Positions 1 through 64,000 of a stretch of 64,000 bases of DNA are shown piece after piece (position 1 is the first letter of the stretch; each line of letters opens with the position of its first letter). Under the pieces are notes generated by a model that worked only from the letters and a program-made list of their open reading frames with translations, was not told the origin of the DNA and did not search any database. The translations under genes were made by a program, and so were the position numbers. Source of the DNA: Verrucomicrobiales bacterium (lineage in GTDB: Bacteria; Verrucomicrobiota; Verrucomicrobiia; Verrucomicrobiales; DEV007); the NCBI GenBank assembly GCA_029213195.1, contig JARGNI010000017.1, forward strand, positions 1-64,000. The letters run 5' to 3'.

Positions 1-127
1 TCAAGCCTTCTCTCAGCTTTTCGGCTCGGGTGTCATTTATTTTGGCTCAATTCGGAGTTGCGAGCCTGATTCATTTTGTCATCGTCAGGGCGATCTTCTT
101 GCTTCACAATGAAGGCAACGTTCAGCC

Positions 128-664
128 ATGCATGTTACGATGATCGCCGCGATGGCCCGGAACCGGGTCATCGGAACCGGACAGGGGAAAATCCCGTGGA
201 GCCTTCCTCGGGATCGAGAACACTTTCGAAATTTCACGAAAGGAAAACACCTTCTTCTCGGACGGGTGACCTATGAGGAAATGTCCGGGTGGTTCAGCGA
301 TCACACCCCCATCGTCCTTACCCGAAGAGTAGACTACCAACCGGAAGGCGGAAAGGCAGCGCACAGTGTCGAAGAAAGTCTCACTCTCGCCGCCGAAGAC
401 GGGGCGAGGGAATTGTGCATCTGCGGGGGTGCCCATATCTACCAGGCGGCCCTCCCCTACACGGACGAGCTGCATCTCACCCTTGTCGACACGGAAGCAG
501 AAGGGCGCGTGTTGTTTCCAGACTACGAGGGCGGGATCAGCTGGGAAAAGGTGTCCGAAGAATCGTTCCCCGCAGACGAGGAGAACCCCCATACGATGAC
601 GTTTCTTCACCTCCAGAGAAAGAGCCCGTCCTCGCTCCGGCCTTCGCGGATGCATTGGGGCTGA
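128..664 (+). CDS. folA: Dihydrofolate reductase
   Basis: Reduces dihydrofolate to tetrahydrofolate with NADPH in the cytoplasm, feeding thymidylate, purine and methionine synthesis. The 178-residue product opens with the family signature TMIAAMARNRVIG, followed by IPW and the acidic active-site residue in LPRDREHF. The nucleotide-binding segment LLLGRVTYEEM follows, then CICGGAHIYQAAL. Length is slightly above the usual 160-170 residues because of a short C-terminal tail. The ATG at 128 puts the conserved N-terminus right at the start. No thymidylate synthase is visible next to it, but the window begins only 127 bases upstream, and those bases show no supportable gene. Identification is firm. 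Confidence 0.95.
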   Translation: MHVTMIAAMARNRVIGTGQGKIPWSLPRDREHFRNFTKGKHLLLGRVTYEEMSGWFSDHTPIVLTRRVDYQPEGGKAAHSVEESLTLAAEDGARELCICGGAHIYQAALPYTDELHLTLVDTEAEGRVLFPDYEGGISWEKVSEESFPADEENPHTMTFLHLQRKSPSSLRPSRMHWG

Positions 665-697
665 CTGGCGCCGCATCAGGGAAGAGCTTGGCGCGGT

Positions 698-717
698 CGG
701 AACTCTTGCGAGTTCCG
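698..717. other. Perfect 8-bp hairpin downstream of folA
   Basis: CGGAACTC, loop TTGC, GAGTTCCG form a perfect stem between the convergent ends of folA and the GspE-like gene. There is no T-tract on either side, so it is not a textbook intrinsic terminator. It may still stop or protect one of the two transcripts. Confidence 0.4.
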
Positions 718-868
718 CTACATCGCGAGTTCGAAAACGATTGCGCGGATGCGTGACGGCAGCAAAATGCCGGTCTTCCGATTGTCCGTCAGGAATTGAC
801 CGACCATCTTCAAGCAACTCCATTCGGAGTGGCTCCGTAAGAGCACCTCCGATTCAGCAGCACACCTG

Positions 869-2050
869 CTACCCGGCCTGCCAGGGCAGATCGGTATGGG
901 TCCGGATCAGTTCCGCTACCGAGGTGACACCCGACTCCACCTTGGCCCGCGCATCCGACAACAAGCTGGTGTAGTCTTCCTTGTCGACTTCCTCGCGGAG
1001 ATAGCGCTCGTCCTTTCCTTTCAGGATGGCGTCGTATTCCGGTTCCTGGAGATTCCAGACTTCAAAAATACCGGTCCGACCATGGTATCCGACCCCGTCG
1101 CAGGCATCGCATCCTGGCGCCGTTCCCGCCCGTTCCGGGGCCGACAAACCCCGCCGTTCGAAAAAGCTCCGCTCCTTCTCGGTCGCATCGCCCATCTCGA
1201 CACACTCCCAGCATAGCTTGCGAACGAGCCGCTGATTGACGAGCACGCCAAGGGCAGCGGAGATCTGGTGATCGTGGAGACCAAAATTGCGGAGCCGTGT
1301 GATGGCACTCGCCGCATCCCGACTGTGCATCGTCGCAAGGACGACATGCCCCTGGACCGCAGCGTTCACCGACTGCTTCGCCGCTTCGGCTTCTCGAATC
1401 TCACCGACCATGAGACAATCGGGATCGAGCCGGAGCGATGCCCGGATTCCCTCGGCGAAGTCGACCCCGTGTCGCTCGTCGACCTGGATCTGGTTGATGC
1501 CATTGATCTCGTATTCCACCGGATCTTCAACTGTGATGACATGACGGGACTCGTTCGCGAGATCGTGGAGCAAGGCATACACGGTCGAGGTCTTACCGCT
1601 CGCGGTCGGCCCCGTGACGAGGATCATCCCATTGAGCTCGGAGGCCCAACGCTCGAGACACTCTCGATCCTGGTCCTGGAGCCCCAGGTGAGAAAGGCGT
1701 CGTTCGATCCGGTTGAGATCGAGAACCCGGATCGCAATCTTGGGACCACTCACGCAGGGAACCAAGGTAACACGGAAGTCGATGGACTCTCCTCGCAGGT
1801 TCCATTTCTCGCGCATCCCGACGGGATGAAAGACTGTCCCAGGATCGATGCCGGCATTCGCCTTGATCTGGTTCACCAGTTTCTCCCCCTCGTCCCGTGA
1901 CAGAGTCCGTCGAACCCGAAGAATCCCATCGATTCGAAATCGCACGCAATAGGCTTCGGTAAGCGGATCGATGTGAATATCCGTGGCCCGTGCCTCGATG
2001 GCTTCGAGGAGGAGCCGTTCTTCGTCTGAATGGTCGAACTCGGGTTCCAT
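869..2050 (-). CDS. GspE/PilB-family secretion or pilus assembly ATPase
   Basis: Hexameric ATPase of the type II secretion/type IV pilus family, which powers pseudopilus or pilus assembly from the cytoplasm. From the ATG at 2050 it has 393 residues. It shows a Walker A motif GPTASGKT (about 147-154), the Asp-box region ITVEDPVEY (172-180), Walker B CLMVGEIRE (212-220) and the paired cysteines CWEC (280-283) and CDAC (314-317) that bind zinc in this family. The large N-terminal domain of PilB/GspE is reduced to about 50 residues. Walker A has Ala where most members have a second Gly. The frame stays open 20 codons upstream, but the ATG gives the better start. No other secretion or pilus gene is nearby, so the system it serves is unknown. 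Confidence 0.85.
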   Translation of the reverse strand: MEPEFDHSDEERLLLEAIEARATDIHIDPLTEAYCVRFRIDGILRVRRTLSRDEGEKLVNQIKANAGIDPGTVFHPVGMREKWNLRGESIDFRVTLVPCVSGPKIAIRVLDLNRIERRLSHLGLQDQDRECLERWASELNGMILVTGPTASGKTSTVYALLHDLANESRHVITVEDPVEYEINGINQIQVDERHGVDFAEGIRASLRLDPDCLMVGEIREAEAAKQSVNAAVQGHVVLATMHSRDAASAITRLRNFGLHDHQISAALGVLVNQRLVRKLCWECVEMGDATEKERSFFERRGLSAPERAGTAPGCDACDGVGYHGRTGIFEVWNLQEPEYDAILKGKDERYLREEVDKEDYTSLLSDARAKVESGVTSVAELIRTHTDLPWQAG

Positions 2051-2169
2051 AACGGAAAGAGAGAAGAATGAGAATCCTTCCCATCTTCTGCCAAATCCCC
2101 AATGCGACACAATTCGAAATTTCCCGGAACGAAGGTGAAAACAAGTGAATCAAATGAGCAAGGTGGATT

Positions 2170-5100
2170 TTATTGCTGGAGAATGCCGGGTCGTTCGCGA
2201 AGGAACGCTTCCTTGAATCCGGATTCGGGTTGAGTTTCGGCGGCAGCGAGAGCTCTTTCCATGAAAAAGGGACTGCTCGATCTCGTTGTCTCGTTCTGCA
2301 CTGCATGGCGGGCTACGAGCCAGAGAGCGGCATCGTGTTCATTCGGTTTTCCGTCCGTCGTAGATTCGAGATCCTGCAGAGTTTTCAAACGCTCCTCGGC
2401 AGTAGGAAGATCGTTCCGCAGGAAGGCGAAAACCGTTGCCGCCACCAGGGTAGGAAGATCGTCCGGATTCGCTTCCGACAGGCGAGCCAGTTCTTCGTCG
2501 AGCTCCGCTATCGCTTCCGGAGACCCGCCTGCTTTCCCTTTCACGGCCAACTTCAGGATATCAATGACCGGACTGAAAACCGTCGATTGCCCCCCTGCCC
2601 CACCGACGGACAGTCTCAAATCGATGGGGGCATTTGATTCCCCTGAGCCATCCGCGAAACCTTTTGAACTCGCAAGAACGCCGACCTTCAGCGCGCCAAT
2701 GACGGACTCTGGTGTCACCGCAGCCTCGGTTTTCCCTTTCGCGGCGAGAAAGTCTTCCTTATCCGATTGGTAATTTTTGGGTTCAAGCTCCGGAAGAATC
2801 CGTTTCGACCATTCAGGATCTCCACTCAGGACGTTGTGAAAGCTGGCATCGATCCGTGCCAGTGACATCACAGCGTCAACGGGAAATCCAAAATCCGTGA
2901 GACGTTCCGACATCAGGGTGTAATCCGTAACGCTCTGTTCCTGACGATGGCAGAGCACGCAACTCATGCCCGAGTGCTCCCTGAAGCCGGCTCCGCAATA
3001 GTTGCTTTGGTTCTCTCCGAGGCGCAAAAGGAGCTGGCGCGCTTCGGCTTTGCGCCCGTAGTCAGCGTAAAATTGAGCCAGATCTGGCAGTGGGGATTCA
3101 CGCAACAGCTCGTCGTAGGGGTAGTTTGCCAGGCTCAACTCGAACAATCGAATCACGAAGTCATCAAGCCTCCTGTCTCTGCCTTGGAGGGCACCGCCCA
3201 GGGTTTCAGCCAACTCATACGAAATAGGTCGAATTTTCGCAGTTTCGAGGACTTGCTCGAACAGTTTCGCTGATTGCTCGTAGTTGCCGAGATCGGCCTC
3301 GAGAAAGCCCAGGGTAGCAACACCCGCATTCCACCGGGGATGCTCTTCCATCGCCGCGCGGACTTCGTCTGCAAATTCTCGGACGATCTTCTTGTCCTGC
3401 AACAAGGGCTCGATGTGAAGAATCTGCCCGCGGCTGAAGAACTCCCATCCAGAGCCTTCCTGGCCGATCTCTTCGGGCAGGAGCAATGAGCGAAGATAGA
3501 ACATAGGGTCGGGCACACCGCTCCAGTATTCGAGGGGCATATCCTCCAGCAAATCACCCCGCTCTCCGTAGAAAAACCTCCGGGCAAGCCACAGGCGTTT
3601 CAACAAGTCATAGCTGCTTGCCCGAGTCATCTCGTCTTTCGCCAGCTCTTCGAAGAGGCGGATAGGAACAAGGGTATAGGAGCTCAGCTCTTTCAGTCTT
3701 GATTCAGTGAGGAGATCGCCGAGTTCCGCCCCCCTCTGCAAGCTTTGGAAAAACTCAATGTCTGAGTAACTCAAGAGATTTGGGTCAAGGCGAAACGCGT
3801 CCAGGTAGGAGTCTGCGGCAGCAGGAAGACTGCCGATTTCCTCCAGTAGCTCAGCCAGCTTGAACGCGACAGCAGCATCCGAGTCAGAACTCGGGTGGGA
3901 TCTCATAAATGCAGGTTGCGAGGATCCGACTCCGGGAACGGTTTTGAGAAGCTCCTTCGCTTTCTTCAAATCACCAGCGATCGCAGCGGTCCGGGCCCGC
4001 GCCTGCCGGTCCTCCTTCAGCAGTTCTCCGCGTTCTCGAAGAAGAGCCTGCTTCAACCCTGGATCGTCGTAACTGTCAACGGCCTGAACCGCAAACTCGG
4101 CAAGAGCCTTTCCGGCAGCAACGGTTTCTTCCGATTTCAATGCGACCCGCGCCGCCAGCCAGAGAGACAAGTCAGACGGTTCGTAGTAGATATGACCACT
4201 CACGTTCTCGCGCGAACCAGGGAGCTGTTCCAACAGGCGCGAGGCTGTTTCCGTGTCACCTCTCTCGAAGGCAAGCAACGCCCGGGCGACCTTCGCCTCG
4301 ATGCGATAGGGTCCTGTGTCCTGGCGACCCAGTTCGATAAACCGGTCATCCAGGGTATCGAGCGTTGTCTGTTCGGCAGGATCGGCTGACCTGACGACAT
4401 GCGTCAGGATGTCGATCACCGGGCTGAACAATGTCGGTTTACCCGAGAAGTCACGGACCGAGGGCCTGAGGTCGATGGTTCCCCCCCGACTCATCGGCTT
4501 CATCGATTCGGAGCCCTCTTCGTCGAATCGGTGCGCGAAGAACCCTTCGTCCAGGGCCTCGAGCATGGATTGTGGCGTCACGGGCCCTTCGAAACCGAGA
4601 ACCTCTATGGCTCCCGCGAGATCGATTCTCGTAGGGGCCAGCCCACTCAACGTTGGCGTCAACCCAGCCAACGACGGCATCGACGCGAGGGCATTCCTGG
4701 AGAGAGCCACCTCCCTGCTTCCGAAAGGCTGCCCATCTTTGTGCACCACTACATTGCCGTCGAGCAGGTTGATTTTGAAGACGACCTCATCGTTGCGCTC
4801 TATCGTGAAGGAGTCCGTCACCATCTCGAATCCCGAATCGTCATGTCTGACGATGAGCACCTTCTCGCCCGGTCCGATCGTCAGTTCCCTCTTGCCATCC
4901 GCCATATGAATCGTCTGGTCGCCAAATCTCACGGACAACGATTCGTCCAATACCTCGACGAGCGCGGTGCTGTTACCAGTGGTGATGAAGAAGACACCGG
5001 CGGCGAGGATCGCCACGATTACCAGGACCGCGGCAGCTGCCGATCGTGAGAAAAGTCTGCGCGACGTTTTCGGTGAGACCGGTTCCTGGGTGGATTCCCG

Positions 5101-6219
5101 GGGAGCGTTCCGAGTGTCGGAAGAGTAGGCAGCAAGCGCTTCGGCAACTTCCGCCGAGGTTTGAAACCTCTCGGTCGGATCCTTCGCCATGATCTTCCTT
5201 ACGATAGTGGCAAGACCTGCAGGAATGTCATCTCGGATCGTTTCCAATGGTTCGGCGACTAATTTCGCATGGCTCTCCAGCTTCTCGGTTACACTGCCGG
5301 TGTTGAAAGGCGCGCGCCCGGAAAGCAAAAAGTAGAGTGTCGCGCCGAGGCTGTAGATATCGCTCCGGAGATCAGCCCCCCGAAAATCGTCTGCCTGCTC
5401 CGGCGATATGAAATCGGGAGTCCCCATGACGGAACCAACCGCAGTCAGGTCGCTGCGGGTTTCGGTGGAATCGTCGACTGAAAGCGTCTCAGTTGCGATG
5501 GAAGCGAGACCGAAATCAAGAATCTTGACAATGCCTTCACTGGTGACGATCACGTTGTGAGGCTTGATATCGCGATGAACCATTCCGCAATCGTGCGCGT
5601 GCTGCAACCCGAGAGCGGCCTGCCGGATGTAGTCGCATGCCTCCGAGATCGGCAAGGCACCCCGATCCTTGACCACTTGAGAAAGGTCAATGCCATCGAC
5701 ATATTCCATGACGAGAAAGTGAACATCGCCCGCCTGCTCGGCATCGTAGGAGGTGACGATGTTCGGATGGGACAGTTTGGCAGCGGTCGTCATTTCGCGA
5801 TGAAATCGCCCTACGGCATCCGGCTTCCGCATCAGGCTGGGTTTGATGATCTTGAGTGCGACGGTTCGTTGCATCATTCGATGCCTCGCTTCGTAGACGG
5901 TCCCCATTCCTCCCCTGCCAATCAACCCGACGATCTCATAGCGAGGATGATCGATGAGGGGTTCCGGGACCTTGTCACAAGAGGAATCGAAACCCTCTTG
6001 AGAATCGTCCCGGTCAGACGTCTCCGCCATCGGCGCCGTGCGAGCTCCCTGGAGCAGGTCTACAAACGTGTCATCTGCGAGCTGATCCGCTACGGCCTCG
6101 CAGCAGGTTTCGCATTCGTTGATGTGCTCCTCGATCGATTTCGCCTTATCCGGGGGAAGTTGACCGAGACCGTAGGCGGTCAGATCGGCAGAGTCAGGGT
6201 GTTGTTTCGGTTCGTTCAT
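2170..6219 (-). CDS. Membrane Ser/Thr protein kinase with N-terminal anti-sigma-like zinc motif and large outer region
   Basis: A 1349-residue protein. Residues 32-39 carry HINECETC, the HxxxCxxC pattern of zinc anti-sigma factors. A complete Hanks-type kinase domain follows (about 94-365): glycine loop GRGGMG at 101-106, Lys123 in VALK, HRDIKPHN at 215-222, DFG at 235-237. A hydrophobic segment near 385-407 (AVLVIVAILAAGVFF) should span the membrane, leaving about 940 residues outside. That outer part is alpha-helical in appearance, contains a roughly 200-residue duplication (FSPVIDIL and LRER motifs in both copies) and a c-type haem motif CVLCH at 1087-1091. The gene lies 112 bp downstream of an ECF sigma gene on the same strand, so a sigma/anti-sigma/kinase unit is likely. 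Kinase assignment is firm; the role of the outer domain is unknown. Confidence 0.9.
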   Translation of the reverse strand: MNEPKQHPDSADLTAYGLGQLPPDKAKSIEEHINECETCCEAVADQLADDTFVDLLQGARTAPMAETSDRDDSQEGFDSSCDKVPEPLIDHPRYEIVGLIGRGGMGTVYEARHRMMQRTVALKIIKPSLMRKPDAVGRFHREMTTAAKLSHPNIVTSYDAEQAGDVHFLVMEYVDGIDLSQVVKDRGALPISEACDYIRQAALGLQHAHDCGMVHRDIKPHNVIVTSEGIVKILDFGLASIATETLSVDDSTETRSDLTAVGSVMGTPDFISPEQADDFRGADLRSDIYSLGATLYFLLSGRAPFNTGSVTEKLESHAKLVAEPLETIRDDIPAGLATIVRKIMAKDPTERFQTSAEVAEALAAYSSDTRNAPRESTQEPVSPKTSRRLFSRSAAAAVLVIVAILAAGVFFITTGNSTALVEVLDESLSVRFGDQTIHMADGKRELTIGPGEKVLIVRHDDSGFEMVTDSFTIERNDEVVFKINLLDGNVVVHKDGQPFGSREVALSRNALASMPSLAGLTPTLSGLAPTRIDLAGAIEVLGFEGPVTPQSMLEALDEGFFAHRFDEEGSESMKPMSRGGTIDLRPSVRDFSGKPTLFSPVIDILTHVVRSADPAEQTTLDTLDDRFIELGRQDTGPYRIEAKVARALLAFERGDTETASRLLEQLPGSRENVSGHIYYEPSDLSLWLAARVALKSEETVAAGKALAEFAVQAVDSYDDPGLKQALLRERGELLKEDRQARARTAAIAGDLKKAKELLKTVPGVGSSQPAFMRSHPSSDSDAAVAFKLAELLEEIGSLPAAADSYLDAFRLDPNLLSYSDIEFFQSLQRGAELGDLLTESRLKELSSYTLVPIRLFEELAKDEMTRASSYDLLKRLWLARRFFYGERGDLLEDMPLEYWSGVPDPMFYLRSLLLPEEIGQEGSGWEFFSRGQILHIEPLLQDKKIVREFADEVRAAMEEHPRWNAGVATLGFLEADLGNYEQSAKLFEQVLETAKIRPISYELAETLGGALQGRDRRLDDFVIRLFELSLANYPYDELLRESPLPDLAQFYADYGRKAEARQLLLRLGENQSNYCGAGFREHSGMSCVLCHRQEQSVTDYTLMSERLTDFGFPVDAVMSLARIDASFHNVLSGDPEWSKRILPELEPKNYQSDKEDFLAAKGKTEAAVTPESVIGALKVGVLASSKGFADGSGESNAPIDLRLSVGGAGGQSTVFSPVIDILKLAVKGKAGGSPEAIAELDEELARLSEANPDDLPTLVAATVFAFLRNDLPTAEERLKTLQDLESTTDGKPNEHDAALWLVARHAVQNETTRSSSPFFMERALAAAETQPESGFKEAFLRERPGILQQ

Positions 6220-6331
6220 GCGTATCGCTCCAGGGTAGTTTTGGCAGGCACGGCATCTGCCCAATCCTACTCTGATGAGCAGGAGAGCGACGAGCCTCTA
6301 TCCCGTAAAGAGCCGCTCGCGCCAAAATATT

Positions 6332-6943
6332 TCACCTTTCGGGAAAAAAACTCGAAGTGGAAGCTACGAGACCATCCGCCTCCTGCCGTAACCTGCTCAA
6401 CACCCGTGACTTAGCGACAACGACGGCATTCAGAGAAAGATTCAGGTCCGATGCGACATCGCGTGGCCGCTCGCCCTCCAATGCGACTCGATGAAAAGCG
6501 GTCCACGTATTGGCGGCAAAATGTGGCCTGACCATCGCGAGAAGTTGCTGAAGCACGTACTCATCGTGCTCGCGGTTCCAAACCAGACTCAGTTCACTGT
6601 TCGGGTCTTCGAGTTCAGCAAGCTTCTGCTCGACGGAGGATTCCCCGGCCGCCTGTGGTCGACGATCTCGGGCACGCCAGAAGTTGCGCAATCGATTGAT
6701 CAGGATCGCTTTGAGCCACGCACGAAAAGCACCTGTCCGGCCATTGTGATCGAACTCTTCAAGATCTTTCGCTACTGCCATCAGCACTTCCTGAAGAAGG
6801 TCGTCCGCGTCACTTGCTCTCACCTCGTAATTCCGAAGCCATGACCGGATCAGAGGCGAATACAACTGAGCCAGCCGATCCCAGTTCTCCGAGTCGGGCG
6901 ATCGCCGAATGCGGTTCAGCAAACTGAGCGACGTTTCATCCAT
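6332..6943 (-). CDS. ECF-type RNA polymerase sigma factor
   Basis: A 203-residue sigma-70-family protein. Region 2 is visible in SPLIRSWLRNYEVRASDADDLLQEVLMAVA and the following FRAWLKAILINRLRNFWR, with the aromatic/basic pattern that contacts the -10 element. Region 4 is RPRDVASDLNLSLNAVVVAKSRVL, a helix-turn-helix for the -35 element. The ATG at 6943 is chosen because it leaves a normal short N-terminus; a frame-open ATG lies six codons upstream. It is the promoter-proximal gene of a pair with the zinc-motif kinase downstream, which is the usual arrangement of an ECF sigma factor and its controller. Confidence 0.88.
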   Translation of the reverse strand: MDETSLSLLNRIRRSPDSENWDRLAQLYSPLIRSWLRNYEVRASDADDLLQEVLMAVAKDLEEFDHNGRTGAFRAWLKAILINRLRNFWRARDRRPQAAGESSVEQKLAELEDPNSELSLVWNREHDEYVLQQLLAMVRPHFAANTWTAFHRVALEGERPRDVASDLNLSLNAVVVAKSRVLSRLRQEADGLVASTSSFFPER

Positions 6944-7041
6944 TGGTCTTGAAGGTAGCACGATGTTGCAGAACGAAGAAGCACGTAAAGATTTGTGACG
7001 TTCCCCACCACCCCTCTCCTATTTCGCCGTTTAAAAACCAA

Positions 7042-7071
7042 AAAGCCGCCCTGCTTTCGCAGGACGGCTTT
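7042..7071 (-). terminator. Intrinsic terminator of metK-ahcY
   Basis: A 13-base stem with a single mismatch (AAAGCCGCCCTGC / GCAGGACGGCTTT) and a TTTC loop. Read on the minus strand it is followed by TTTTTGGTTTTT. It lies about 60 bp past the ahcY stop codon. Confidence 0.8.
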
Positions 7072-7081
7072 CTCGAAATTC

Positions 7082-7112
7082 AACAGGGTCGAGTGATCGA
7101 CTCAACCCTGTT
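7082..7112 (-). other. Second hairpin after ahcY
   Basis: AACAGGGT and ACCCTGTT pair around an inner GAGT/ACTC stem. It sits just downstream of the ahcY stop, before the T-rich terminator hairpin, and may protect the transcript end. Its flank GAAATTCAACAGGGT nearly matches an arm of the hairpin between rplO and secY. Confidence 0.5.
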
Positions 7113-7133
7113 TAAGTAGAGTTTGGACTCGGC

Positions 7134-8561
7134 CTAGTAGCGGTAAAGCTCGGGCTTGTAGGGGCCCTCGACAGGCACGCTGATGTAGTCCGCCTGCTCG
7201 GGAGTGAGAGCGGTCAGCTTGGCGCCGATCTTTTCGAGATGAAGACGAGCGACCTCTTCGTCGAGATGCTTCGGAAGCACGTAGACACCAGGAGCGTAGA
7301 CGTCCTTGTTCTTCCAGAGATCGATCTGAGCGAGCGTCTGGTTGGTGAACGAGCAGGACATCACGAAGCTGGGGTGACCGGTCGCGCAACCAAGGTTGCT
7401 GAGACGGCCTTCCGCGAGCATGAAGATCTGGTTTCCACCGGGGACCGTGTAGCGATCGACCTGGGGCTTGATGTTTTCCTTGGTCACGCCCTCAGCCGTG
7501 TTGAGCTTGGCGACCTGGATCTCGTTGTCGAAGTGACCGATGTTACAAACGATGGCCTGGTCCTTCATGTTGAGCATGTGCTCGAGACGGATGATGTCCT
7601 TGTTCCCGGTCGTGGTCACGTAGATGTCAGCCCAGCCAAGAGTGTCTTCGACAGGGAGCACGCGGTAGCCTTCCATGGCTGCCTGGAGCGCGCAGATGGG
7701 ATCGATCTCGGTCACGACGACCTGGGCGCCAAAACCACGGAGGGTCTGGGCACAGCCTTTACCGACATCACCGTATCCGCAGACGACGGCGACTTTTCCG
7801 GCGATCATCACGTCGGTGGCACGCTTGATGCCGTCGACGAGCGACTCGCGGCAACCGTAGAGGTTGTCGAACTTGGACTTGGTCACGGAGTCGTTCACGT
7901 TGATCGCGGGAACACGAAGCTTCTCAGCCTCAGCCATCTGGTAGAGACGATGGACACCGGTGGTGGTTTCCTCGGAAACGCCCTTCCAGTCCTTCATGTA
8001 GTTCGTCCACTTGATGGGATCCTGACCGTGGATGCGACGAAGCAGGTTCTTGATCACCTCTTCCTCTTCGCTCTCGCTTTCGGAATCGATGAAGGACGTG
8101 TCGCCCTCTTCGAGCTCAGCGCCTTTGTGAATGAGAAGAGTCGCGTCACCACCGTCGTCGACGATCATCTGCGGCCCTTTGCCATCCGGCCAGGTCAGAG
8201 CGGCCTCGGTGCAGTCCCAGTATTCTTCCAGAGTCTCGCCCTTCCAGGCAAAGACAGGCACTCCGGCAGCGGCGATCGCAGCGGCAGCGTGGTCCTGGGT
8301 CGAGAAGATGTTGCAGGAGCACCAGCGAACATCGGCTCCGAGTTCGACGAGGGTCTCGATGAGAACCGCCGTCTGAATCGTCATGTGGAGCGATCCCATG
8401 ACGCGGACACCGTCGAGGGGCTTGTCCGCCGCATACTTGGCGCGTGTCTGCATGAGACCCGGCATTTCCTCCTGGGCCACTTCAATTTCTTTCCGTCCGA
8501 AGTCGGCCAGACTCATGTCGGCGACTTTGTAGTCTTCTTTGATCGCTGTTTCTACGCTCAT
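7134..8561 (-). CDS. ahcY: Adenosylhomocysteinase
   Basis: Hydrolyses S-adenosylhomocysteine to adenosine and homocysteine, which removes the inhibitory product of methyltransferases and regenerates methionine. At 475 residues it has the length of the long bacterial form. The NAD-binding loop reads [18 protein letters not shown], preceded by the conserved [13 protein letters not shown], and the C-terminus ends PYKPELYRY, typical of the family. The N-terminal segment [16 protein letters not shown] is also diagnostic. It starts 43 bp after the metK stop on the same strand, so the two genes most likely form one operon. Two hairpins follow the stop codon. Confidence 0.97.
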
Positions 8562-8604
8562 GTTGTTCTCTTTTTTGAAAGGTTTCGTTTAGGTTCCGGA
8601 GGGC

Positions 8605-9810
8605 TTACGAACAAGCGCTCTTGAGGTCTTCAACTTTATCCGTTTTCTCCCAGGTGAGGGCATCGGATGCGTCCTCGCGACCGAAGTGACCGTAGTTGGT
8701 GGTCTGCGTGTAGATCGGACGCAAGAGGTCAAGATCGCGGATGAAGTCAGCCGGCTTGAAAGAAAAGACGTCCTGCACGGCAGAAACGATCTTCGCTTCA
8801 TCGACGTTGTTGGTGCCGAAGGTGTCGACGTGGACGGAAACGGGATCAGGGAATCCGATGGCATAAGCGAGCTGGAGTTCGCAACGGTCAGCAAGTCCGG
8901 CAGCGACGACGTTCTTGGCGACGTAGCGACACATGTAAGCTGCAGAGCGGTCGACCTTGCTGGGGTCCTTTCCGGAGAAAGCACCACCACCATGACGTCC
9001 CATTCCCCCGTAGGTATCGACGATAATCTTTCGACCGGTCAATCCGCAGTCCCCTTCCGGTCCACCAATGATGAAGAGTCCGGTGGGATTGATGTGATAC
9101 TTGGTGTCCTCAGTGAGAAGATCCGTAGGAAGCGTCTTCTCGATGAGTTCCGCCTTGAGAATGTCACGAATCTCGGAAGTCGTGATCTCGGCGGCGTGCA
9201 TCGTGGAGACGACGACCGCGGTGATGCGATGAGGCTTGCCATCGACATACTCGACGGAAACCTGGGTCTTGGAATCCGGACGAAGCCAGGTCTGGGAGCG
9301 ATCCTTGCGAAGCTTGGTGATATTCTCACCGAGGCGGTGACTGTAGGCGATCGGCACCGGCATGAGCTCGGGCGTCTCGTTGCAGGCGTAGCCAAACATG
9401 ATGCCCTGGTCGCCGGCCCCCTGCTCTTCGGTCTCCTTGTCGGCCGCGGCGGCGGCATCGACTCCCTGCGCGATATCCGGGCTCTGCTGACCGAGCAGAT
9501 TCATGAAGAAGAAATTCTGCGCATCGAACTTACAGGTGTAGCTGTAGTCGGTGCCCTTGGCGTAATCGCTGTCGTAGTTGATCTCGATCAGCGCATCCTT
9601 AACCACTTTTTCGTAGTCGAAGTCTGCCGCGGTGGTGATTTCGCCGCCCAGAATGACCGCGTTGTCCTTCACCATAGTCTCGCAAGCGACACGGCTACCG
9701 GTATCCTGCTGAAAACAGGCGTCGAGGACGGAATCGGAGATGGTGTCGCACACTTTATCGGGGTGACCTTCAGTGACGGACTCGGATGAGAAGATGAATG
9801 AGTTTGCCAT
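8605..9810 (-). CDS. metK: S-adenosylmethionine synthetase
   Basis: Makes S-adenosylmethionine from methionine and ATP. The 401-residue product shows [16 protein letters not shown] at the N-terminus, the ATP-loop [12 protein letters not shown], and the phosphate-binding [19 protein letters not shown]. Length and ends match the family. It is the first gene of metK-ahcY. Only 47 bp separate its start codon from that of the divergent ArsR-methyltransferase gene, so there is no room for a SAM riboswitch. Regulation by the divergent protein is the natural inference. Confidence 0.97.
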
Positions 9811-9826
9811 GTCGTATTTACAAATC

Positions 9827-9841
9827 TTGATAGGTTGATAG
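9827..9841. promoter_or_regulatory. Direct repeat TTGATAG-g-TTGATAG, candidate operator
   Basis: Two identical TTGATAG heptamers, spaced one base apart, lie at 9827-9833 and 9835-9841 in the 47-bp gap between the metK and ArsR-methyltransferase start codons. They are the only repeated element in the gap. Binding by the divergent regulator is inferred, not shown. Confidence 0.4.
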
Positions 9842-9857
9842 AATAAGTCACTTCCTT

Positions 9858-10787
9858 ATGTCGTCAACGTTGAAAACGCTCCGTCTCATCGCCGATCCCA
9901 CTCGAGTGCGGATTCTCAATCTATTGAGGCGCGAGGATCTCTCCGTAGTCGAACTCCAGGAGGTACTCGGGATGGGGCAGTCGAGGATTTCGACTCACCT
10001 TTCCCAGCTCCGCCAGGCCAGCCTGGTCAGTGATCGGCGCTCCGGGAAGCACATCATCTATGCGTTCGGGCCGGAAAAGGGATCTCTCGATGAGCGTCTC
10101 CTCCAGACCCTCGATCTCGCCCTGAGCGATATCGAAGAGAAGGAAGAAGACGAAGCGGCTCTCGATCTCGCGATCCGGAAACGTCGGGACAAAGCCCGGG
10201 CCTACTTCGATGCCCTCGCGGGAAAGTTTGGAAAGACCTATTGCCCGGGAAGGTCGTGGAAAGCGCTGGGAGAAACCCTCCTCAAGCTGATGCCACCGAT
10301 GGTCATCGCCGACCTCGGAGCTGGAGAAGGGACGTTTTCGCAACTCCTTGCCCAGCGAGCCGAAAAGGTCATCGCGATCGACAACTCCGAGAAAATGGTG
10401 GAATTCGGAACCCGCGTGGCCCAGGAAAACGGCTACGAGAACCTCGAGTATCGTTTCGGCGAAATCGAGGATCCGCCCATCGAGGACAATTCGATCGACC
10501 TGGCCTTTTTCAGCCAGGCCCTCCACCACGCCGAGAAACCGGAAGAAGCGATCCAAGCGGCCGCTCGGATTCTCAAACCTGGCGGAACGATCGTGATTCT
10601 CGATCTCCTCAAACACCAGTTTGAAGACGCCCGCGAACTCTACGCGGATCGCTGGCTTGGCTTTTCAGAGCTCGATATCCTCCGATTTCTCGAAGGAGCC
10701 GACTTTTCCGAGATCGCGATCTCGACGGTGGATCGAGAGCCAGAACCTCCTCACTTCCAGACACTCCTCGCGACGGGAGTGAAGTAG
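9858..10787 (+). CDS. ArsR-family regulator fused to a class I methyltransferase
   Basis: A 309-residue two-domain protein. Residues 1-72 form an ArsR-type winged helix (LRLIADPTRVRILNLL, then VLGMGQSRISTHLSQLRQ and the wing ending SGKHIIYAF). Residues from about 135 form a SAM-binding methyltransferase fold with motif I VIADLGAGEGTF (149-160), the acidic residue in VIAIDNS and the later ILKPGGTIVILD. Its only cysteine is at 129, so the metal-binding cysteine box of classical ArsR sensors is absent. It starts 47 bp from metK on the opposite strand. A role as a SAM- or S-adenosylhomocysteine-responsive regulator of metK-ahcY is likely, similar in logic to the known ArsR-family regulator SahR. 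No recognisable Shine-Dalgarno precedes the ATG. Confidence 0.88.
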   Translation: MSSTLKTLRLIADPTRVRILNLLRREDLSVVELQEVLGMGQSRISTHLSQLRQASLVSDRRSGKHIIYAFGPEKGSLDERLLQTLDLALSDIEEKEEDEAALDLAIRKRRDKARAYFDALAGKFGKTYCPGRSWKALGETLLKLMPPMVIADLGAGEGTFSQLLAQRAEKVIAIDNSEKMVEFGTRVAQENGYENLEYRFGEIEDPPIEDNSIDLAFFSQALHHAEKPEEAIQAAARILKPGGTIVILDLLKHQFEDARELYADRWLGFSELDILRFLEGADFSEIAISTVDREPEPPHFQTLLATGVK

Positions 10788-10899
10788 GGTTGGTCCCTCT
10801 CCCTGAGGAGCATTGCTTTCGCGACAGAGAAATGAATCGGCTCGCCTTCATTTCCGTTTACCACCCGACCCGGGAAGACTACTGTATCGCATCTCCCCG

Positions 10900-11700
10900 A
10901 TGCGCTTCTTTCTCACCCTAGGAATCCTCTTTTTCGCCAACCTGGCTTCCGCAGACTGGACGATCAGCGACAACTCGCCCGCACAGGATCCGAAGTCGCC
11001 TTTGATCTACGAAAGAAAACAGGTTTCGAAGAATGGGCAGAGTGGGTTCTTTTCTGCAAAGCGGATCGACCTTATCTGGTTTCATTCTTCGACCCATACC
11101 TTCCGGGTGATCGACAATGGACCTGCCAACGCTCCGAAATACTCGGACATCGTAACGGCGATGAAGCGAAACGAGTGCATCGCAGGCACGAACGGCGGCT
11201 TTTTCCTGAAGAATCATGCCCCCTCGGGGCTCATGATTGCGAATGGAACTTCGACAGGGAGATTTGGACAAGGGAGCCTGCTGAGCGGTGTCGTGCTTTC
11301 CAGTGGAAACCGGAACCCCTATCTCCTGCGAAGATCGGAATACGGAGAAAAGTTCAAGCCAACCGACCTCCTCCAGACCGGGCCCTTTCTCGTGGATCAG
11401 GGAACGACGGTCCGCGGCCTCTCGGGTGAGAACTCACGACGGAGGAGCTTCATCCTGCATGATGGGGACGACTGGTTCGGTCTCGGACTTTCTGACTCGT
11501 TCACTCTCGCAGAGCTGGGAGAAATCCTCGCTCACAAAGACTTCTCGCCCAGTCGATCCATCCACCGAGCGCTCAACCTCGACGGAGGAACCTCCAGCGG
11601 ATTCTATGTCGAGCGAGGCGGTCGGGCCGAGCCAGTTCATGTCGAACCTTTCAAAACCGTTCGCAATTTCCTGGGAATCACGACGCGCGATCCCGAATAG
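10900..11700 (+). CDS. Secreted phosphodiester glycosidase-like protein (NAGPA/DUF2233 family)
   Basis: A 266-residue exported protein. The N-terminus MRFFLTLGILFFANLASA is a signal peptide, which is why the ATG at 10900 is chosen over the longer open frame. Family signatures are CIAGTNGGFFLKNH in the first half, RRRSFILHDGDDWFGLGLSD in the middle and RALNLDGGTSSGFYVE near the end. Relatives remove phosphodiester-linked sugars or modify cell-surface glycans; the substrate here is unknown. It stands alone, about 110 bp after the ArsR-methyltransferase gene. Confidence 0.8.
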   Translation: MRFFLTLGILFFANLASADWTISDNSPAQDPKSPLIYERKQVSKNGQSGFFSAKRIDLIWFHSSTHTFRVIDNGPANAPKYSDIVTAMKRNECIAGTNGGFFLKNHAPSGLMIANGTSTGRFGQGSLLSGVVLSSGNRNPYLLRRSEYGEKFKPTDLLQTGPFLVDQGTTVRGLSGENSRRRSFILHDGDDWFGLGLSDSFTLAELGEILAHKDFSPSRSIHRALNLDGGTSSGFYVERGGRAEPVHVEPFKTVRNFLGITTRDPE

Positions 11701-11767
11701 AAACCGAGCCATTTGGACCCGGATGCCTCATCGGAAAAACCGGTGTCACAAAATGGACCACAGCTGA

Positions 11768-11773
11768 TATACT
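11768..11773 (+). promoter_or_regulatory. Possible -10 element of the sigma-FecR operon
   Basis: TATACT preceded by TGA gives a fair -10 box only 10 bp before the GTG start at 11783. No convincing -35 is seen at the right distance. If used, the mRNA would be almost leaderless. Confidence 0.3.
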
Positions 11774-11782
11774 CAGACTGTA

Positions 11783-12349
11783 GTGAAGAGCGAACTCACA
11801 GAAAAGGATTTGGTAGAGCAGGTGCAGGACGGAGACCTCAGTGCCTTCGAAGAACTCCTCCGTGCCCACAGCTCTCGCCTGCGCGCTTTCATCGCGATGA
11901 AACTCCCGATCCCACACCTGATCGATGAGATAGCCCATGAAACCTTCGTTTTTGCTCATCACCACATCATGGACTTCGAGGCAGGCACCGACTTCGGGAA
12001 ATGGCTCCGGGCGATCGCTTTCAATCTGATTCGGAAGGAGACCCTTCGCTTCAAGCGATCCAGCAAGAACCGGGAGAAATTTCTCGAGCACTTTCTCGTC
12101 GAACAAGCGACACGCAGCGCCGAATCACCCGAGTCCCCGATCATTGCGCATCTTGAAGAATGTCTCGACCGACTGCCCGAGCAGCAACGAGAACTCCTCG
12201 AGCACAAATACAAGCTCGCGGAGTCCTCTCGCGAGATGGCTCGGTTTTTCGGGCAGAGCGAGGCGTGGGTAAGAACCACCCTCTGCCGTGTCCGAACCGG
12301 CCTCCGGAAATGCATCCAGGCGAAGATGGAGCAGGCACAACCCACGTAA
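11783..12349 (+). CDS. ECF-type RNA polymerase sigma factor
   Basis: A 188-residue sigma factor starting at a GTG. Region 2 runs FEELLRAHSSRLRAFIAMKL to FGKWLRAIAFNLIRKETLRF, and region 4 contains LPEQQRELLEHKYKLAESSREMARFF with the recognition helix SEAWVRTTLCRVRTGL. It heads a same-strand series with a FecR-LamG protein 9 bp later and the DUF1549/1553 and DUF1501 genes after that. This sigma/FecR/DUF1549 order suggests that the sigma factor and its membrane partner control the downstream genes. Confidence 0.88.
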   Translation: MKSELTEKDLVEQVQDGDLSAFEELLRAHSSRLRAFIAMKLPIPHLIDEIAHETFVFAHHHIMDFEAGTDFGKWLRAIAFNLIRKETLRFKRSSKNREKFLEHFLVEQATRSAESPESPIIAHLEECLDRLPEQQRELLEHKYKLAESSREMARFFGQSEAWVRTTLCRVRTGLRKCIQAKMEQAQPT

Positions 12350-12358
12350 TTTTCCGTT

Positions 12359-13942
12359 TTGAATTCTGAACACATAGAATCCTATCTTGCTGGCGAGTTG
12401 TCCGATGCGGCAAGCCGTCAGGTCGAGCATGCTCTCGAACGCGATGCGGAATTGCGCGACCGGTTTCTCGAACAGTTGCAGGTGGATACGGCCCTGCAGT
12501 TCCTCATCCGCGAGGAAAGCGGAGTCGACTTCGACCAGGCTGTCATGGCACGCCTGGAAGCGGAAGGCGCCGGGGAGCGCGAGTTTGCCAAGTCGGTGCT
12601 CACCGAGATCGTCGAAGAGAGGGAGGGCGTCATCCCATTGCAGTGGCCCGACCTGATCAAGGCAGGTTTGATTTCGGCGGCGGCCTCCATCGCCCTGATG
12701 TTTGTTCTCCAGGGCGTGATCTTTCGGGAGGCCCCGAACACCGGTCAGGCTGATGCAGCGGTGGCCAACGCTCCTCGATTCGTCGCCCGTCTCGAAAAAT
12801 CTCGAGATCTTCAACTCGCCGCCTCGACGGAGGAGAAAACTCGCGAAGACGGCTGGCTCAAGACAGGCCTTTTCGAAATTGAGTCGGGGGAGGCGCTGCT
12901 TGCCTTCAACTCCGGAGCGACAGCCACCGTGGAGGGTCCTGCGTCCCTTCGGATCGAAACCAACAACCGGGTCTTTCTCTACCGTGGAAAACTGACCGCC
13001 GATGTTCCCTCCGCCGCGAGCGGTTTCACGGTGAACACGGAGAGAATGAATATTGTCGACATTGGAACTCGATTCGGAATTTCCGTACTCGCCAACGGGG
13101 ATTCCGAAGTCCACGTCATGGAGGGCGAAGTGGAAGCCAGCCGCGCCAGCGGGAATTCGGTGGCCCAAAGACTCCGAGAGGGGCTCTCTCTTCGCGCCGA
13201 CAGTCGCACTCGGAGTGAATTGGAGCCGATTCCCTACGCGGGAGACCAATTCGTGATGCGACTGGGCGAGCGATCCGTCCCCCAACCAGCCTTGCGCTAC
13301 ACCTTCGATGGAGCTGGCGGAAATCCCGTGGAAGACACCGGAATCGAACGCCGCTTCGATGTCCCACTCGTCGCCTCGGGTGAGCTCGAAACGTCGCCCA
13401 AACGAGGGGCCGGGAAATTTGGAGGAGGCCTCAGTCTGCAGAAGCATCGATCACTGACGGTCCCTCTTTCGAAAGAATTTCGTCTCGATTCGCCCTACAC
13501 GATCGCGTTCTGGGTCAAAGTGCCGCCCAAGCCGGAAGAAGAGAAAAGAGAAATTCTCCTCTCTTACGGTCGGAAAGAACTGGGCTGGCAGGTCTCGTGT
13601 GACACGGGAGCGGAGTCGGGATCGCGAGGAGTTCTCTCCATCGACATCGCCGGTGGGCGAGTCACCGGAACAACGGATATCGCGGACGGCCACTGGCATC
13701 ATGTGACCTGTCGCTTCCTCGGTTCGGAGGACCCCTCTCTCGAAAGTCACCTCCATCTCTTCATCGATGGGAGGCAGGAAACCGTCCGAACCGTCCCGGC
13801 AGAGGCCCTGCCCGAAGGACGTGCCGGGGTTCTCACGGTCGGAGACAACAGCGACCGAGGTCTCGAGGGCTGGATTGACGAGCTCTACATGTATCGTGAA
13901 GCGGTCTCCACTACGACCATCCAAAACCTTTCGAAAGAATAG
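12359..13942 (+). CDS. FecR-domain membrane protein with C-terminal LamG domain
   Basis: A 527-residue protein from a TTG start 9 bp after the sigma factor. Residues 1-95 are a short cytoplasmic anti-sigma-like helical region. Residues 102-122 (AGLISAAASIALMFVLQGVIF) span the membrane. A FecR domain follows at roughly 175-260 (GEALLAFNSGATATVEGPAS, VDIGTRFGISVL, VHVMEGEVEA). The last 200 residues are a concanavalin-like LamG fold (SPYTIAFWVKVP, HHVTCRFLG, WIDELYMYREAV). By analogy with FecR it should hold or relay a signal to the adjacent sigma factor; the LamG part may bind a glycan or surface ligand. Confidence 0.85.
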   Translation: MNSEHIESYLAGELSDAASRQVEHALERDAELRDRFLEQLQVDTALQFLIREESGVDFDQAVMARLEAEGAGEREFAKSVLTEIVEEREGVIPLQWPDLIKAGLISAAASIALMFVLQGVIFREAPNTGQADAAVANAPRFVARLEKSRDLQLAASTEEKTREDGWLKTGLFEIESGEALLAFNSGATATVEGPASLRIETNNRVFLYRGKLTADVPSAASGFTVNTERMNIVDIGTRFGISVLANGDSEVHVMEGEVEASRASGNSVAQRLREGLSLRADSRTRSELEPIPYAGDQFVMRLGERSVPQPALRYTFDGAGGNPVEDTGIERRFDVPLVASGELETSPKRGAGKFGGGLSLQKHRSLTVPLSKEFRLDSPYTIAFWVKVPPKPEEEKREILLSYGRKELGWQVSCDTGAESGSRGVLSIDIAGGRVTGTTDIADGHWHHVTCRFLGSEDPSLESHLHLFIDGRQETVRTVPAEALPEGRAGVLTVGDNSDRGLEGWIDELYMYREAVSTTTIQNLSKE

Positions 13943-13952
13943 ATTGCCTTAA

Positions 13953-13969
13953 TTTATAATTTTTATAAA
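13953..13969. promoter_or_regulatory. AT-rich inverted repeat upstream of the DUF1549 gene
   Basis: TTTATAA-TTT-TTATAAA, a perfect 7-bp palindrome in the 112-bp gap between the FecR-LamG gene and the DUF1549/1553 gene. It is the most AT-rich point of the gap and could be an operator or contain a -10 element. No binding protein can be named. Confidence 0.3.
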
Positions 13970-14054
13970 CTACGTCCTCTTTTTTGTAACAAATCTCGGA
14001 ATCCCCGATATCCCCTTTAGAGAAGATCAACTCACTCCTGATAAAGTTCCTACC

Positions 14055-16274
14055 ATGATAAAACATCCCATCGTGAACAAGTTGGCCGCTGTGACCCTGG
14101 CTCTCGTTTTCGCCTCTGTCTCCTATGTGCAGGCAGAGATGAGAACCTGGACCTCCGCAGACGGAAAAACCCTCGAAGCTGAATTCGCCGGATCCTCTGG
14201 CGCGGGCGCCGCCGCCGTGGTGAAGCTGAAACTCGCCGATGGCAGCATCGTGAATTACCCGGTTGCCAAGCTGAGCGAAGCAGATCGACTCTTTGTGAAG
14301 GGGAACCTCCCGACCGATCCCGCCGCCCTCGCTGCCGAGATCGACAAGCTTGTCCTCAACAAGCTCAAAGAGAGCTACTACGGGCTCCGCGACGAGTTGG
14401 CCGCACTTCCTCAGAACACCGCCCTTTCCAATGCGGAAAAGCTGAAGCGGAAAGAAGAAATCGAGCGCGAGATGCAAATGTGCATTCCCAACGAAGCCAG
14501 CTCGGACAACCAGTTTCTCCGCCGGATCTACCTCGACATCGCAGGTCGGATTCCCACTTTCGAGGAGGCCGAGTCCTTCCTCAACAACCGCAGCGCTTCG
14601 AAGCGGGCCGATCTCATCAACGAGCTTCTCGACTCCCCTGCTTTTGCGATGCGGATGTACAACTACTACTCCGACCTCTTTCGGATTCGCGATGGAGTGA
14701 CGATGATGGGCAACGGCGACCTCAAGGCCGACCCATACATCGAGTATATCAAGGAATCGATCCAGAAAGACAAGCCCTACGACGAGATGGTCCGAGAGCT
14801 TCTCAACGCGAATGGCCAGATTTGGGAAAATCCTGCTGCTGGCTACATCCTGGCCGATTCAGGAATGCGTCTTTGCAACCTCTCCAATACCTTCACCATC
14901 TTCATGGGCACGGAGATCACCTGTGCGCAGTGTCACGATCACCCCTTCGAGGAAGTCTACCAGATGGACTTCTATAAGATGGCCTCCTTTATGGGAGAAA
15001 CCGAAACGCGTGCTCGTGGTGGCAACTCCATGATGATGATGGGTGGAAATAACAATTACCGCCAAGAGGTCTCCCGGATGTCCAAGATTCTCAAGGACGC
15101 TGGAAAGCTTCGCGAAAACGAAAACGAGGATCGCAACCTTCGCCAGTGGCTCGGAACGAAGAGCATCGCCGTCCACGACGATGGCTCCAACGCAGTGACT
15201 CTCCCCCACGACTACAAGTACGACGACGGCGAGCCCAACATGAAGGTGCAGCCTGCCACCTACTTTGGAGACAAGATGAACGTGAGCGAATTTGATTCCC
15301 CACGTCATGCTTTCGCCGAGTGGGTCGTCTCTCCCGGAAATCCTCGTTTCACCATCAACGCCGTGAACCGGTTCTGGAAGATCGCCTTCGGACTCGCCCA
15401 GATCGAGCCCGTCTACAACATCCCCGGTCACCTCGATGGCCAGGCACAGAACTACGAGCTCCTGACCTTTCTCGAGGAAATGTTCAAGGACCTCGACTAC
15501 AGCGTGAAAGACTTCTTCCGCGTCGTCTACAACACGAGAGCCTATCAGAGAGAAGCCGAGACCATGTCTCCCTCCCTCACCCAAGTCGACAAGGGAACCT
15601 ACCACTTCCCCGGTCCCGTTCTTCGCCGGATGTCTGCAGAGCAGCTCTGGGATTCCTTCGTCACCCTGACGACCCCGGATCCGGAAGGCGTCACCCGCAG
15701 CGGAGCCGACGTCTACAAGGAGTGGATGAATACCGACACCTCCCAGTTCAAGACCGCCGATGAGATCATGGCCTACAAGGCACAGTGGAACAAGATCGGT
15801 CAGCTCACGAAATACGACGGAGGTCCGGTCTCAAGAGCGGATTCGATCGACGGCGTGCAAATGTTCCGCGCTTCCGAGCTTCGCCAGCCCATGCCCCCAT
15901 CCCACTTCCTGCGGATGTTCGGTCAGTCTGACAAGCAACTCATCGAGAACCAGTTCACCACGGGATCTTCTCCCCAGGTAATGGCTCTCCTCAACGGAAC
16001 GATCACCAACAAGGTTCTCACCAGCCCCCAAGCTTATCTCATCAAGGAGATTGCCCAGGGTGAAGGGTCCAAGCGCGACAACATCGACAAGATCTTTCTC
16101 AGCGTCCTTTCTCGCTACCCGACGTCCTCGGAGAAATCCGCGGCCCAGTCCGGTATGCGGGCCAAGACCGACCGCGACATGAGCGAGAAAGAAAAACTTG
16201 CCGCTGAAGCAAAAGCCATCGGCAACGTGATCTGGGCACTCGTCAACACCAGAGAATTCATGTTCGTCCAGTAA
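14055..16274 (+). CDS. DUF1549/DUF1553 secreted protein with SHD1-like N-terminus and CXXCH motif
   Basis: A 739-residue exported protein with signal peptide ending SYVQA. Next comes an SHD1-like module (MRTWTSADGKTLEAEF to PVAKLSEADRLFV). The DUF1549 part begins NQFLRRIYLDIAGRIPTFEEA and contains TCAQCHDHPFEEVYQMDFY, with a CXXCH motif at residues 290-294. The DUF1553 part includes FTINAVNRFWKIAFG and RRMSAEQLWDSF. The family is abundant in Planctomycetota and Verrucomicrobiota, and its biochemical role is unproven. The CXXCH motif suggests haem. The DUF1501 partner starts 40 bp later, and a close relative lies at 48300-50417. Confidence 0.9.
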   Translation: MIKHPIVNKLAAVTLALVFASVSYVQAEMRTWTSADGKTLEAEFAGSSGAGAAAVVKLKLADGSIVNYPVAKLSEADRLFVKGNLPTDPAALAAEIDKLVLNKLKESYYGLRDELAALPQNTALSNAEKLKRKEEIEREMQMCIPNEASSDNQFLRRIYLDIAGRIPTFEEAESFLNNRSASKRADLINELLDSPAFAMRMYNYYSDLFRIRDGVTMMGNGDLKADPYIEYIKESIQKDKPYDEMVRELLNANGQIWENPAAGYILADSGMRLCNLSNTFTIFMGTEITCAQCHDHPFEEVYQMDFYKMASFMGETETRARGGNSMMMMGGNNNYRQEVSRMSKILKDAGKLRENENEDRNLRQWLGTKSIAVHDDGSNAVTLPHDYKYDDGEPNMKVQPATYFGDKMNVSEFDSPRHAFAEWVVSPGNPRFTINAVNRFWKIAFGLAQIEPVYNIPGHLDGQAQNYELLTFLEEMFKDLDYSVKDFFRVVYNTRAYQREAETMSPSLTQVDKGTYHFPGPVLRRMSAEQLWDSFVTLTTPDPEGVTRSGADVYKEWMNTDTSQFKTADEIMAYKAQWNKIGQLTKYDGGPVSRADSIDGVQMFRASELRQPMPPSHFLRMFGQSDKQLIENQFTTGSSPQVMALLNGTITNKVLTSPQAYLIKEIAQGEGSKRDNIDKIFLSVLSRYPTSSEKSAAQSGMRAKTDRDMSEKEKLAAEAKAIGNVIWALVNTREFMFVQ

Positions 16275-16314
16275 TATACCAAACGTAACCAAACTTTACC
16301 TCCCCACCATCCTA

Positions 16315-17637
16315 ATGAAAGACCAACTAAAGAACCTCGACCAGCTGAGCCGCCGTCAGTTTGTGGCTCGTACGGCCAAGACTGCACTTGGCGTCAGCAT
16401 CGTTCCTCTCGCCAACGGACTGCAAACCGTCCGTGCCGCCGGAGGAGGAAAAGCCGAACATTGTATTTTCTTCTACATGTCCGGTGGAATGACTCACATC
16501 GACACCTTCGACCCCAAGCCAGGGACCGAAACAGGTGGAACAACCAAAGGGATCTCCACTGGCGTTCCCGGTGTCGAGCTCGCCGAGTTCATGCCGAAAC
16601 TGGCTCAGCGTTTCAAGGATATCGCCGTGGTTCGCTCGATGACCCAGAAAACGGGAGACCACCGAGGTGGATCTTACTGGATGCGCACCAGCTATCAGCC
16701 CCGCGCCACCATCATCCACCCCTCGATGGGCCCCTGGGCACAGACTCTTCTCGGAAAGATGCACCCCACGCTTCCGGATTCGGTAGTCATCGGTGGCGGC
16801 GGAAACCACCCTGGTGCCGGATTCTTCGGACCGGCCCTCGCTCCGCTTCCCATCGGCGACCCTGACAAGGGAGTCCAGAACTCGAAGCCTTACTCCGGTG
16901 TCGATGACAATCTCTTCGAGAAACGAATCGACCTGATGAACACTTTCGACGAATCCTTCCGTCGCAAGTTCAAGACCGACGAGGTCTCCGCTTACACCCA
17001 ATTCTACGATGAGACGCTCAATCTCATGAAGAGTGAGGATCTCGATACCTTCGACCTTTCCAAGGAAGAAGGCTATCAGGAGAAAGTCGCTCGCTACGGG
17101 AACACGCGTGTCGGAAAAGGCGCGATGCTCGCGAAGCGTCTTGTCAGTTCCGGTGTTCGTTTTGTCGAAGTTTCCTCGGGAGGCTGGGACATGCACAACG
17201 ATCTCTGGAACGCGATCCCCAATACCGGTGGATCGCTCGACATGGCACTTGCCTCTCTCATCGACGACCTGAAAGCCGAAGGGCTCTTCGAGAAGACTCT
17301 CATCGTCCTCGGAACCGAGTTCGGCCGTACTCCGCGGATCAATGCCAATGGCGGACGTGACCACCACCCACGGGTCTTCTCGACCATGTTCGCAGGTGGC
17401 GGTATCTCCGGCGGACAAGCCTACGGAGAATCCGACAAGCTGGGTATCGCGGTCAAAGAGAACCCTGTCACACCGGGTGAATTCAACGCCACGATCGCTC
17501 ACGCAATGGGCCTCGATCTCAACAAGATCGTCTACGCACCTTCGGGTCGTCCATTCCTCGTTGCCGGTCACACTCGCGATCCCAAGACCGACGAGATCGT
17601 CACCGAACATCACCCGATCATGGAACTCTTCTCCTGA
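16315..17637 (+). CDS. DUF1501 exported protein with twin-arginine-type leader
   Basis: A 440-residue protein. The leader LSRRQFVARTAKTALGVSIV resembles a twin-arginine signal. The body shows FFYMSGGMTHIDTFDPKPGT, FKDIAVVRSMTQKTGDHRG, SSGGWDMHNDLWN and LGTEFGRTPRINANGGRDHH, a sulfatase-like fold pattern with possible metal ligands. DUF1501 genes regularly follow DUF1549/1553 genes, as here, and the pair probably works together outside the cytoplasm. The function is not established. A terminator follows 29 bp after the stop codon. Confidence 0.9.
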   Translation: MKDQLKNLDQLSRRQFVARTAKTALGVSIVPLANGLQTVRAAGGGKAEHCIFFYMSGGMTHIDTFDPKPGTETGGTTKGISTGVPGVELAEFMPKLAQRFKDIAVVRSMTQKTGDHRGGSYWMRTSYQPRATIIHPSMGPWAQTLLGKMHPTLPDSVVIGGGGNHPGAGFFGPALAPLPIGDPDKGVQNSKPYSGVDDNLFEKRIDLMNTFDESFRRKFKTDEVSAYTQFYDETLNLMKSEDLDTFDLSKEEGYQEKVARYGNTRVGKGAMLAKRLVSSGVRFVEVSSGGWDMHNDLWNAIPNTGGSLDMALASLIDDLKAEGLFEKTLIVLGTEFGRTPRINANGGRDHHPRVFSTMFAGGGISGGQAYGESDKLGIAVKENPVTPGEFNATIAHAMGLDLNKIVYAPSGRPFLVAGHTRDPKTDEIVTEHHPIMELFS

Positions 17638-17665
17638 TTTCGGGAGAAAAACCAATTCGAAGAAA

Positions 17666-17692
17666 GCCCGGAGGAAACTCCGGGCTTTTTTT
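17666..17692 (+). terminator. Intrinsic terminator after the DUF1501 gene
   Basis: Perfect stem GCCCGGAG, loop GAAA, CTCCGGGC, directly followed by seven T. It closes the sigma-FecR-DUF1549-DUF1501 series. Confidence 0.93.
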
Positions 17693-17806
17693 GTGTATCC
17701 ACATCAAGAAATCCGAAGAATTAGAAATTTAAGCTTTCTTAACTAATTGAATTCGCGTAGAGAATATACTGATTACTTTCCATCGTTCGCCTCGTTTCCC
17801 GCACCC

Positions 17807-19456
17807 ATGAGCGTGGCTCCTCCAGACTCGAAGCAAGTCCCCTCAGCCGCCCCTTCCCCGGCACCGGAGAAGGTTGGCATTCTCGTGATCGAGGCAAACG
17901 CTACTACCCCCCTGGGGCCCAAGATCGTCTTCGCCAACGAGACCGCTTCCACCTTGACCGGTTACGACCTGACTTCGTTGATCGGTTCGCCTCTCGGTCT
18001 CATCTACGATCACAAGGATCTGCCTCATTTGATCCGGAAGCTTCCCATCATCGCCGGCCAATCCGACTTCTGCTGGATGGACCGCCTTCTCAACCGCAAT
18101 GGTGGAATACGAATTCCCGTTCGCTGGACGATCCGCCCCACCCAGCGAGCAGGAGATTCAGCGCGACACTTCACGCTGACCTTTTCTCCGATACCCGATT
18201 CAGAAGAATCAACTCCGGACCGTGAGGAGCAGCAAGCGCCCCCTCGAAATCCATCGCGCATCGCAGAAACGGAAGAAACCTCCTCGAAAGAGGATCTCGA
18301 TTTCGAAGAAAGCCGGAGCGAGTCACTTGCGCTTGCTGCAGGGGGAGTGGCCCACGATTTCAAGAATGCCCTGCAAACGATCAAATCGAATCTGGAGATG
18401 GCGCACGCCATCGTAAGATCGCAGGAAAAGCTGCAGACCTACCTGCACGATGCCCAGAATGCGCTATTCGATGCAGAAACCCTGGCCAAGCAGATGCTCG
18501 CGTTTACCAAGGGGGATTCCGTTTCCCGATGCATCTTCGACGTCAGCGATTGCCTCAAGCGCGTCTCTCATCTCTGCACCGCAGGAACACGGGTTCGATG
18601 CCGACTCCAGATCTCACCTGGCCTTCTCCCTGTAGAGGGGGACCCCAATCGCATCTATCAAGTACTGCACAACCTCGTCATCAATGCCTGCCAGGCAATG
18701 CCCAACGGAGGACCGCTCCAGCTCGCAGCCGTCACTACGCAATTTCCTGAGGGGCCCAACAATTTTTCCGTTCCTCCAGGAAGCTATACGGTGATTTCGG
18801 TCAAAGATCGAGGGTGTGGAATTCCGGAGGATCAGCTCCCTCACATCTTCGACAAACAATTCACGACGAAGGAGGATGGAAATGGACTCGGTCTGGCTTC
18901 CTGCCAGGCGATCATACGTCAGCACGGTGGAGTCATTCGAGCCGCTTCACGAGAAGGGGTCGGTACCGAGTTCCTGATCTTTCTCCCGTCGACTGATGCT
19001 CCGCTCCCTGAATCTCCTTCCAAGCCGCGACTCCAGGCCGTTTCCAAAATTCCTGAGAAGCGATCCCCCGGAGGTGGGAAAATCCTCGTCGTCGAAGATC
19101 AAAAGGGAGTTTCGAAGGCGACTTGCGGGATGCTGAGCCATCTTGGCTACGACTCTCTCGTCGCCGAGACCGGCGAACAAGCTCTCCACCTCTACAAGAG
19201 GATGCTCGACAGTACGACGCCCTTCGATCTCGTCCTTCTCGACATGACTCTTCCTGGTGGACTGGATGGGGAAGAAGTTCTCAGGGAGCTGCAACGCATC
19301 GATTCATCGGTTACGGTGATTGCGACGAGCGGCTACTTCGAGGATGGACCTACTCATTCCTTGATCGAAATGGGGTTTGCGGGTGTTCTCGCCAAACCTT
19401 ATTCAATGGATTCCCTGGCGATTACGGTCGATCAGGCACTCCAGAATCGTGACTAG
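17807..19456 (+). CDS. Hybrid sensor histidine kinase/response regulator with PAS domain
   Basis: A 549-residue soluble hybrid kinase. A PAS-like domain covers about residues 15-130 (IVFANETASTLTGYDLTSLIG). The phospho-acceptor is His183 in HDFKNALQ, the HDFxN-type dimerisation box rather than the classical HELRTP. The ATPase domain has HNLVINACQAMP, DRGCGIPEDQLPHIF and GNGLGLASCQAIIRQHGG. A receiver domain follows (ILVVEDQKGVSK, phospho-acceptor Asp479 in LLDMTLPGG, Lys in AKPYSMD). No membrane segment is seen, so the signal is probably cytoplasmic. The ATG at 17807 is preferred to a TTG 20 codons upstream. No dedicated regulator gene is adjacent. Its 3' end overlaps the convergent tatD gene by 35 bp. 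Confidence 0.88.
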   Translation: MSVAPPDSKQVPSAAPSPAPEKVGILVIEANATTPLGPKIVFANETASTLTGYDLTSLIGSPLGLIYDHKDLPHLIRKLPIIAGQSDFCWMDRLLNRNGGIRIPVRWTIRPTQRAGDSARHFTLTFSPIPDSEESTPDREEQQAPPRNPSRIAETEETSSKEDLDFEESRSESLALAAGGVAHDFKNALQTIKSNLEMAHAIVRSQEKLQTYLHDAQNALFDAETLAKQMLAFTKGDSVSRCIFDVSDCLKRVSHLCTAGTRVRCRLQISPGLLPVEGDPNRIYQVLHNLVINACQAMPNGGPLQLAAVTTQFPEGPNNFSVPPGSYTVISVKDRGCGIPEDQLPHIFDKQFTTKEDGNGLGLASCQAIIRQHGGVIRAASREGVGTEFLIFLPSTDAPLPESPSKPRLQAVSKIPEKRSPGGGKILVVEDQKGVSKATCGMLSHLGYDSLVAETGEQALHLYKRMLDSTTPFDLVLLDMTLPGGLDGEEVLRELQRIDSSVTVIATSGYFEDGPTHSLIEMGFAGVLAKPYSMDSLAITVDQALQNRD

Positions 19457-20273
19457 TTGATTCACTGAGCCATCGATCGCAGTTCGAACTCATTTGTTGA
19501 ACCACGGTTTCAAGAGAAAGGCCTGCCCACTCTGCAAAGGCCTCGTAGATGGCGACCAGATTGGCGGGGTGATTGAGCTCTTCGCCTTCCTCCGAATCAA
19601 TGCGAAGCGCCTCCCTTCGCAGCCTTTCCGGAGGGAGCATATCCGGAGAGTCTGTCTCCAGGAGAATGCGATCCGCAGGAATCGAATCGAAAACCTCCAG
19701 CTTCTTCCGCTTCTCTTCGTGGAAGAAGTATCCGGAAATTGAGAAGTAGGCGCCTCGCTGCAAGAAGGAGGCAATCATCTCGCGGGGACCTCCATACGAA
19801 TGGAGCAAAAAAGGTCGTTCCCAGTTTTTCTCCTCGAGGATCTCGGCGAGGTGGCCAAAAGCCCGCAAACAATGGATGGCAACCGGACGCTGAAAGACCA
19901 GAGCCAGATCGAGCTGACGAGCAAAGACCTCCCTCTGGCGGGGAAGGTCATGGTCCCGAATCCAGCGGTCCAATCCGATCTCTCCCACACCAGACCGGGG
20001 AAACTTCTTCAGCCAGCCGGTCAGCTCTTCTTCCCACGAATCTTCGAGCGCATTGACTCTCCAAGGGTGAACACCAAAAAACGGAAAGACCTCCTGATTC
20101 GACTCCGCGAGGAAAGCCACGTCGCTCCAGTCGTCGGGACTGGTGCCATTCACACCCCACCATGCTACTCGTTCTTTCCGAAGCGTTTCGAGAATTCGCG
20201 CTTGGTGATTCTTCAATCTCCCATCCTGGAGATGAAGATGGGCATCGATGAGATTTCCGTCCCCGGGGGTCAT
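19422..20273 (-). CDS. TatD-family metal-dependent hydrolase
   Basis: A 283-residue TIM-barrel hydrolase of the TatD DNase family. Metal-binding motifs are visible: DAHLHL near the start, VGEIGLDRW, RPVAIHCLRA, LLHSYGG and LLETDSPDML. Members act as 3'-5' exonucleases or deoxyribonucleases on damaged DNA and RNA, though many have not been tested. The last 35 bp overlap the end of the hybrid kinase gene on the other strand. Confidence 0.88.
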   Translation of the reverse strand: MTPGDGNLIDAHLHLQDGRLKNHQARILETLRKERVAWWGVNGTSPDDWSDVAFLAESNQEVFPFFGVHPWRVNALEDSWEEELTGWLKKFPRSGVGEIGLDRWIRDHDLPRQREVFARQLDLALVFQRPVAIHCLRAFGHLAEILEEKNWERPFLLHSYGGPREMIASFLQRGAYFSISGYFFHEEKRKKLEVFDSIPADRILLETDSPDMLPPERLRREALRIDSEEGEELNHPANLVAIYEAFAEWAGLSLETVVQQMSSNCDRWLSESTSHDSGVPDRP

Positions 20274-20298
20274 ACCCGATGGAGCCTTTCCGATTCGA

Positions 20299-20793
20299 CT
20301 ACTCCGAAATCGTGAGTCGCATCGGAATCATGTGCGAATGGTGAAAGTTCAATTTCTGGAAAAATCGCTGACTCTCCGCACTGATTTTGTCCGTCAACAG
20401 AGTGATTCGCTTGAAGTCTTTTCGCTTCGCAAAATCGACGACATATTCAACCAACCGGGTTCCGTAGCCTTGTCGACGAAAGTCCGGATGGACAATGACG
20501 TCCTCCATGAGGATGACAAAACCTCCCATCGCCGTACTGATCGTGAACAGCACGTTCACCATCCCGATGATTTCGTAGTCGGTTCGGACGACAAAAATCC
20601 GGCCTCTTGATGGCTGTTCGAGAATGGCCTGAAGCCCACGTTCCTGGCGTTCGCGATCCGGGACGAAGTCCGCTTCGATATTGAAAAGTTCGATCGTCAG
20701 GTCAACCAATTGAGGCAGATCTTCAAGAGTAGCAGGCTCAATTCGTGCACGCTGATTCAGCGGCTGAATCGGTGCGGTATACGAAATGTCCAT
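20299..20793 (-). CDS. GNAT-family N-acetyltransferase
   Basis: A 164-residue single-domain acetyltransferase. The acetyl-CoA pyrophosphate loop reads HPDFRRQGYGTRLVEYV, preceded by the strand VILMEDVIV and followed by RITLLTDKISAESQRFFQKLNF, the usual order of GNAT motifs A and B. The N-terminus RIEPATLEDLPQLVDLTIELF is also typical. The substrate cannot be inferred. It starts 78 bp downstream of the AlgJ-like gene's stop and is separated from tatD by 25 bp on the same strand. Confidence 0.85.
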   Translation of the reverse strand: MDISYTAPIQPLNQRARIEPATLEDLPQLVDLTIELFNIEADFVPDRERQERGLQAILEQPSRGRIFVVRTDYEIIGMVNVLFTISTAMGGFVILMEDVIVHPDFRRQGYGTRLVEYVVDFAKRKDFKRITLLTDKISAESQRFFQKLNFHHSHMIPMRLTISE

Positions 20794-20871
20794 GGTATGA
20801 TTGAGTCGGTTCCTGATTCGAGGGTAGCAAAATGCGGACCAATGTAAATGGATTGTTTCTCCGTTGAACTC

Positions 20872-21915
20872 CTAGCGCTCCAAGGGAATCGAAATGAGGC
20901 GGTCAATCGATTGGGTCAACTCCCGTTCGCTGAAAACCCAGACCACCAATTTCTTCGAATCCCAGTAACCGGGATTCTGGGCAGCCCGATAGAAAAGTTG
21001 TTTCCGCGCCTGAACCATTCCGGAACCACGCACCCCCACGAGATCGAAAGGCTCTCCGAATCCGAGCGACAAGTGGTCGAGCAATCCGGCGCCCTTCGTA
21101 TGCATGCCGCCCTCCTTCCCCTGCTGGAATACCAGCGTATGACTATCCCCGAGAAGAAGAAAAGGACTCTCCGGGTTGGGTTCGACACCCCGCTCACCAT
21201 CTTCGAGAACAGCCTGCAATCGCAAGGTCTCCCCTGCCACCTTTCCTTCCCACTCGCTGCCGACAACCTGATCCCCCACGATGCTCAGCTCTTCTTCTGC
21301 ACCCAGCCGAAGAGAACCGTCGCCTTTTCCGACAAGGTCGGGAGCTTTACCGACAATGAGCGCCGCGACTTTTTGAATCGCAAACGGGGAATAGTGCGAG
21401 TCCTGACGACAATAGAGCAGCGGCGCATCTCCCTCTTTCCGAAGCTCCGAAAAAGAGGAAAACAGATCCAGCACATCGAGTCCTTTCTCCTGCAATCCTC
21501 GCCAAAACGGGGTCGTGGAGACCGGGTCGCCAGGGGCGAATTCTTCATCCAGTTTCTCGGGGTAAAGACTTGCTTTCGGCGGCACGGGTACGAGAATCAG
21601 GGCAATCCCCTTTTCTTTGAGCAGATCTCGAAACTCCAGCAAGGAAGGGACCGGATCGGCCTGATTCGAGGCCACTTCCGCCCACTCCTGCTCCCAATAC
21701 TTTCCAGTCCCAAGATGCTTCAGTTCTCGGACCGGGAAAAACCAGTCCGAGTCCTGCCCCCGTACATGTGGCTTTTCCTCCACCCTCGAAAGGGCCGCCT
21801 TTGCGAAGTCCTCCCACGGCTCCTCAGTAATCACTGGAGCCAGAGAAAGGAAAATCATCAGCCCGATCCCCAGGAGAAAGGAACCTCTTGTGAAAATCGG
21901 ATCGGGTTTCTTCAT
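20872..21915 (-). CDS. AlgJ/AlgX-like SGNH-fold protein, membrane-anchored
   Basis: A 347-residue protein with an N-terminal hydrophobic anchor (FLLGIGLMIFLSLAPVI), then a domain resembling the SGNH acetyltransferase domain of AlgJ/AlgX. Evidence is WFFPVRELKHLGTGKYW, ALILVPVPPKASLYPEKL, the catalytic-type RQDSHYSPFAI and the nucleophile block FLLLGDSHT. These proteins O-acetylate exported polysaccharides such as alginate. No alginate or other exopolysaccharide gene is nearby, so the acceptor is unknown. It starts 3 bp after the carboxypeptidase stop and is probably cotranscribed with it. Confidence 0.75.
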   Translation of the reverse strand: MKKPDPIFTRGSFLLGIGLMIFLSLAPVITEEPWEDFAKAALSRVEEKPHVRGQDSDWFFPVRELKHLGTGKYWEQEWAEVASNQADPVPSLLEFRDLLKEKGIALILVPVPPKASLYPEKLDEEFAPGDPVSTTPFWRGLQEKGLDVLDLFSSFSELRKEGDAPLLYCRQDSHYSPFAIQKVAALIVGKAPDLVGKGDGSLRLGAEEELSIVGDQVVGSEWEGKVAGETLRLQAVLEDGERGVEPNPESPFLLLGDSHTLVFQQGKEGGMHTKGAGLLDHLSLGFGEPFDLVGVRGSGMVQARKQLFYRAAQNPGYWDSKKLVVWVFSERELTQSIDRLISIPLER

Positions 21916-21918
21916 AGC

Positions 21919-23391
21919 CTACAAATAGCGAGTTCGCAGATGCTCGATGAGAGCATCCGGATCAGAGTAGGACCCGGTTGCTCGCTTGATCAAATCATCT
22001 GGAAAATACGTCGCCCCGTGACAGTGGATCTTCTCTCTCAACCACTGGAGGAGAGAGGCATACTCCGCCTTCCCGACATCTTTGGCGATACCATCGACCT
22101 GCATTGCAGATTTCATGAGGTGAGCGGCATTGATATTGCCGAGGCTGTAGGTCGGGAAATAACCGAAGATTCCCATGCTCCAATGGATATCCTGGAGACA
22201 TCCCTTGGCATCATCCGTCACTGGCATTCCGAAATACTCTTCATACCTTCGATTCCATTCCCCGGGAAGTTCCTCGACCGTGAGTTCTCCCGCAAAGAGG
22301 GCCTTTTCGAGCTCGAATCGAAGCAGGATGTGCAGGTCGTAGGTCACCTCATCCGATTCGACCCGAATGTAAGAAAGCTCCGCTTCGTTGACATGGCGAT
22401 GCATCGCTTCCGGAGTCACTCCAGCGAGCTCCGGAAAAATCTCGATTGCCCGGGGAAGCCACCGCTCCCAGAAGGGAAGGCTTCTTCCGATCTGGTTCTC
22501 CCAGAGACGGGACTGGGATTCGTGGATTCCAAGGGACGCAGAACTCCCGATCGGTTGACCCCGGTTCTCACCGACCAAACCCTGCTCATACATCCCGTGT
22601 CCCGCTTCGTGAAGCACCCCGAAGAGCGAACTCAGAAAATCGCTTTCATCGTAGCGTGTCGTCAATCGAACATCCGAAGGAGCCATGCCGGAACAAAAGG
22701 GATGTACTGCCGTGTCGATCCGACCCGCATCGAAATCGAAGCCAATGGCTTCCGCGATTTCTCGGTTCAACTGCTGCTGTTTGTCGATGGAGAATTGCAT
22801 CCCCTCGAGAGGGTTTGCCGCCTTCTCTCGAGCCACGGCTTCCTCCACCAAGGGAATCAGACGCGTTCGCAAACCTCCCAGCACTTCCGTCAGTCTTCGG
22901 GTCGAGCTTCCTCGCTCGAATTTCTGGATGAGCGCATCGTAATTGACGTCCTCGTACCCATACTGTTCCGCTTCCTCCTTGCACAAATCGACCAGACGTC
23001 GCAGCGAGGGAGCAAATCGATCGAAGTCAGATTGCTTTCTTGCTTCGGCCCAGATTGCTTTGGCTTCTACCTGGGCAGTAGCAAACTCTTCGACCCATTC
23101 TTTTGAGAGCTTGGTGGACCGCTCGAACTGGTATCGCCACTCCCGAAGATTCGCCGACTCTTCCACACTTGGAGAGACGATCTCACTCTCGGCCTCCGCA
23201 ATCCAATCTCCCCACTGAGCCGAAGTCGTTTGTTCATGCACCCAGCCACTGAACCACGCCATCTGCCGGGCACGGTAGGAGACTCCCCCCTTGGGTAGCA
23301 GGACTTCCTGATCCCAACCGAGAAGAGCCTGAGAATCCGCTACCAGCTGCACTTCAGCCGCCTTCTCAACCAGCCGCGCGTAAGCAGACAT
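21919..23391 (-). CDS. M32-family metallocarboxypeptidase (Taq type)
   Basis: A 490-residue carboxypeptidase that removes C-terminal amino acids from peptides in the cytoplasm. The zinc site is VLHEAGHGMYEQG (HEXXH), followed by the family motif GIHESQSRLWEN, where the Glu is the third ligand, and by YDLHILLRFELEKALF. Length matches the family's roughly 500 residues. There is no signal peptide. The N-terminal helix QALLGWDQEVLLPKGG is also typical. The downstream AlgJ-like gene follows after 3 bp; upstream lies the degenerate HtrA-like gene with a 17-bp gap. Confidence 0.93.
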   Translation of the reverse strand: MSAYARLVEKAAEVQLVADSQALLGWDQEVLLPKGGVSYRARQMAWFSGWVHEQTTSAQWGDWIAEAESEIVSPSVEESANLREWRYQFERSTKLSKEWVEEFATAQVEAKAIWAEARKQSDFDRFAPSLRRLVDLCKEEAEQYGYEDVNYDALIQKFERGSSTRRLTEVLGGLRTRLIPLVEEAVAREKAANPLEGMQFSIDKQQQLNREIAEAIGFDFDAGRIDTAVHPFCSGMAPSDVRLTTRYDESDFLSSLFGVLHEAGHGMYEQGLVGENRGQPIGSSASLGIHESQSRLWENQIGRSLPFWERWLPRAIEIFPELAGVTPEAMHRHVNEAELSYIRVESDEVTYDLHILLRFELEKALFAGELTVEELPGEWNRRYEEYFGMPVTDDAKGCLQDIHWSMGIFGYFPTYSLGNINAAHLMKSAMQVDGIAKDVGKAEYASLLQWLREKIHCHGATYFPDDLIKRATGSYSDPDALIEHLRTRYL

Positions 23392-23408
23392 GAGAGCGAA
23401 AGTGGATT

Positions 23409-24200
23409 CTACCTTGCCGCTTCACGCGCCAGGTTTGCCATCACCTGGATGGATCCCGCAGACAGAGTCCCGAGGATCCCGGTCGGTTTTCCATCGACGA
23501 TTCGCACCACCGTGATTCCAAGGGGCTTTCCTTCGATTGTGAAAACAGGGATCCCCTGGGCGGATCCGGCTTCCGTGACAAAAAAGGTCCGGTCGCCTTT
23601 GAAAACACCCGTGATACGCCCCATCACCAGAGTCGGCATGTATCCATACACCGCAGAAGCACGGGACAATCCAACCACCCGGTCAGCGACATCCGCGGTC
23701 GCTGCAAACTGTGAGAGGTCAACCTTGTCGAAGGTTTTGTTCAGTGCCTTGGCTTCGGACGGGTCCGGCATGATGAAGGCAATGTCGGCCTCCGGGTCCT
23801 GGCGAACCACCTTGCCATTGATGAGAGAAGAATCCCCATAACTGATCTCAACATCCGAAAACTCGGTCTTTGCAGATTCGATTCGGACGATCTTCTCATC
23901 GAGCTGTGCCTGCTGCCCTTCGAGTCCGACACTGGCATCGATTGCAGAGTTCGAAACCACGATGAGCCCATCGTCACCAATCGTCACTCCCAGGGTCCTG
24001 CGTTGCTGGTCGTTCGGCGGAAGAGGATCGCCGGATGTCTTGGCTTGAAGGGAACCTTTGACGGTCACCACCACCAGGGCACCCTTGTATTTCTCCATCA
24101 GCTCACGTGCCTGTTCCTCTACGGTCTGGGACATGGCACTGGAAGTGAGGCAGGAGAGACACGCGATCAGGATCGCCGGAAAGGAAAACGTATTTTTCAT
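23409..24200 (-). CDS. Secreted trypsin-fold protein with lost catalytic residues (HtrA-like)
   Basis: A 263-residue exported protein with signal peptide MKNTFSFPAILIACLSCL to SSAMS. The body follows the HtrA/S1C layout: LGVTIGDDGLIVVSNSAI where proteases have the catalytic His, VVRQDPEADIAFIMPD where the catalytic Asp lies, and TEAGSAQGIPVFTIEGKPLGI where GNSGG is expected. The His is replaced (Ser85) and the Ser motif is disrupted, while the DIA Asp is retained. A non-catalytic binding or scaffold role is likely. There is no PDZ domain. The ATG at 24200 is chosen to give the signal peptide. Fold assignment is by motif order only. Confidence 0.65.
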   Translation of the reverse strand: MKNTFSFPAILIACLSCLTSSAMSQTVEEQARELMEKYKGALVVVTVKGSLQAKTSGDPLPPNDQQRRTLGVTIGDDGLIVVSNSAIDASVGLEGQQAQLDEKIVRIESAKTEFSDVEISYGDSSLINGKVVRQDPEADIAFIMPDPSEAKALNKTFDKVDLSQFAATADVADRVVGLSRASAVYGYMPTLVMGRITGVFKGDRTFFVTEAGSAQGIPVFTIEGKPLGITVVRIVDGKPTGILGTLSAGSIQVMANLAREAAR

Positions 24201-24306
24201 ATAGATAGGGAGGTTTTCCCCGTTTCGGGGGATATAAATCTGGAGCGGGATTGTACGGGATAGCACCCCGTCACGAAACCGAAAAAATGGGAGATTGTAG
24301 AAACAA

Positions 24307-24346
24307 AAATGTGACGTCCGACAGTTTCCCGTCAGAAGTCACATTT
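24307..24346 (-). terminator. Intrinsic terminator after rpsD
   Basis: Outer stem AAATGTGAC/GTCACATTT is perfect and an inner stem TCcGAC/GTCaGA continues it. Read on the minus strand it ends in ATTTTTGTTTC. It lies about 40 bp past the rpsD stop and closes the ribosomal protein cluster. Confidence 0.85.
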
Positions 24347-24383
24347 CAATACGCACAAGGCGAAAACTATGGGATGAAGCCAA

Positions 24384-24995
24384 CTATCGAGAGTAAAGCT
24401 CCACCACGAGCTGGACATTCACCATGGTATCGATCTCACTCGCATCGGGAAGTCGATCCATCGTTCCGGAAAGAGAATCCTTATCGAAAGTCAACCAGTC
24501 CAAAACCGGACGAGCCGAAGTGAGCTCCGTAGCCCGCATAGCGAGCTGCTGGGAGCGGCTTCCTTCGTGCACGGTGATCTTATCGCCAGGACGAACGTTG
24601 TAGGACGGGATATTCACGCGAACTCCGTTCACCTTGACGTGTCCATGGCCCACGAACTGACGAGCCGCACGACGGGTATTGCCCAAACCGAGGCGATAGC
24701 AAACATTGTCAAGACGGGCCTCCAGAAGCTGTACGAGGATGTCTCCGGTAATTCCACGGCGACGCTGCGCTTCTGCAAAGTAGCGACGGAACTGCTTCTC
24801 CATGATGCCATACTGGAGACGAAGCTTCTGCTTCTCCGCAAGCGCGATGGAGTAATCACTGTGCTTGCGCCGAGCTCCGCGAGCCCCGTGTTGTCCCGGA
24901 GGATAAGGGCGACGCTCCAGTGCTTTGGAGGGGCCAAAAAGGGCGACGCCATAGCGGCGGCTGATTTTGTCGGTAGGACCTGTGTGTCTTGCCAT
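24384..24995 (-). CDS. rpsD: 30S ribosomal protein S4
   Basis: Primary 16S rRNA-binding protein that nucleates 30S assembly. The 203 residues contain the N-terminal RYGVALFGPSKALERRPYPPGQHG and the S4 RNA-binding domain LEARLDNVCYRLGLGNTRRAARQFVGHGHVKVNG. The N-terminal zinc cysteines of the C+ form are absent, so this is the zinc-independent type. It is the last gene of the cluster: a terminator follows, and the usual next genes rpoA and rplQ are not there. Confidence 0.97.
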   Translation of the reverse strand: MARHTGPTDKISRRYGVALFGPSKALERRPYPPGQHGARGARRKHSDYSIALAEKQKLRLQYGIMEKQFRRYFAEAQRRRGITGDILVQLLEARLDNVCYRLGLGNTRRAARQFVGHGHVKVNGVRVNIPSYNVRPGDKITVHEGSRSQQLAMRATELTSARPVLDWLTFDKDSLSGTMDRLPDASEIDTMVNVQLVVELYSR

Positions 24996-25019
24996 GAGTC
25001 TCGAAAGTAAATAGCTGAA

Positions 25020-25625
25020 TTAGACGCGACGTGCCTTCTTGGGACGGCATCCGTTGTGAGGAACTGGAGTGACGTCCTTGATCTTGACGACATCAATTCC
25101 AAGTCCCTGGACGGCACGCACCGCCGACTCGCGACCGGCACCTGGACCTTTGACGCGAACTTCGGCCTGCTTGAGTCCATGAGCCATGGCCTGACGGCAA
25201 GCATCCTGCGAGACCAATTGAGCAGCATACGCCGTGCTCTTACGTGAACCTCGGAATCCCATCTTGCCCGAGCTGGACCAGCCGATCACGTTCCCGCTGG
25301 GATCACTGACCGTAACGATGGTGTTGTTGAAAGTAGCAGCTACGTGGACGACACCTGAGTGGATGTTCTTGCTTCCCTTTGCCTTGAGAACCTTGGGCTT
25401 CTCAGCGCCTTCGGCCTCCTCGAGCTCCAGGAAGATATCCTCCGCTGTGCGGGGCTTCTCCTTCTTCTCCTCTTTTGGAGCCTCGGCACCCTCTGCAGGA
25501 GCAGCCGTTTCCTCGCTAGCCTCAGCAGCAGGAGCCTCTTCCGCAGGAGCTTCCGGTGTTACCGGAGTCTCTTCCGCCGCTGCGGACTCCTCCACTACAT
25601 CCTCAGATTTTTCTTCGTCAGCCAT
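25020..25625 (-). CDS. rpsK: 30S ribosomal protein S11 with long acidic N-terminal tail
   Basis: Platform protein of the 30S subunit near the mRNA exit. The S11 core begins around residue 86 ([20 protein letters not shown]) and ends [12 protein letters not shown], all standard. The first roughly 80 residues are an Ala/Glu/Pro-rich tail ([14 protein letters not shown], then [14 protein letters not shown]) not found in typical S11, which has about 130 residues against 201 here. Gap to rpsM is 18 bp. S5 in the same cluster has a similar tail. Confidence 0.95.
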
Positions 25626-25643
25626 CTTTCTTCGCTTCTAAAA

Positions 25644-26015
25644 TTACTTCCTTACGACTCCTACGGTCTTGCGCTTCCCTTTGCGGGTTCGGGCATTGGT
25701 GGACGTACGTTGACCACGAACCGGAAGACCACGGCGATGGCGATACCCACGATAAGAATTAATGGACGTAAGACGCTTCAAGTTCCCTTGAATCTCACGA
25801 CGAAGATCACCCTCGATCATGAGCTTGCCGTTGGTGATCGCTCCTGCGATCCGGCCCAACTGCTCGTCGGAAAGCTCTCCCGTGCGAATATTGGGATCCA
25901 CTCCCGCCTCTTCGAGAATCTTCACCGATGTCTTTCGGCCGATTCCATAAATGTAGGGAAGAGAAGCTTCGATTCTCTTATCATTCGGGATTTCTACTCC
26001 AAGTAAGCGTGCCAT
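25644..26015 (-). CDS. rpsM: 30S ribosomal protein S13
   Basis: Head protein of the 30S subunit that contacts the P-site tRNA and the 50S subunit. The 123 residues start [19 protein letters not shown], include the helix-two-turn-helix [18 protein letters not shown], and end with the basic stretch [17 protein letters not shown]. Length is standard. It lies between rpmJ and rpsK with short gaps. Confidence 0.97.
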
Positions 26016-26039
26016 GTCGTTTCTGGTAAAAAATGAAGA

Positions 26040-26153
26040 TTAGCCCTGACGCTGCTTGTGGCGTGGATTCTTGCAGATCACACGGAGAACTCCCTGACGC
26101 TTGATCACGCGGCAGTCACTGCAGAGTCGTTTAACAGATGGCTTTACTTTCAT
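26040..26153 (-). CDS. rpmJ: 50S ribosomal protein L36
   Basis: A 37-residue zinc-ribbon protein. It begins [14 protein letters not shown], continues [14 protein letters not shown] and ends with a [11 protein letters not shown]-type tail, so the C-x2-C ... C-x4-H zinc site is complete. It sits just upstream of rpsM with a 24-bp gap, the standard position. infA, which often precedes it, is not present. Confidence 0.95.
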
Positions 26154-26253
26154 GGGGACAATCGGGTTGTCTGGTCTTGTCTATCGGGTAAATCGAGCCA
26201 GTGTTTGACCCTCGACCGGAGACCCTCAGCGCCGATTTTGCGCGAGGACGGAA

Positions 26254-26281
26254 TGAGTATCACAGAATAGGCGATTCGCAA
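26254..26281 (-). promoter_or_regulatory. Possible promoter for rpmJ-rpsM-rpsK-rpsD
   Basis: In the 194-bp gap between map and rpmJ the minus strand has TTGCGA at 26276-26281 and TACTCA at 26254-26259, 16 bp apart. The -35 matches the type seen upstream of rpsL; the -10 is weak. About 100 bases of leader would precede rpmJ. Confidence 0.3.
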
Positions 26282-26338
26282 CTGCTGTTTACGGGTTTGG
26301 CTCGATTTTTAGTGGGTTTTATAAAAAGTTTCCGAAGA

Positions 26339-26358
26339 GAGTGAGAATCAGCTCACTC
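26339..26358 (-). terminator. Hairpin overlapping the end of map, possible weak terminator
   Basis: Perfect GAGTGAG/CTCACTC stem with a six-base loop, spanning the map stop codon. On the minus strand a CTTTTTATAAAA stretch follows about 15 bases later, which is rather distant for a strong terminator. Confidence 0.4.
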
Positions 26359-27169
26359 CCTCGACTGGCGCAAAAGTTCTCTCTCGCGGGGTCAAAATTT
26401 CAGGTTCTCCCTCCGTGACAAGAACCGTATGCTCAAAATGAGCGGAAAGTTTGCGATCCGAAGTGATCACGGTCCAATCATCGTCGAGAATCAAGACTCC
26501 ATCGGTCCCTGCATTCACCATGGGTTCGATCGCGAGCACCATCCCGGGTTGAAGACGGGGATTCTTGAATCGCCGCTGACGCATCTCGTCGGCATCCCAG
26601 TAGTTCGGTACCTGGGGTTCCTCGTGAAGCTGGCGTCCGACCCCGTGACCGACAAACTGCTTCACCACCGTGTATCCTTCCCCCTGGACCGATTCTTCCA
26701 CCGAAGCACAGAGATTGGAGAGCAGATTCCCGTCCGTTGCCTGCCGAATGGCGGCATAGAGAGATTCTTCCGTAGCGGCCATCAGGTTTTCCGCTTCCTC
26801 ACTGACATTGCCAACGGCAACGGTTTTTGCGTTGTCTCCGATCCAGCCTGCAGGAGTGATGATTCCGACATCGATTTTGACGATGTCTCCCTCGTCCAGC
26901 TTTCTTGCCCCACCGATCCCGTGAACGACCTCCTCGTTCACGGAGATACAGATGTTTCCGGGAAACCCCTTGTATCCGAGAAAGGCACTCTTGCAGCCAA
27001 GGTCACGAATCAAATCGGCACCGAGCTGATCGACCTCGCCCGTCGTCACTCCCGGACTGACTCTCTCGGAGCATTGGCGGAGAACATCCGCAGCGAGTGA
27101 TCCGGCTTCGCGAAGTCCATCAACTTCTGCTCCCGTTCGGAGCTGGATTCTGGACTTGCGCTTCGCCAT
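26348..27169 (-). CDS. map: Type I methionine aminopeptidase
   Basis: Removes the initiator methionine from nascent proteins. The 273-residue protein has the five metal ligands in order: Asp in VKIDVGI, Asp in WIGDNAKT, His in GHGVGRQLHEEP, Glu in LAIEPMV and Glu in AHFEHTVLV. Length is slightly above the usual 250 because of an N-terminal basic extension. It follows secY by 17 bp, its classical neighbour in the spc operon. Confidence 0.97.
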   Translation of the reverse strand: MAKRKSRIQLRTGAEVDGLREAGSLAADVLRQCSERVSPGVTTGEVDQLGADLIRDLGCKSAFLGYKGFPGNICISVNEEVVHGIGGARKLDEGDIVKIDVGIITPAGWIGDNAKTVAVGNVSEEAENLMAATEESLYAAIRQATDGNLLSNLCASVEESVQGEGYTVVKQFVGHGVGRQLHEEPQVPNYWDADEMRQRRFKNPRLQPGMVLAIEPMVNAGTDGVLILDDDWTVITSDRKLSAHFEHTVLVTEGEPEILTPRERTFAPVEGVS

Positions 27170-27186
27170 CCGCTTCCCCCGAGTCT

Positions 27187-28698
27187 TTACTTGTTCGCAG
27201 CGATCTGGAAATAGACCAATCCACCAATCAGGAGAACTGCTGCAAGCACGAGAAGCCAGATGATCTGGCTGTTGTTGGCAGCCGCACCTTTTCCACCGGG
27301 TCGATCGAAGCGACCACGGATCCGCCCTTTGCGAAGAAACCCGTCATAGTGACGCTGGATCAGGTGAGTCTCCACCTGTCGCATCACATCCAGGAGAACC
27401 CCGACCATAATGAGGAGACCGGTGCCACCAAAGAACTGGGCAGCAAGCGGCGGAACTCCCATCAGGGCCGATAAAATCGGCGGAAGGATCGCGATGATGG
27501 TGAGGAAGATCGCACCCGCAAAGGTGAGACGGCTCATCGTCCGGTCGAGGAATTCTGCCGTCGCTTTGCCGGGACGAACTCCAGGGATGTAGCCCCCGTT
27601 CTTCTTCAGATCGTCAGCGATCTGGTTGGGCTGGAACATCGTCGCCACCCAGAAATAACTGAAGAAAAAGATCATCAGACCGGTGAGACCGTAGAAAAGC
27701 AGGCCGCTGCCGCCACCACCGAGAGCGATCGAGAGCTCACGAGCCCAGAGCTTGTCAGGAAACGCCCAACCGATGATCTGGGAAGGAAACATGAGGATTG
27801 CCTGGGCAAAAATGATCGGCATGACCCCCGCATAGTTCACCTTGAGGGGCATGTGCTGCGACTGCCCACCGAACATCTTTCCACCCCGAACTTGTTTCGC
27901 GTAGTTGATCGGGACCCGGCGCTGAGCCTGGGTGATCGCAATGACTGCCGCCACAACGAAGAAGAGGAACGCGAGAAGCGCCACCAGTTGGAAAGATCGC
28001 AAAGGATTGTCACCGGCCGAAGCCACGTAGGTGTTGTAGACCTGGAAAAGCGCACCAGGCAGAGCGTAGATGATGTTGACGGTAATGATGATGGAGACAC
28101 CGTTTCCAATACCTCGCTCCGTAACCTGGTCACCAAGCCACATCAGGAACATCGTCCCCGCGGTGATGATGATGACCGTGGTAATAATGAAACTGAGGCC
28201 TCCATTCGGAACGAGTTCCCTCGTCGACGAAGTCGCGATATCTCGTAAAAACGGATTCGCCTCGGGAGTCACCAGCGATTTCGCCAGCATCCAGCCCTGA
28301 AAGAGACACAGCACGATCGTCAACAACCTCGTGTAGAGACTGATTTTCTGACGCCCCCCGTCCTCACGAGAAAGCTTGCCCAAAGAAGGTACGACAGCTG
28401 TCAGCAGTTGCGTCATGATCGACGCACTGATGTAGGGCATGATCCCGAGCGCAAAGAGCGCAGAGTTCTGGAGTCCCCCTCCACTGAAAACGTTCACCAA
28501 CGCGAGCACCGCAGAGAGTCCTCGGCTGTCATTGGACTGCTCCTGCACCTGGCCATACCAATCTTGAAGCACATTGGCATCGACTCCCGGAAGAGTCACG
28601 ACAGCGCCGAGTCGCACGATGACGACGACCAGCAGGGTGAACAGAATCCGAGAACGAAGCTCGGGAATCTTGAAGGTATTGGCGAAAGCAGAAATCAT
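27187..28698 (-). CDS. secY: Preprotein translocase subunit SecY
   Basis: Channel protein of the Sec export machinery in the inner membrane. The 503-residue product shows the start IPELRSRILFTLLVVVIVRL, the plug-adjacent region GIMPYISASIMTQLLTAV, the loop KQVRGGKMFGGQSQHMPLKV and about ten hydrophobic helices. It is some 60 residues longer than in E. coli, mostly from extended loops after helix 1 and near FLRDIATSSTREL. It lies after rplO with a 111-bp gap that holds a long inverted repeat, and is followed by map. Confidence 0.97.
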   Translation of the reverse strand: MISAFANTFKIPELRSRILFTLLVVVIVRLGAVVTLPGVDANVLQDWYGQVQEQSNDSRGLSAVLALVNVFSGGGLQNSALFALGIMPYISASIMTQLLTAVVPSLGKLSREDGGRQKISLYTRLLTIVLCLFQGWMLAKSLVTPEANPFLRDIATSSTRELVPNGGLSFIITTVIIITAGTMFLMWLGDQVTERGIGNGVSIIITVNIIYALPGALFQVYNTYVASAGDNPLRSFQLVALLAFLFFVVAAVIAITQAQRRVPINYAKQVRGGKMFGGQSQHMPLKVNYAGVMPIIFAQAILMFPSQIIGWAFPDKLWARELSIALGGGGSGLLFYGLTGLMIFFFSYFWVATMFQPNQIADDLKKNGGYIPGVRPGKATAEFLDRTMSRLTFAGAIFLTIIAILPPILSALMGVPPLAAQFFGGTGLLIMVGVLLDVMRQVETHLIQRHYDGFLRKGRIRGRFDRPGGKGAAANNSQIIWLLVLAAVLLIGGLVYFQIAANK

Positions 28699-28731
28699 GG
28701 AAGGGGTGTCTTGAAAACTGGAACGTGGAAA

Positions 28732-28797
28732 AACACGGAGAAGAAATTCAACGGGGTTAGGCCTTCTACCTAACAGGGTTGAATTTCATTCCGTGTT
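28732..28797 (-). other. Long inverted repeat between rplO and secY
   Basis: Arms at 28732-28761 and 28769-28797 pair over about 29 bases with few mismatches around a 7-base loop (CCTTCTA). Each arm contains GAAATTCAAC. There is no T-tract directly after the arm on the minus strand, so a role as mRNA processing site, attenuator or stability element between rplO and secY is more likely than simple termination. Confidence 0.7.
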
Positions 28798-28809
28798 CTT
28801 CAATCAAGC

Positions 28810-29256
28810 TTAGGACTCGGCGATCGAGCCACCTGCTTTTTCAATCTTTTCTCGGGCGGCTGCAGAAACCTTATCGACGGAAACGGTCAGTTTCTTGGTG
28901 ACTTCGCCATTGGCGAGAATCTTGACGCCGTCGCAGACTCCCTTGACGAGTCCACAAGCGCGAAGCGTTTCTTCATTCACCTCATCTCCGTCCGAAAACT
29001 TCGCTTCGAGATCCTGCACGTTCACGATCGCGTAGTTCGTCTTGAACTGGGCATTGTTGAATCCCTTCTTGGGGAGGCGACGCATCAGGGGCATCTGACC
29101 ACCCTCGAATCCCGGACGAATGGATGCACCAGAACGAGACTTCTGGCCCTTGTGACCTTTGCCACAAGTTTTGCCGAGACCGGAGCTTTCTCCACGACCG
29201 ACGCGACGACGACGGTGGCGGGACCCGGGTGTTGGTTTGAGTTCGTTCAATTTCAT
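28810..29256 (-). CDS. rplO: 50S ribosomal protein L15
   Basis: Late-assembling 50S protein. The 148 residues start [20 protein letters not shown], carry the Gly/Arg-rich loop [16 protein letters not shown] and [19 protein letters not shown], all standard. Gap to rpsE is 30 bp, leaving no room for rpmD (L30), which sits here in many bacteria. Confidence 0.97.
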
Positions 29257-29286
29257 GAGAGCTGTCCTCTTGGATAAAAAGTAGAA

Positions 29287-30051
29287 TTAAAGTGCCTTCT
29301 TGTCGGCAACACGCTTTCCACGGAGGGAATAGATTTCCTCCTTGGTTCGCAATTGCTCCAGCGCATTAAGAGTGGCCTTCACCACGTTGGCCTGATTGTT
29401 CGAACCGAGTGACTTGGCAAGAACATCCTTGATACCGGCTGCCTCGACAACCGCGCGAACTCCACCACCAGCGATGAGCCCGGTTCCGGGAGAAGCAGGA
29501 CGCAGCAGAACCCGTCCACCTCCGTGCTCACCCACTACTGGGTGAGGGATCGTGTTCTCGGTAATGTTGACGGGAACCATCTGGCGCTTGGAAGACTCGG
29601 ACGCTTTCTTGATACACTCCGAAACCTCCTGGGCTTTCCCGAATCCAAAGCCAACCTTGCCTTCGCGATCTCCAGTGACGACGAGCGCACTGAAAGAGAA
29701 GCGACGACCTCCTTTGACGACCTTGGCACAACGATTGATGTGAACGACTTTCTCAAAGGTGTTCTCAACCTCTTCCCGTTCGGAAGCAGGTGCGGACTGC
29801 CGGAGGATTTCCTCAGCTTTCTTCAGCTTCTCGGACTTCTCCTCGGGCTCGGGAGCAGGGGCCTCCGACTCGGTCGCCTCGGGAGCGGTCTCCGCAGGAG
29901 ACGCTGCCTCTTCGGCAGGTGCCTCTTCGGCCGGCGCTTCCTCAGCAGCAGGGGCCGCAGCCTCTTCACTGGCTTTCGCTTCTTCCGGAGCTGCGGCCTC
30001 TGGGGCTACCTCTTCTTCCGGAGATTCTTCCTTTGCAGTTTCGTCACTCAT
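29287..30051 (-). CDS. rpsE: 30S ribosomal protein S5 with long acidic N-terminal tail
   Basis: Body protein of the 30S subunit needed for decoding accuracy. The S5 core starts near residue 99 ([20 protein letters not shown]) and includes [23 protein letters not shown]-type motifs. The first 96 residues are an Ala/Glu/Pro tail with repeats such as [15 protein letters not shown]. Total length is 254 against about 166 in E. coli. The junction is in one frame with no sign of error. Gap to rplR is 13 bp. Confidence 0.95.
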
Positions 30052-30064
30052 TCAGATAGTAAAT

Positions 30065-30421
30065 TTAGAATTTCAGGCCAGCTTCGCGAGCGGCGTCCGC
30101 AAGTGCCTTCACCTTCCCGTGGAACTGGAATCCACCTCGATCGAAAACAACGGACTCGATCTTCGCATCCTTCGCTCGGCTTGCAATCGTCTCGCCCACA
30201 GCAGAAGCAGATTCCACATTGGCTCCTTTTTTGGAAACGCCCTTGTCGAGCGTAGATGCCGCAGCAAGAGTCTTTCCTGCCTCGTCATCGATCAGTTGTG
30301 CATACACATTCTGATTCGAAAAGTGAACGGCAAGACGAGGACGCTCAGCGGTGCCCGCGATCTTTTTCCGAATTCGGCGACGCACTTTCGAGCGTGCTTG
30401 TTTACGTATATATAGGCTCAT
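30065..30421 (-). CDS. rplR: 50S ribosomal protein L18
   Basis: 5S rRNA-binding protein of the central protuberance. The 118 residues include the basic N-terminus [40 protein letters not shown] and the C-terminal [20 protein letters not shown]. Length is standard. Confidence 0.97.
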
Positions 30422-30449
30422 TTCTAGTCCTCAGAAAAGGTTTTCAGGA

Positions 30450-30989
30450 TTACTTGACGCTCTTACCCTGCTTGCGTCTGACATACTCGTCCTTGTAACG
30501 GACTCCTTTGCCCTTGTAGGGCTCAGGCGGATAGTAGGAACGCACGTCAGCAGCGAACTGCCCGACGAGTTGCTTGTCGATTCCTTCCACCTTGATCTTG
30601 GTATTCTCTTCGACCGTCACGGTCAGTTCGTCCGGGATCGGGTGGAGAACCGGATGAGAAAACCCAAGGTTCAAATCCAGATCCTTCCCTTTGATCGAGG
30701 CACGGAAACCAACCCCCTGGATCTCAAGCTCCTTCACGAATCCGCTGGACACACCTTCGACCATGTTGGCGATCAAGCTGCGTGCGGTTCCATGCATAGC
30801 TCGGACCTCTCTCTCCTCGGAGTCTCTCGTGACCGTAACCGAGCCATCTTCCTGCTCGAGACCAAGACCAGCAGGGAGACTCCACTCGAGCTTCCCTTTC
30901 GGTCCTTCCACGATCAGGTCGGATTGATCCCCGACTTTGATCTCCACCTTTTCAGGCAGATCGATTTGCTTCTTTCCTATCCGCGACAT
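30450..30989 (-). CDS. rplF: 50S ribosomal protein L6
   Basis: Two-domain 50S protein near the factor-binding site. The 179 residues start MSRIGKKQIDLPEKVEIKV, with IQGVGFRASIKGKDLDLNLG and the C-terminal RSYYPPEPYKGKGVRY, the classical L6 signature. Length is standard. Confidence 0.97.
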   Translation of the reverse strand: MSRIGKKQIDLPEKVEIKVGDQSDLIVEGPKGKLEWSLPAGLGLEQEDGSVTVTRDSEEREVRAMHGTARSLIANMVEGVSSGFVKELEIQGVGFRASIKGKDLDLNLGFSHPVLHPIPDELTVTVEENTKIKVEGIDKQLVGQFAADVRSYYPPEPYKGKGVRYKDEYVRRKQGKSVK

Positions 30990-31025
30990 GGTTCTTCTTT
31001 GGTTACCAGGTAAAAGATTCGTCCG

Positions 31026-31424
31026 TTACCAGACAAGAGCGAGGAGTTCTCCTCCGATATTTTGCTTTCGGGCAGAGTGCCCTGCCATCACACCCTTTGA
31101 GGTGGAAACAATCGCAATCCCCATTCCTCCAAGGACCTTGGGAATTTCGTCACTCCCGACAAATTGCCGAAGTCCAGGCCGACTGACCCGCTTCAAATCC
31201 TTGAGTGCAGGGGTCTGACCGGAGTAGCGAGGCTTCGCTTTGATCTCCGCATGGGGACCTTCACCGACTTTTTCGTAGGACCAGAGGTAACCCTCTTCCT
31301 TGAGAATACGGGCAATATCCTCCTTCATCCGAGAATAGGGGGCACTGAAATCCTCTTTCTGTGCCATCGTGGCATTCTTGAAACGAGTGAGGAAGTCCGA
31401 GATTGGATCGCTGACAACGGCCAT
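31026..31424 (-). CDS. rpsH: 30S ribosomal protein S8
   Basis: Primary 16S rRNA-binding protein of the 30S platform. The 132 residues include DPISDFLTRFKNATMAQKED and the C-terminal GGMGIAIVSTSKGVMAGHSA. rpsN, which normally lies between rplE and rpsH, is absent: the gap is 30 bp. Confidence 0.97.
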   Translation of the reverse strand: MAVVSDPISDFLTRFKNATMAQKEDFSAPYSRMKEDIARILKEEGYLWSYEKVGEGPHAEIKAKPRYSGQTPALKDLKRVSRPGLRQFVGSDEIPKVLGGMGIAIVSTSKGVMAGHSARKQNIGGELLALVW

Positions 31425-31454
31425 AATTCCTTGAGTTAAATAGGTGATAAAAAG

Positions 31455-32015
31455 TTATGCTGCAGCTCCGGCAGGCTTACGGAAAGGGATTCCAAGCAAT
31501 GTTAGCAACTCGCGCGCTTCATCATTCGTCTCGGCGGTCGTCACGATAGTAAGGTCGAAACCGATGGACCGATTGACTTTGTCGAGCTCGATCTCAGGGA
31601 AGATGGTATGATCATTGATCCCCACGGTGTAGTTCCCACGGCCATCAAAGGACTTTGGAGAAAGGCCCCGAAAGTCACGAATCGTAGGAGATGCGACGTT
31701 GATGAAACGATCCAGGAACTCCCACATCTGGCGACCACGAAGGGTGACGCGGGCACCAATGATATCTTCTTCGCGAAGCTTGAAGTTCGAAATCGCGTTC
31801 TTGGCGCGGGTGGGGACAGCACGCTGACCGGTAATCTTACCAAGGTCCTCGATGACGTTCTCGGCAGCTGCCTTACGATCATCTTCACGTCCAAATCCGC
31901 AGTTCAGAACAACCTTCTCGATCGTAGGGATCTGGTGAACATTCCCATATCCGAACTTCTCCTGAAGGCCGCTGACGACCTTCTCTTTGTAGATACTCTT
32001 AAGTGCTGGATCCAT
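31455..32015 (-). CDS. rplE: 50S ribosomal protein L5
   Basis: 5S rRNA-binding protein that contacts the P-site tRNA. The 186 residues include KVVLNCGFGREDDRKAAAEN, ITGQRAVPTRAKNAISNFKL and RDFRGLSPKSFDGRGNYTVG, all standard. Short Ala-rich C-terminal tail. Confidence 0.97.
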   Translation of the reverse strand: MDPALKSIYKEKVVSGLQEKFGYGNVHQIPTIEKVVLNCGFGREDDRKAAAENVIEDLGKITGQRAVPTRAKNAISNFKLREEDIIGARVTLRGRQMWEFLDRFINVASPTIRDFRGLSPKSFDGRGNYTVGINDHTIFPEIELDKVNRSIGFDLTIVTTAETNDEARELLTLLGIPFRKPAGAAA

Positions 32016-32041
32016 TTCCTGATTCTTTCTTTAAATTTCGC

Positions 32042-32281
32042 TTAGGAAGAAACGAGTTTCACATTCGAGATGTGAATCGGTCCCTCTTTCTCAATGATCC
32101 CGCCATCAGGGCGCTCCTGTGTGCGACGGGCATGTTTCTTGATCATTCGGACACCCTCGACAAGGACGTGCCCCTTCTCAGGAAACACCTGGAGAACCTT
32201 TCCTGTCTCTCCCTTGTGGTTTCCGGAGATCACGACGACTTCGTCGTTCTTTTTCACGTGTGTTTTCACTCGCTTGGCCAT
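32042..32281 (-). CDS. rplX: 50S ribosomal protein L24
   Basis: Assembly-initiating 50S protein with a KOW motif. The 79 residues start [20 protein letters not shown], then [20 protein letters not shown], and end near [11 protein letters not shown]. It is shorter than the E. coli protein (about 104) because the C-terminal end is missing, as in several other lineages. Confidence 0.95.
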
Positions 32282-32315
32282 GATTCAATCCTAACTAATT
32301 CTTTCTATCTGCCGA

Positions 32316-32681
32316 CTAGAGCACCTCAGGTGCAAGAGAGACGATCTTCATGAAATTCTGATCGCGAAGCTCTCGAGCTACGGGACCAAAAATACGGGTA
32401 CCGCGAGGATTCTTATCCTTGTCGATAATCACGATCGCATTGTTGTCGAAGCGAAGGATCGAACCGTCGCTGCGACGAATCGGTGCTGCGGTGCGGACCA
32501 CAACGGCACGCACGACTTCACCCTTCTTGACATTCGCTGTCGGGATCGACTCACGAATGTGTGCCGTGATCACATCTCCGACGCCGGCCGAGCGCGAACG
32601 CTTGCCCAGAACACCGATCATTTTCGCCACGCGTGCGCCGGTGTTATCAGCCACCTGCACTTTGGATTCCATCTGGATCAT
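32316..32681 (-). CDS. rplN: 50S ribosomal protein L14
   Basis: 50S protein at the subunit interface, bridging to the 30S. The 121 residues start [20 protein letters not shown] and include [20 protein letters not shown] and [20 protein letters not shown]. First gene of the classical spc group, preceded by a 78-bp gap that contains a hairpin. Confidence 0.97.
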
Positions 32682-32715
32682 GACTTTACTTTCTTCTCGT
32701 TAAATGGGGTTTGAG

Positions 32716-32743
32716 TCGAGATTGCCATAAGGGCAAATCTCGA
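32716..32743 (-). other. Hairpin between rpsQ and rplN
   Basis: TCGAGATTGCC pairs with GGCAAATCTCGA (one bulged base) around ATAAG. It lies in the widest gap of the S10 part, at the classical S10/spc operon boundary. No T-tract follows on either strand, so processing or translational control is more likely than termination. Confidence 0.6.
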
Positions 32744-32759
32744 AAAATAGGGATTCAAA

Positions 32760-33029
32760 TCAGTGAGAGAGAACCTCCTTGAGCTCCCAGCACTTTCTCT
32801 TGCTGCGAGGCTTGGTCTCTTCGATGAGAACGCGATCGCCAACCTTGGCTTCCTCCTTCTCGTCGTGTGCAAAGAACTTGGAGGTTCTTTTCACGATCTT
32901 CTTGAAGCGAGGGTGAGGGACGCGACGCATCACCTCGACGACGATGGTCTTTTCCATTCCATCGGATGTCACAACACCCACTCGAGTCTTCTGAAGGCCC
33001 GGAGAATTTTCACTGGTAGATTCACTCAT
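32760..33029 (-). CDS. rpsQ: 30S ribosomal protein S17
   Basis: 16S rRNA-binding protein needed early in 30S assembly. The 89 residues include KTRVGVVTSDGMEKTIVVEV and FFAHDEKEEAKVGDRVLIEE, the standard OB-fold pattern. Length is standard. Confidence 0.97.
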   Translation of the reverse strand: MSESTSENSPGLQKTRVGVVTSDGMEKTIVVEVMRRVPHPRFKKIVKRTSKFFAHDEKEEAKVGDRVLIEETKPRSKRKCWELKEVLSH

Positions 33030-33055
33030 TGGTAAAAACTGGTCGAAGGATAAAA

Positions 33056-33268
33056 TTACTCGGACTGAGCAGCCGCATGCCGCTTCTCCGAAAGGAGGGT
33101 CTCGATGCGAGCCACCTCGCGACGGAGCTCACGGAGGCGAGCTGGGTTCTCGAGCTGGCCGCTCTCTTTTTGAACTCGCAGGTTCAGCGCTTCTTCTTTC
33201 AGCTCACGACGCTGGGTCGCCAACTCATCCACGCTGTTTTCACGCAATTCTTTCGTATTCTTTGCCAT
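33056..33268 (-). CDS. rpmC: 50S ribosomal protein L29
   Basis: Small helical protein at the peptide exit tunnel, where trigger factor and SRP dock. The 70 residues start MAKNTKELRENSVDELATQR and continue with the two-helix pattern LNLRVQKESGQLENPARLRE. The ATG at 33268 is chosen over an open frame 11 codons upstream because it gives normal length. Confidence 0.93.
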   Translation of the reverse strand: MAKNTKELRENSVDELATQRRELKEEALNLRVQKESGQLENPARLRELRREVARIETLLSEKRHAAAQSE

Positions 33269-33297
33269 GATAATATCCTCGCTAAATTTTCCAGGGT

Positions 33298-33714
33298 TCA
33301 CTGATCTTCACGACGAACAAACCGGCAACGGACACCTAGCTTGTTGGAGGCGAGACGAAGAGCCTCTTTTGCTTGAGATTCGGACACACCGGCGATCTCA
33401 AACATCATGGTTCCGGGGCGAACCACAGCTACCCAATGCTCGACAGGACCTTTACCTTTACCCATCCGGGTTTCAGGGGGTCGGGCTGTGACCGGCTTGT
33501 GAGGAAAAATCCGAATCCAGACTTTTCCTTTACGCTTGAGGTAACGGTTGATCGAGATACGGCAGGCTTCGATCTGGCGATTCGTGATCCAGTCACGTCC
33601 CAGGCACTGAAGGCCGTATTCCCCAAAGCTCACTTTCGTTCCACGCTGGGCATTCCCAGCTCGGCTTCCGCGGTGAGTCTTGCGGAACTTCACTCTTTTC
33701 GGCATCAAAGGCAT
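33298..33714 (-). CDS. rplP: 50S ribosomal protein L16
   Basis: 50S protein at the A-site tRNA elbow. The 138 residues start [20 protein letters not shown] and include [20 protein letters not shown] and [20 protein letters not shown], standard signatures. Length is standard. Confidence 0.97.
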
Positions 33715-33755
33715 AACAAATTCCCTTCTCTACGTGTTAAACTCAGTTTCTAAAA

Positions 33756-34493
33756 TCAGTTACGTGGACCTCCACCGCCCCCGGGACGACCGCCACCGCC
33801 ATCACGACGAGGTGGGCGACCTCCGCGACGCTGTCCGGCTCCGCCCTGCTTCTTGTTTCCTTCGCCGGTGTCTTCCTTCTTGTTGACCCATACCTTGACT
33901 CCGATGATTCCCCAGACGGTTTCCGCCTCGGCGAAACCGTAATCGATGGGAACACGAAGAGTCTGGAGAGGAACCTTGCCCTCGCGATACTGCTCGGCAC
34001 GAGCAATGTCTGCTCCACCGAGACGACCGGCGGCACGGATCCGGATTCCATCCGCTCCGAAGTCGATAGCCGTTTGAACGGCACGCTTCATAGCTCGGCG
34101 GAAGGAAACTCGTCGCTCCAGCTGGGTCGCGACCTGCGCTGCCACCCAGGAAGCATCGAGCTCCGGCTGGCGAATTTCGAAGATATCAATCTTGACCTGG
34201 GAATCTCCGCACATCTTGGAGAGATCATTGGTCATCGTCTCGATCTCGGCTCCTCGCTTACCGATGATGAGACCGGGACGAGAAGTGTGAAGGGTGACGC
34301 GAACACTGTTCCAGGCGCGCTCGATTACCACCTTGGAGACGGCGCCTTTCTGAAGACGACGGTCAAGGTAACGGCGGATCGCAAGATCGGCATGAAGCTG
34401 GTCGGCATATTCGCCCTCGGGTGCATACCACTTCGACTGCCAGTCTTTATTGACGGCAAGCCGGAACCCGATCGGATGTACTTTCTGTCCCAT
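33756..34493 (-). CDS. rpsC: 30S ribosomal protein S3 with RG-rich C-terminal tail
   Basis: KH-domain protein at the mRNA entry channel with helicase-like function. The 245 residues start [20 protein letters not shown], include the KH motif [15 protein letters not shown] and [20 protein letters not shown]. After [10 protein letters not shown], the last 35-40 residues are Gly/Arg/Pro-rich ([18 protein letters not shown]), an RGG-type tail beyond the conserved core. Confidence 0.96.
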
Positions 34494-34518
34494 ATCTGAA
34501 ATTATTTAGCTGATAGTA

Positions 34519-35247
34519 TTACTTGCCGTATTTCTCTTCGTGGAGCGCCTTGGCTTTCTCGATCCAACCATCGCGCTCAATCCTTCCTTTAAACGAAAGA
34601 AGATCGCCAAACTCGCTGACGTTCTTTTCCGTCCATGCAGCGATCTGCTCAAATTTATAGATTCCAATGGAATGGAGCTTCTCCTCCAACTCGGGACCTA
34701 CACCGCTGATTTCCTTGAGATCGTCAACTTCGGAGGGGGCGGAGTCATAAACCATTCCAAGGGCTTCGTCAACCCTGCCCTTGTCGTCGGAGTCAGTTTT
34801 TGGCGCTGCCTTCTCTTCCTTCTCAGGCTTGGCCTTCGACTCGGAGGCCTTGGACTTGGATGCCTTGCTGGAACTCTTCGCCGAGACATTCGCCTTGGTG
34901 TCCTTTTCGGCAATCTCGTCATCGCTGAGAATGACCGTTAGATGACTGGTGCGCTTGCGAATCGAAGACGCAGATCCGCGAGCACGTGCCTTGAATCGTT
35001 TGAAGGTGGGACCCTCTCCAACAACGGCGCTCTTCACGTAGAGGCCATCGAGTGGCAATTCAAAGTTGTTCTCCGCATCGGCAAGAGCGGCCTTCATCGT
35101 CTTGGAAAAGAGATCAGCTCCCTTACGAGGAGTGAAGTTCAGAATATCCAGCGCATCAGATACTGGAAGCCCCTGAATCTCTCTCGCGACATCTCTGGCC
35201 TTACGGGCCGAAATCCGGGCGAACTTGTAGGTAGATTTCACATCCAT
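34519..35247 (-). CDS. rplV: 50S ribosomal protein L22 fused to a C-terminal helix-hairpin-helix domain
   Basis: L22 lines the nascent-peptide tunnel. Residues 1-110 are a complete L22 (YKFARISARKARDVAREIQG, then SASSIRKRTSHLTVIL). A Lys/Ser/Glu linker follows (111-175). Residues 176-242 form a second domain, DLKEISGVGPELEEKLHSIG ending FKGRIERDGWIEKAKAL, a helix-hairpin-helix module also known at the ends of some L21 and NuoE proteins. Total 242 residues against about 110-115 in typical L22. The reading frame is continuous and the next gene follows after 25 bp. Confidence 0.94.
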   Translation of the reverse strand: MDVKSTYKFARISARKARDVAREIQGLPVSDALDILNFTPRKGADLFSKTMKAALADAENNFELPLDGLYVKSAVVGEGPTFKRFKARARGSASSIRKRTSHLTVILSDDEIAEKDTKANVSAKSSSKASKSKASESKAKPEKEEKAAPKTDSDDKGRVDEALGMVYDSAPSEVDDLKEISGVGPELEEKLHSIGIYKFEQIAAWTEKNVSEFGDLLSFKGRIERDGWIEKAKALHEEKYGK

Positions 35248-35267
35248 GATAGTAACAGTGGGTAAAC

Positions 35268-36059
35268 TTACAAAGTGGGTTGGTTGGGAAGAAGTTGAAC
35301 CTGGTCGCCAACAGCGACTTCAAGTGCGGAGGAAAGGCGGTCCTGAAGAACGGCACCGGAAATGGAATCTCGAACATCAACGACCATTGCCGAGTAGATC
35401 GGCTGGTCCTTTTGGAGAACCGCGATAGGAGTTCCGACACGAAGTCCGCTGTTTTTTCCTGCGTCGATAATGATGAGCCCGATCTCCGGATCGAGACTGA
35501 CAATTTCCGAAGGCTGCAAGTCACCGAGCATCGGGGCATCGCCCTCTTTCTCCGAGAGCGGAACCAAGGCATCGGCAGCCTTGTCGATGGCTGCCATGGC
35601 CTTTGCCTTCTTCGACTCATCGAGAGATGGGGTCGAGGCGACAAATTGAAGATACGACTCGCTGAGCTCGCGAATCACGGAGCTACGACGCTCCAACTCC
35701 TGCTCGGCGATGTCGAGATCGCGAACCGCCTTGAGCAGACGCTGCTGAAGGCTGTTCTCATCCTGGGTGAAGAGGTCGACCCCGAAAGCCTGCAGCTTGA
35801 GCTCAGTCTCTCGTGCCCCTGCGAGCTGCTCCTCGCTGACCTTGACAGCCGAGGCGAGTTTATCGACGAGAGCTTTTCGTTGCGCCTCGCTGCGAACGAG
35901 GTCTTCTCGCAACTTCTGGGTCTCTGCCTGGGACATCGCCAAGGCAGCTTTCAACTCCCTCTCCTGGATCGAATCCTGAGCAACCCCACCCGACAACCCA
36001 GCTGTCCATGTCGCGATCGCGACAAGGAGAACAGAGAAGACTGGAAGGTGACAGCTCAT
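35268..36059 (-). CDS. Unknown secreted coiled-coil protein inserted between rpsS and rplV
   Basis: No family recognised with certainty. The 263-residue product from the ATG at 36059 has a signal peptide (VFSVLLVAIATWTAGLSGG), then a long helical region (about 30-150) rich in Glu, Gln, Lys and Leu that should form coiled coil (LREDLVRSEAQRKALVDKLA). The C-terminal 80 residues look like a small beta-barrel: VSLDPEIGLIIIDAGKNSGL, then RVGTPIAVL and VAVGDQVQLLP, vaguely like MreC or FlgT C-termini. It starts 19 bp after rpsS and ends 20 bp before rplV, so it is cotranscribed with ribosomal protein genes although its product should leave the cytoplasm. This order is not that of the standard S10 operon. 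Confidence 0.85.
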   Translation of the reverse strand: MSCHLPVFSVLLVAIATWTAGLSGGVAQDSIQERELKAALAMSQAETQKLREDLVRSEAQRKALVDKLASAVKVSEEQLAGARETELKLQAFGVDLFTQDENSLQQRLLKAVRDLDIAEQELERRSSVIRELSESYLQFVASTPSLDESKKAKAMAAIDKAADALVPLSEKEGDAPMLGDLQPSEIVSLDPEIGLIIIDAGKNSGLRVGTPIAVLQKDQPIYSAMVVDVRDSISGAVLQDRLSSALEVAVGDQVQLLPNQPTL

Positions 36060-36078
36060 GAGTTCGAGAGAGAAAAGA

Positions 36079-36357
36079 TTAGGCTTTGATCTTGGGGTTG
36101 TGGCCACTGTGACCGCCGAACTTCCGAGTAGGAGAGAATTCGCCGAGCTTGTGCCCGACCATGTTCTCTGTCACGAAAACGGAGGTGAACTCTTTCCCAT
36201 TGTGAACGAGAAAGGTGTGCCCAACGAAGTCGGGAGTAATCATGGATCGACGAGACCATGTCTTGATCGGGCGCTTCTGCCCCGACTCATTCATGTTGTC
36301 GATCTTGATCAGCAACTTCTGATCAATGAAGGGTCCTTTTTTGAGTGAACGTCCCAT
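36079..36357 (-). CDS. rpsS: 30S ribosomal protein S19
   Basis: Head protein of the 30S subunit near the A site. The 92 residues start [20 protein letters not shown] and include [20 protein letters not shown] and [17 protein letters not shown]. Length is standard. It is separated from rplV by the extra secreted protein gene. Confidence 0.97.
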
Positions 36358-36396
36358 ATCTAGTATCTGATAAAATATTCTCTACACGAGGCCCGA

Positions 36397-37245
36397 TTAG
36401 CGACGACGCTTCTTGCTCTTCCGGCGCTCGACGATAAATGCGTCGCTGCCCTTGTACTTCTGACGAGTGCGCTGACCTTTGACATGTCCCCAGGGGCTCT
36501 TGAGGTGCTGACGTCCACCACCGGACTTCGACTTGCCCTCACCACCACCGTTGGGGTGATCGACCGGGTTCATACACATACCGCGGACGGTAGGACGGAT
36601 TCCCATCCAACGAGTCCGACCCGCTTTTGCGCTGACGACCTGCTCGTGCTCGGAGTTGCCAACAATCCCGATGGTCGCATAGCACCGCGTGTGGATCTTG
36701 CGGATCTCACCAGACGGAAGCTTCACGAGAGCGTAATTGCCTTCACGGTTGGAGAGCATGCAGGACTGGCCGGCACTTCGTGCAATTTGCCCACCCTTCC
36801 CAGGAACGAGTTCCACATTGTGGATCGTAGTTCCCGTCGGGATTTCAGAAAGAGGAAGAGCACAACCTGGCTTGATCGCCGCCTTGGCTCCGGCAGAAAC
36901 CTGAGCCCCCACTTCCAGCCCCTTGGGTGCAAGAATGTAGGAACGCTGTCCGTCGGAATATTCGATCAGAGCAATCCGTGCCGTGCGGTTCGGATCATAC
37001 TCGATTGCGACAACCTTCGCAGCTTCGTCGCGACGATTCCGCTTGAAGTCGATGAGACGATACTTGCGCTTGTGACCTCCGCCACGGTGACGACAAGTGA
37101 TGCGACCACGGTTGTTCCGGCCACCCGACTTTTTCAGCGGACGACAGAGCTTCTTCTCCGGGGTGTCTTTGGTGATTTCCTCGAAATCCGGATGCAGTTT
37201 GTACCGGTTCGACGGAGTGATTGGTCTGTATGATTTCAGGCCCAT
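36397..37245 (-). CDS. rplB: 50S ribosomal protein L2
   Basis: Primary 23S rRNA-binding protein close to the peptidyl transferase centre. The 282 residues include [29 protein letters not shown]-type core around [20 protein letters not shown] and the conserved [19 protein letters not shown] with the functionally important His. Length is standard. Confidence 0.97.
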
Positions 37246-37265
37246 GATTCCAAAAAAATTCTAGA

Positions 37266-37550
37266 TTAAACAAATTCGAGGGTTTCGCCGTCCTCGAGAC
37301 GAACAAATGCCTTCTTCCAGCGCTTCGTGCGACCGAAGTCGGCGCGACGCTCACGCTTTTTCTTTCCCTGGTAGTTTGCGGTGCGAACCGCAGCCACCTT
37401 CTTGCCAAACAACTTCTCAACGGCCTCCTTGATCTCGAGCTTGTTGGCTCGGGGATCGACCTTGAAAACATACTCGTTGTTCGTCTCGGTGAGGAGGGTC
37501 GCCTTCTCACTGAGCTGAACGGTGTCAATGATCTGAAAAATATCTTTCAT
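37266..37550 (-). CDS. rplW: 50S ribosomal protein L23
   Basis: Exit-tunnel protein that binds trigger factor and SRP. The 94 residues include VQLSEKATLLTETNNEYVFK, VDPRANKLEIKEAVEKLFGK and a basic loop RTANYQGKKKRERRADFGRT. Length is standard. Confidence 0.95.
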   Translation of the reverse strand: MKDIFQIIDTVQLSEKATLLTETNNEYVFKVDPRANKLEIKEAVEKLFGKKVAAVRTANYQGKKKRERRADFGRTKRWKKAFVRLEDGETLEFV

Positions 37551-37573
37551 TTCGTAATGCAGTCAGGTCGGAG

Positions 37574-38188
37574 TTACGCGGTACGAGCCGCAAGGATTTC
37601 GAGAGCGTCTTCGGCAACCACGATTTTCGTGTAGTGCAGAAGCTGCTCGGTATTCACTTCGTGAGCCGACATCAGGAGGATGGACTGGACATTGCGCCCG
37701 GCCCGCTTTGTCTCCTCGGAGAAGTCTTTTCCGATAACAAGGGTGCGCTTGACATCTCCTGCGAGGGAAGCGACTTCGGAAACGAACGACTTGGTCTTCC
37801 CGTCGGAAATCTCAAACCCATCGGTGGTGAGAACATCTCCACCAGCGATCCGCTCGGAGAGAGCCTTCGCAAAGGCAAGCCTCTTCGTGGCACGATTCAC
37901 CTTCTTCGAGTAGTCTCGAGGACGTGGGCCGAAAGCGACACCACCACCGCGGTGAATATTAGGAGCGTTTCCGCCCTGACGAGCACGTCCCGTTCCCTTC
38001 TGGCGAAACGGCTTCTTACCGGTCGCCGCGACTTCTCCACGAGTCTTGGTATTCGCGGAGCCCGTGCGTCGATTCGCATGCATCGCGACAACCACATCGT
38101 GGACCGCCTGGCGACCACGCGCATCGTCTTCGATGACCCCGATCTTGGCGCTCTTTGCACCCGCTATATCTAAAGTTTTTGCAGCCAT
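37574..38188 (-). CDS. rplD: 50S ribosomal protein L4
   Basis: 23S rRNA-binding protein whose loop reaches the exit tunnel; in some bacteria it also represses the S10 operon. The 204 residues include NRRTGSANTKTRGEVAATGK, the tunnel loop KPFRQKGTGRARQGG, and PRDYSKKVNRATKRLAFAKA. Length is standard. Confidence 0.97.
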   Translation of the reverse strand: MAAKTLDIAGAKSAKIGVIEDDARGRQAVHDVVVAMHANRRTGSANTKTRGEVAATGKKPFRQKGTGRARQGGNAPNIHRGGGVAFGPRPRDYSKKVNRATKRLAFAKALSERIAGGDVLTTDGFEISDGKTKSFVSEVASLAGDVKRTLVIGKDFSEETKRAGRNVQSILLMSAHEVNTEQLLHYTKIVVAEDALEILAARTA

Positions 38189-38229
38189 GAGATTTCTTTC
38201 TCTTCGTCAGTAAAATTTCCGTGAATGAC

Positions 38230-38931
38230 TTAGGACTCCGACTCGTTGGAAGCGTCTGCCTCGGCAGGAGCCTCTTTTGCTTTCAAATCCTGAACCGGTG
38301 CGTCGTGCTTGATCGCCGGACGGATCACCACGTATCCTCCCTTGGACCCAGGAACAGCTCCGCTGATGAGGATGACGTTGTCCTCCGGGCGCTTCTGAAC
38401 AATCTTCAGATTCTGAACCGTCTTACGATAGTTCCCGTGACGACCCGGCATGTTCTTGTTCTTCCAGATTCGGCCCGGATCCGTTCCGGCCCCGACACCA
38501 CCAGGACGACGGTGCATCATGTGACCGTGGGACTGCGGTTGACCCTGGAAGTTGTAACGCTTCATGACCCCCTGGAAACCTTTTCCCTTCGAGGTGCCGA
38601 TAACGTCGACCCACTGCCCCTCCTCGAACAGATCGAGACCGGGATGCTCCACTTCAGGGAGCTGGTCGTCACTGTCGAGACGGAACTCGAGAACCTTCTT
38701 TTTCGGAGATCCGCCCTGAGCCTTGACATGGCCCTGTGCGGGTCGATTCAGACGAGACTCTTTCTGCTCGTCGTAACCGACCTGGACCGCCGTGTAGCCG
38801 TCCTTCTCCGATGTTTTCTTCTGCAGGAATACGTTGTCGCTGACATCGATTACCGTCACAGCAATCGCTTCGCCATCTTCATTGAAGACGCGTGTCATTC
38901 CTACTTTCTTACCAATCAATCCGATGCTCAT
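38230..38931 (-). CDS. rplC: 50S ribosomal protein L3
   Basis: 23S rRNA-binding protein needed to start 50S assembly. The 233 residues start MSIGLIGKKVGMTRVFNEDG and include GTSKGKGFQGVMKRYNFQGQ, SHGHMMHRRPGGVGAGTDPG and RIWKNKNMPGRHGNYRKTVQ. A 20-residue acidic tail (KEAPAEADASNESES) extends the usual C-terminus. A reasonable AAGGA Shine-Dalgarno precedes the ATG. Confidence 0.97.
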   Translation of the reverse strand: MSIGLIGKKVGMTRVFNEDGEAIAVTVIDVSDNVFLQKKTSEKDGYTAVQVGYDEQKESRLNRPAQGHVKAQGGSPKKKVLEFRLDSDDQLPEVEHPGLDLFEEGQWVDVIGTSKGKGFQGVMKRYNFQGQPQSHGHMMHRRPGGVGAGTDPGRIWKNKNMPGRHGNYRKTVQNLKIVQKRPEDNVILISGAVPGSKGGYVVIRPAIKHDAPVQDLKAKEAPAEADASNESES

Positions 38932-38976
38932 TGCGCTCGTCCTTGCTTGAAATGTTTAATGAACCAGAGGGTTCTT

Positions 38977-39285
38977 CTAGATTTTGATCGTGATGTCGAC
39001 TCCAGCGGGGAGATTCAACTTCTTCAACTCATCGACCGTCCGAGCCGTAGGCTCCACGATGTCGAGAAGGCGCTTGTGAGTCCGGATCTCGAACTGCTCG
39101 GCAGACTTCTTGTTCACGTGAGGAGAACGGTTCACACTGAATTTCTCAATGCGGGTCGGCAATGGAATCGGGCCAGAAACCCGGGCTCCAGTTCTTTTGG
39201 CGGTCTCTACGATATCGACGGTCGACTTATCGAGAAGTCGAGAGTCATAGGCTCGTAGCCGAATTCGAATGCTTTGTCCCTGCAT
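38977..39285 (-). CDS. rpsJ: 30S ribosomal protein S10
   Basis: Head protein of the 30S subunit, also NusE in transcription antitermination complexes. The 102 residues include [40 protein letters not shown] and [20 protein letters not shown]. Length is standard. It follows fusA by 58 bp. Confidence 0.97.
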
Positions 39286-39343
39286 GTCAGTTATTCCTGG
39301 TAAAGGTTAGATTCGTTTCACGTAAAAAGGTTAAGGTCGCAGC

Positions 39344-41488
39344 CTATACATACTGCTCTGTCATTTGCTGCACGATCGCAGCGGGTACTTCTTCAAACTG
39401 GAGAGGCTCCATCGAAAAACTCGCCCGCCCCTTGGAGAGGCTGCGCATATCCGTGGCATAGCCAAACATCTCGGCGAGAGGAACCTCGGCGCGAATCTGG
39501 CTGAGACCATTCCGCGAGTCGATCTCGGCGATCTTTCCACGGCGTCGATTCAAGTCGCCGATCAGATCTCCCTGGTATTCATCTGGAACATCCACATTCA
39601 CCAGCATGACCGGCTCCAGGAGAATCGAGTCAGCTTCCTCAAAGGCATGACGCATCGCGAGGATGGCCGCAATCTTGAAAGCCTGCTCGTTGGAATCCAC
39701 ATCGTGACTGGATCCCCCGACAAGGTCGACATGAAGATCCACCACGGGATACCCCATGATCACTCCGTTGGTCAGAGACTCACGAATACCAGTTTCACAA
39801 GCATTGAAAAACTCCTTGGGAATCTCGCCGCCGACAATCCGGTTGTTGAAAGTAAATCCACTTCCGCGCTTGGTGGGCTCCACCTTGAGAATAACGTGAC
39901 CATACTGGCCCTTTCCACCCGTCTGCTTGATGAGCTTGTGCTCACCCGAAGCACTCTTGGTGATGGCTTCGCGATACGCAATCTGGGGCTTACCCGCATT
40001 GGTCCGAACGTTGTATTCCGCTTCGAGCCGGGACTGGATAATCTCCAGGTGCAATTCGCCCATTCCCGCGATAATCGTCTGCCCGGTCTCTTCATCCGAA
40101 GAAACCACGAACGTAGGATCCTCTTCGGCCAGTCGGCTTAGCGCTTCCGCAAGCTTGTCCGAATCCGCAGTCGTCTTTGGCTCGACGGCCATCGAAATCA
40201 CTGGATCAGGAAACGCCGGTGGCTCGAGCATGATGTCGAACTTGTCGGAATGAATCGTATCACCGGTCCGAACATTCTTCGGTCCAACGATCGCAGCGAT
40301 ATCGCCTGCATAACAGGTGTCGATATCCTTGTGATCGTTGGACTGAATTTGAATCAGTCGACCAATCCGCTCCTTGCGTCCGGTTCGAGAGTTCCAGACT
40401 TGATCCCCTTTGGAGACCATCCCGGAGTAGACGCGAATGAAAACGAGCTTCCCGACATACTTGTCGGACCAGAGCTTGAATGCCAGCGCACAGAACTTCC
40501 CATTGTCATCCGCCGGCGCCTCGACCACGACGGACTCGTCATCGATCTCGGTTCCCTGGGCCGGCACGACCTCAAGTGGACTCGGGAGATAATCAACGAC
40601 CGCATCGAGAAGGAACTGAACCCCCTTGTTCTTGAAAGCAGAGCCACCTACAACCGGAACAATCGCATTCGCAATGGTGGCACGACGAAGCGCCGCCTTG
40701 ATGTCCGCTTGGGAAATCTCTCCCTCATCGAGGTAGAGAAGGCCAAAATCTTCATCCGCATCAGCAAGCGCTTCGATAAGAGCCTCGCGGGCTTCCGCCG
40801 CCACAGCAGCCTGCTCCTCCGTCAACTCAGCCACCTCATAAGTCGAACCGAGCAAGTCATCATCGGAGTAGATAACCGCCTTCTGATTGATGACATCAAT
40901 CTGTCCTTTCAATTCCTCTTCCGAACCGATCGGGATCAGGATAGGAAAGGCATTTGCACCGAGCTTCTCTCGAACATCTTCGATGACAGCATCGAAGTTC
41001 GCACCGACCCGGTCCATCTTGTTCACGAATACGATCCGCGGAACATGGTATTTATTGGCCTGACGCCAAACCGTTTCTGACTGGGGCTGCACTCCGGCGA
41101 CTCCGCAAAAGACCACCACCGCGCCATCCAGCACCCGCAGGGAACGCTCCACCTCGGCGGTAAAGTCGACGTGACCCGGAGTATCGATGATATTGATGCG
41201 CTGCTTCTCAGTCTGGAAGCTCTTGTAGACGCCCTCCTCCTCGACCTGGAGCCAGTCACAGGTCACCGCGGCAGAAGTAATCGTAATTCCCCGAGCGCGC
41301 TCCTGCTCCATCCAGTCCGTGGTGGCCTGGCCGTCATGAACTTCACCGATACGGTGAATCATCCCGGTGTAGAACAGGATTCGCTCCGTCAGCGTGGTCT
41401 TTCCCGCATCGATGTGGGCCGCAATCCCGATGTTACGAGTCCGCTCAAGCGGAAACGCACGATCAGGCGAATTGGGACCAGCACTCAT
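39344..41488 (-). CDS. fusA: Translation elongation factor G
   Basis: GTPase that drives ribosome translocation and, with RRF, recycling. From the ATG at 41488 it has 714 residues. GTPase motifs are AHIDAGKTT (G1), RGITITSAA (G2), [12 protein letters not shown] (G3), NKMDRVGA (G4) and the later domains include GMGELHLEI and the domain IV loop. A TTG-started frame reaches 13 codons further upstream, to within 5 bp of rpsG, but the ATG is preferred. tuf does not follow. Confidence 0.97.
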
Positions 41489-41532
41489 CGGAGTCAGGGG
41501 AAGAACCGTCTGTAGGGAAGCCGACAAATCAA

Positions 41533-42006
41533 TTACCAGCGGAAGTGAGCAAAGGCACGGTTGGCCTGAGCCATCTTGTGGGTTTCATCCCGCTTCCGGA
41601 TCACGACACCCTGATTGGTGCTCGCATCCTTGATCTCGTTGGCCAGAGCCACGTGCATCGGAGTGCCACGCTTGCTGCGTGCAGCATTCACGATCCAGCG
41701 CATGGCCAGCGACTCCTGACGCTCAATCGAAACTTCGAGGGGCACCTGGTAGGTAGCACCACCGACTCGGCGGCTTTTCACCTCGACACGCGGCTTGGCG
41801 TTTTCGATGGCACGATTCAGAACCTCCACAGGATCGACGGACTCGCCTCCTTCATTGGCACGATCAATCGCGGCGTAGACAATCCGCTCGGCAAGCGCAC
41901 GCTTGCCCTGATTCATGACCTTGGAGACCAGCTTCGCGACCAGCGGGCTGTCGTAGCGGGCATCACGCCGCTCGGGCTTGGTATAGACTCTCTTTCTTCG
42001 GGACAT
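41533..42006 (-). CDS. rpsG: 30S ribosomal protein S7
   Basis: Primary 16S rRNA-binding protein of the 30S head. The 157 residues start [20 protein letters not shown] and include [40 protein letters not shown] and [14 protein letters not shown] at the end. Length is standard. No Shine-Dalgarno is evident before the ATG. Confidence 0.97.
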
Positions 42007-42075
42007 AGGATTATTTCAGTCTGTTGCTAAAACATTCGTATCGCCGGAGAAATGAACTGAGAAAACCTCAGATCA

Positions 42076-42450
42076 TCACCCCTTCGGTCGTTTGGCTCCG
42101 TATTTGGAACGAGCCTGCTTACGACCGTCGACACCCAGCGTGTCCAACGCACCACGAACAACGTGGTAACGAACACCTGGCAAATCTTTCACTCGACCAC
42201 CACGAACCAGGACAATGGAGTGCTCCTGGAGATTGTGGCCTTCACCGCCGATGTAGGCGATCACTTCCTGACCATTGGTCAGCCTCACTTTGGCAACCTT
42301 ACGAAGAGCGGAGTTCGGCTTCTTCGGAGTCCGCGTATAAACCTGGAGACAAACGCCCCGGCGTTGCGGGCATTCATCGAGGGCTGGGGACTTGGACTTG
42401 ACGACCTTGTCCTTTCTTCCTTTGCGAACGAGTTGGTTGGTAGTGGGCAT
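42076..42450 (-). CDS. rpsL: 30S ribosomal protein S12
   Basis: Decoding-centre protein and classical streptomycin target. From the ATG at 42450 it has 124 residues, the standard length: [60 protein letters not shown] and [16 protein letters not shown]. The lysines equivalent to K43 and K88 are present, so the sequence is of the streptomycin-sensitive type. It is the first gene of the long cluster. rpoB and rpoC are not upstream; the next gene is on the other strand. Confidence 0.97.
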
Positions 42451-42838
42451 AACGTTTCCGTCAGTAGTAAAAATTCTCGGTGGGGGGGACCAGTACACGA
42501 GCCTCACGTTGAAGTGAATCTCGGACCAGCGACCTCATTGCCAGCCGAGCACCGATGCTGGACGAGGGGCGGGGAATATAGACGGTCATGACAGCCCCGC
42601 AACCGGTTTTCCCGCATTTTTTTAGGAATTCAAAAAAGCGACATCCGACCAGAAAACAATCACTCTCGGAATTCTGAAAAATACAGGCAACTTGCTGAGT
42701 AAATCAGAAAACGTCATCAACTTCTCAAAAACCGTGGTTCAGTAGGAAAAATTTGAGAGAATAGACTCCCTGCTACAATTCCGTTACCGGCCAATCAGGC
42801 AGGTCTGGACAACTCCCCTTCTCAAGAAGCAGTTCCAT
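42451..42838. other. 388-bp divergent intergenic region upstream of rpsL
   Basis: No gene is supported here. On the minus strand it holds a good promoter (42575-42602) and about 118 bases of rpsL leader. The leader can fold a CCAGC/GCTGG hairpin just after the expected start of transcription. A 25-codon frame starting MRSLVRDSL and ending before rpsL is possible but unsupported. The rest, towards the hydrolase gene, is AT-rich and should hold that gene's promoter. Confidence 0.7.
42575..42602 (-). promoter_or_regulatory. Promoter of the rpsL ribosomal protein cluster
   Basis: Minus strand reads TTGCGG (42597-42602), a 16-base spacer, then TATATT (42575-42580), followed by a GC-rich start region CCCCGCCCC. 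This fits a sigma-70-type housekeeping promoter with the GC-rich discriminator often seen at growth-regulated genes. Transcription should begin near 42568. Confidence 0.7.
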
Positions 42839-44335
42839 ATGAACAAAGACAAATGGCTCCCGATCCTGAAGAAGGTGTTGAAGATCCTTGCGATTTCCAG
42901 CTGCGGCACCTTGCTCGTGGCCCTGGGGGCCGGAATTCTCCTTCTCAATCAGAAACCGGACTTGAGCGTCTGGCACAAAAGCCACCTCGACGAGGAATTC
43001 ACGGCACGCAGTTTGAAAGGTCGGAATCCGGTCGACACTTTCGGAGACTATCTCGCCCTCGAGGATCGACTCTTCCAGCAGCTCGAAAAGAAAATCTATG
43101 ATCAAATCGAACCGGAAGAGAAAACAGTATTGAATCGGTTCCATAGGGGAAGTCTCTCCGACCCCGGCCGTTGGCCAACCAATTGGAACCGTAGCTTCGA
43201 GTGGGAGCCCAGGTCGCCCACAGCAGGAGGGCCTCGAGGCTCCGTCCTCCTCATTCATGGCCTTTCCGATTCGCCCTACAGCCTTCGCACCCTCGGCAAG
43301 CGGCTCCAGGAGGAGGGCTACCACGTCCTCGGGCTGCGGGTCCCCGGACACGGGACGGCTCCTTCCGGTTTGGCACGCACAAAGTGGCAGGATATGGCAG
43401 CGGCGGTAGAATTGGCGGTAGAACATCTTGCGACCCAGGGAGAAGGAAAACCTCTGCATGTCATCGGCTATTCGAATGGAGGGGCCCTTGCCGTGCACTA
43501 TGCACTGACTTCTTTGGAAAAGACTGACCTCCCCCGGATCGACCGCATCGTCCTGGTTTCGCCGGAAATCGGGATCACTCCTGCGGCAGCTTTTGCGATC
43601 TGGCAGAAGCGAATCGGATGGCTCCTCGGACTCAAGAAACTGGCCTGGAACGATGTGCACCTCGAATACGATCCCTTCAAATACAACTCTTTCCCGGTGA
43701 ATGCCGGTGACCTGGCCCACCGGCTGACGGCCGTCAATCGCGGCAAGATTCGAAAACTCAGTTCTCAAGGGAAGCTGGTCGACTTCCCCCCGGTCCTGGC
43801 TTTTCAATCCGAGGTCGACGCGACGGTTTCGGCGACGGCCCTGGTCACGGATCTCTTCGCGCTTCTCCCCGAAAACGAACACGAGCTCATTGCCTTCGGC
43901 CTCAACCGGGAAGCCAACATCGAGACCCTGTTCCAGAAAGGCCATATCGATCAGTTGCCAGCTCTGCGCGATGATCCTGAGAGAAGCTACACGCTGAGCG
44001 TGATCACCAACGTCGAAGAAACCGACCGTGCCGTTCTCCTTCGGAGCTGGCCTCCGCGTGAATCAGAACCGGTCAGCCGCGATCTGGGGCTGAGCTGGCC
44101 CGACGAGATCTACTCCCTGTCCCATGTCGCCCTCCCCTTTCCGGAAACTGATCCCATTTACGGCGGACCGGCGGCAAAGCTCAGCCCGGGCATTCACTTG
44201 GGGAATATCTCGATGCGGGGCGAGAAAGGGGTCCTTCGAGTCTCGTCTCAGCAGATGTTGCGCCTGAGATGGAACCCCTTTTACTCGTTCCTGGAGAACC
44301 GGACCCTCGAACACCTCTTACCAAACCGACCGTAG
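42839..44335 (+). CDS. Membrane-anchored alpha/beta hydrolase
   Basis: A 498-residue protein with an N-terminal membrane anchor (LAISSCGTLLVALGAGILLL). The hydrolase fold shows the oxyanion strand VLLIHGLSDSPYSL, the cap region LGLRVPGHGTAPSG and the nucleophile elbow IGYSNGGALAVHYAL with catalytic Ser. A plausible acid is in AFQSEVDATV, and the His may be in SLSHVALPFP. The family includes lysophospholipases and monoacylglycerol lipases; the substrate is unknown. Its TAG stop codon shares its three bases with the 3' end of a tRNA gene on the other strand. Confidence 0.85.
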   Translation: MNKDKWLPILKKVLKILAISSCGTLLVALGAGILLLNQKPDLSVWHKSHLDEEFTARSLKGRNPVDTFGDYLALEDRLFQQLEKKIYDQIEPEEKTVLNRFHRGSLSDPGRWPTNWNRSFEWEPRSPTAGGPRGSVLLIHGLSDSPYSLRTLGKRLQEEGYHVLGLRVPGHGTAPSGLARTKWQDMAAAVELAVEHLATQGEGKPLHVIGYSNGGALAVHYALTSLEKTDLPRIDRIVLVSPEIGITPAAAFAIWQKRIGWLLGLKKLAWNDVHLEYDPFKYNSFPVNAGDLAHRLTAVNRGKIRKLSSQGKLVDFPPVLAFQSEVDATVSATALVTDLFALLPENEHELIAFGLNREANIETLFQKGHIDQLPALRDDPERSYTLSVITNVEETDRAVLLRSWPPRESEPVSRDLGLSWPDEIYSLSHVALPFPETDPIYGGPAAKLSPGIHLGNISMRGEKGVLRVSSQQMLRLRWNPFYSFLENRTLEHLLPNRP

Positions 44336-44404
44336 CAGGAGGGAGATTTGAACTCCCGACCTTAGGCTTATGAGTCCTCTGCTCTACCCCTGAGCTATCC
44401 TGCC
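44333..44404 (-). tRNA. tRNA with CAU anticodon, probably elongator tRNA-Met
   Basis: The minus strand folds as acceptor GGCAGGA/TCCTGCT, D-arm GCTC-AGGGGTA-GAGC, anticodon loop CTCATAA with CAU, and T-arm GGGAG-TTCAAAT-CTCCC, with A as discriminator base. CCA is not encoded. The anticodon stem keeps three good pairs with mismatches at both ends. CAU can also belong to the lysidine-modified isoleucine tRNA, so the identity needs a covariance model. The 3' end overlaps the stop codon of the hydrolase gene. Confidence 0.88.
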
Positions 44405-44437
44405 ATCGGTTTGGCGCACCGGGAGGCGCGCGGTCGG

Positions 44438-44466
44438 TAAGAAACTTTTTTCCGGGGAAAAGTCAA
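44438..44466 (-). promoter_or_regulatory. Possible tRNA promoter
   Basis: TTGACT at 44461-44466 is followed after 17 bases by TTCTTA (44438-44443) and then a GC-rich stretch before the tRNA. The -35 is good and the -10 poor, so this is only a suggestion. Confidence 0.3.
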
Positions 44467-44483
44467 GGACTCGAATCCTGAAT

Positions 44484-45428
44484 TTACGGATTCACCCACG
44501 CAAGCCCCCAGGCGATGACCAGCGGGGCGGTGATGACCCCGACAAAGGAGGTCGCGATGACCACCTGGATCGCGACCTGCGGCTGCCCCCCGAACAATCG
44601 AGCCAACACGATGGGAAAGACAGCAGCCGGCATCGCTGCCTGGACCACGAGCAGTCGTTTCAGATCGGATGAAATGGGGAGAAACTGGGCCGCGCAGACG
44701 ATCACTCCCGCCGCCAGAACAAGTCGGACGAGGATGCTGAGAGAGGCGACCCGAAACGCATCATGGAAAATCCCGGTTTTGAAATAACGCCCGATGGTCG
44801 CCCCGATCATGAAGATGGCCATGGGGATGGCACATCGACCCAGCATTTCCATGGTCGTTTCCAGGATCCCCGGAACGAAGCGATAGAGACCGGTGTAGTT
44901 GAGGATCAGGGCCAACAAGACGGCAACAAAAGGCCCATTGATCATCGATCGAAACCCGGCATGACCCGCCATCACAGCGAGCCCGATTGTCCACATCGCG
45001 ATCTCCACCCCGATTCCGTGGACGAAAACCAGACCTGCCGGTCCCGCATTCTCCGGGAAAAGCTCCATCACGATGGGCAAAGCCACAAAGCCGTAATTCT
45101 GAATCCCGGCACTGATGGAAAAAGTCCGCAGACCCTCCCCTTTCCGGATTCCCCCGATCCGGGCGACCACCCAGGCGATCCCGATCGCGGAGACGACGAG
45201 GAGGAACCCAAGACCGATCGCCCAGAAGGCCGAGCTGACCTTCTCCAGTGCTGGATTCCCCGGAACGAGGGAGAGAATGAGACAAGGAAAGAGAAGATTC
45301 AGCCCGAGCTTCATCACCCCGACTTCGACATCCTCGCCCAACCAGCCCCTGCGATGAAAGAAAAAGCCGATGCCGATGACGAGAAAGACCGGCAGGGTCG
45401 CGGAGAAGATCGTGAAGTAGGAGGGCAT
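44484..45428 (-). CDS. AEC-family (auxin efflux carrier) transporter
   Basis: A 314-residue integral membrane protein with about ten hydrophobic helices. Family signs are LPVFLVIGIGFFFHRRG at the start, SAGIQNYGFVALPIVMELF in the middle (the conserved N-Y/F-G crossover) and AAMPAAVFPIVLARLFGG near the end. Bacterial members carry malate, malonate or other small acids; the substrate here is unknown. It is a single gene, between a tRNA and a small membrane protein. Confidence 0.88.
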   Translation of the reverse strand: MPSYFTIFSATLPVFLVIGIGFFFHRRGWLGEDVEVGVMKLGLNLLFPCLILSLVPGNPALEKVSSAFWAIGLGFLLVVSAIGIAWVVARIGGIRKGEGLRTFSISAGIQNYGFVALPIVMELFPENAGPAGLVFVHGIGVEIAMWTIGLAVMAGHAGFRSMINGPFVAVLLALILNYTGLYRFVPGILETTMEMLGRCAIPMAIFMIGATIGRYFKTGIFHDAFRVASLSILVRLVLAAGVIVCAAQFLPISSDLKRLLVVQAAMPAAVFPIVLARLFGGQPQVAIQVVIATSFVGVITAPLVIAWGLAWVNP

Positions 45429-45513
45429 CAGTGGCGGGGCGGCTCAAGCGCCGGAAATCCGAATGGGGATCCGCGAGGCATGAGTCAGGGAAACTTCGAG
45501 CTTCCTAATTCCG

Positions 45514-45975
45514 TCATTCCTTCGGGATCTGGGTCTTTCGAGCCTTCGTCTTTTCCGAAGCTTTTCGATCTTCGACATACCCCCGGAACATCAGGCCAAG
45601 TCCCCCAGCCATCATGATGATGAGGAGAAACAAATGGGTTCCCTTGATCGCCATGACCGGTCGAAAACGACTCACCACCTCGACCCCAAGAATAATCAGG
45701 CCCAAGGCAACAAGGACCCAGCCCCAGGTTTTCCTGACATCGAAAAAGAGCACGATGATCCCGATAAAAAGAGGGACGAGAACTACCCCCATCGAGGTGG
45801 TCTCCATCAGCCCCCCGCCGCCGCGACCACGAGAAATTGCGCCGGAAATCATTCCCATGTGACCGGTCGTAAATCGGACCGAGTCAAAGAAGAGCCAGAC
45901 ACCGACGGCTGCGAGGGCAGCCCCAATGAGAAATTTGACTTCGCCGCCGGGACGTCCACCTGGGTTGAGTTCCAT
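45514..45975 (-). CDS. Small multi-pass membrane protein, unknown family
   Basis: Not recognised. The 153 residues contain four hydrophobic segments (VKFLIGAALAAVGVWLFF, VVLVPLFIGIIVLFF, WGWVLVALGLIILGVEVV and LFLLIIMMAGGLGLMF), with a glycine-rich loop GAISRGRGGGGLMETTSMG after the first and a charged C-terminus. Same strand as the AEC transporter, 85 bp upstream of it. Coding is supported by the continuous hydrophobic pattern and an ATG at a sensible position. Confidence 0.7.
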   Translation of the reverse strand: MELNPGGRPGGEVKFLIGAALAAVGVWLFFDSVRFTTGHMGMISGAISRGRGGGGLMETTSMGVVLVPLFIGIIVLFFDVRKTWGWVLVALGLIILGVEVVSRFRPVMAIKGTHLFLLIIMMAGGLGLMFRGYVEDRKASEKTKARKTQIPKE

Positions 45976-46134
45976 GCGAAGAGTAAAGCGCAGGAAAGGA
46001 CGGGATTCAACCCTATTGGGCCTGCTGCTATACCCTGTTGAGTCGTCGACTTCCCCCTACTGAACTGAGTCAGGTGACAATAAAATCAGGCAAGACCTGT
46101 CGATTCGATCGAACCAAAACCCTTTGCTGGCTCC

Positions 46135-46959
46135 ATGAGAAAACTCATTCTTCTTCTATCTTGCTCGGCGGCTTTTTTGTCCCCTTCCGTCGAGGCAGAG
46201 ACTCCCCCTATTCGCCTCGCCGGTTCTGACACCCTCGGCGCCAAGCTCGTCCCGAATTGGATCGAGGCGTATCGACTCGTTCACCCCGAGTTCGAATTTA
46301 CGGTCTCTGCAGAAGGAACTTCCACTGGATTCACTGCTCTCGCGGAGGAACGTTGTGATATCGCCATGGCAAGCCGTCGCATCAAACCGTCGGAAAACTC
46401 CCGCCATCTAGAAAAACGAGGGCAACCCATCTCCTCGCACCTGGTCGCCCTTTCTCCGCTGGCTCTGATCGTTCACGAAACAAATCCAGTGACGGATCTC
46501 TCCTTGGAACAAGTCCGGAAGATCTACGCAGGTCGAATCAAGAACTGGAAAGACGTCGGAGGACCAGATCTCCCCATCTCGACCTACTCGAGAAACACCT
46601 CGTCGGGCTCCTACCTCACATTCCGAAATCTCGTAATGCGAGACTCGGACTTCAGCCCGGACCTTCAGAAACTCGCCGGTTGAGAACAACTCAACAGAGA
46701 GGTCGCCAAGAACACAGGCGGCCTCGGGTATGTCGGTCTGGCATACCTTGGCCAAGAAGGAATCAAGATGATCTCAGTAAATGGGATTTCGCCAACGAAC
46801 GAAGGCCTTTCCGATTACCCCATCACTAAGCAACTCTATCTGCACACGGATAAAAAACCACATGAGGCAGTTCGAGAATTTCTTCTCTGGATCCTGAAAT
46901 CAGATCAAGCGGCAAGAATCACCGAGAGGGTCGGGTTTTCCCTTCCCCCTTCGGACTGA
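46135..46959 (+). pseudogene. PstS-like phosphate-binding protein interrupted by an in-frame TGA
   Basis: A periplasmic substrate-binding protein of the phosphate family. The signal peptide (LILLLSCSAAFLSPSVEA) is followed by IRLAGSDTLGAKLVPNWIEA, FTVSAEGTSTGFTAL, CDIAMASRRIKPSE, VRKIYAGRIKNWKDVGGPD and STYSRNTSSGSYLTFRNLV. Codon 183 (46681-46683) is TGA, after which the same frame continues without another stop for 91 codons with clear family sequence: EQLNREVAKNTGGLGYVGLA and LLWILKSDQAARITERVGF. This is one substitution, not a frameshift. It could be a recent nonsense mutation, a read-through site or a sequencing error. No pst transporter genes are adjacent. Confidence 0.8.
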
Positions 46960-46981
46960 TTCGTGACGTGTTTCTCTCGAA

Positions 46982-48244
46982 CTACGAGAAGAAAGGCATG
47001 ATCGGCTCACCGCCGTTGGCGACAAAGAACGGGCGACCGTTCGGAGCGAAGATCCGCTTCTCCAGGGGCAGTCCGAGTGCGGTTGCGATCGTGGCGCTGA
47101 AATCCTGTGGAGTTACAGGGTCTTCCTTCACCGAAATCGCCTTGTCGTCCGTTTCGCCATAGACTTGTCCTCCCTGGATACCGCCACCAGCGAGCATCGC
47201 GGAGAAACATCTTGGGTGGTGATCACGACCTCCACGGGCGTTGATCTTCGGGGTACGACCAAATTCCGTAGTCAGAACAATGAGAGTCTCATCGAAGAGA
47301 CCCTCGGCCTTGAGATCATCGATCAGGGTGGCGATTCCCTTGGAGAATCCATTGATCTTCCCGGGACCACGATTCCAGAGATCGCCGTGCATGTCCCAAC
47401 CACCGTTGGTCACCCGGACAAATCGAACACCAGTCTTTACGAGACGCTTTGCGAGAAGCAATCCCTGGCCGAATCCGTTTCCGTAGGCATCCCGCTTCTC
47501 CTTCTTCTCCTTGGAGAGGTCGAAGACATCGAGGTCTTTTCCTTTGAGGAAATCGAGAGTATTGTCGTAGAACTGGGAGTAGGCCTGCACGTCTTCGGTC
47601 TGATACTTGTCGAGAAAGGACTGGTTGAATCCTTCCAGAGCAGCGAGACGCTCGTCCATTCGGGGTTTCTTCACGGGAGCCTTGGAGTTCGGCAGTCCCT
47701 TGCTGGGATCCCCAATCGGCAGCGGCGCGTAGCTCGCACCGAGGAATCCGGATCCCGGGCCTCCTCCGCCGACATAGATCGTGTCCGGAAGTTGCGGGTG
47801 CATTTTCCCGAGGGCTTTCTGCGCCCAGCCCCCCATGTTGGGGTGGCGGATCGCCGGGGTCTCCTGGTATCCCGTCTGCATCCAGTAGGAAGCACCTCCG
47901 TGAGCACCAGTCTTCTGCGTCAGAGAACGAACCACTGCGATGTCCTTGAACCGCTTCGCGAGATCCGGCATGTATTCACTCAGCTCGATCCCGGCCACGC
48001 CTGTGGAAACGGTGCCCGTTTGTCCCTGCGTCTCGGCACCCGGCTTGGGATCGAAGGTATCGAGGTGGGTCATGCCGCCCCCCATGTAGATGTAGATGAC
48101 GTGCTTCGCCTTTCCTGCCGTGGTCGTCGCCGCCATGGCTTCGTCCATACTGGGCATCAGTGAAAGGCCAAACGCAGCGGCTGCGGTCTTTTCGGCAAAA
48201 TGTCTGCGAGAAAGCGGGTCGAGGCTGAGGAGTTCTTTTTTCAT
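46982..48244 (-). CDS. DUF1501 exported protein with twin-arginine-type leader
   Basis: A 420-residue relative of the protein at 16315-17637. The leader is LSRRHFAEKTAAAAFGLSLM. The body repeats the same signatures: YIYMGGGMTHLDTFDPKPGA, FKDIAVVRSLTQKTGAHGGA, TNGGWDMHGDLWN and LTTEFGRTPKINARGGRDHH. It lies 55 bp downstream of a DUF1549/1553 gene on the same strand, reproducing the two-gene module of the first copy. Function is unproven. Confidence 0.9.
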   Translation of the reverse strand: MKKELLSLDPLSRRHFAEKTAAAAFGLSLMPSMDEAMAATTTAGKAKHVIYIYMGGGMTHLDTFDPKPGAETQGQTGTVSTGVAGIELSEYMPDLAKRFKDIAVVRSLTQKTGAHGGASYWMQTGYQETPAIRHPNMGGWAQKALGKMHPQLPDTIYVGGGGPGSGFLGASYAPLPIGDPSKGLPNSKAPVKKPRMDERLAALEGFNQSFLDKYQTEDVQAYSQFYDNTLDFLKGKDLDVFDLSKEKKEKRDAYGNGFGQGLLLAKRLVKTGVRFVRVTNGGWDMHGDLWNRGPGKINGFSKGIATLIDDLKAEGLFDETLIVLTTEFGRTPKINARGGRDHHPRCFSAMLAGGGIQGGQVYGETDDKAISVKEDPVTPQDFSATIATALGLPLEKRIFAPNGRPFFVANGGEPIMPFFS

Positions 48245-48299
48245 GGAATCAAAGTGGTATAACGGCGTGGTATGGAAAATGTTACGAGGAATTGAGAAA

Positions 48300-50417
48300 C
48301 TACTGGATGAACATGAACTCGTGCGAATTCAAAAGCGCCCAGATGAGGTCGGAGTAGTCGGCAGCCGAGCCCTGTCCCCCGCGAACGAGGGATTCGGCAT
48401 AGTCACGATCCTGGGGAGCTGGCCGGCGACTGAGAATACTCAGGAAAACGACATCGATTCCCTCGTCATGACTGTCCTCGGCTTGAGCTGCCTGCACCAC
48501 GGATCTCGATTTGGCGGTGAGGATCTGGTTGGTCATGCTCCCGTTCAGCAAGAGCATGACCTGAGGGATCGTCCCATCCGTGTTGCTGTTCTCGATGAAT
48601 TTCTTATCGGACTGTCCAAACGCATAGAGGAAGCTACCGACACCATTTGGCAGGCGCATCTCGGAAGCGCGAATCATGACTGGCCCCTGCGCTTTTTTCC
48701 CCGATTCCGTCATCATCACGGCCGGATTCCCCAGGTTGTTGAAACGCCCGCGCAGTCTCTCCGCCTGGGCAAAATCGATCTTGCTCCAATCAGTGGCCAT
48801 GATCTCCTTGTAGGGCTCGAGGACACGACGTTGTCGGCTTGAGGCTTCAGGTTTGGCCACGGACATCGCGACGAAGGAATCCCAGAGTTGTTCCGCGCTC
48901 ATCCGGCGCAGCACCGGGGCGGGAAAGTGAAATTCTCCCTTGTCGATCATGTCCAGGGTCGGCGAAGCATGACACGCCTCTCGCTGATACGTCTGGGTCG
49001 AGTAGAGAATGGTAAGAAAGTCCTTCACGCTGTAGTCGACCTCTTTCATGAGCGACTCGAGGAACTTGAGTAGTTCGTAGTTCTGTGCCTGGCCATCGAG
49101 GTGCCCGGGGATGTTGTAGACCGGCTCGATCTGGGCAATGCCGAAAACGTGTTTCCAGAGACGGTTGACGACGTTGACGGTGAATCGAGGATTCTTTTCC
49201 GAAGTTGCCCAATCGGCGAATGCTTCGCGAGGCGTGCCGTATTTTTCGAGATCGATGATGTCCCCGAAGTATGCCGCAGGCGAGACCTTGCCGTTGGGCT
49301 CTCCATCGTCATACTGGTAGTCGAAAGGAAGTCGAATCTGATTCTCCGCCCCATCTCCGATATACATGGCGTAGGCATCAAGGAGAGAATTCACATCGTT
49401 CGCGTTCTTCTCCGCTTTCTTGGCCTGCTGCGAGAATTTCTTCTTCGCGGCGTTGATGCTGGCCATCTTCTCTTTTCCTGGGGTCTTCTTGAAATCCAGG
49501 TTTCCGAAGAAGGCCGCCATGCGATAGAAGTCCATCTGGTAGACATCCTCGAAGGGGTGATCGTGACACTGCGCACAGGTGATTTCCGTACCAAGAAACG
49601 TCGTGAAGGTGTTCGACAAGTTGCAGAGTTCCATCCCGTAATCGGTCAGCAGATACCCTGTCGCTGGATTCTCCCAGAGGTAGCCCCGAGCCTGCAGCAT
49701 CTCGGTCACGAACTCATTCCAGGGCCGGTCGTTCCGAACCTGGTCCTTGACCCAGTCCACATAGGCTCCGGACTTCAGGTTGTTGAAACCTCCCATGCTG
49801 ATCCCATCCCGGATTCGGAGCAGGTCACTGTAGTAGTTGAAGAAATGACTGACGAAGGCCTCCGATTGGATGAGCTGGTTGATCAGGACCGCCCGCTTGT
49901 TCTTGTTCGGATTCCGGAGAAAATCGCGGGCCTCTTCGTAGGTGGGAATCCGCCCGGCGATATCGAGATAGATTCGACGAAGAAACTGCTCGTCCGTCAT
50001 CGGCGCGGTCGGATGCGTCATCTTCTCCATGTGGGCGAGACGAGCAAGCTGCTTGTTCCGCTCAGCGGAATCGAGCGCCTTGTTGGCCAGCACGGCAGCG
50101 CGCTCCTGCTTGATCTCAAGATTCGCTTCCTTAAGTCGCTCCCACACCATCTGGTCGATCTGGCGAGCGGCGGTGCGACGATCGATCGGAGCATTTTCCC
50201 GGACATAGCCGCGGTCTTTTTCACTCAGCTTGGTCACAGGAAACCGAACCTCCTGCCCGTTCTTCATCTGCAAGACAACGATTTCCTGCTGGAAGCCGAC
50301 CAGCTTCGCTTCGACTTCGCGTCCCTGGGTATCGGTCCAGGTGCGCATATCTTCCGCTTGAAGGGCGGAAGTGAGAAATACCAACAGGAGGAGAGTGGAG
50401 AGAGCAAACCGAGCCAT
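48300..50417 (-). CDS. DUF1549/DUF1553 secreted protein with SHD1-like N-terminus and CXXCH motif
   Basis: A 705-residue relative of the protein at 14055-16274. Signal peptide ALSTLLLLVFLTSALQA, then an SHD1-like module (MRTWTDTQGREVEAKLVGFQ), the DUF1549 part (EQFLRRIYLDIAGRIPTYEE, with CAQCHDHPFEDVYQMDFYRM, CXXCH at residues 281-285) and the DUF1553 part (FTVNVVNRLWKHVFG, RRMSAEQLWDSFVAM). It is the first gene of the pair with DUF1501. Unlike the first copy it has no sigma factor or FecR gene beside it. Confidence 0.9.
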   Translation of the reverse strand: MARFALSTLLLLVFLTSALQAEDMRTWTDTQGREVEAKLVGFQQEIVVLQMKNGQEVRFPVTKLSEKDRGYVRENAPIDRRTAARQIDQMVWERLKEANLEIKQERAAVLANKALDSAERNKQLARLAHMEKMTHPTAPMTDEQFLRRIYLDIAGRIPTYEEARDFLRNPNKNKRAVLINQLIQSEAFVSHFFNYYSDLLRIRDGISMGGFNNLKSGAYVDWVKDQVRNDRPWNEFVTEMLQARGYLWENPATGYLLTDYGMELCNLSNTFTTFLGTEITCAQCHDHPFEDVYQMDFYRMAAFFGNLDFKKTPGKEKMASINAAKKKFSQQAKKAEKNANDVNSLLDAYAMYIGDGAENQIRLPFDYQYDDGEPNGKVSPAAYFGDIIDLEKYGTPREAFADWATSEKNPRFTVNVVNRLWKHVFGIAQIEPVYNIPGHLDGQAQNYELLKFLESLMKEVDYSVKDFLTILYSTQTYQREACHASPTLDMIDKGEFHFPAPVLRRMSAEQLWDSFVAMSVAKPEASSRQRRVLEPYKEIMATDWSKIDFAQAERLRGRFNNLGNPAVMMTESGKKAQGPVMIRASEMRLPNGVGSFLYAFGQSDKKFIENSNTDGTIPQVMLLLNGSMTNQILTAKSRSVVQAAQAEDSHDEGIDVVFLSILSRRPAPQDRDYAESLVRGGQGSAADYSDLIWALLNSHEFMFIQ

Positions 50418-50566
50418 GAGGGTCGATTCTATGATTTTTGAAAAGCGAGGTCACGCAAAAAATACCAGGGAAAACCTCTTCGATCCATCGCTCGGAAAAC
50501 TCTCAATCTTTCGACGACAGCAAGCCCCAGCTCAATCGCTACTGAATCGACAATTGATGCTACTCA

Positions 50567-51352
50567 CTACACCTCCAGCTGCAACTCGTCCCAAGCCATC
50601 CGCACACCTTCCGGAAATCCCGGCTCCAACGCGGCGTAGTTGGCTCGACAGGAGAAGTGGGTCAGCCAGGTTTGACCGATCTGCAGCTCCTCGGCAAGAT
50701 CGATAGCTTCTCCGATCGAGAGGTGGGTCCAGTGCAACTCGGGCTGCAACCCATCGAGAATCAGAAGATCGACTCCTCGGATCAGGGTTTTTGTCTTTTC
50801 ACTGAGCTCCTTGGCATCCGGGATGTATGCGAAGAGACGCTCCCCGGCTTTCTCGAAGAGAAACCCGATCGTCTCGACTTTCCCATGCGTCACCGGCAGT
50901 GGATGAACGAGAAGATCTCCAACTTCGAAAGCCCCTTCGATGATTCGCGGGGCAATCTTCAGATAACCACGGTATTTGTTCATCCCGTCGAAAATGTAGG
51001 GGAAGGCCCCCTCGAGGCGGTTCATGCACTCGCTTGTCGCATAAATCTCCAGTTCATCGTCATCCCAGACCGTGTATCGCCGCAGATCATCAAATCCCAT
51101 GACGTGATCGCTGTGAGCATGGGTGAACAGCGCTGCATCCAGGTTCCGAATCCCGGCTCGCAGGCACTGCTGGCGAAAATCCGGACCGGTATCGACAATG
51201 AACTCGGTATCGTGGGTCTTCACATAGATCGAAGACCTAAGGCGTTGATTTTTAGGATCCTGGGAAGTGCAAACCTCGCAATCACACCCGATCACAGGCA
51301 CTCCGATCGAAGTCCCGGTCCCAAGAAATGTAATTTGTGCGTTTTTGAACAT
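50567..51352 (-). CDS. Metallo-beta-lactamase-fold hydrolase (PhnP-like)
   Basis: A 261-residue enzyme. It begins ITFLGTGTSIGVPVIGCDCEVC, a motif with Cys residues typical of PhnP-type phosphodiesterases, then THAHSDHVMGFDDLRRYT (the HxHxDH zinc motif), LPVTHGKVETIGFLF, and DGLQPELHWTHLSIGEAIDL. Likely acts on cyclic phosphodiesters or a related substrate. The ATG at 51352 is chosen because the conserved strand follows at once. Start codons of this gene and recN are only 52 bp apart, divergent. Confidence 0.85.
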   Translation of the reverse strand: MFKNAQITFLGTGTSIGVPVIGCDCEVCTSQDPKNQRLRSSIYVKTHDTEFIVDTGPDFRQQCLRAGIRNLDAALFTHAHSDHVMGFDDLRRYTVWDDDELEIYATSECMNRLEGAFPYIFDGMNKYRGYLKIAPRIIEGAFEVGDLLVHPLPVTHGKVETIGFLFEKAGERLFAYIPDAKELSEKTKTLIRGVDLLILDGLQPELHWTHLSIGEAIDLAEELQIGQTWLTHFSCRANYAALEPGFPEGVRMAWDELQLEV

Positions 51353-51404
51353 TGCACTTCTGAACAGTTTATGGCAGTTTCTGAAACACCAACCTGTCTC
51401 TGTA

Positions 51405-53045
51405 ATGCTCTCCATTTTAAAAATCAAGAACCTCGCCCTGGTTGATGATCTGACTTGGGAACTCGGACCAGGACTCGTCGGAGTCACGGGAACGACCGGT
51501 GCGGGCAAGTCGATGATCGTCGGCGCGCTCAAACTGATCCTCGGCGAGCGCGCCAATCATGATCTGATCCGCACGGGCGAATCCCACTGCAGCGTCGAAG
51601 CCATCTTCGAACTCTCCGGGAATCTCGACCAGGTCAATGCCCTCCTCGACGAATGCGGTCTCGATCCCTGCGAGGGAAACTCGCTCGTGGTCAAACGCGT
51701 CTTTGGCAATGGAAACAAGCAGTTTGTAAACTGCTCGCCCTGCACTCTTTCCGTCCTCAAATCGATCGGGGGGCTACTCGTGGATCTCCATGGCCCCCAC
51801 GAGCATCAGTCCCTCCTCTCCCAGGATCGACAACTCTCGATGCTCGATGCCTACGCCCTGGCCGGGAAAGAATTCTCAACCTATCGAAAGGCCTATCGAA
51901 CCTGGCAACAGGCGTTGCATGAAAAGAAAGAATTCGACAGCACCCGGCAGGTCAGCGATCGCGAAATCGATCTGCTCCGATTCCAGGTGGAGGAAATCTC
52001 CGCTGCCGCACTGAATCGGGAAGAAGCTCTCGAGCTCGAATCCCGCTATCGCCAGTCGCTCAACAGCAGCAGGCTCGTCGAAAACGCGAACCAGGCGGTC
52101 GACTTGATCAGTGCCGCGGGCGCTAATCTCACCAATGCTCAACGATGTCTTCGCGAGCTGGAGAAATTCGACCCTTCCATTCTCGAACGCATTGCCGGCT
52201 TCGACTCCGCCCGGGTCGAGATCGAGGAACTCGAGGGCGTGCTGCGAGAATATCGAGACGACCTCGAGATCGATCCCGCCGAACTCGCGCAGATCGAGCG
52301 GCGCATCGACGAGATCGAGTCCCTGAAACGGAAATACGGGCAGACCGTCGAGGAGGTCCTCGACTATGAATCCAAGGCTCGAGAGCGACTTCACTCCGTC
52401 GATGGCCGGGAGGATGAGCTGGATCGACTCACCGAACAGGTGGATACAACCCGAAACGCCGTCGACAAGGCCGCTCGCGCCCTTTCCAAAAAGCGAAAGA
52501 AGACCGCGCCCGGATTGGCCAAAGAGATCGCCGCGCACCTGTGCGACCTCGGTTTCAATCAGTCCGTCTTTGAGATCGAGTTCCACGACCTCGAGAGCCC
52601 GGGAGCCAAGGGTGGCGAGGAGATCGAATTTCTCTTCGGACCCAATCCCGGCGAACCGCTCAAACCGCTTCGCATCATCGCCTCCAGTGGGGAAATGTCG
52701 CGCGTCATGCTCGCGATCAAGAGTGCTCTCGCCGATCAGGATCAAATTCCGTTGATGGTCTTTGATGAAATCGATGCCAATGTCGGTGGAGAAATCGCCG
52801 GAGCGGTCGGGAAGAAGATGGCCTTCCTGGGAGAAAGACACCAGGTCGTGGCAATCACCCACATGCCCCAGGTCGCCTCCCTCGCCCATCGGCACTTCCT
52901 CGTGACGAAGGTGGTCGAGAACGAGCAGACCAACTCCGGCCTGGAGTTGATCGAGGGACAAAAGCGAACCAAGGAACTCGCGCGGATGCTGGGCGGAGTT
53001 GGCCCCGAGACCCTGGCTCTCGCAGCGAAACTGGTCGGAGTGTAG
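51405..53045 (+). CDS. recN: DNA repair protein RecN
   Basis: SMC-like ATPase that acts early at double-strand breaks. The 546 residues contain Walker A GTTGAGKSMI after MLSILKIKNLALVDDLTW, the HGPHEHQSLL element, a long coiled coil, the ABC signature ASSGEMSRVMLAIK and Walker B VFDEIDANVGGEIA, where most RecN proteins read FDEIDTGISG. THMPQVASLAHRHFLV completes the C-terminal lobe. The ATG at 51405 gives the conserved N-terminus; the frame is open 46 codons further upstream into the divergent gene. Confidence 0.93.
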   Translation: MLSILKIKNLALVDDLTWELGPGLVGVTGTTGAGKSMIVGALKLILGERANHDLIRTGESHCSVEAIFELSGNLDQVNALLDECGLDPCEGNSLVVKRVFGNGNKQFVNCSPCTLSVLKSIGGLLVDLHGPHEHQSLLSQDRQLSMLDAYALAGKEFSTYRKAYRTWQQALHEKKEFDSTRQVSDREIDLLRFQVEEISAAALNREEALELESRYRQSLNSSRLVENANQAVDLISAAGANLTNAQRCLRELEKFDPSILERIAGFDSARVEIEELEGVLREYRDDLEIDPAELAQIERRIDEIESLKRKYGQTVEEVLDYESKARERLHSVDGREDELDRLTEQVDTTRNAVDKAARALSKKRKKTAPGLAKEIAAHLCDLGFNQSVFEIEFHDLESPGAKGGEEIEFLFGPNPGEPLKPLRIIASSGEMSRVMLAIKSALADQDQIPLMVFDEIDANVGGEIAGAVGKKMAFLGERHQVVAITHMPQVASLAHRHFLVTKVVENEQTNSGLELIEGQKRTKELARMLGGVGPETLALAAKLVGV

Positions 53046-53153
53046 GGAATCCGCGCTCTTCCTGACCCAACAGCAAGGCAACCCATCGCCCGCATCGATG
53101 TCGGAATCCAACCTCGGAAAGTCCCTGCCACACCTTTCCGAGAGTGAATGCAC

Positions 53154-55790
53154 CTACTTTTCAGGCGCAGCCTTTTTCTCAACGCTTTCCAGCTTCTTCT
53201 TCAGATCGGCAAACCCGCGCTGCAGTTCGAGAACTTCTTTCCGCAAGTCTCGAACTTCCGTCGCCTGTTTTTTCTCTCCATTCAGATTCTCGATCGCTTT
53301 GACCGCGGCCTGGTAGTCGGCGGAGTCCTCGTCCCCGGCGGAAACGATTCCCTGCAGAATCGGAATCGCTACCGGATCCTCCAACGTGGCGAGGGCACCG
53401 ATGACAACCGGGCGAAGGGATCGCCTGGGATCGATGAGGTGTCCCGCCAGTTCCTCTCGAAGGATTTTCTTTTGCTCGGGTGACTCGTTTCGTCCGAGAA
53501 AGGCCAGGGTGTCGAGAGCCCTTCCGAAGTCCCGGGTTCGGAACTCCGACGCGTGGTCCTCGAGATGATTTCGGAGAAGATCGATCCGCCCCGGGTCCCC
53601 CTGGGCACGCAAGGCACCGATGACCGCAACGGCAATGGCATGCTGGTAACTCTTCCGAGCCAGGGCCTGGGTCAGGATCGGAGATACCTCTTCGTTGGGA
53701 AACTTCCCGAGCCCCTTGAGCGCTTCGGTCACGATCAGGGGATTGGTCTCGTTTTCGACCACCGCTGCGAGCACCTCGAACGCCTCGGGTCGATAGAATT
53801 TAGCGATCGATTGAATGACGACTCGCCGCACCCGGGCATCGTCCTGGCCCCTTCCCGCGATCAATCGCTCAAGCGCTTCGAGAGACTGTGCCTTGGCCAG
53901 GGAATTGGCTGCCTCGATCCGAACGCCATAAAATGGATCACGCTCGAGAAGACTTTGAAGCCGATCCAGGCTCGCGACATCCTTGCGTCCGCCCAACTGC
54001 CTGGCAGCGAGGATCCGACCGATGATATCGTCTCCATTCTCCAGCTGCGCGTAGAGCAAGGCGTTGGCGAGTTTGAAATCGAATGCAGCGAGGAGACTGA
54101 GATCCGGGTCGATCCGAACGACCTTCGGTTGGGAAGGCAGGGAAAAAGCGAAATCCTTGGTTTTCTCACGCAACCTGGCAACCACTCGCGTGCTCTTTCC
54201 CTCTTCATCGATGAAAAGGATCGGCACATCGAGATGGAACAGCATCACCCGATCCCCGGTCTTCTGGGTTTGGTCGAGACGGACCTTCGCCTGCTTCTGC
54301 GCTTCGTCCCAGGAATAGGTCACTTTGACCTTCGGGGTTCCTCCATGATAGACCCACTGATCAAAGAAACGATCCCAGGATTGCCCGGTCTTGTCTTCGA
54401 AGACCTCGGCCAGGTCGGAGGTGACCACAACCTGGTTCAGGTTTCGCTCGAGGTAGGTGTGAACGCACTCTCGAAACAGCTCCTCCCCAAGCTGGCTCCG
54501 AAGCATGTGCAACACCCAGCTGCCCTTCGGATAAGCCCGATAGTCGAACTGTTCCATCGGATCGGAGTATCCCCGCCAGACGATGGGTTTCGTGTCCCCG
54601 TTGGCGAGGAGACGTTGTTGATCCTGATACAGCCCATAGATCATGGCCTCGTGTCCATTCTTTTCGCCCTCGTAGAGATGGGTGTAGTAGGTCGCGAATC
54701 CCTCATTGAGCCAGAGATGGGACCAATCCTTGCAGGTGACGAGGTTTCCAAACCACTGGTGGGCCACCTCGTGGGCATCGAGACGATGCGAGCTTCGGAG
54801 GTTCTCGGATTCCGCAGAAAAGAGGGTCCCGGTCGTAAGGGTCGTCACACTCGTGTTCTCCATGCCGCCCGCAAGAAAATCGGCGACGCAGACATTGTAG
54901 TATTTGTCCCACGGATAAGTCCGGCCAATCTCCTTCTCGAAGAAAGAAAGGATCTTCGCGGTATCGCGAAATGAATTCTCGGCCTCGGCAAAATAGGACG
55001 GAGGGGTGTAGAAGGCCAAGGGCAAGTCCCCATGCATCCCCTCGAGGTGCTGGAAATGGCCTCCGACGACGGAGATGAGATAGTTCACGTGTTCCTTGTC
55101 CTGCAGCCAATGGAAGGTCGTCACGCCATCGGTGGTGGATTCCTCGACGAGGGTTCCATTCGAAAGCACCGTCATCCCTTCCGGAACCCGGCAAATCACT
55201 TCCGAAGTAAACCGCTCATTCGGATAGTCGTATCCCGGGAACCAATGAGAATGCCTTTGGGGCTCCCCCTGGGTGAAAAAATGATCGTCTCCTGCAGGAT
55301 ATCCCATGGCCTCGGTTCGGAAATACCAGCCATGCTCGGGGAACACCCCATAGTCGATCGAGACCGTGATCTCGTTCCCCGGTTTGATCGCTTCTTGAAA
55401 GAAAATGACCAGTTCGGTTTTCTCCGCATGCCACGATTCCACCGGAACGGTTGCCTCGACTTTGTCGATATCGAGATCGACCGCATCCAGCCGGACCTCC
55501 CGCAACGATTTGGCGATTGGGGCAAAGGTAAGTTCCACGTTCCCCTCCAAAGACCGCGTCTCGAAATCCGGAGTGAGATCGAGCTTTACATGAGCCACGT
55601 CGATCCGCCGATCCGGCGCATACTTCGGATCCGCCCCCGTGGCTCCGGAGGGACTCTCAAGAAGACGCCGAGCCAGGTTGCCCTTGCAGGCACACCACTC
55701 CCAACCGCACTCCGCGGCCGTGGCGGAGGGAACGGAAAAGAGGAAGAGAGTCAGGGACAAAGCCCCGAGGAGATACACCAGGAATCGCAT
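53154..55790 (-). CDS. Secreted M1-family aminopeptidase with HEAT-like repeats
   Basis: An 878-residue exported zinc aminopeptidase. Signal peptide LGALSLTLFLFSVPSATAA. A Cys-containing stretch CGWEWCACKG follows. The M1 domain shows FLAGGMENTSVTTL (the GxMEN substrate motif), HEVAHQWFGNLVTCKDWSHL with the third ligand in WLNEGFATYY. From about residue 600 the sequence becomes helical repeats resembling HEAT or armadillo units (ARVRRVVIQSIAKFYRPEAF, VTEALKGLGKFPNEEVSPIL) and ends in a short coiled coil (LRKEVLELQRGFADLKKKL). No sortase or anchor seen. Gene is downstream of dnaJ by 71 bp. Confidence 0.92.
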   Translation of the reverse strand: MRFLVYLLGALSLTLFLFSVPSATAAECGWEWCACKGNLARRLLESPSGATGADPKYAPDRRIDVAHVKLDLTPDFETRSLEGNVELTFAPIAKSLREVRLDAVDLDIDKVEATVPVESWHAEKTELVIFFQEAIKPGNEITVSIDYGVFPEHGWYFRTEAMGYPAGDDHFFTQGEPQRHSHWFPGYDYPNERFTSEVICRVPEGMTVLSNGTLVEESTTDGVTTFHWLQDKEHVNYLISVVGGHFQHLEGMHGDLPLAFYTPPSYFAEAENSFRDTAKILSFFEKEIGRTYPWDKYYNVCVADFLAGGMENTSVTTLTTGTLFSAESENLRSSHRLDAHEVAHQWFGNLVTCKDWSHLWLNEGFATYYTHLYEGEKNGHEAMIYGLYQDQQRLLANGDTKPIVWRGYSDPMEQFDYRAYPKGSWVLHMLRSQLGEELFRECVHTYLERNLNQVVVTSDLAEVFEDKTGQSWDRFFDQWVYHGGTPKVKVTYSWDEAQKQAKVRLDQTQKTGDRVMLFHLDVPILFIDEEGKSTRVVARLREKTKDFAFSLPSQPKVVRIDPDLSLLAAFDFKLANALLYAQLENGDDIIGRILAARQLGGRKDVASLDRLQSLLERDPFYGVRIEAANSLAKAQSLEALERLIAGRGQDDARVRRVVIQSIAKFYRPEAFEVLAAVVENETNPLIVTEALKGLGKFPNEEVSPILTQALARKSYQHAIAVAVIGALRAQGDPGRIDLLRNHLEDHASEFRTRDFGRALDTLAFLGRNESPEQKKILREELAGHLIDPRRSLRPVVIGALATLEDPVAIPILQGIVSAGDEDSADYQAAVKAIENLNGEKKQATEVRDLRKEVLELQRGFADLKKKLESVEKKAAPEK

Positions 55791-55861
55791 GCGGCGAAAC
55801 TGGCCAAATCGCCGCGCGTTGGCAAGATCACTCTGAACAATTTCGGACTGCGATTGCCACC

Positions 55862-57028
55862 CTACCCAGTGAAAAAGCGTTTCGCTTTCTCGAAAAAGCT
55901 TTCGCCCTGGGGATGGTTTTTCTCCGTGACGGTGCCCGCAAACTCGTTGAGAAGCTTCTCCTGATCCTTGTTCAGCTTCACTGGAACTTCGATCTGCACA
56001 TTGACCAGGAGGTCGCCCTTTCGTCCCGTCTGCAAATCCGGGATTCCTTTGTCCCGTAGGCGAAAGGAAGTGTTGGTCTGGGTTCCTGCAGGCACCTTGA
56101 TGGAAGCTCGCCCACCCAGGGTGGGGACTTCGAGTTCTCCACCGAGCGCAGCCATCGTAAAGGGCAGGGGCACCTCGCAGAAGAGATCGGAATCATCTCG
56201 ATCGAATACCTCGTGATCCTTCTCATGAATCACGACATACAGATCGCCCGCGACTCCTCCCTGACGACCCGCATCGCCATGACCGAGAGAACGAAGACGT
56301 CCTCCTTCCATGATCCCTGCCGGGATTTTCACCTTGATGCGGCTGCTCCCGTTGACCCTTCCCTCGCCCGAACAATCGGGACAGGGGTTGGAAATGGATT
56401 CGCCACTGCCGTTGCAGTCCGGGCAGGTTTGCTGGACCTGGAAAAAACCACGACTCGTGATGACCTGTCCGACTCCTCCGCACATCGAGCAGGTGCGAAC
56501 ATCGGATGATCCCCCCTTGGCACCCGATCCTTTGCAGGGCTCGCAGGGAACGAGGCGCTCGATCTTGAGCTCCTTCTCGACTCCCGTAGCAGCCTCCTCC
56601 AGGGTGATCTGAAGATCGTAGCGGAGATCGGAACCTCGCTTGCGTCGCTCGGATCGGCCTCCACGACCTCCTCCGAAAATCTCATCGAAGATTCCACCAG
56701 CACCGCCGCCGCCACCTCCGCCGCCGCCAAACACTTCGCGAAAGATGTCGAAGGGATCCGCTCCCCCGAAACCACCAGCCCCCGCGGAGGCTCCGGTTCC
56801 CTGGGCAAACGCACGATGCCCATAGCGATCGTAGGCGGCACGCTTCTGTTCGTCGGTGAGGATTTCGTAGGCCTCTCCCAACTCCTTGAATTTGTCCTCT
56901 GCCTCGGGATCGTCCGGATTCTTATCGGGATGGTATTTGATCGCAAGCTTGCGGTACGACTTCTTGATCGTCGTACCGTCCGCATCCCGGCTCACCTGCA
57001 GGACTTCGTAGTAGTCTCTTTTTTCCAT
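55862..57028 (-). CDS. dnaJ: Chaperone DnaJ
   Basis: Hsp40 co-chaperone that delivers clients to DnaK and stimulates its ATPase. The 388 residues contain the J domain with HPD ([17 protein letters not shown]), a Gly-rich region, four zinc repeats [24 protein letters not shown] and CPDCSGEG, and the C-terminal domains ([15 protein letters not shown]). This is the full-length type I form. It follows grpE by 24 bp; dnaK is not in the window. Confidence 0.97.
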
Positions 57029-57052
57029 ACCGGAATCTCTCCCTGAAATTTC

Positions 57053-57640
57053 TTAGGAAGCGCCCTCTTCCTCGCTTGGACCAGAGGACACGACCACGTT
57101 GGCGGCACGTAGGATACGATCGCGGAGACGGTATCCCCGACGCATCGTGTAGAGGATAACCCCTTCCGGAACATCATTGTTCGGCTCCTGCTTCAGCGCT
57201 TCGTGCACGTTCGGATCGAATTCGACCCCGTCGGACTCGATCACTTCGACCCCCTGATCGGTCAGGAAATCGTCAAGTTGCTTCCGGACCATCGCCATTC
57301 CCTGCAGGATCATGGATGCGTCTCCCTCGGAGTCTTGCGCCGCTTTCAATCCCATCTCGAAGTTGTCGATGATGGGAAGCAACTGCTCCAGCAAAGAGCG
57401 ATTGGCGTAGACGATGGCTTCCGTTTTCTCACGGGCCATCCGCTTGCGGAAGTTGTCGAGCTCCGCTTGAGAGCGGGCTGCCATGTCCTTCCATTTCTCG
57501 ATCTCTTCACGAGGCGTCTCCGGTTCGGATGAACCCTCTTCGACGTTCTCCTCGGGAGTTTCGGTGACGAACTCCAACTCATCGATCTCCTCCACCGAAT
57601 CCGGCTGATCCTGGGTTTCTTCGTTCACTTCACTGCTCAT
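57053..57640 (-). CDS. grpE: Nucleotide exchange factor GrpE
   Basis: Exchanges ADP for ATP on DnaK. The 195-residue protein has an acidic N-terminal tail, a long helix (KDMAARSQAELDNFRKRMAR) and the C-terminal beta-wing VEFDPNVHEALKQEPNNDVP then GVILYTMRRGYRLRDRILRA, the family signature. Operon with dnaJ. No CIRCE inverted repeat is seen in the 79 bp upstream, so HrcA control from this site is unlikely. Confidence 0.95.
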   Translation of the reverse strand: MSSEVNEETQDQPDSVEEIDELEFVTETPEENVEEGSSEPETPREEIEKWKDMAARSQAELDNFRKRMAREKTEAIVYANRSLLEQLLPIIDNFEMGLKAAQDSEGDASMILQGMAMVRKQLDDFLTDQGVEVIESDGVEFDPNVHEALKQEPNNDVPEGVILYTMRRGYRLRDRILRAANVVVSSGPSEEEGAS

Positions 57641-57719
57641 AGCTCAATACCATTCTCACTGCGGATCTCCGGACGGGACAGGGTCCATTTCTGCCGTCGG
57701 ACCACAGGGCGGGGACTAT

Positions 57720-59159
57720 TCACCTTTTCTCGATCGCAATCAAGGTGATGTCGTCAGTTTGAGACATCCCGTTGGAAAAGGCGACCACCTCGTCCCGAAT
57801 CGCTGAAACGAGTTCTTCCGAACTGGAGTCACATCCCCGTTTGAGTGCATCGGAAAGTTTCTCGATCCCGAACTCGTCGCCCTTGCGGTTTTCCATCTCA
57901 ATGAGGCCGTCGGTGTAGAGGAGGAGAATATCTCCACTTTCCATCGTGAAACGATGATCCTTGACCGACCTTTTGAAAACCGGGCCCTTGTCGACACCCG
58001 CTGCAAGTCCCGGAGGCTCAATCGATTCGACCTCTCCCGTCGCACGGCGGAAAAGAAGGGGCGGTTCGTGTCCGGCCCGTGCCATCGTAATCTCTTTCGA
58101 ACCCCTCTCGAGGATGAGATAGAGAAGGCTCACAAACATGTCCTGCTTGATGTCGGGAAAAATCGACTGGTTCACCGCATGCAGGACAGACGCAGCCGAA
58201 ATATTCTCCTTCGAGTTTGCTCGCAGGTTGGATCGACACATTGCCATGATCAGCGAAGCGGCGATGCCTTTACCGCAGACATCCCCAATCGCGATACCAA
58301 AACGATCCTCATCGATCGTGAGATAGTCGTAGTAATCCCCACTGACGAGTCGAGCGGCGCGGTAATCGGCCGCGATATCGTAATCGGATAGCTCAGGGGA
58401 ACTTCGAGGGAGAAGAACCCGCTGAATTTCGCTCGCCTGAGTCAACTCTCTCTCCATCCGACGTTTCTCGGCCGCATCCGCATGGATGATGGCACTGCCC
58501 AGCGCAAAGGAACTCTGTTCGGAGACACTGCTGAATACCTCGCGATCATTCTGGGTGAATCCCTTTCCTTCTCCCTGCGTCATCGCGAGAACCCCAACTC
58601 GCTTCTGCCCGTAGACAAGAGGGGCCGCAAGAAAACTCTGGTTGTCGTGAAAGGCATGCTCGGAATCTCCAAACCCGTCTTCCTCTTGGAGATTTTCGAC
58701 GTAGAGGCACTCTCCCGATGTCATCGTGCGACCGAGGAGGGACCCCTGGGTAGGCAAGGGAGAAAGCCGGATGTAGCTGCGATACTGCTTGGTCGCATTC
58801 GACATATCGGATATGGCATCGATCTCTGCCGGGACTGGGATCACCGGAGCCGTCATCTTGGACTGGAAGACCGGGACGAGTCGTTCGGTATCGTCATCGA
58901 GAAGATAGAGGATACCCGCTTCGGCACCGATGACATCGGCCACTCCGTTTACGATATAGCGATGCATCCGGCCCGGCGAATTGTCATCCTGAAGCTTCTC
59001 TCCGAGCCCATGGAGAAAGCCGAACATGCGTCGTTCCTCGACCTCGATCTCATCCTTCTCCTGGGAGATCCGCCGAATCACCGAATCCTCGTATTTCCAG
59101 AGCCAGAAAGAAAGCCCGAGCAACAAGAGAATGATGACTCCGTAGATGAGATGCTCCAT
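57720..59159 (-). CDS. GAF-SpoIIE-type serine phosphatase (RsbU-like) with membrane anchor
   Basis: A 479-residue PP2C-type phosphatase. An N-terminal hydrophobic anchor (LIYGVIILLLLGLSFWLW) is followed by a GAF domain (about 65-215, VIGAEAGILYLLDDDTERLV) and the SpoIIE/PP2C domain: ASEIQRVLLPRSSPELSDYD, GDYYDYLTIDEDRFGIAIGD, VCGKGIAASLIMAMCRSNLR and SQTDDITLIAIE. The aspartates for two metals are present. In partner-switching systems such enzymes dephosphorylate STAS anti-anti-sigma proteins. A STAS gene lies directly upstream (20 bp). No RsbW-type kinase gene is in the window. Confidence 0.9.
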   Translation of the reverse strand: MEHLIYGVIILLLLGLSFWLWKYEDSVIRRISQEKDEIEVEERRMFGFLHGLGEKLQDDNSPGRMHRYIVNGVADVIGAEAGILYLLDDDTERLVPVFQSKMTAPVIPVPAEIDAISDMSNATKQYRSYIRLSPLPTQGSLLGRTMTSGECLYVENLQEEDGFGDSEHAFHDNQSFLAAPLVYGQKRVGVLAMTQGEGKGFTQNDREVFSSVSEQSSFALGSAIIHADAAEKRRMERELTQASEIQRVLLPRSSPELSDYDIAADYRAARLVSGDYYDYLTIDEDRFGIAIGDVCGKGIAASLIMAMCRSNLRANSKENISAASVLHAVNQSIFPDIKQDMFVSLLYLILERGSKEITMARAGHEPPLLFRRATGEVESIEPPGLAAGVDKGPVFKRSVKDHRFTMESGDILLLYTDGLIEMENRKGDEFGIEKLSDALKRGCDSSSEELVSAIRDEVVAFSNGMSQTDDITLIAIEKR

Positions 59160-59180
59160 AACCGATCGGCGGTGCGATCC

Positions 59181-59717
59181 CTAGTTCTCCGTCTTCTGAG
59201 TCTCCAGGTCCTGCCTCAAGAATTCCAGAACATCACAGAAGCGCTTCTCATTCTCTTCATTCGCTGCCGCTAGCGCTTCATGAGCCTCAAGAACCATCTC
59301 GGTATGAGCCTGCTTGGAAACGGGCGGGCAGGACACGGGCTGCATCATGTTTTCGCGAACCAACTCCCGTTCTTCCTTCCAGCGAAGTCCGTCCGAATCG
59401 ATCTGGATCAAGGCATCGAGACCGAGTTTCCGGATCGAGCGCTCATTTCTTTCGCCCGGATTGATGATTTCCACGAGGCCATCTTCCTCATCCTCCTCGG
59501 CCACATCGGCAGCGAGCTGGTAGAGCATCCCGATAAAGGTCGAGTCGATTCCTTTCGACTCCTCCAGGTCCACAACGAACTTTCGCCAGCCTTTCTCAAA
59601 GCGACTGCGGAGAAACTGTCGGATACAATTGGCGTTCTCATGGTTCGCGGTGCCCTGGACTCTCACCCAGGCCACTGACCCTAGACACCCGACGAGTATG
59701 GAACTTTCTTCACTCAC
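59181..59717 (-). CDS. STAS-domain anti-sigma factor antagonist-like protein
   Basis: A 178-residue protein. Residues 1-110 are a STAS domain: SVAWVRVQGTANHENANCIR, then KFVVDLEESKGIDSTFIGML with the Ser that is phosphorylated in SpoIIAA/RsbV. A 65-residue helical tail follows (AHTEMVLEAHEALAAANEEN), which plain RsbV proteins lack. It is promoter-proximal to the SpoIIE-type phosphatase gene, which suggests a phosphatase/antagonist pair; the sigma factor or other target is unknown. Confidence 0.85.
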   Translation of the reverse strand: MSEESSILVGCLGSVAWVRVQGTANHENANCIRQFLRSRFEKGWRKFVVDLEESKGIDSTFIGMLYQLAADVAEEDEEDGLVEIINPGERNERSIRKLGLDALIQIDSDGLRWKEERELVRENMMQPVSCPPVSKQAHTEMVLEAHEALAAANEENEKRFCDVLEFLRQDLETQKTEN

Positions 59718-59825
59718 TGTTTTGAAAACCCGGTCTCAGTCGTTTCGATCAAATCCCTATTGGTGAACCCGGCAATGTTGGCCCTGCTTTCGAAATCCGG
59801 GCATGAAATTTGGATTTCGCATCGC

Positions 59826-60308
59826 TCAGTCTTTCCAGAGAAACGATTTGTATTCGGCAACCACGGTCTCGCCTTCGAGAATGGTCACCTTCCACTGGGT
59901 CACCTTTCCCCCGGAGCTGTACTCATCACCCGTAATCTGAAACTTCGTCGTATTCTTTCTCTTGGGGGACGGGACCTCGATTTCTTTCGAGAGAATCTGC
60001 GACTCCGTCGCTCCCTGGCGATAATCGAGACGCACGGTTGCCGGCGCGCGGTTTTCCGACTTCCAGAAGACCGTATAATAATGCCCGTAGCGATCCTCGT
60101 GATCCTGGATGTCTACAGCTCCGTGAAGGAGATGACGTGGCTCGAACTCCAGCATCGGATCGACCGCCGATACGGACTGCGTCTCCGAATTCAAATGAAA
60201 AGGATTCACCTTCGTGATCGTCACGGGTCCCGAAGTCGGGACGGTACACCCCACGAGCAGCGCTCCGGCAAAGATGGGGACGAAATATTTCCAGGATTGA
60301 TTAGTCAT
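59826..60308 (-). CDS. Putative lipoprotein, unknown function
   Basis: A 160-residue protein from the ATG at 60308. The N-terminus ends with a lipobox (FAGALLVGC, then TVPTSGP), so it should be lipid-anchored. The rest is a beta-rich sequence with HHLLHGAVD-like segment RHLLHGAVDIQDHEDRYGHY, then FWKSENRAPATVRLDYRQG and WKVTILEGETVVAEYKSFLW. No family could be assigned. A longer frame upstream is open, but the lipobox decides the start. It stands alone between the STAS and mazG genes. Confidence 0.7.
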   Translation of the reverse strand: MTNQSWKYFVPIFAGALLVGCTVPTSGPVTITKVNPFHLNSETQSVSAVDPMLEFEPRHLLHGAVDIQDHEDRYGHYYTVFWKSENRAPATVRLDYRQGATESQILSKEIEVPSPKRKNTTKFQITGDEYSSGGKVTQWKVTILEGETVVAEYKSFLWKD

Positions 60309-60452
60309 CCGTATCGGCTCAAGAAAGAGCTTTCGCCCTCTCTCAAAAATTGCTAGGTGTAAATATCCCATATTTAGCGAGAGGTTCACCTGTTTTTTCC
60401 TGTTTCGGCAGGTTGGAGTTCGGAAGCGCAAAACGGGGTGAAGCGCAAGGCC

Positions 60453-61310
60453 TTACTGCTGCTTCGCGCTTTCCCATTCCCGGTCCATTTCTTCCAACGT
60501 CGCATCGGCGAGATCTCGCCTCTTCGCTCGGAGCCCCGACTCCACTTTTTGAAATCGATCCACGAATTTCCGATTGGCCTGGTGCAGGAGCAGCTCGCTC
60601 TCGAGTCCCTGCTTCCTCGCCAAATTCACCACGGCAAAAAGGAGATCACCAATTTCCTCCCCCAGGCCCTCGGCGTCATCCGATGCCAACTCTGCCTCCA
60701 CTTCCTCCAGCTCTTCTCGAATCTTCGCCAGGACCGGCTTGGTGTCTGGCCAATCGAAGCCCACTTTGGCCACCTTATTCTGGATTTTCTGAGCCGCCAT
60801 CAGGGCCGGAAGGCCTTCGTTCGCCCTCTCCAGGTAAAAACCGGCATCCTCCGAGCTTTTCTCCCCGCCGGGAGATTCTGCTCTCTCCACTTCCTTGATC
60901 TTCTCCCACTGGGATAGCACCTCATGAGAAGTGGTCGCCTCGGACTCTCCGAAAACATGAGGATGACGACGGATGAGTTTTTCGCAAATGGCAGAGGCAA
61001 TGTCGTCGAAATCGAATCGCCCGCTCTCACTCGCAATCTCGGCGTGAAAGATCGGTTGGAGCAGCAGGTCTCCCAACTCATCGACGAGGGCATCGCGATC
61101 CCCTGTTTCGACGGCATCAGCGACTTCATAGGCTTCCTCGATCCCATGTTTGACCAGGGTTTCGTGGGTTTGCTCCGCATCCCAGGGACAACCCCCAGGT
61201 GCGCGCAGGATATGCATGATCGCCCGAAGGCGCTCGACAGGGGGTTGGTCGGCAGGAGGGATCGGATGCGGCATACCCCGCCAAAATGCTTCAGATTCCA
61301 TCTGGGTCAA
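60453..61310 (-). CDS. mazG: Nucleoside triphosphate pyrophosphohydrolase MazG
   Basis: Cleaves (d)NTPs to monophosphates and removes non-canonical nucleotides; linked to stringent-response recovery in E. coli. The 285 residues hold two MazG domains: IEEAYEVADAVETGD with DELGDLLLQPIFHAEIA, and REELEEVEAEL with EEIGDLLFAVVNLARK. LRAPGGCPWDAEQTHETLVK is the diagnostic N-terminal motif. An alternative ATG lies three codons in. Divergent from rsmE, 97 bp away. Confidence 0.95.
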   Translation of the reverse strand: MTQMESEAFWRGMPHPIPPADQPPVERLRAIMHILRAPGGCPWDAEQTHETLVKHGIEEAYEVADAVETGDRDALVDELGDLLLQPIFHAEIASESGRFDFDDIASAICEKLIRRHPHVFGESEATTSHEVLSQWEKIKEVERAESPGGEKSSEDAGFYLERANEGLPALMAAQKIQNKVAKVGFDWPDTKPVLAKIREELEEVEAELASDDAEGLGEEIGDLLFAVVNLARKQGLESELLLHQANRKFVDRFQKVESGLRAKRRDLADATLEEMDREWESAKQQ

Positions 61311-61407
61311 TGCCCTGCCCGATCGGAAGATCGGCTCTACATTGGAAATTCCCGGGTAGACAAGGTCGAATCGGAAAGCTACCTACCTTCCACTGATCCC
61401 CTACGGC

Positions 61408-62160
61408 ATGGCAAAGCATCGTTTTTACATCCCCGCATCGACCTGGAACCTGGAGAACCTCATGCTCTCCGAGGAAGAAGCCCATCACTGCGCCGAGGTC
61501 ATGCGATGCAAGACCGGAGATCGCATCATCGTTTTCAATGGCGAGGGAGTCGAAGTCGAGGCCGAGATCCTCTCGATCTCCCGGAAAGAGGCCGCTTTGA
61601 AACCCCTCCTCGTTTCCGAAACAGAACGCCCTCCCGCCGAGATCACCCTGGGCCAGGCGATCCCGAAAGGGAAGAACATGGACCTCATCATCCAGAAGGC
61701 GACCGAACTCGGCGTCTCCGTCATCATCCCCCTCCTCTCCGAGCGGACCGTGGTCCAGCTCGATGCCAAAGATCTCGAAAAGAAACGGGCCAAGTGGCAG
61801 CGGGTCGCCATCGAGGCCTGCAAGCAATGCGGGCAGAACTGGCTTCCTTCCGTGATGACTCCCGTTCCCATCGAGGCTTTCACCCGAAAAACTTCGACGG
61901 CTTTCCGCATCGTTGCCGCGATCAGCCCCGAGGCTCAGCCGCTCCAGTCCATCTTGCGGGATTGGGATGAGGAAAATTCCGAACGTCCCCGTGCCGTCAC
62001 TCTCATGATCGGACCCGAAGGCGATTTCACCCCAGCCGAAATTTCGACCGCCCGTTCTGCGGGATTCGCGCCTCTTTCACTCGGCCCCATCATTCTGCGA
62101 AGCGAAACAGCCGCCATCTATGCCGTCAGCATCGTGGGCTACGAATTGATGGGCAGCTGA
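61408..62160 (+). CDS. rsmE: 16S rRNA (uracil-1498-N3)-methyltransferase
   Basis: SPOUT-family enzyme that methylates U1498 of 16S rRNA in the 30S subunit. The 250 residues show HRFYIPASTWNLENLMLSEE at the N-terminal PUA-like domain, IPKGKNMDLIIQKATELGVS, and the SAM knot LMIGPEGDFTPAEI with LGPIILRSETAAIYAV. Length is standard. The next gene starts 39 bp later on the same strand. Confidence 0.96.
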   Translation: MAKHRFYIPASTWNLENLMLSEEEAHHCAEVMRCKTGDRIIVFNGEGVEVEAEILSISRKEAALKPLLVSETERPPAEITLGQAIPKGKNMDLIIQKATELGVSVIIPLLSERTVVQLDAKDLEKKRAKWQRVAIEACKQCGQNWLPSVMTPVPIEAFTRKTSTAFRIVAAISPEAQPLQSILRDWDEENSERPRAVTLMIGPEGDFTPAEISTARSAGFAPLSLGPIILRSETAAIYAVSIVGYELMGS

Positions 62161-62199
62161 GATTTGAAAGATAGCGCCTGTGGATTTCGTATCCGCAGG

Positions 62200-63303
62200 A
62201 TGTGCTTCTTCCGATTTCTTTTTTCGCGACACTTTCTCATGGGCAGCCTGCTTTTCCTGCTCGCGGGCACTCTCGTAGTCACGGGAGGCATTCTTTGGTT
62301 CGGCTCCAGTTTCCTGATCCAGCCCCAGCGAAGACCACTCGAAGCGAGACATTACGAACTTCTCGAAGGCCCCGAGGAGTTTGGCCTATCGCTGGAATCC
62401 CACACTGTCGTGACCTCGGACGGAACACGACTCGACACTCTGCTGGCAACTCGATCGCTCACTCCTGGGAAAGCAACTCGGACTCGAGGAATGACTGAAA
62501 GACTCCGAAACCAGGGGTTCATCTCTCACTCCACTCCTCGTGGGACCCTCGTCCTCCTTCACGGCCGCGGCGGGATCAAAGAAAACCTGCTCTATGTCGC
62601 ACAGCGTTTCGTAGCCGCCGATTTTCGCTGCATCGTTTATGATGCCCGCGCCCACGGTAAGAGCACGGGTGCTTACTGCACGTTTGGAAAGCGCGAGGTT
62701 CAGGACCTCGAAGCCGTTCTCTCCTACTACCGCGACCGACTCGGAGAGAGAGACGAGAGGATCGGTCCGGTCGGTGCCTTTGGCAACTCCCTCGGCGCAG
62801 CGGTCGTGCTCCAATCCCTCGAAAACTTTTCCTCGGACTCTCCACGGATCGAGGCAGCCGTCGCGGTCGCTCCTTTTGCTTCTCTTCCGGAAATTGTCGT
62901 CAATGCAGGGCAGAAGAAGATTCACCGCCATCTTCCCCCGGAACTCATTCATGCCTCGATGCACCTGGGAGGCTGGCGAGCCGGCTTCCGCCCCTTCTCG
63001 ATTTCGCCCCTCGCATCCACCGCCCGGTCGCGAACTCCCCTCTTCCTAACCCATGGTCGTCTCGATGGCGTGATTCCGATCCAGCATTCCCATCAGATCC
63101 GAGACGCTTCTCAAGCCAGCCCGCTGGTCTGGCGAGAGGTTCCCGATGGCTATCACTCCAACGTGCTGGCGACGGGTGGGGACGATCTCTACGAAGAGAT
63201 GCTTCTCTTCTACCTTGAGAACCTCGGTGCCCCGTCCGGGAAGAACCGCCGAGCCGAGACATCCTTCCACCAAGCATCCCTTTATGGGGTCGCAATGCGG
63301 TGA
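62200..63303 (+). CDS. Alpha/beta hydrolase with N-terminal membrane anchor
   Basis: A 367-residue protein from the ATG at 62200 (a TTG 12 codons upstream is also in frame). Hydrophobic anchor LLFLLAGTLVVTGGILWFGS. The fold shows GTLVLLHGRGGIKENLLYVA, the cap RCIVYDARAHGKSTG, the nucleophile elbow VGAFGNSLGAAVVL with Ser, the acid in THGRLDGVIPI and the His in DGYHSNVL. A serine hydrolase of unknown substrate. Its end overlaps the convergent gene at the right edge by 22 bp. Confidence 0.85.
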   Translation: MCFFRFLFSRHFLMGSLLFLLAGTLVVTGGILWFGSSFLIQPQRRPLEARHYELLEGPEEFGLSLESHTVVTSDGTRLDTLLATRSLTPGKATRTRGMTERLRNQGFISHSTPRGTLVLLHGRGGIKENLLYVAQRFVAADFRCIVYDARAHGKSTGAYCTFGKREVQDLEAVLSYYRDRLGERDERIGPVGAFGNSLGAAVVLQSLENFSSDSPRIEAAVAVAPFASLPEIVVNAGQKKIHRHLPPELIHASMHLGGWRAGFRPFSISPLASTARSRTPLFLTHGRLDGVIPIQHSHQIRDASQASPLVWREVPDGYHSNVLATGGDDLYEEMLLFYLENLGAPSGKNRRAETSFHQASLYGVAMR

Positions 63304-64000
63304 AGCAAGCGCGAGGTCGTCGACTGCTCGATGGCAATCTGACGAAGTGGCGCATCGGGTTGCTCTGAGGGCATTTCCAGCAACATCGAAATCGACTGCT
63401 TGAGATACCGAAACGTCCTCAAAACAGGATCATAATAAATCTCTCCTCCGAGGCTCCCCCCTTCAAAACGCATCTCTGCGGAAAAGGCATCCTCTCCGGC
63501 ATCCTCGGTCGGAAGCAATCCAGAAAGACTTCCCGAGACTCCGATCTTCTGACAAAGATGGCCTTCGAATTCGATGGAGCCCAGGTGGCGATAGGTGAGA
63601 TCGAAACTGACCTGCCCCGCCCCACTGACCTCACGTGCGCCTTCGAGAGACCAGGTCTGCCCAGGACCAACCGGCTTTTCACTGGCTCCCTGGAGAAGGA
63701 GGGAAACCAACTCCGTCAACTCATCGGGACCAAATCTCGGCAGTGTATCCTTGGGCTTCGGATCGTCTGGCAGTGCCAGCGACTCTTCCGGAGCCACCAC
63801 TCGGTTGTCCCGGTTGACCAGGATATCGATTCCCTGCCGGAGACCTGGTTGGAGATACTGGCCGAACTTGGATTTCCGGTCTTCAGCTTCGAAAGAATCA
63901 TACTCCAGAGTAACTCCCGCGGATCGCAAGGAAACGACGAGGCGCTCGGTACGACCGCTGATGCGCACCCCGCTTTTCTCATCGGCACGTGGAGAGACAA
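63282..64000 (-). CDS. Partial gene, unknown beta-rich protein
   Basis: The open frame runs from the stop at 63282 to the right edge with no start codon that must be used, so the gene extends beyond the window. At least 239 residues are visible. The sequence has repeated beta-strand patterns (VKSGVRISG-type start DEKSGVRISGRTERLVVSLR, then DLTYRHLGSIEFEGHLCQKI) and resembles proteins of the DUF6263 type only weakly. No motif allows a function. Confidence 0.6.
   Translation of the reverse strand, partial: VSPRADEKSGVRISGRTERLVVSLRSAGVTLEYDSFEAEDRKSKFGQYLQPGLRQGIDILVNRDNRVVAPEESLALPDDPKPKDTLPRFGPDELTELVSLLLQGASEKPVGPGQTWSLEGAREVSGAGQVSFDLTYRHLGSIEFEGHLCQKIGVSGSLSGLLPTEDAGEDAFSAEMRFEGGSLGGEIYYDPVLRTFRYLKQSISMLLEMPSEQPDAPLRQIAIEQSTTSRLLHRIATP

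Follow-up and report, generated by a model that had tools for sequence, protein, structure and literature searches.

The S10 operon analysed here contains, directly upstream of rplV, an additional gene (in the following called gene X), whose product combines a membrane-targeting N-terminus with a predicted small barrel at the C-terminus. A gene of this type keeps the same position throughout the order and in much of the phylum, which we take to be Verrucomicrobiota in the wide sense of GTDB. The gene string of the S10 operon ranks with the most conserved ones known in bacteria, and it is unusual for a protein of the exported type to be retained there in much of a phylum.

In the window, i.e. 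the whole analysed stretch of 64,000 nt, the minus strand carries rplB, rpsS, X, rplV, rpsC and rplP in this order (Table 1). The earlier note on this DNA had placed X on the same strand as its two neighbours with gaps of 19 and 20 bp, and the coordinates confirm this. An alternative GTG start at position 36107 would give a protein of 279 aa that overlaps rpsS, and it is the ATG start that agrees with the length of the N-terminus in related proteins. The plus strand is equally open over nearly the same bases, with a frame of 269 aa (open frames were allowed to start at ATG, GTG or TTG, or to run from stop to stop), and therefore the case for X as a gene rests on its conservation and not on its length. 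X gave nothing above the cut-off in Pfam and nothing of note among the NCBIfam models and the sequences of solved structures. A scan of the window with Rfam found one tRNA and nothing else.

Table 1. Coordinates of gene X, its two neighbours and the parts of its product in the window
Feature	Position	Strand	Remarks
Gene X	35268..36059	minus	263 aa (protein P0002); start codon ATG at 36059, last base of the stop codon at 35268; signal-like N-terminus followed by helices and a barrel
rpsS (uS19), upstream of X	36079..36357	minus	19 bp gap; PF00203, E 1.5e-37
rplV (uL22), downstream of X	34519..35247	minus	20 bp gap; PF00237, E 9.9e-32
X, residues 1-28	35976..36059	minus	signal-peptide-like, ending ...GGVAQ; by inspection and hydropathy
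X, residues 29-91	35787..35975	minus	long predicted helix, coiled-coil-like; AlphaFold model
X, residues 101-142	35634..35759	minus	second long predicted helix; AlphaFold model
X, residues 184-256	35292..35510	minus	six-strand small barrel, FlgT_C/TsaP-like; AlphaFold model with fold and profile matches

Some other features of the window deserve mention in their own right. The product of rplV is extended at its C-terminus by about 130 aa, with a helix-hairpin-helix match at 34612-34725 (PF14520, E 2.8e-5, under the cut-off) and with NCBIfam matches, likewise under the cut-off, to the extensions that other proteins carry. Long rplV matches were found in the genus of the window (loci L003-L026 and L031), and neither in L027 nor in the other families that were read. 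In the product of rpsE (uS5, 29287-30051, minus strand) the conserved part is preceded by a long N-terminal extension in which Ala, Glu and Pro are abundant. A gene pair, presumably for proteins of the DUF1549/DUF1501 type, is present in two copies of opposite orientation at 14055-17637 (plus strand) and 46982-50417 (minus strand).

Within the order, matches to P0002 were found in 51 of the 56 genomes searched (the own genome included), representing all 14 genera. All 42 genomes with at least 90% completeness and at most 5% contamination possess such a match, and the five genomes where it was not found are 52-84% complete. X lies directly before rplV and on the same strand in all 48 loci that reach rplV, and rpsS precedes X in each of the 46 loci whose stretch extends that far. 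These counts come from 49 of the 51 genomes with X and include neither G054 nor, in G046, the locus at rplV; the stretch of locus L028 ends before rplV. X proteins share 37-57% identity with P0002 inside the genus and 21-31% elsewhere in the order, and the corresponding values for rpsS, compared with that of the window, are 86-97% and 67-80%. The dN/dS ratios of X ranged from 0.09 to 0.41 across 32 pairs of related genes, which are not independent of each other and which remained from 69 candidate pairs after 37 had been dropped as being near saturation (pS below 0.65 was required). X is under purifying selection, and the ratios together with the alignment rule out a spurious frame. The earlier note had named two observations that would speak against its proposal, namely a gene that is absent or unlinked in close relatives and a frame without coding conservation. 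Neither was seen, since X is linked in every locus of the order that reaches rplV and is conserved as a protein.

The linkage extends well beyond the order. A profile built from 37 X proteins matched 131 of the 288 genomes of the phylum, a number that includes unlinked paralogues, misses divergent X proteins and is thus not a census of X. We located rpsS in 148 of 151 genomes of the phylum (69 of 71 and 79 of 80 in two sets) and hand-picked 60 of these 148 to cover the families (L052-L111). The gene rplV follows rpsS in 42 of the 60 stretches, and a barrel protein of the X type with 112-301 aa fills the gap in 27 of these 42 junctions, a fraction that is not a prevalence because of the way the genomes were chosen; in the other 15 junctions rpsS and rplV are intact without X between them. 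No rplV follows rpsS within the stretch in the remaining 18 genomes. Four of these stretches (L077, L093, L105 and L111) end at contig ends, and for these four the case rests on the rplV side. At rplV itself, X was found directly before this gene in 15 of the 18 genomes, followed by rplV, rpsC and rplP, and no rpsS was found in the stretch read. X thus remains linked to rplV and not to rpsS, rplV being the steadier partner across the phylum. Presence and order in other genomes of the phylum, which the earlier note had recommended to check, support its observation. Altogether, X precedes rplV in 31 of the 38 family labels that were read, although these labels were chosen partly by earlier matches. 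As a side observation, in family f26 (L128 and L129) neither rpsS nor X lies before rplV, and L129 has a different frame of 168 aa upstream of rplV, which by inspection is signal-bearing.

To cover other phyla, we used named genomes that were chosen by their 16S pattern. Of 47 such genomes searched, rplV was located in 45 (in two, no rplV was found), and all 45 stretches were read. Thirty-three of them come from other phyla, mainly Planctomycetota, plus Chlamydiota, Omnitrophota and one member of the Auribacterota, and 32 of the 33 can be judged, since the stretch of L283 ends 56 nt upstream of L22. X was found before rplV in none of these 32 genomes, where the search covered the stretch at rplV. 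The outgroup locus L284 has a gap of 441 nt before rplV, inside which there is only a frame of 66 aa. The other 12 of the 45 genomes are labelled Verrucomicrobiota or one of its classes, and X precedes rplV in five of them and is absent from this place in seven. The five bear the labels Lentisphaerae/Lentisphaeria, Kiritimatiellae or Opitutia. The entries G234 and G347 are one and the same genome.

Pairwise distances of the barrel and of L22 are correlated (r 0.82 over 95 loci, reached in none of 2000 permutations), as would be expected if both were inherited together, and frequent horizontal jumps of X are not supported by this result. X diverges faster than rplV, with mean p-distances of 0.68 and 0.43. 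A maximum likelihood tree was calculated from 81 barrels, comprising 51 linked ones (thinned by identity from the 95) and 30 unlinked ones. In this tree 28 of the 30 unlinked paralogues group together with an ultrafast support of 92 and with no linked X among them. The other two, from G221 and G070 of one genus, fall with linked X, their nearest neighbor being L119 of the same family label. These two barrels are X orthologues that have moved to non-ribosomal surroundings (L290:2652-3350 and L291:1969-2694, plus strand). G221 has its own rplV (L126) without X before it, and a frame that begins three bases after the relocated X in L291 looks like a type IV prepilin by inspection. The two moved copies and the genomes without X indicate that the function of X does not need the operon. 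At a threshold of E 0.001, no barrel of the X kind was found in five of 49 genomes searched.

Further barrel proteins are encoded in the genome of the window, two of them in tandem on contig 7 and another, weaker one on contig 104. The tandem paralogues (L301:7147-7938 and 7988-9061, minus strand) are membrane-anchored coiled-coil/barrel proteins, and G044 and G046 have such a pair as well. The copies in the own genome lie near tsaD and a gene for a CtpA-type protease (neighbours named by inspection). The tandem paralogues provided no hint of a function.

The structure prediction that had been proposed in the earlier note yielded a model with long helices and a C-terminal barrel (mean pLDDT 84.9). 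The barrel itself reaches pLDDT values of 86-97 by blocks of ten residues, shorter helices are also present, and the pTM of 0.43 means that the mutual placing of helices and barrel is undefined. Residues 106-117 form twelve consecutive invariant columns in the ten sequences of alignment A1. The description of X as a coiled-coil protein in the earlier note holds for P0002 with its long helices but not for the family, since eleven proteins of 112-127 aa consist of signal and barrel only (family labels f7, f9, f13, f14, f16 and f17). One of these short forms was modelled, and it showed a signal and a barrel with pLDDT values of 93-98. The suggested signal peptide is supported as a signal-like N-terminus by inspection and hydropathy of P0002. 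Of 73 X proteins, 72 have a hydrophobic stretch (a mean of at least 1.5 over 15 residues) close to their start, and in the remaining one it lies upstream of the start chosen by the script. Among 22 further linked frames, 21 have such a stretch before the barrel, and the remaining one is cut by a contig end. By inspection, some N-termini resemble cleaved signals ending in AQ or QA and others resemble uncleaved anchors. The conserved core in the proteins read is the membrane-targeting N-terminus and the barrel, whereas the helices are variable.

The earlier note had rightly recognized a small C-terminal barrel; its family, however, is not wholly unknown, as the barrel resembles FlgT_C and TsaP. 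Among the matches listed, the closest solved fold is an LPHT-ring chain (8z5n, Z 11.5, rmsd 2.3, 77 aligned). The barrel also has the fold of the C-terminal barrel of FlgT (3w1e, Z 10.8, rmsd 2.3, 74 aligned). However, subunits of the F1- and V-ATPases come about as close with their N-terminal barrels (Z about 10), so that the fold match to FlgT is not specific. For the short form, Foldseek placed MreC first (E 6.4e-3) and FlgT high, with none listed below E 0.001, while the ATPase barrels lead among the matches listed by VIA-align. When the phylum-wide barrel profile A3 was compared with solved structures, TsaP was the best match (3jc8, E 3e-6, distributed over several weak segments of which the best has an i-Evalue of 0.02), and further matches were 6ve2, listed as LysM domain-containing protein (E 0.041), and MreC (E 0.16). 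FlgT_C (PF16538) matched six of 37 X members weakly (best E 0.0089). In P0002 itself neither PF16538 nor LysM was listed up to E 10, with the HMMER filters on in the case of PF16538. The MreC domain PF04085 was listed neither for P0002 nor among the 25 of 69 families listed for the 37 members. Matches of the helical part to coiled-coil families of Pfam, some of which beat FlgT_C (MscS_porin, E 2.5e-5, in three of 37 members), were taken as coiled-coil likeness.

These similarities leave clear differences to the known proteins. FlgT belongs to a periplasmic ring, and it shares the small barrel fold with X, but it is a flagellar basal-body protein whereas X lies in a ribosomal operon. MreC, with a membrane-near N-terminus, a coiled coil and small barrels, has a similar layout; X has only one barrel, its short forms are without the coiled coil, and the matches are too weak to assign X to this family. 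TsaP is periplasmic. Its C-terminal domain is related in sequence to that of X, but TsaP has a LysM-like domain, whereas P0002 gave no LysM match and has helices before the barrel, and the short forms have only the signal there. Through its LysM-like domain, TsaP is reported to contribute to anchoring the secretin of the pilus to peptidoglycan (PMC9239104).

The stop of X and the beginning of the L22 match are 3 to 130 nt apart, which gives no suggestion of tight translational coupling. A scan for promoters and terminators gave counts within the range of shuffled sequences (3 against a mean of 1.8 with sd 1.3, and 5 against 5.5), and one weak promoter-like match lies inside the gap between X and rplV. 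The codon usage value of X is 0.722, compared with 0.651-0.816 for ribosomal and translation genes and a median of 0.717 for 49 other frames. Since 21 of these 49 are at or above X, its codon usage is not distinctive and is uninformative with regard to high expression.

The membrane-targeting N-terminus and the barrel core with its resemblance to TsaP and FlgT suggest a periplasmic adaptor, and from the gene order alone the synthesis of X should follow that of the ribosomal proteins. We therefore lean, at slightly less than even confidence, towards the reading that X is a periplasmic or inner-membrane-anchored adaptor which is presumably exported and co-transcribed with its neighbours and whose dose would follow ribosome synthesis and hence growth. 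X would be exported to the envelope by the Sec system. The FlgT_C/TsaP-type barrel would be its working part, and the helical spacer, the length of which varies between lineages, might hold the barrel off the membrane. The gene would have entered the S10 operon directly before rplV, at the latest in the common ancestor of the Verrucomicrobiota in the GTDB sense, and would mostly have been inherited there since. Being translated from the operon message, X would be supplied in step with ribosome synthesis, and the cell would thus make one component of its envelope in proportion to growth. The earlier note had stated that X must be made with ribosomal proteins and had suggested a link between translation and envelope growth; the two moved copies and the 15 of 42 junctions without X speak against such a link being required. 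In a far-reaching version of the idea, the supply of an envelope assembly factor would be hard-wired to ribosome production in Verrucomicrobiota: X would be made from the ribosomal operon so that the rate of ribosome synthesis sets the amount of a periplasmic scaffold, and with it envelope growth or secretion capacity. We regard this version as unlikely. That X could be a ribosomal protein or a ribosome factor was set aside on account of its signal-like N-terminus and its divergence, which is faster than that of rplV.

It is also possible, though on the doubtful side, that X is a predicted envelope protein with no functional tie to translation. Its gene would have arrived in the operon a single time and would have been retained there since a disruption of the ribosomal operon is costly, with the site giving only strong and steady expression. 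The faster divergence and the ordinary codon usage of X would fit such a history, as would the two orthologues that moved away and yet were kept and the 15 junctions where rpsS and rplV are intact without X. What speaks against it is that X adjoins rplV in most of the genomes without rpsS there, despite a break close by, but a single inherited upstream break would also explain this. The TsaP match, the best among solved structures, raises the further question of whether X might assist a secretin-based machine, either a type IV pilus or type II secretion, in the manner of TsaP, with its barrel contacting the secretin ring. The place of FlgT in a periplasmic ring (the LPHT ring is matched here) and the prepilin-like frame behind one relocated X point in the same direction. 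A secretin (PF00263) is present in all 32 X-bearing genomes searched, including one with a moved X and one not read at rplV, and it is missing in two genomes without X. However, secretins also occur in 15 of the 17 genomes that have no X at rplV, so that the co-occurrence is uninformative; P0002 has no LysM match, and the usual neighbours of X are ribosomal genes and not pilus genes. Such an accessory role seems rather improbable to us. The steady place before rplV with mostly short gaps and the export-like N-terminus would likewise suit a regulatory gene, whose translation and export at the membrane would control the translation of rplV and the later genes, either as a secretion monitor or as a tether of the message. 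We consider this very improbable, since the distance to the L22 match is variable, X ends in a predicted folded barrel and not in a free arrest peptide, and lineages without X keep rplV.

Export-related genes among ribosomal-protein genes are not new as such, since secY lies in the spc operon and yidC beside rpmH. These genes, however, encode the translocation machinery of bacteria at large, whereas X is a barrel protein that was found before rplV only in Verrucomicrobiota in the present data. The barrel type was already known as well; what appears to be new is an orthologous exported-type member that is fixed before rplV across much of a phylum. No earlier description of such a fixed member was found among the matches listed in the open-licence literature, and the parts of PMC3444138 and PMC2474590 that were consulted do not describe gene X.

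If the link between X and the operon is only historical, X would still mark the phylum and would serve well as an example of a passenger gene that became fixed in a ribosomal operon. It is an open question how cells adjust the growth of their envelope to the production of ribosomes, and a gene that physically joins both would make this question testable if a tractable host carries X. A candidate host is Verrucomicrobium spinosum, for which a transposon screen and targeted mutagenesis have been published (PMC12283558).
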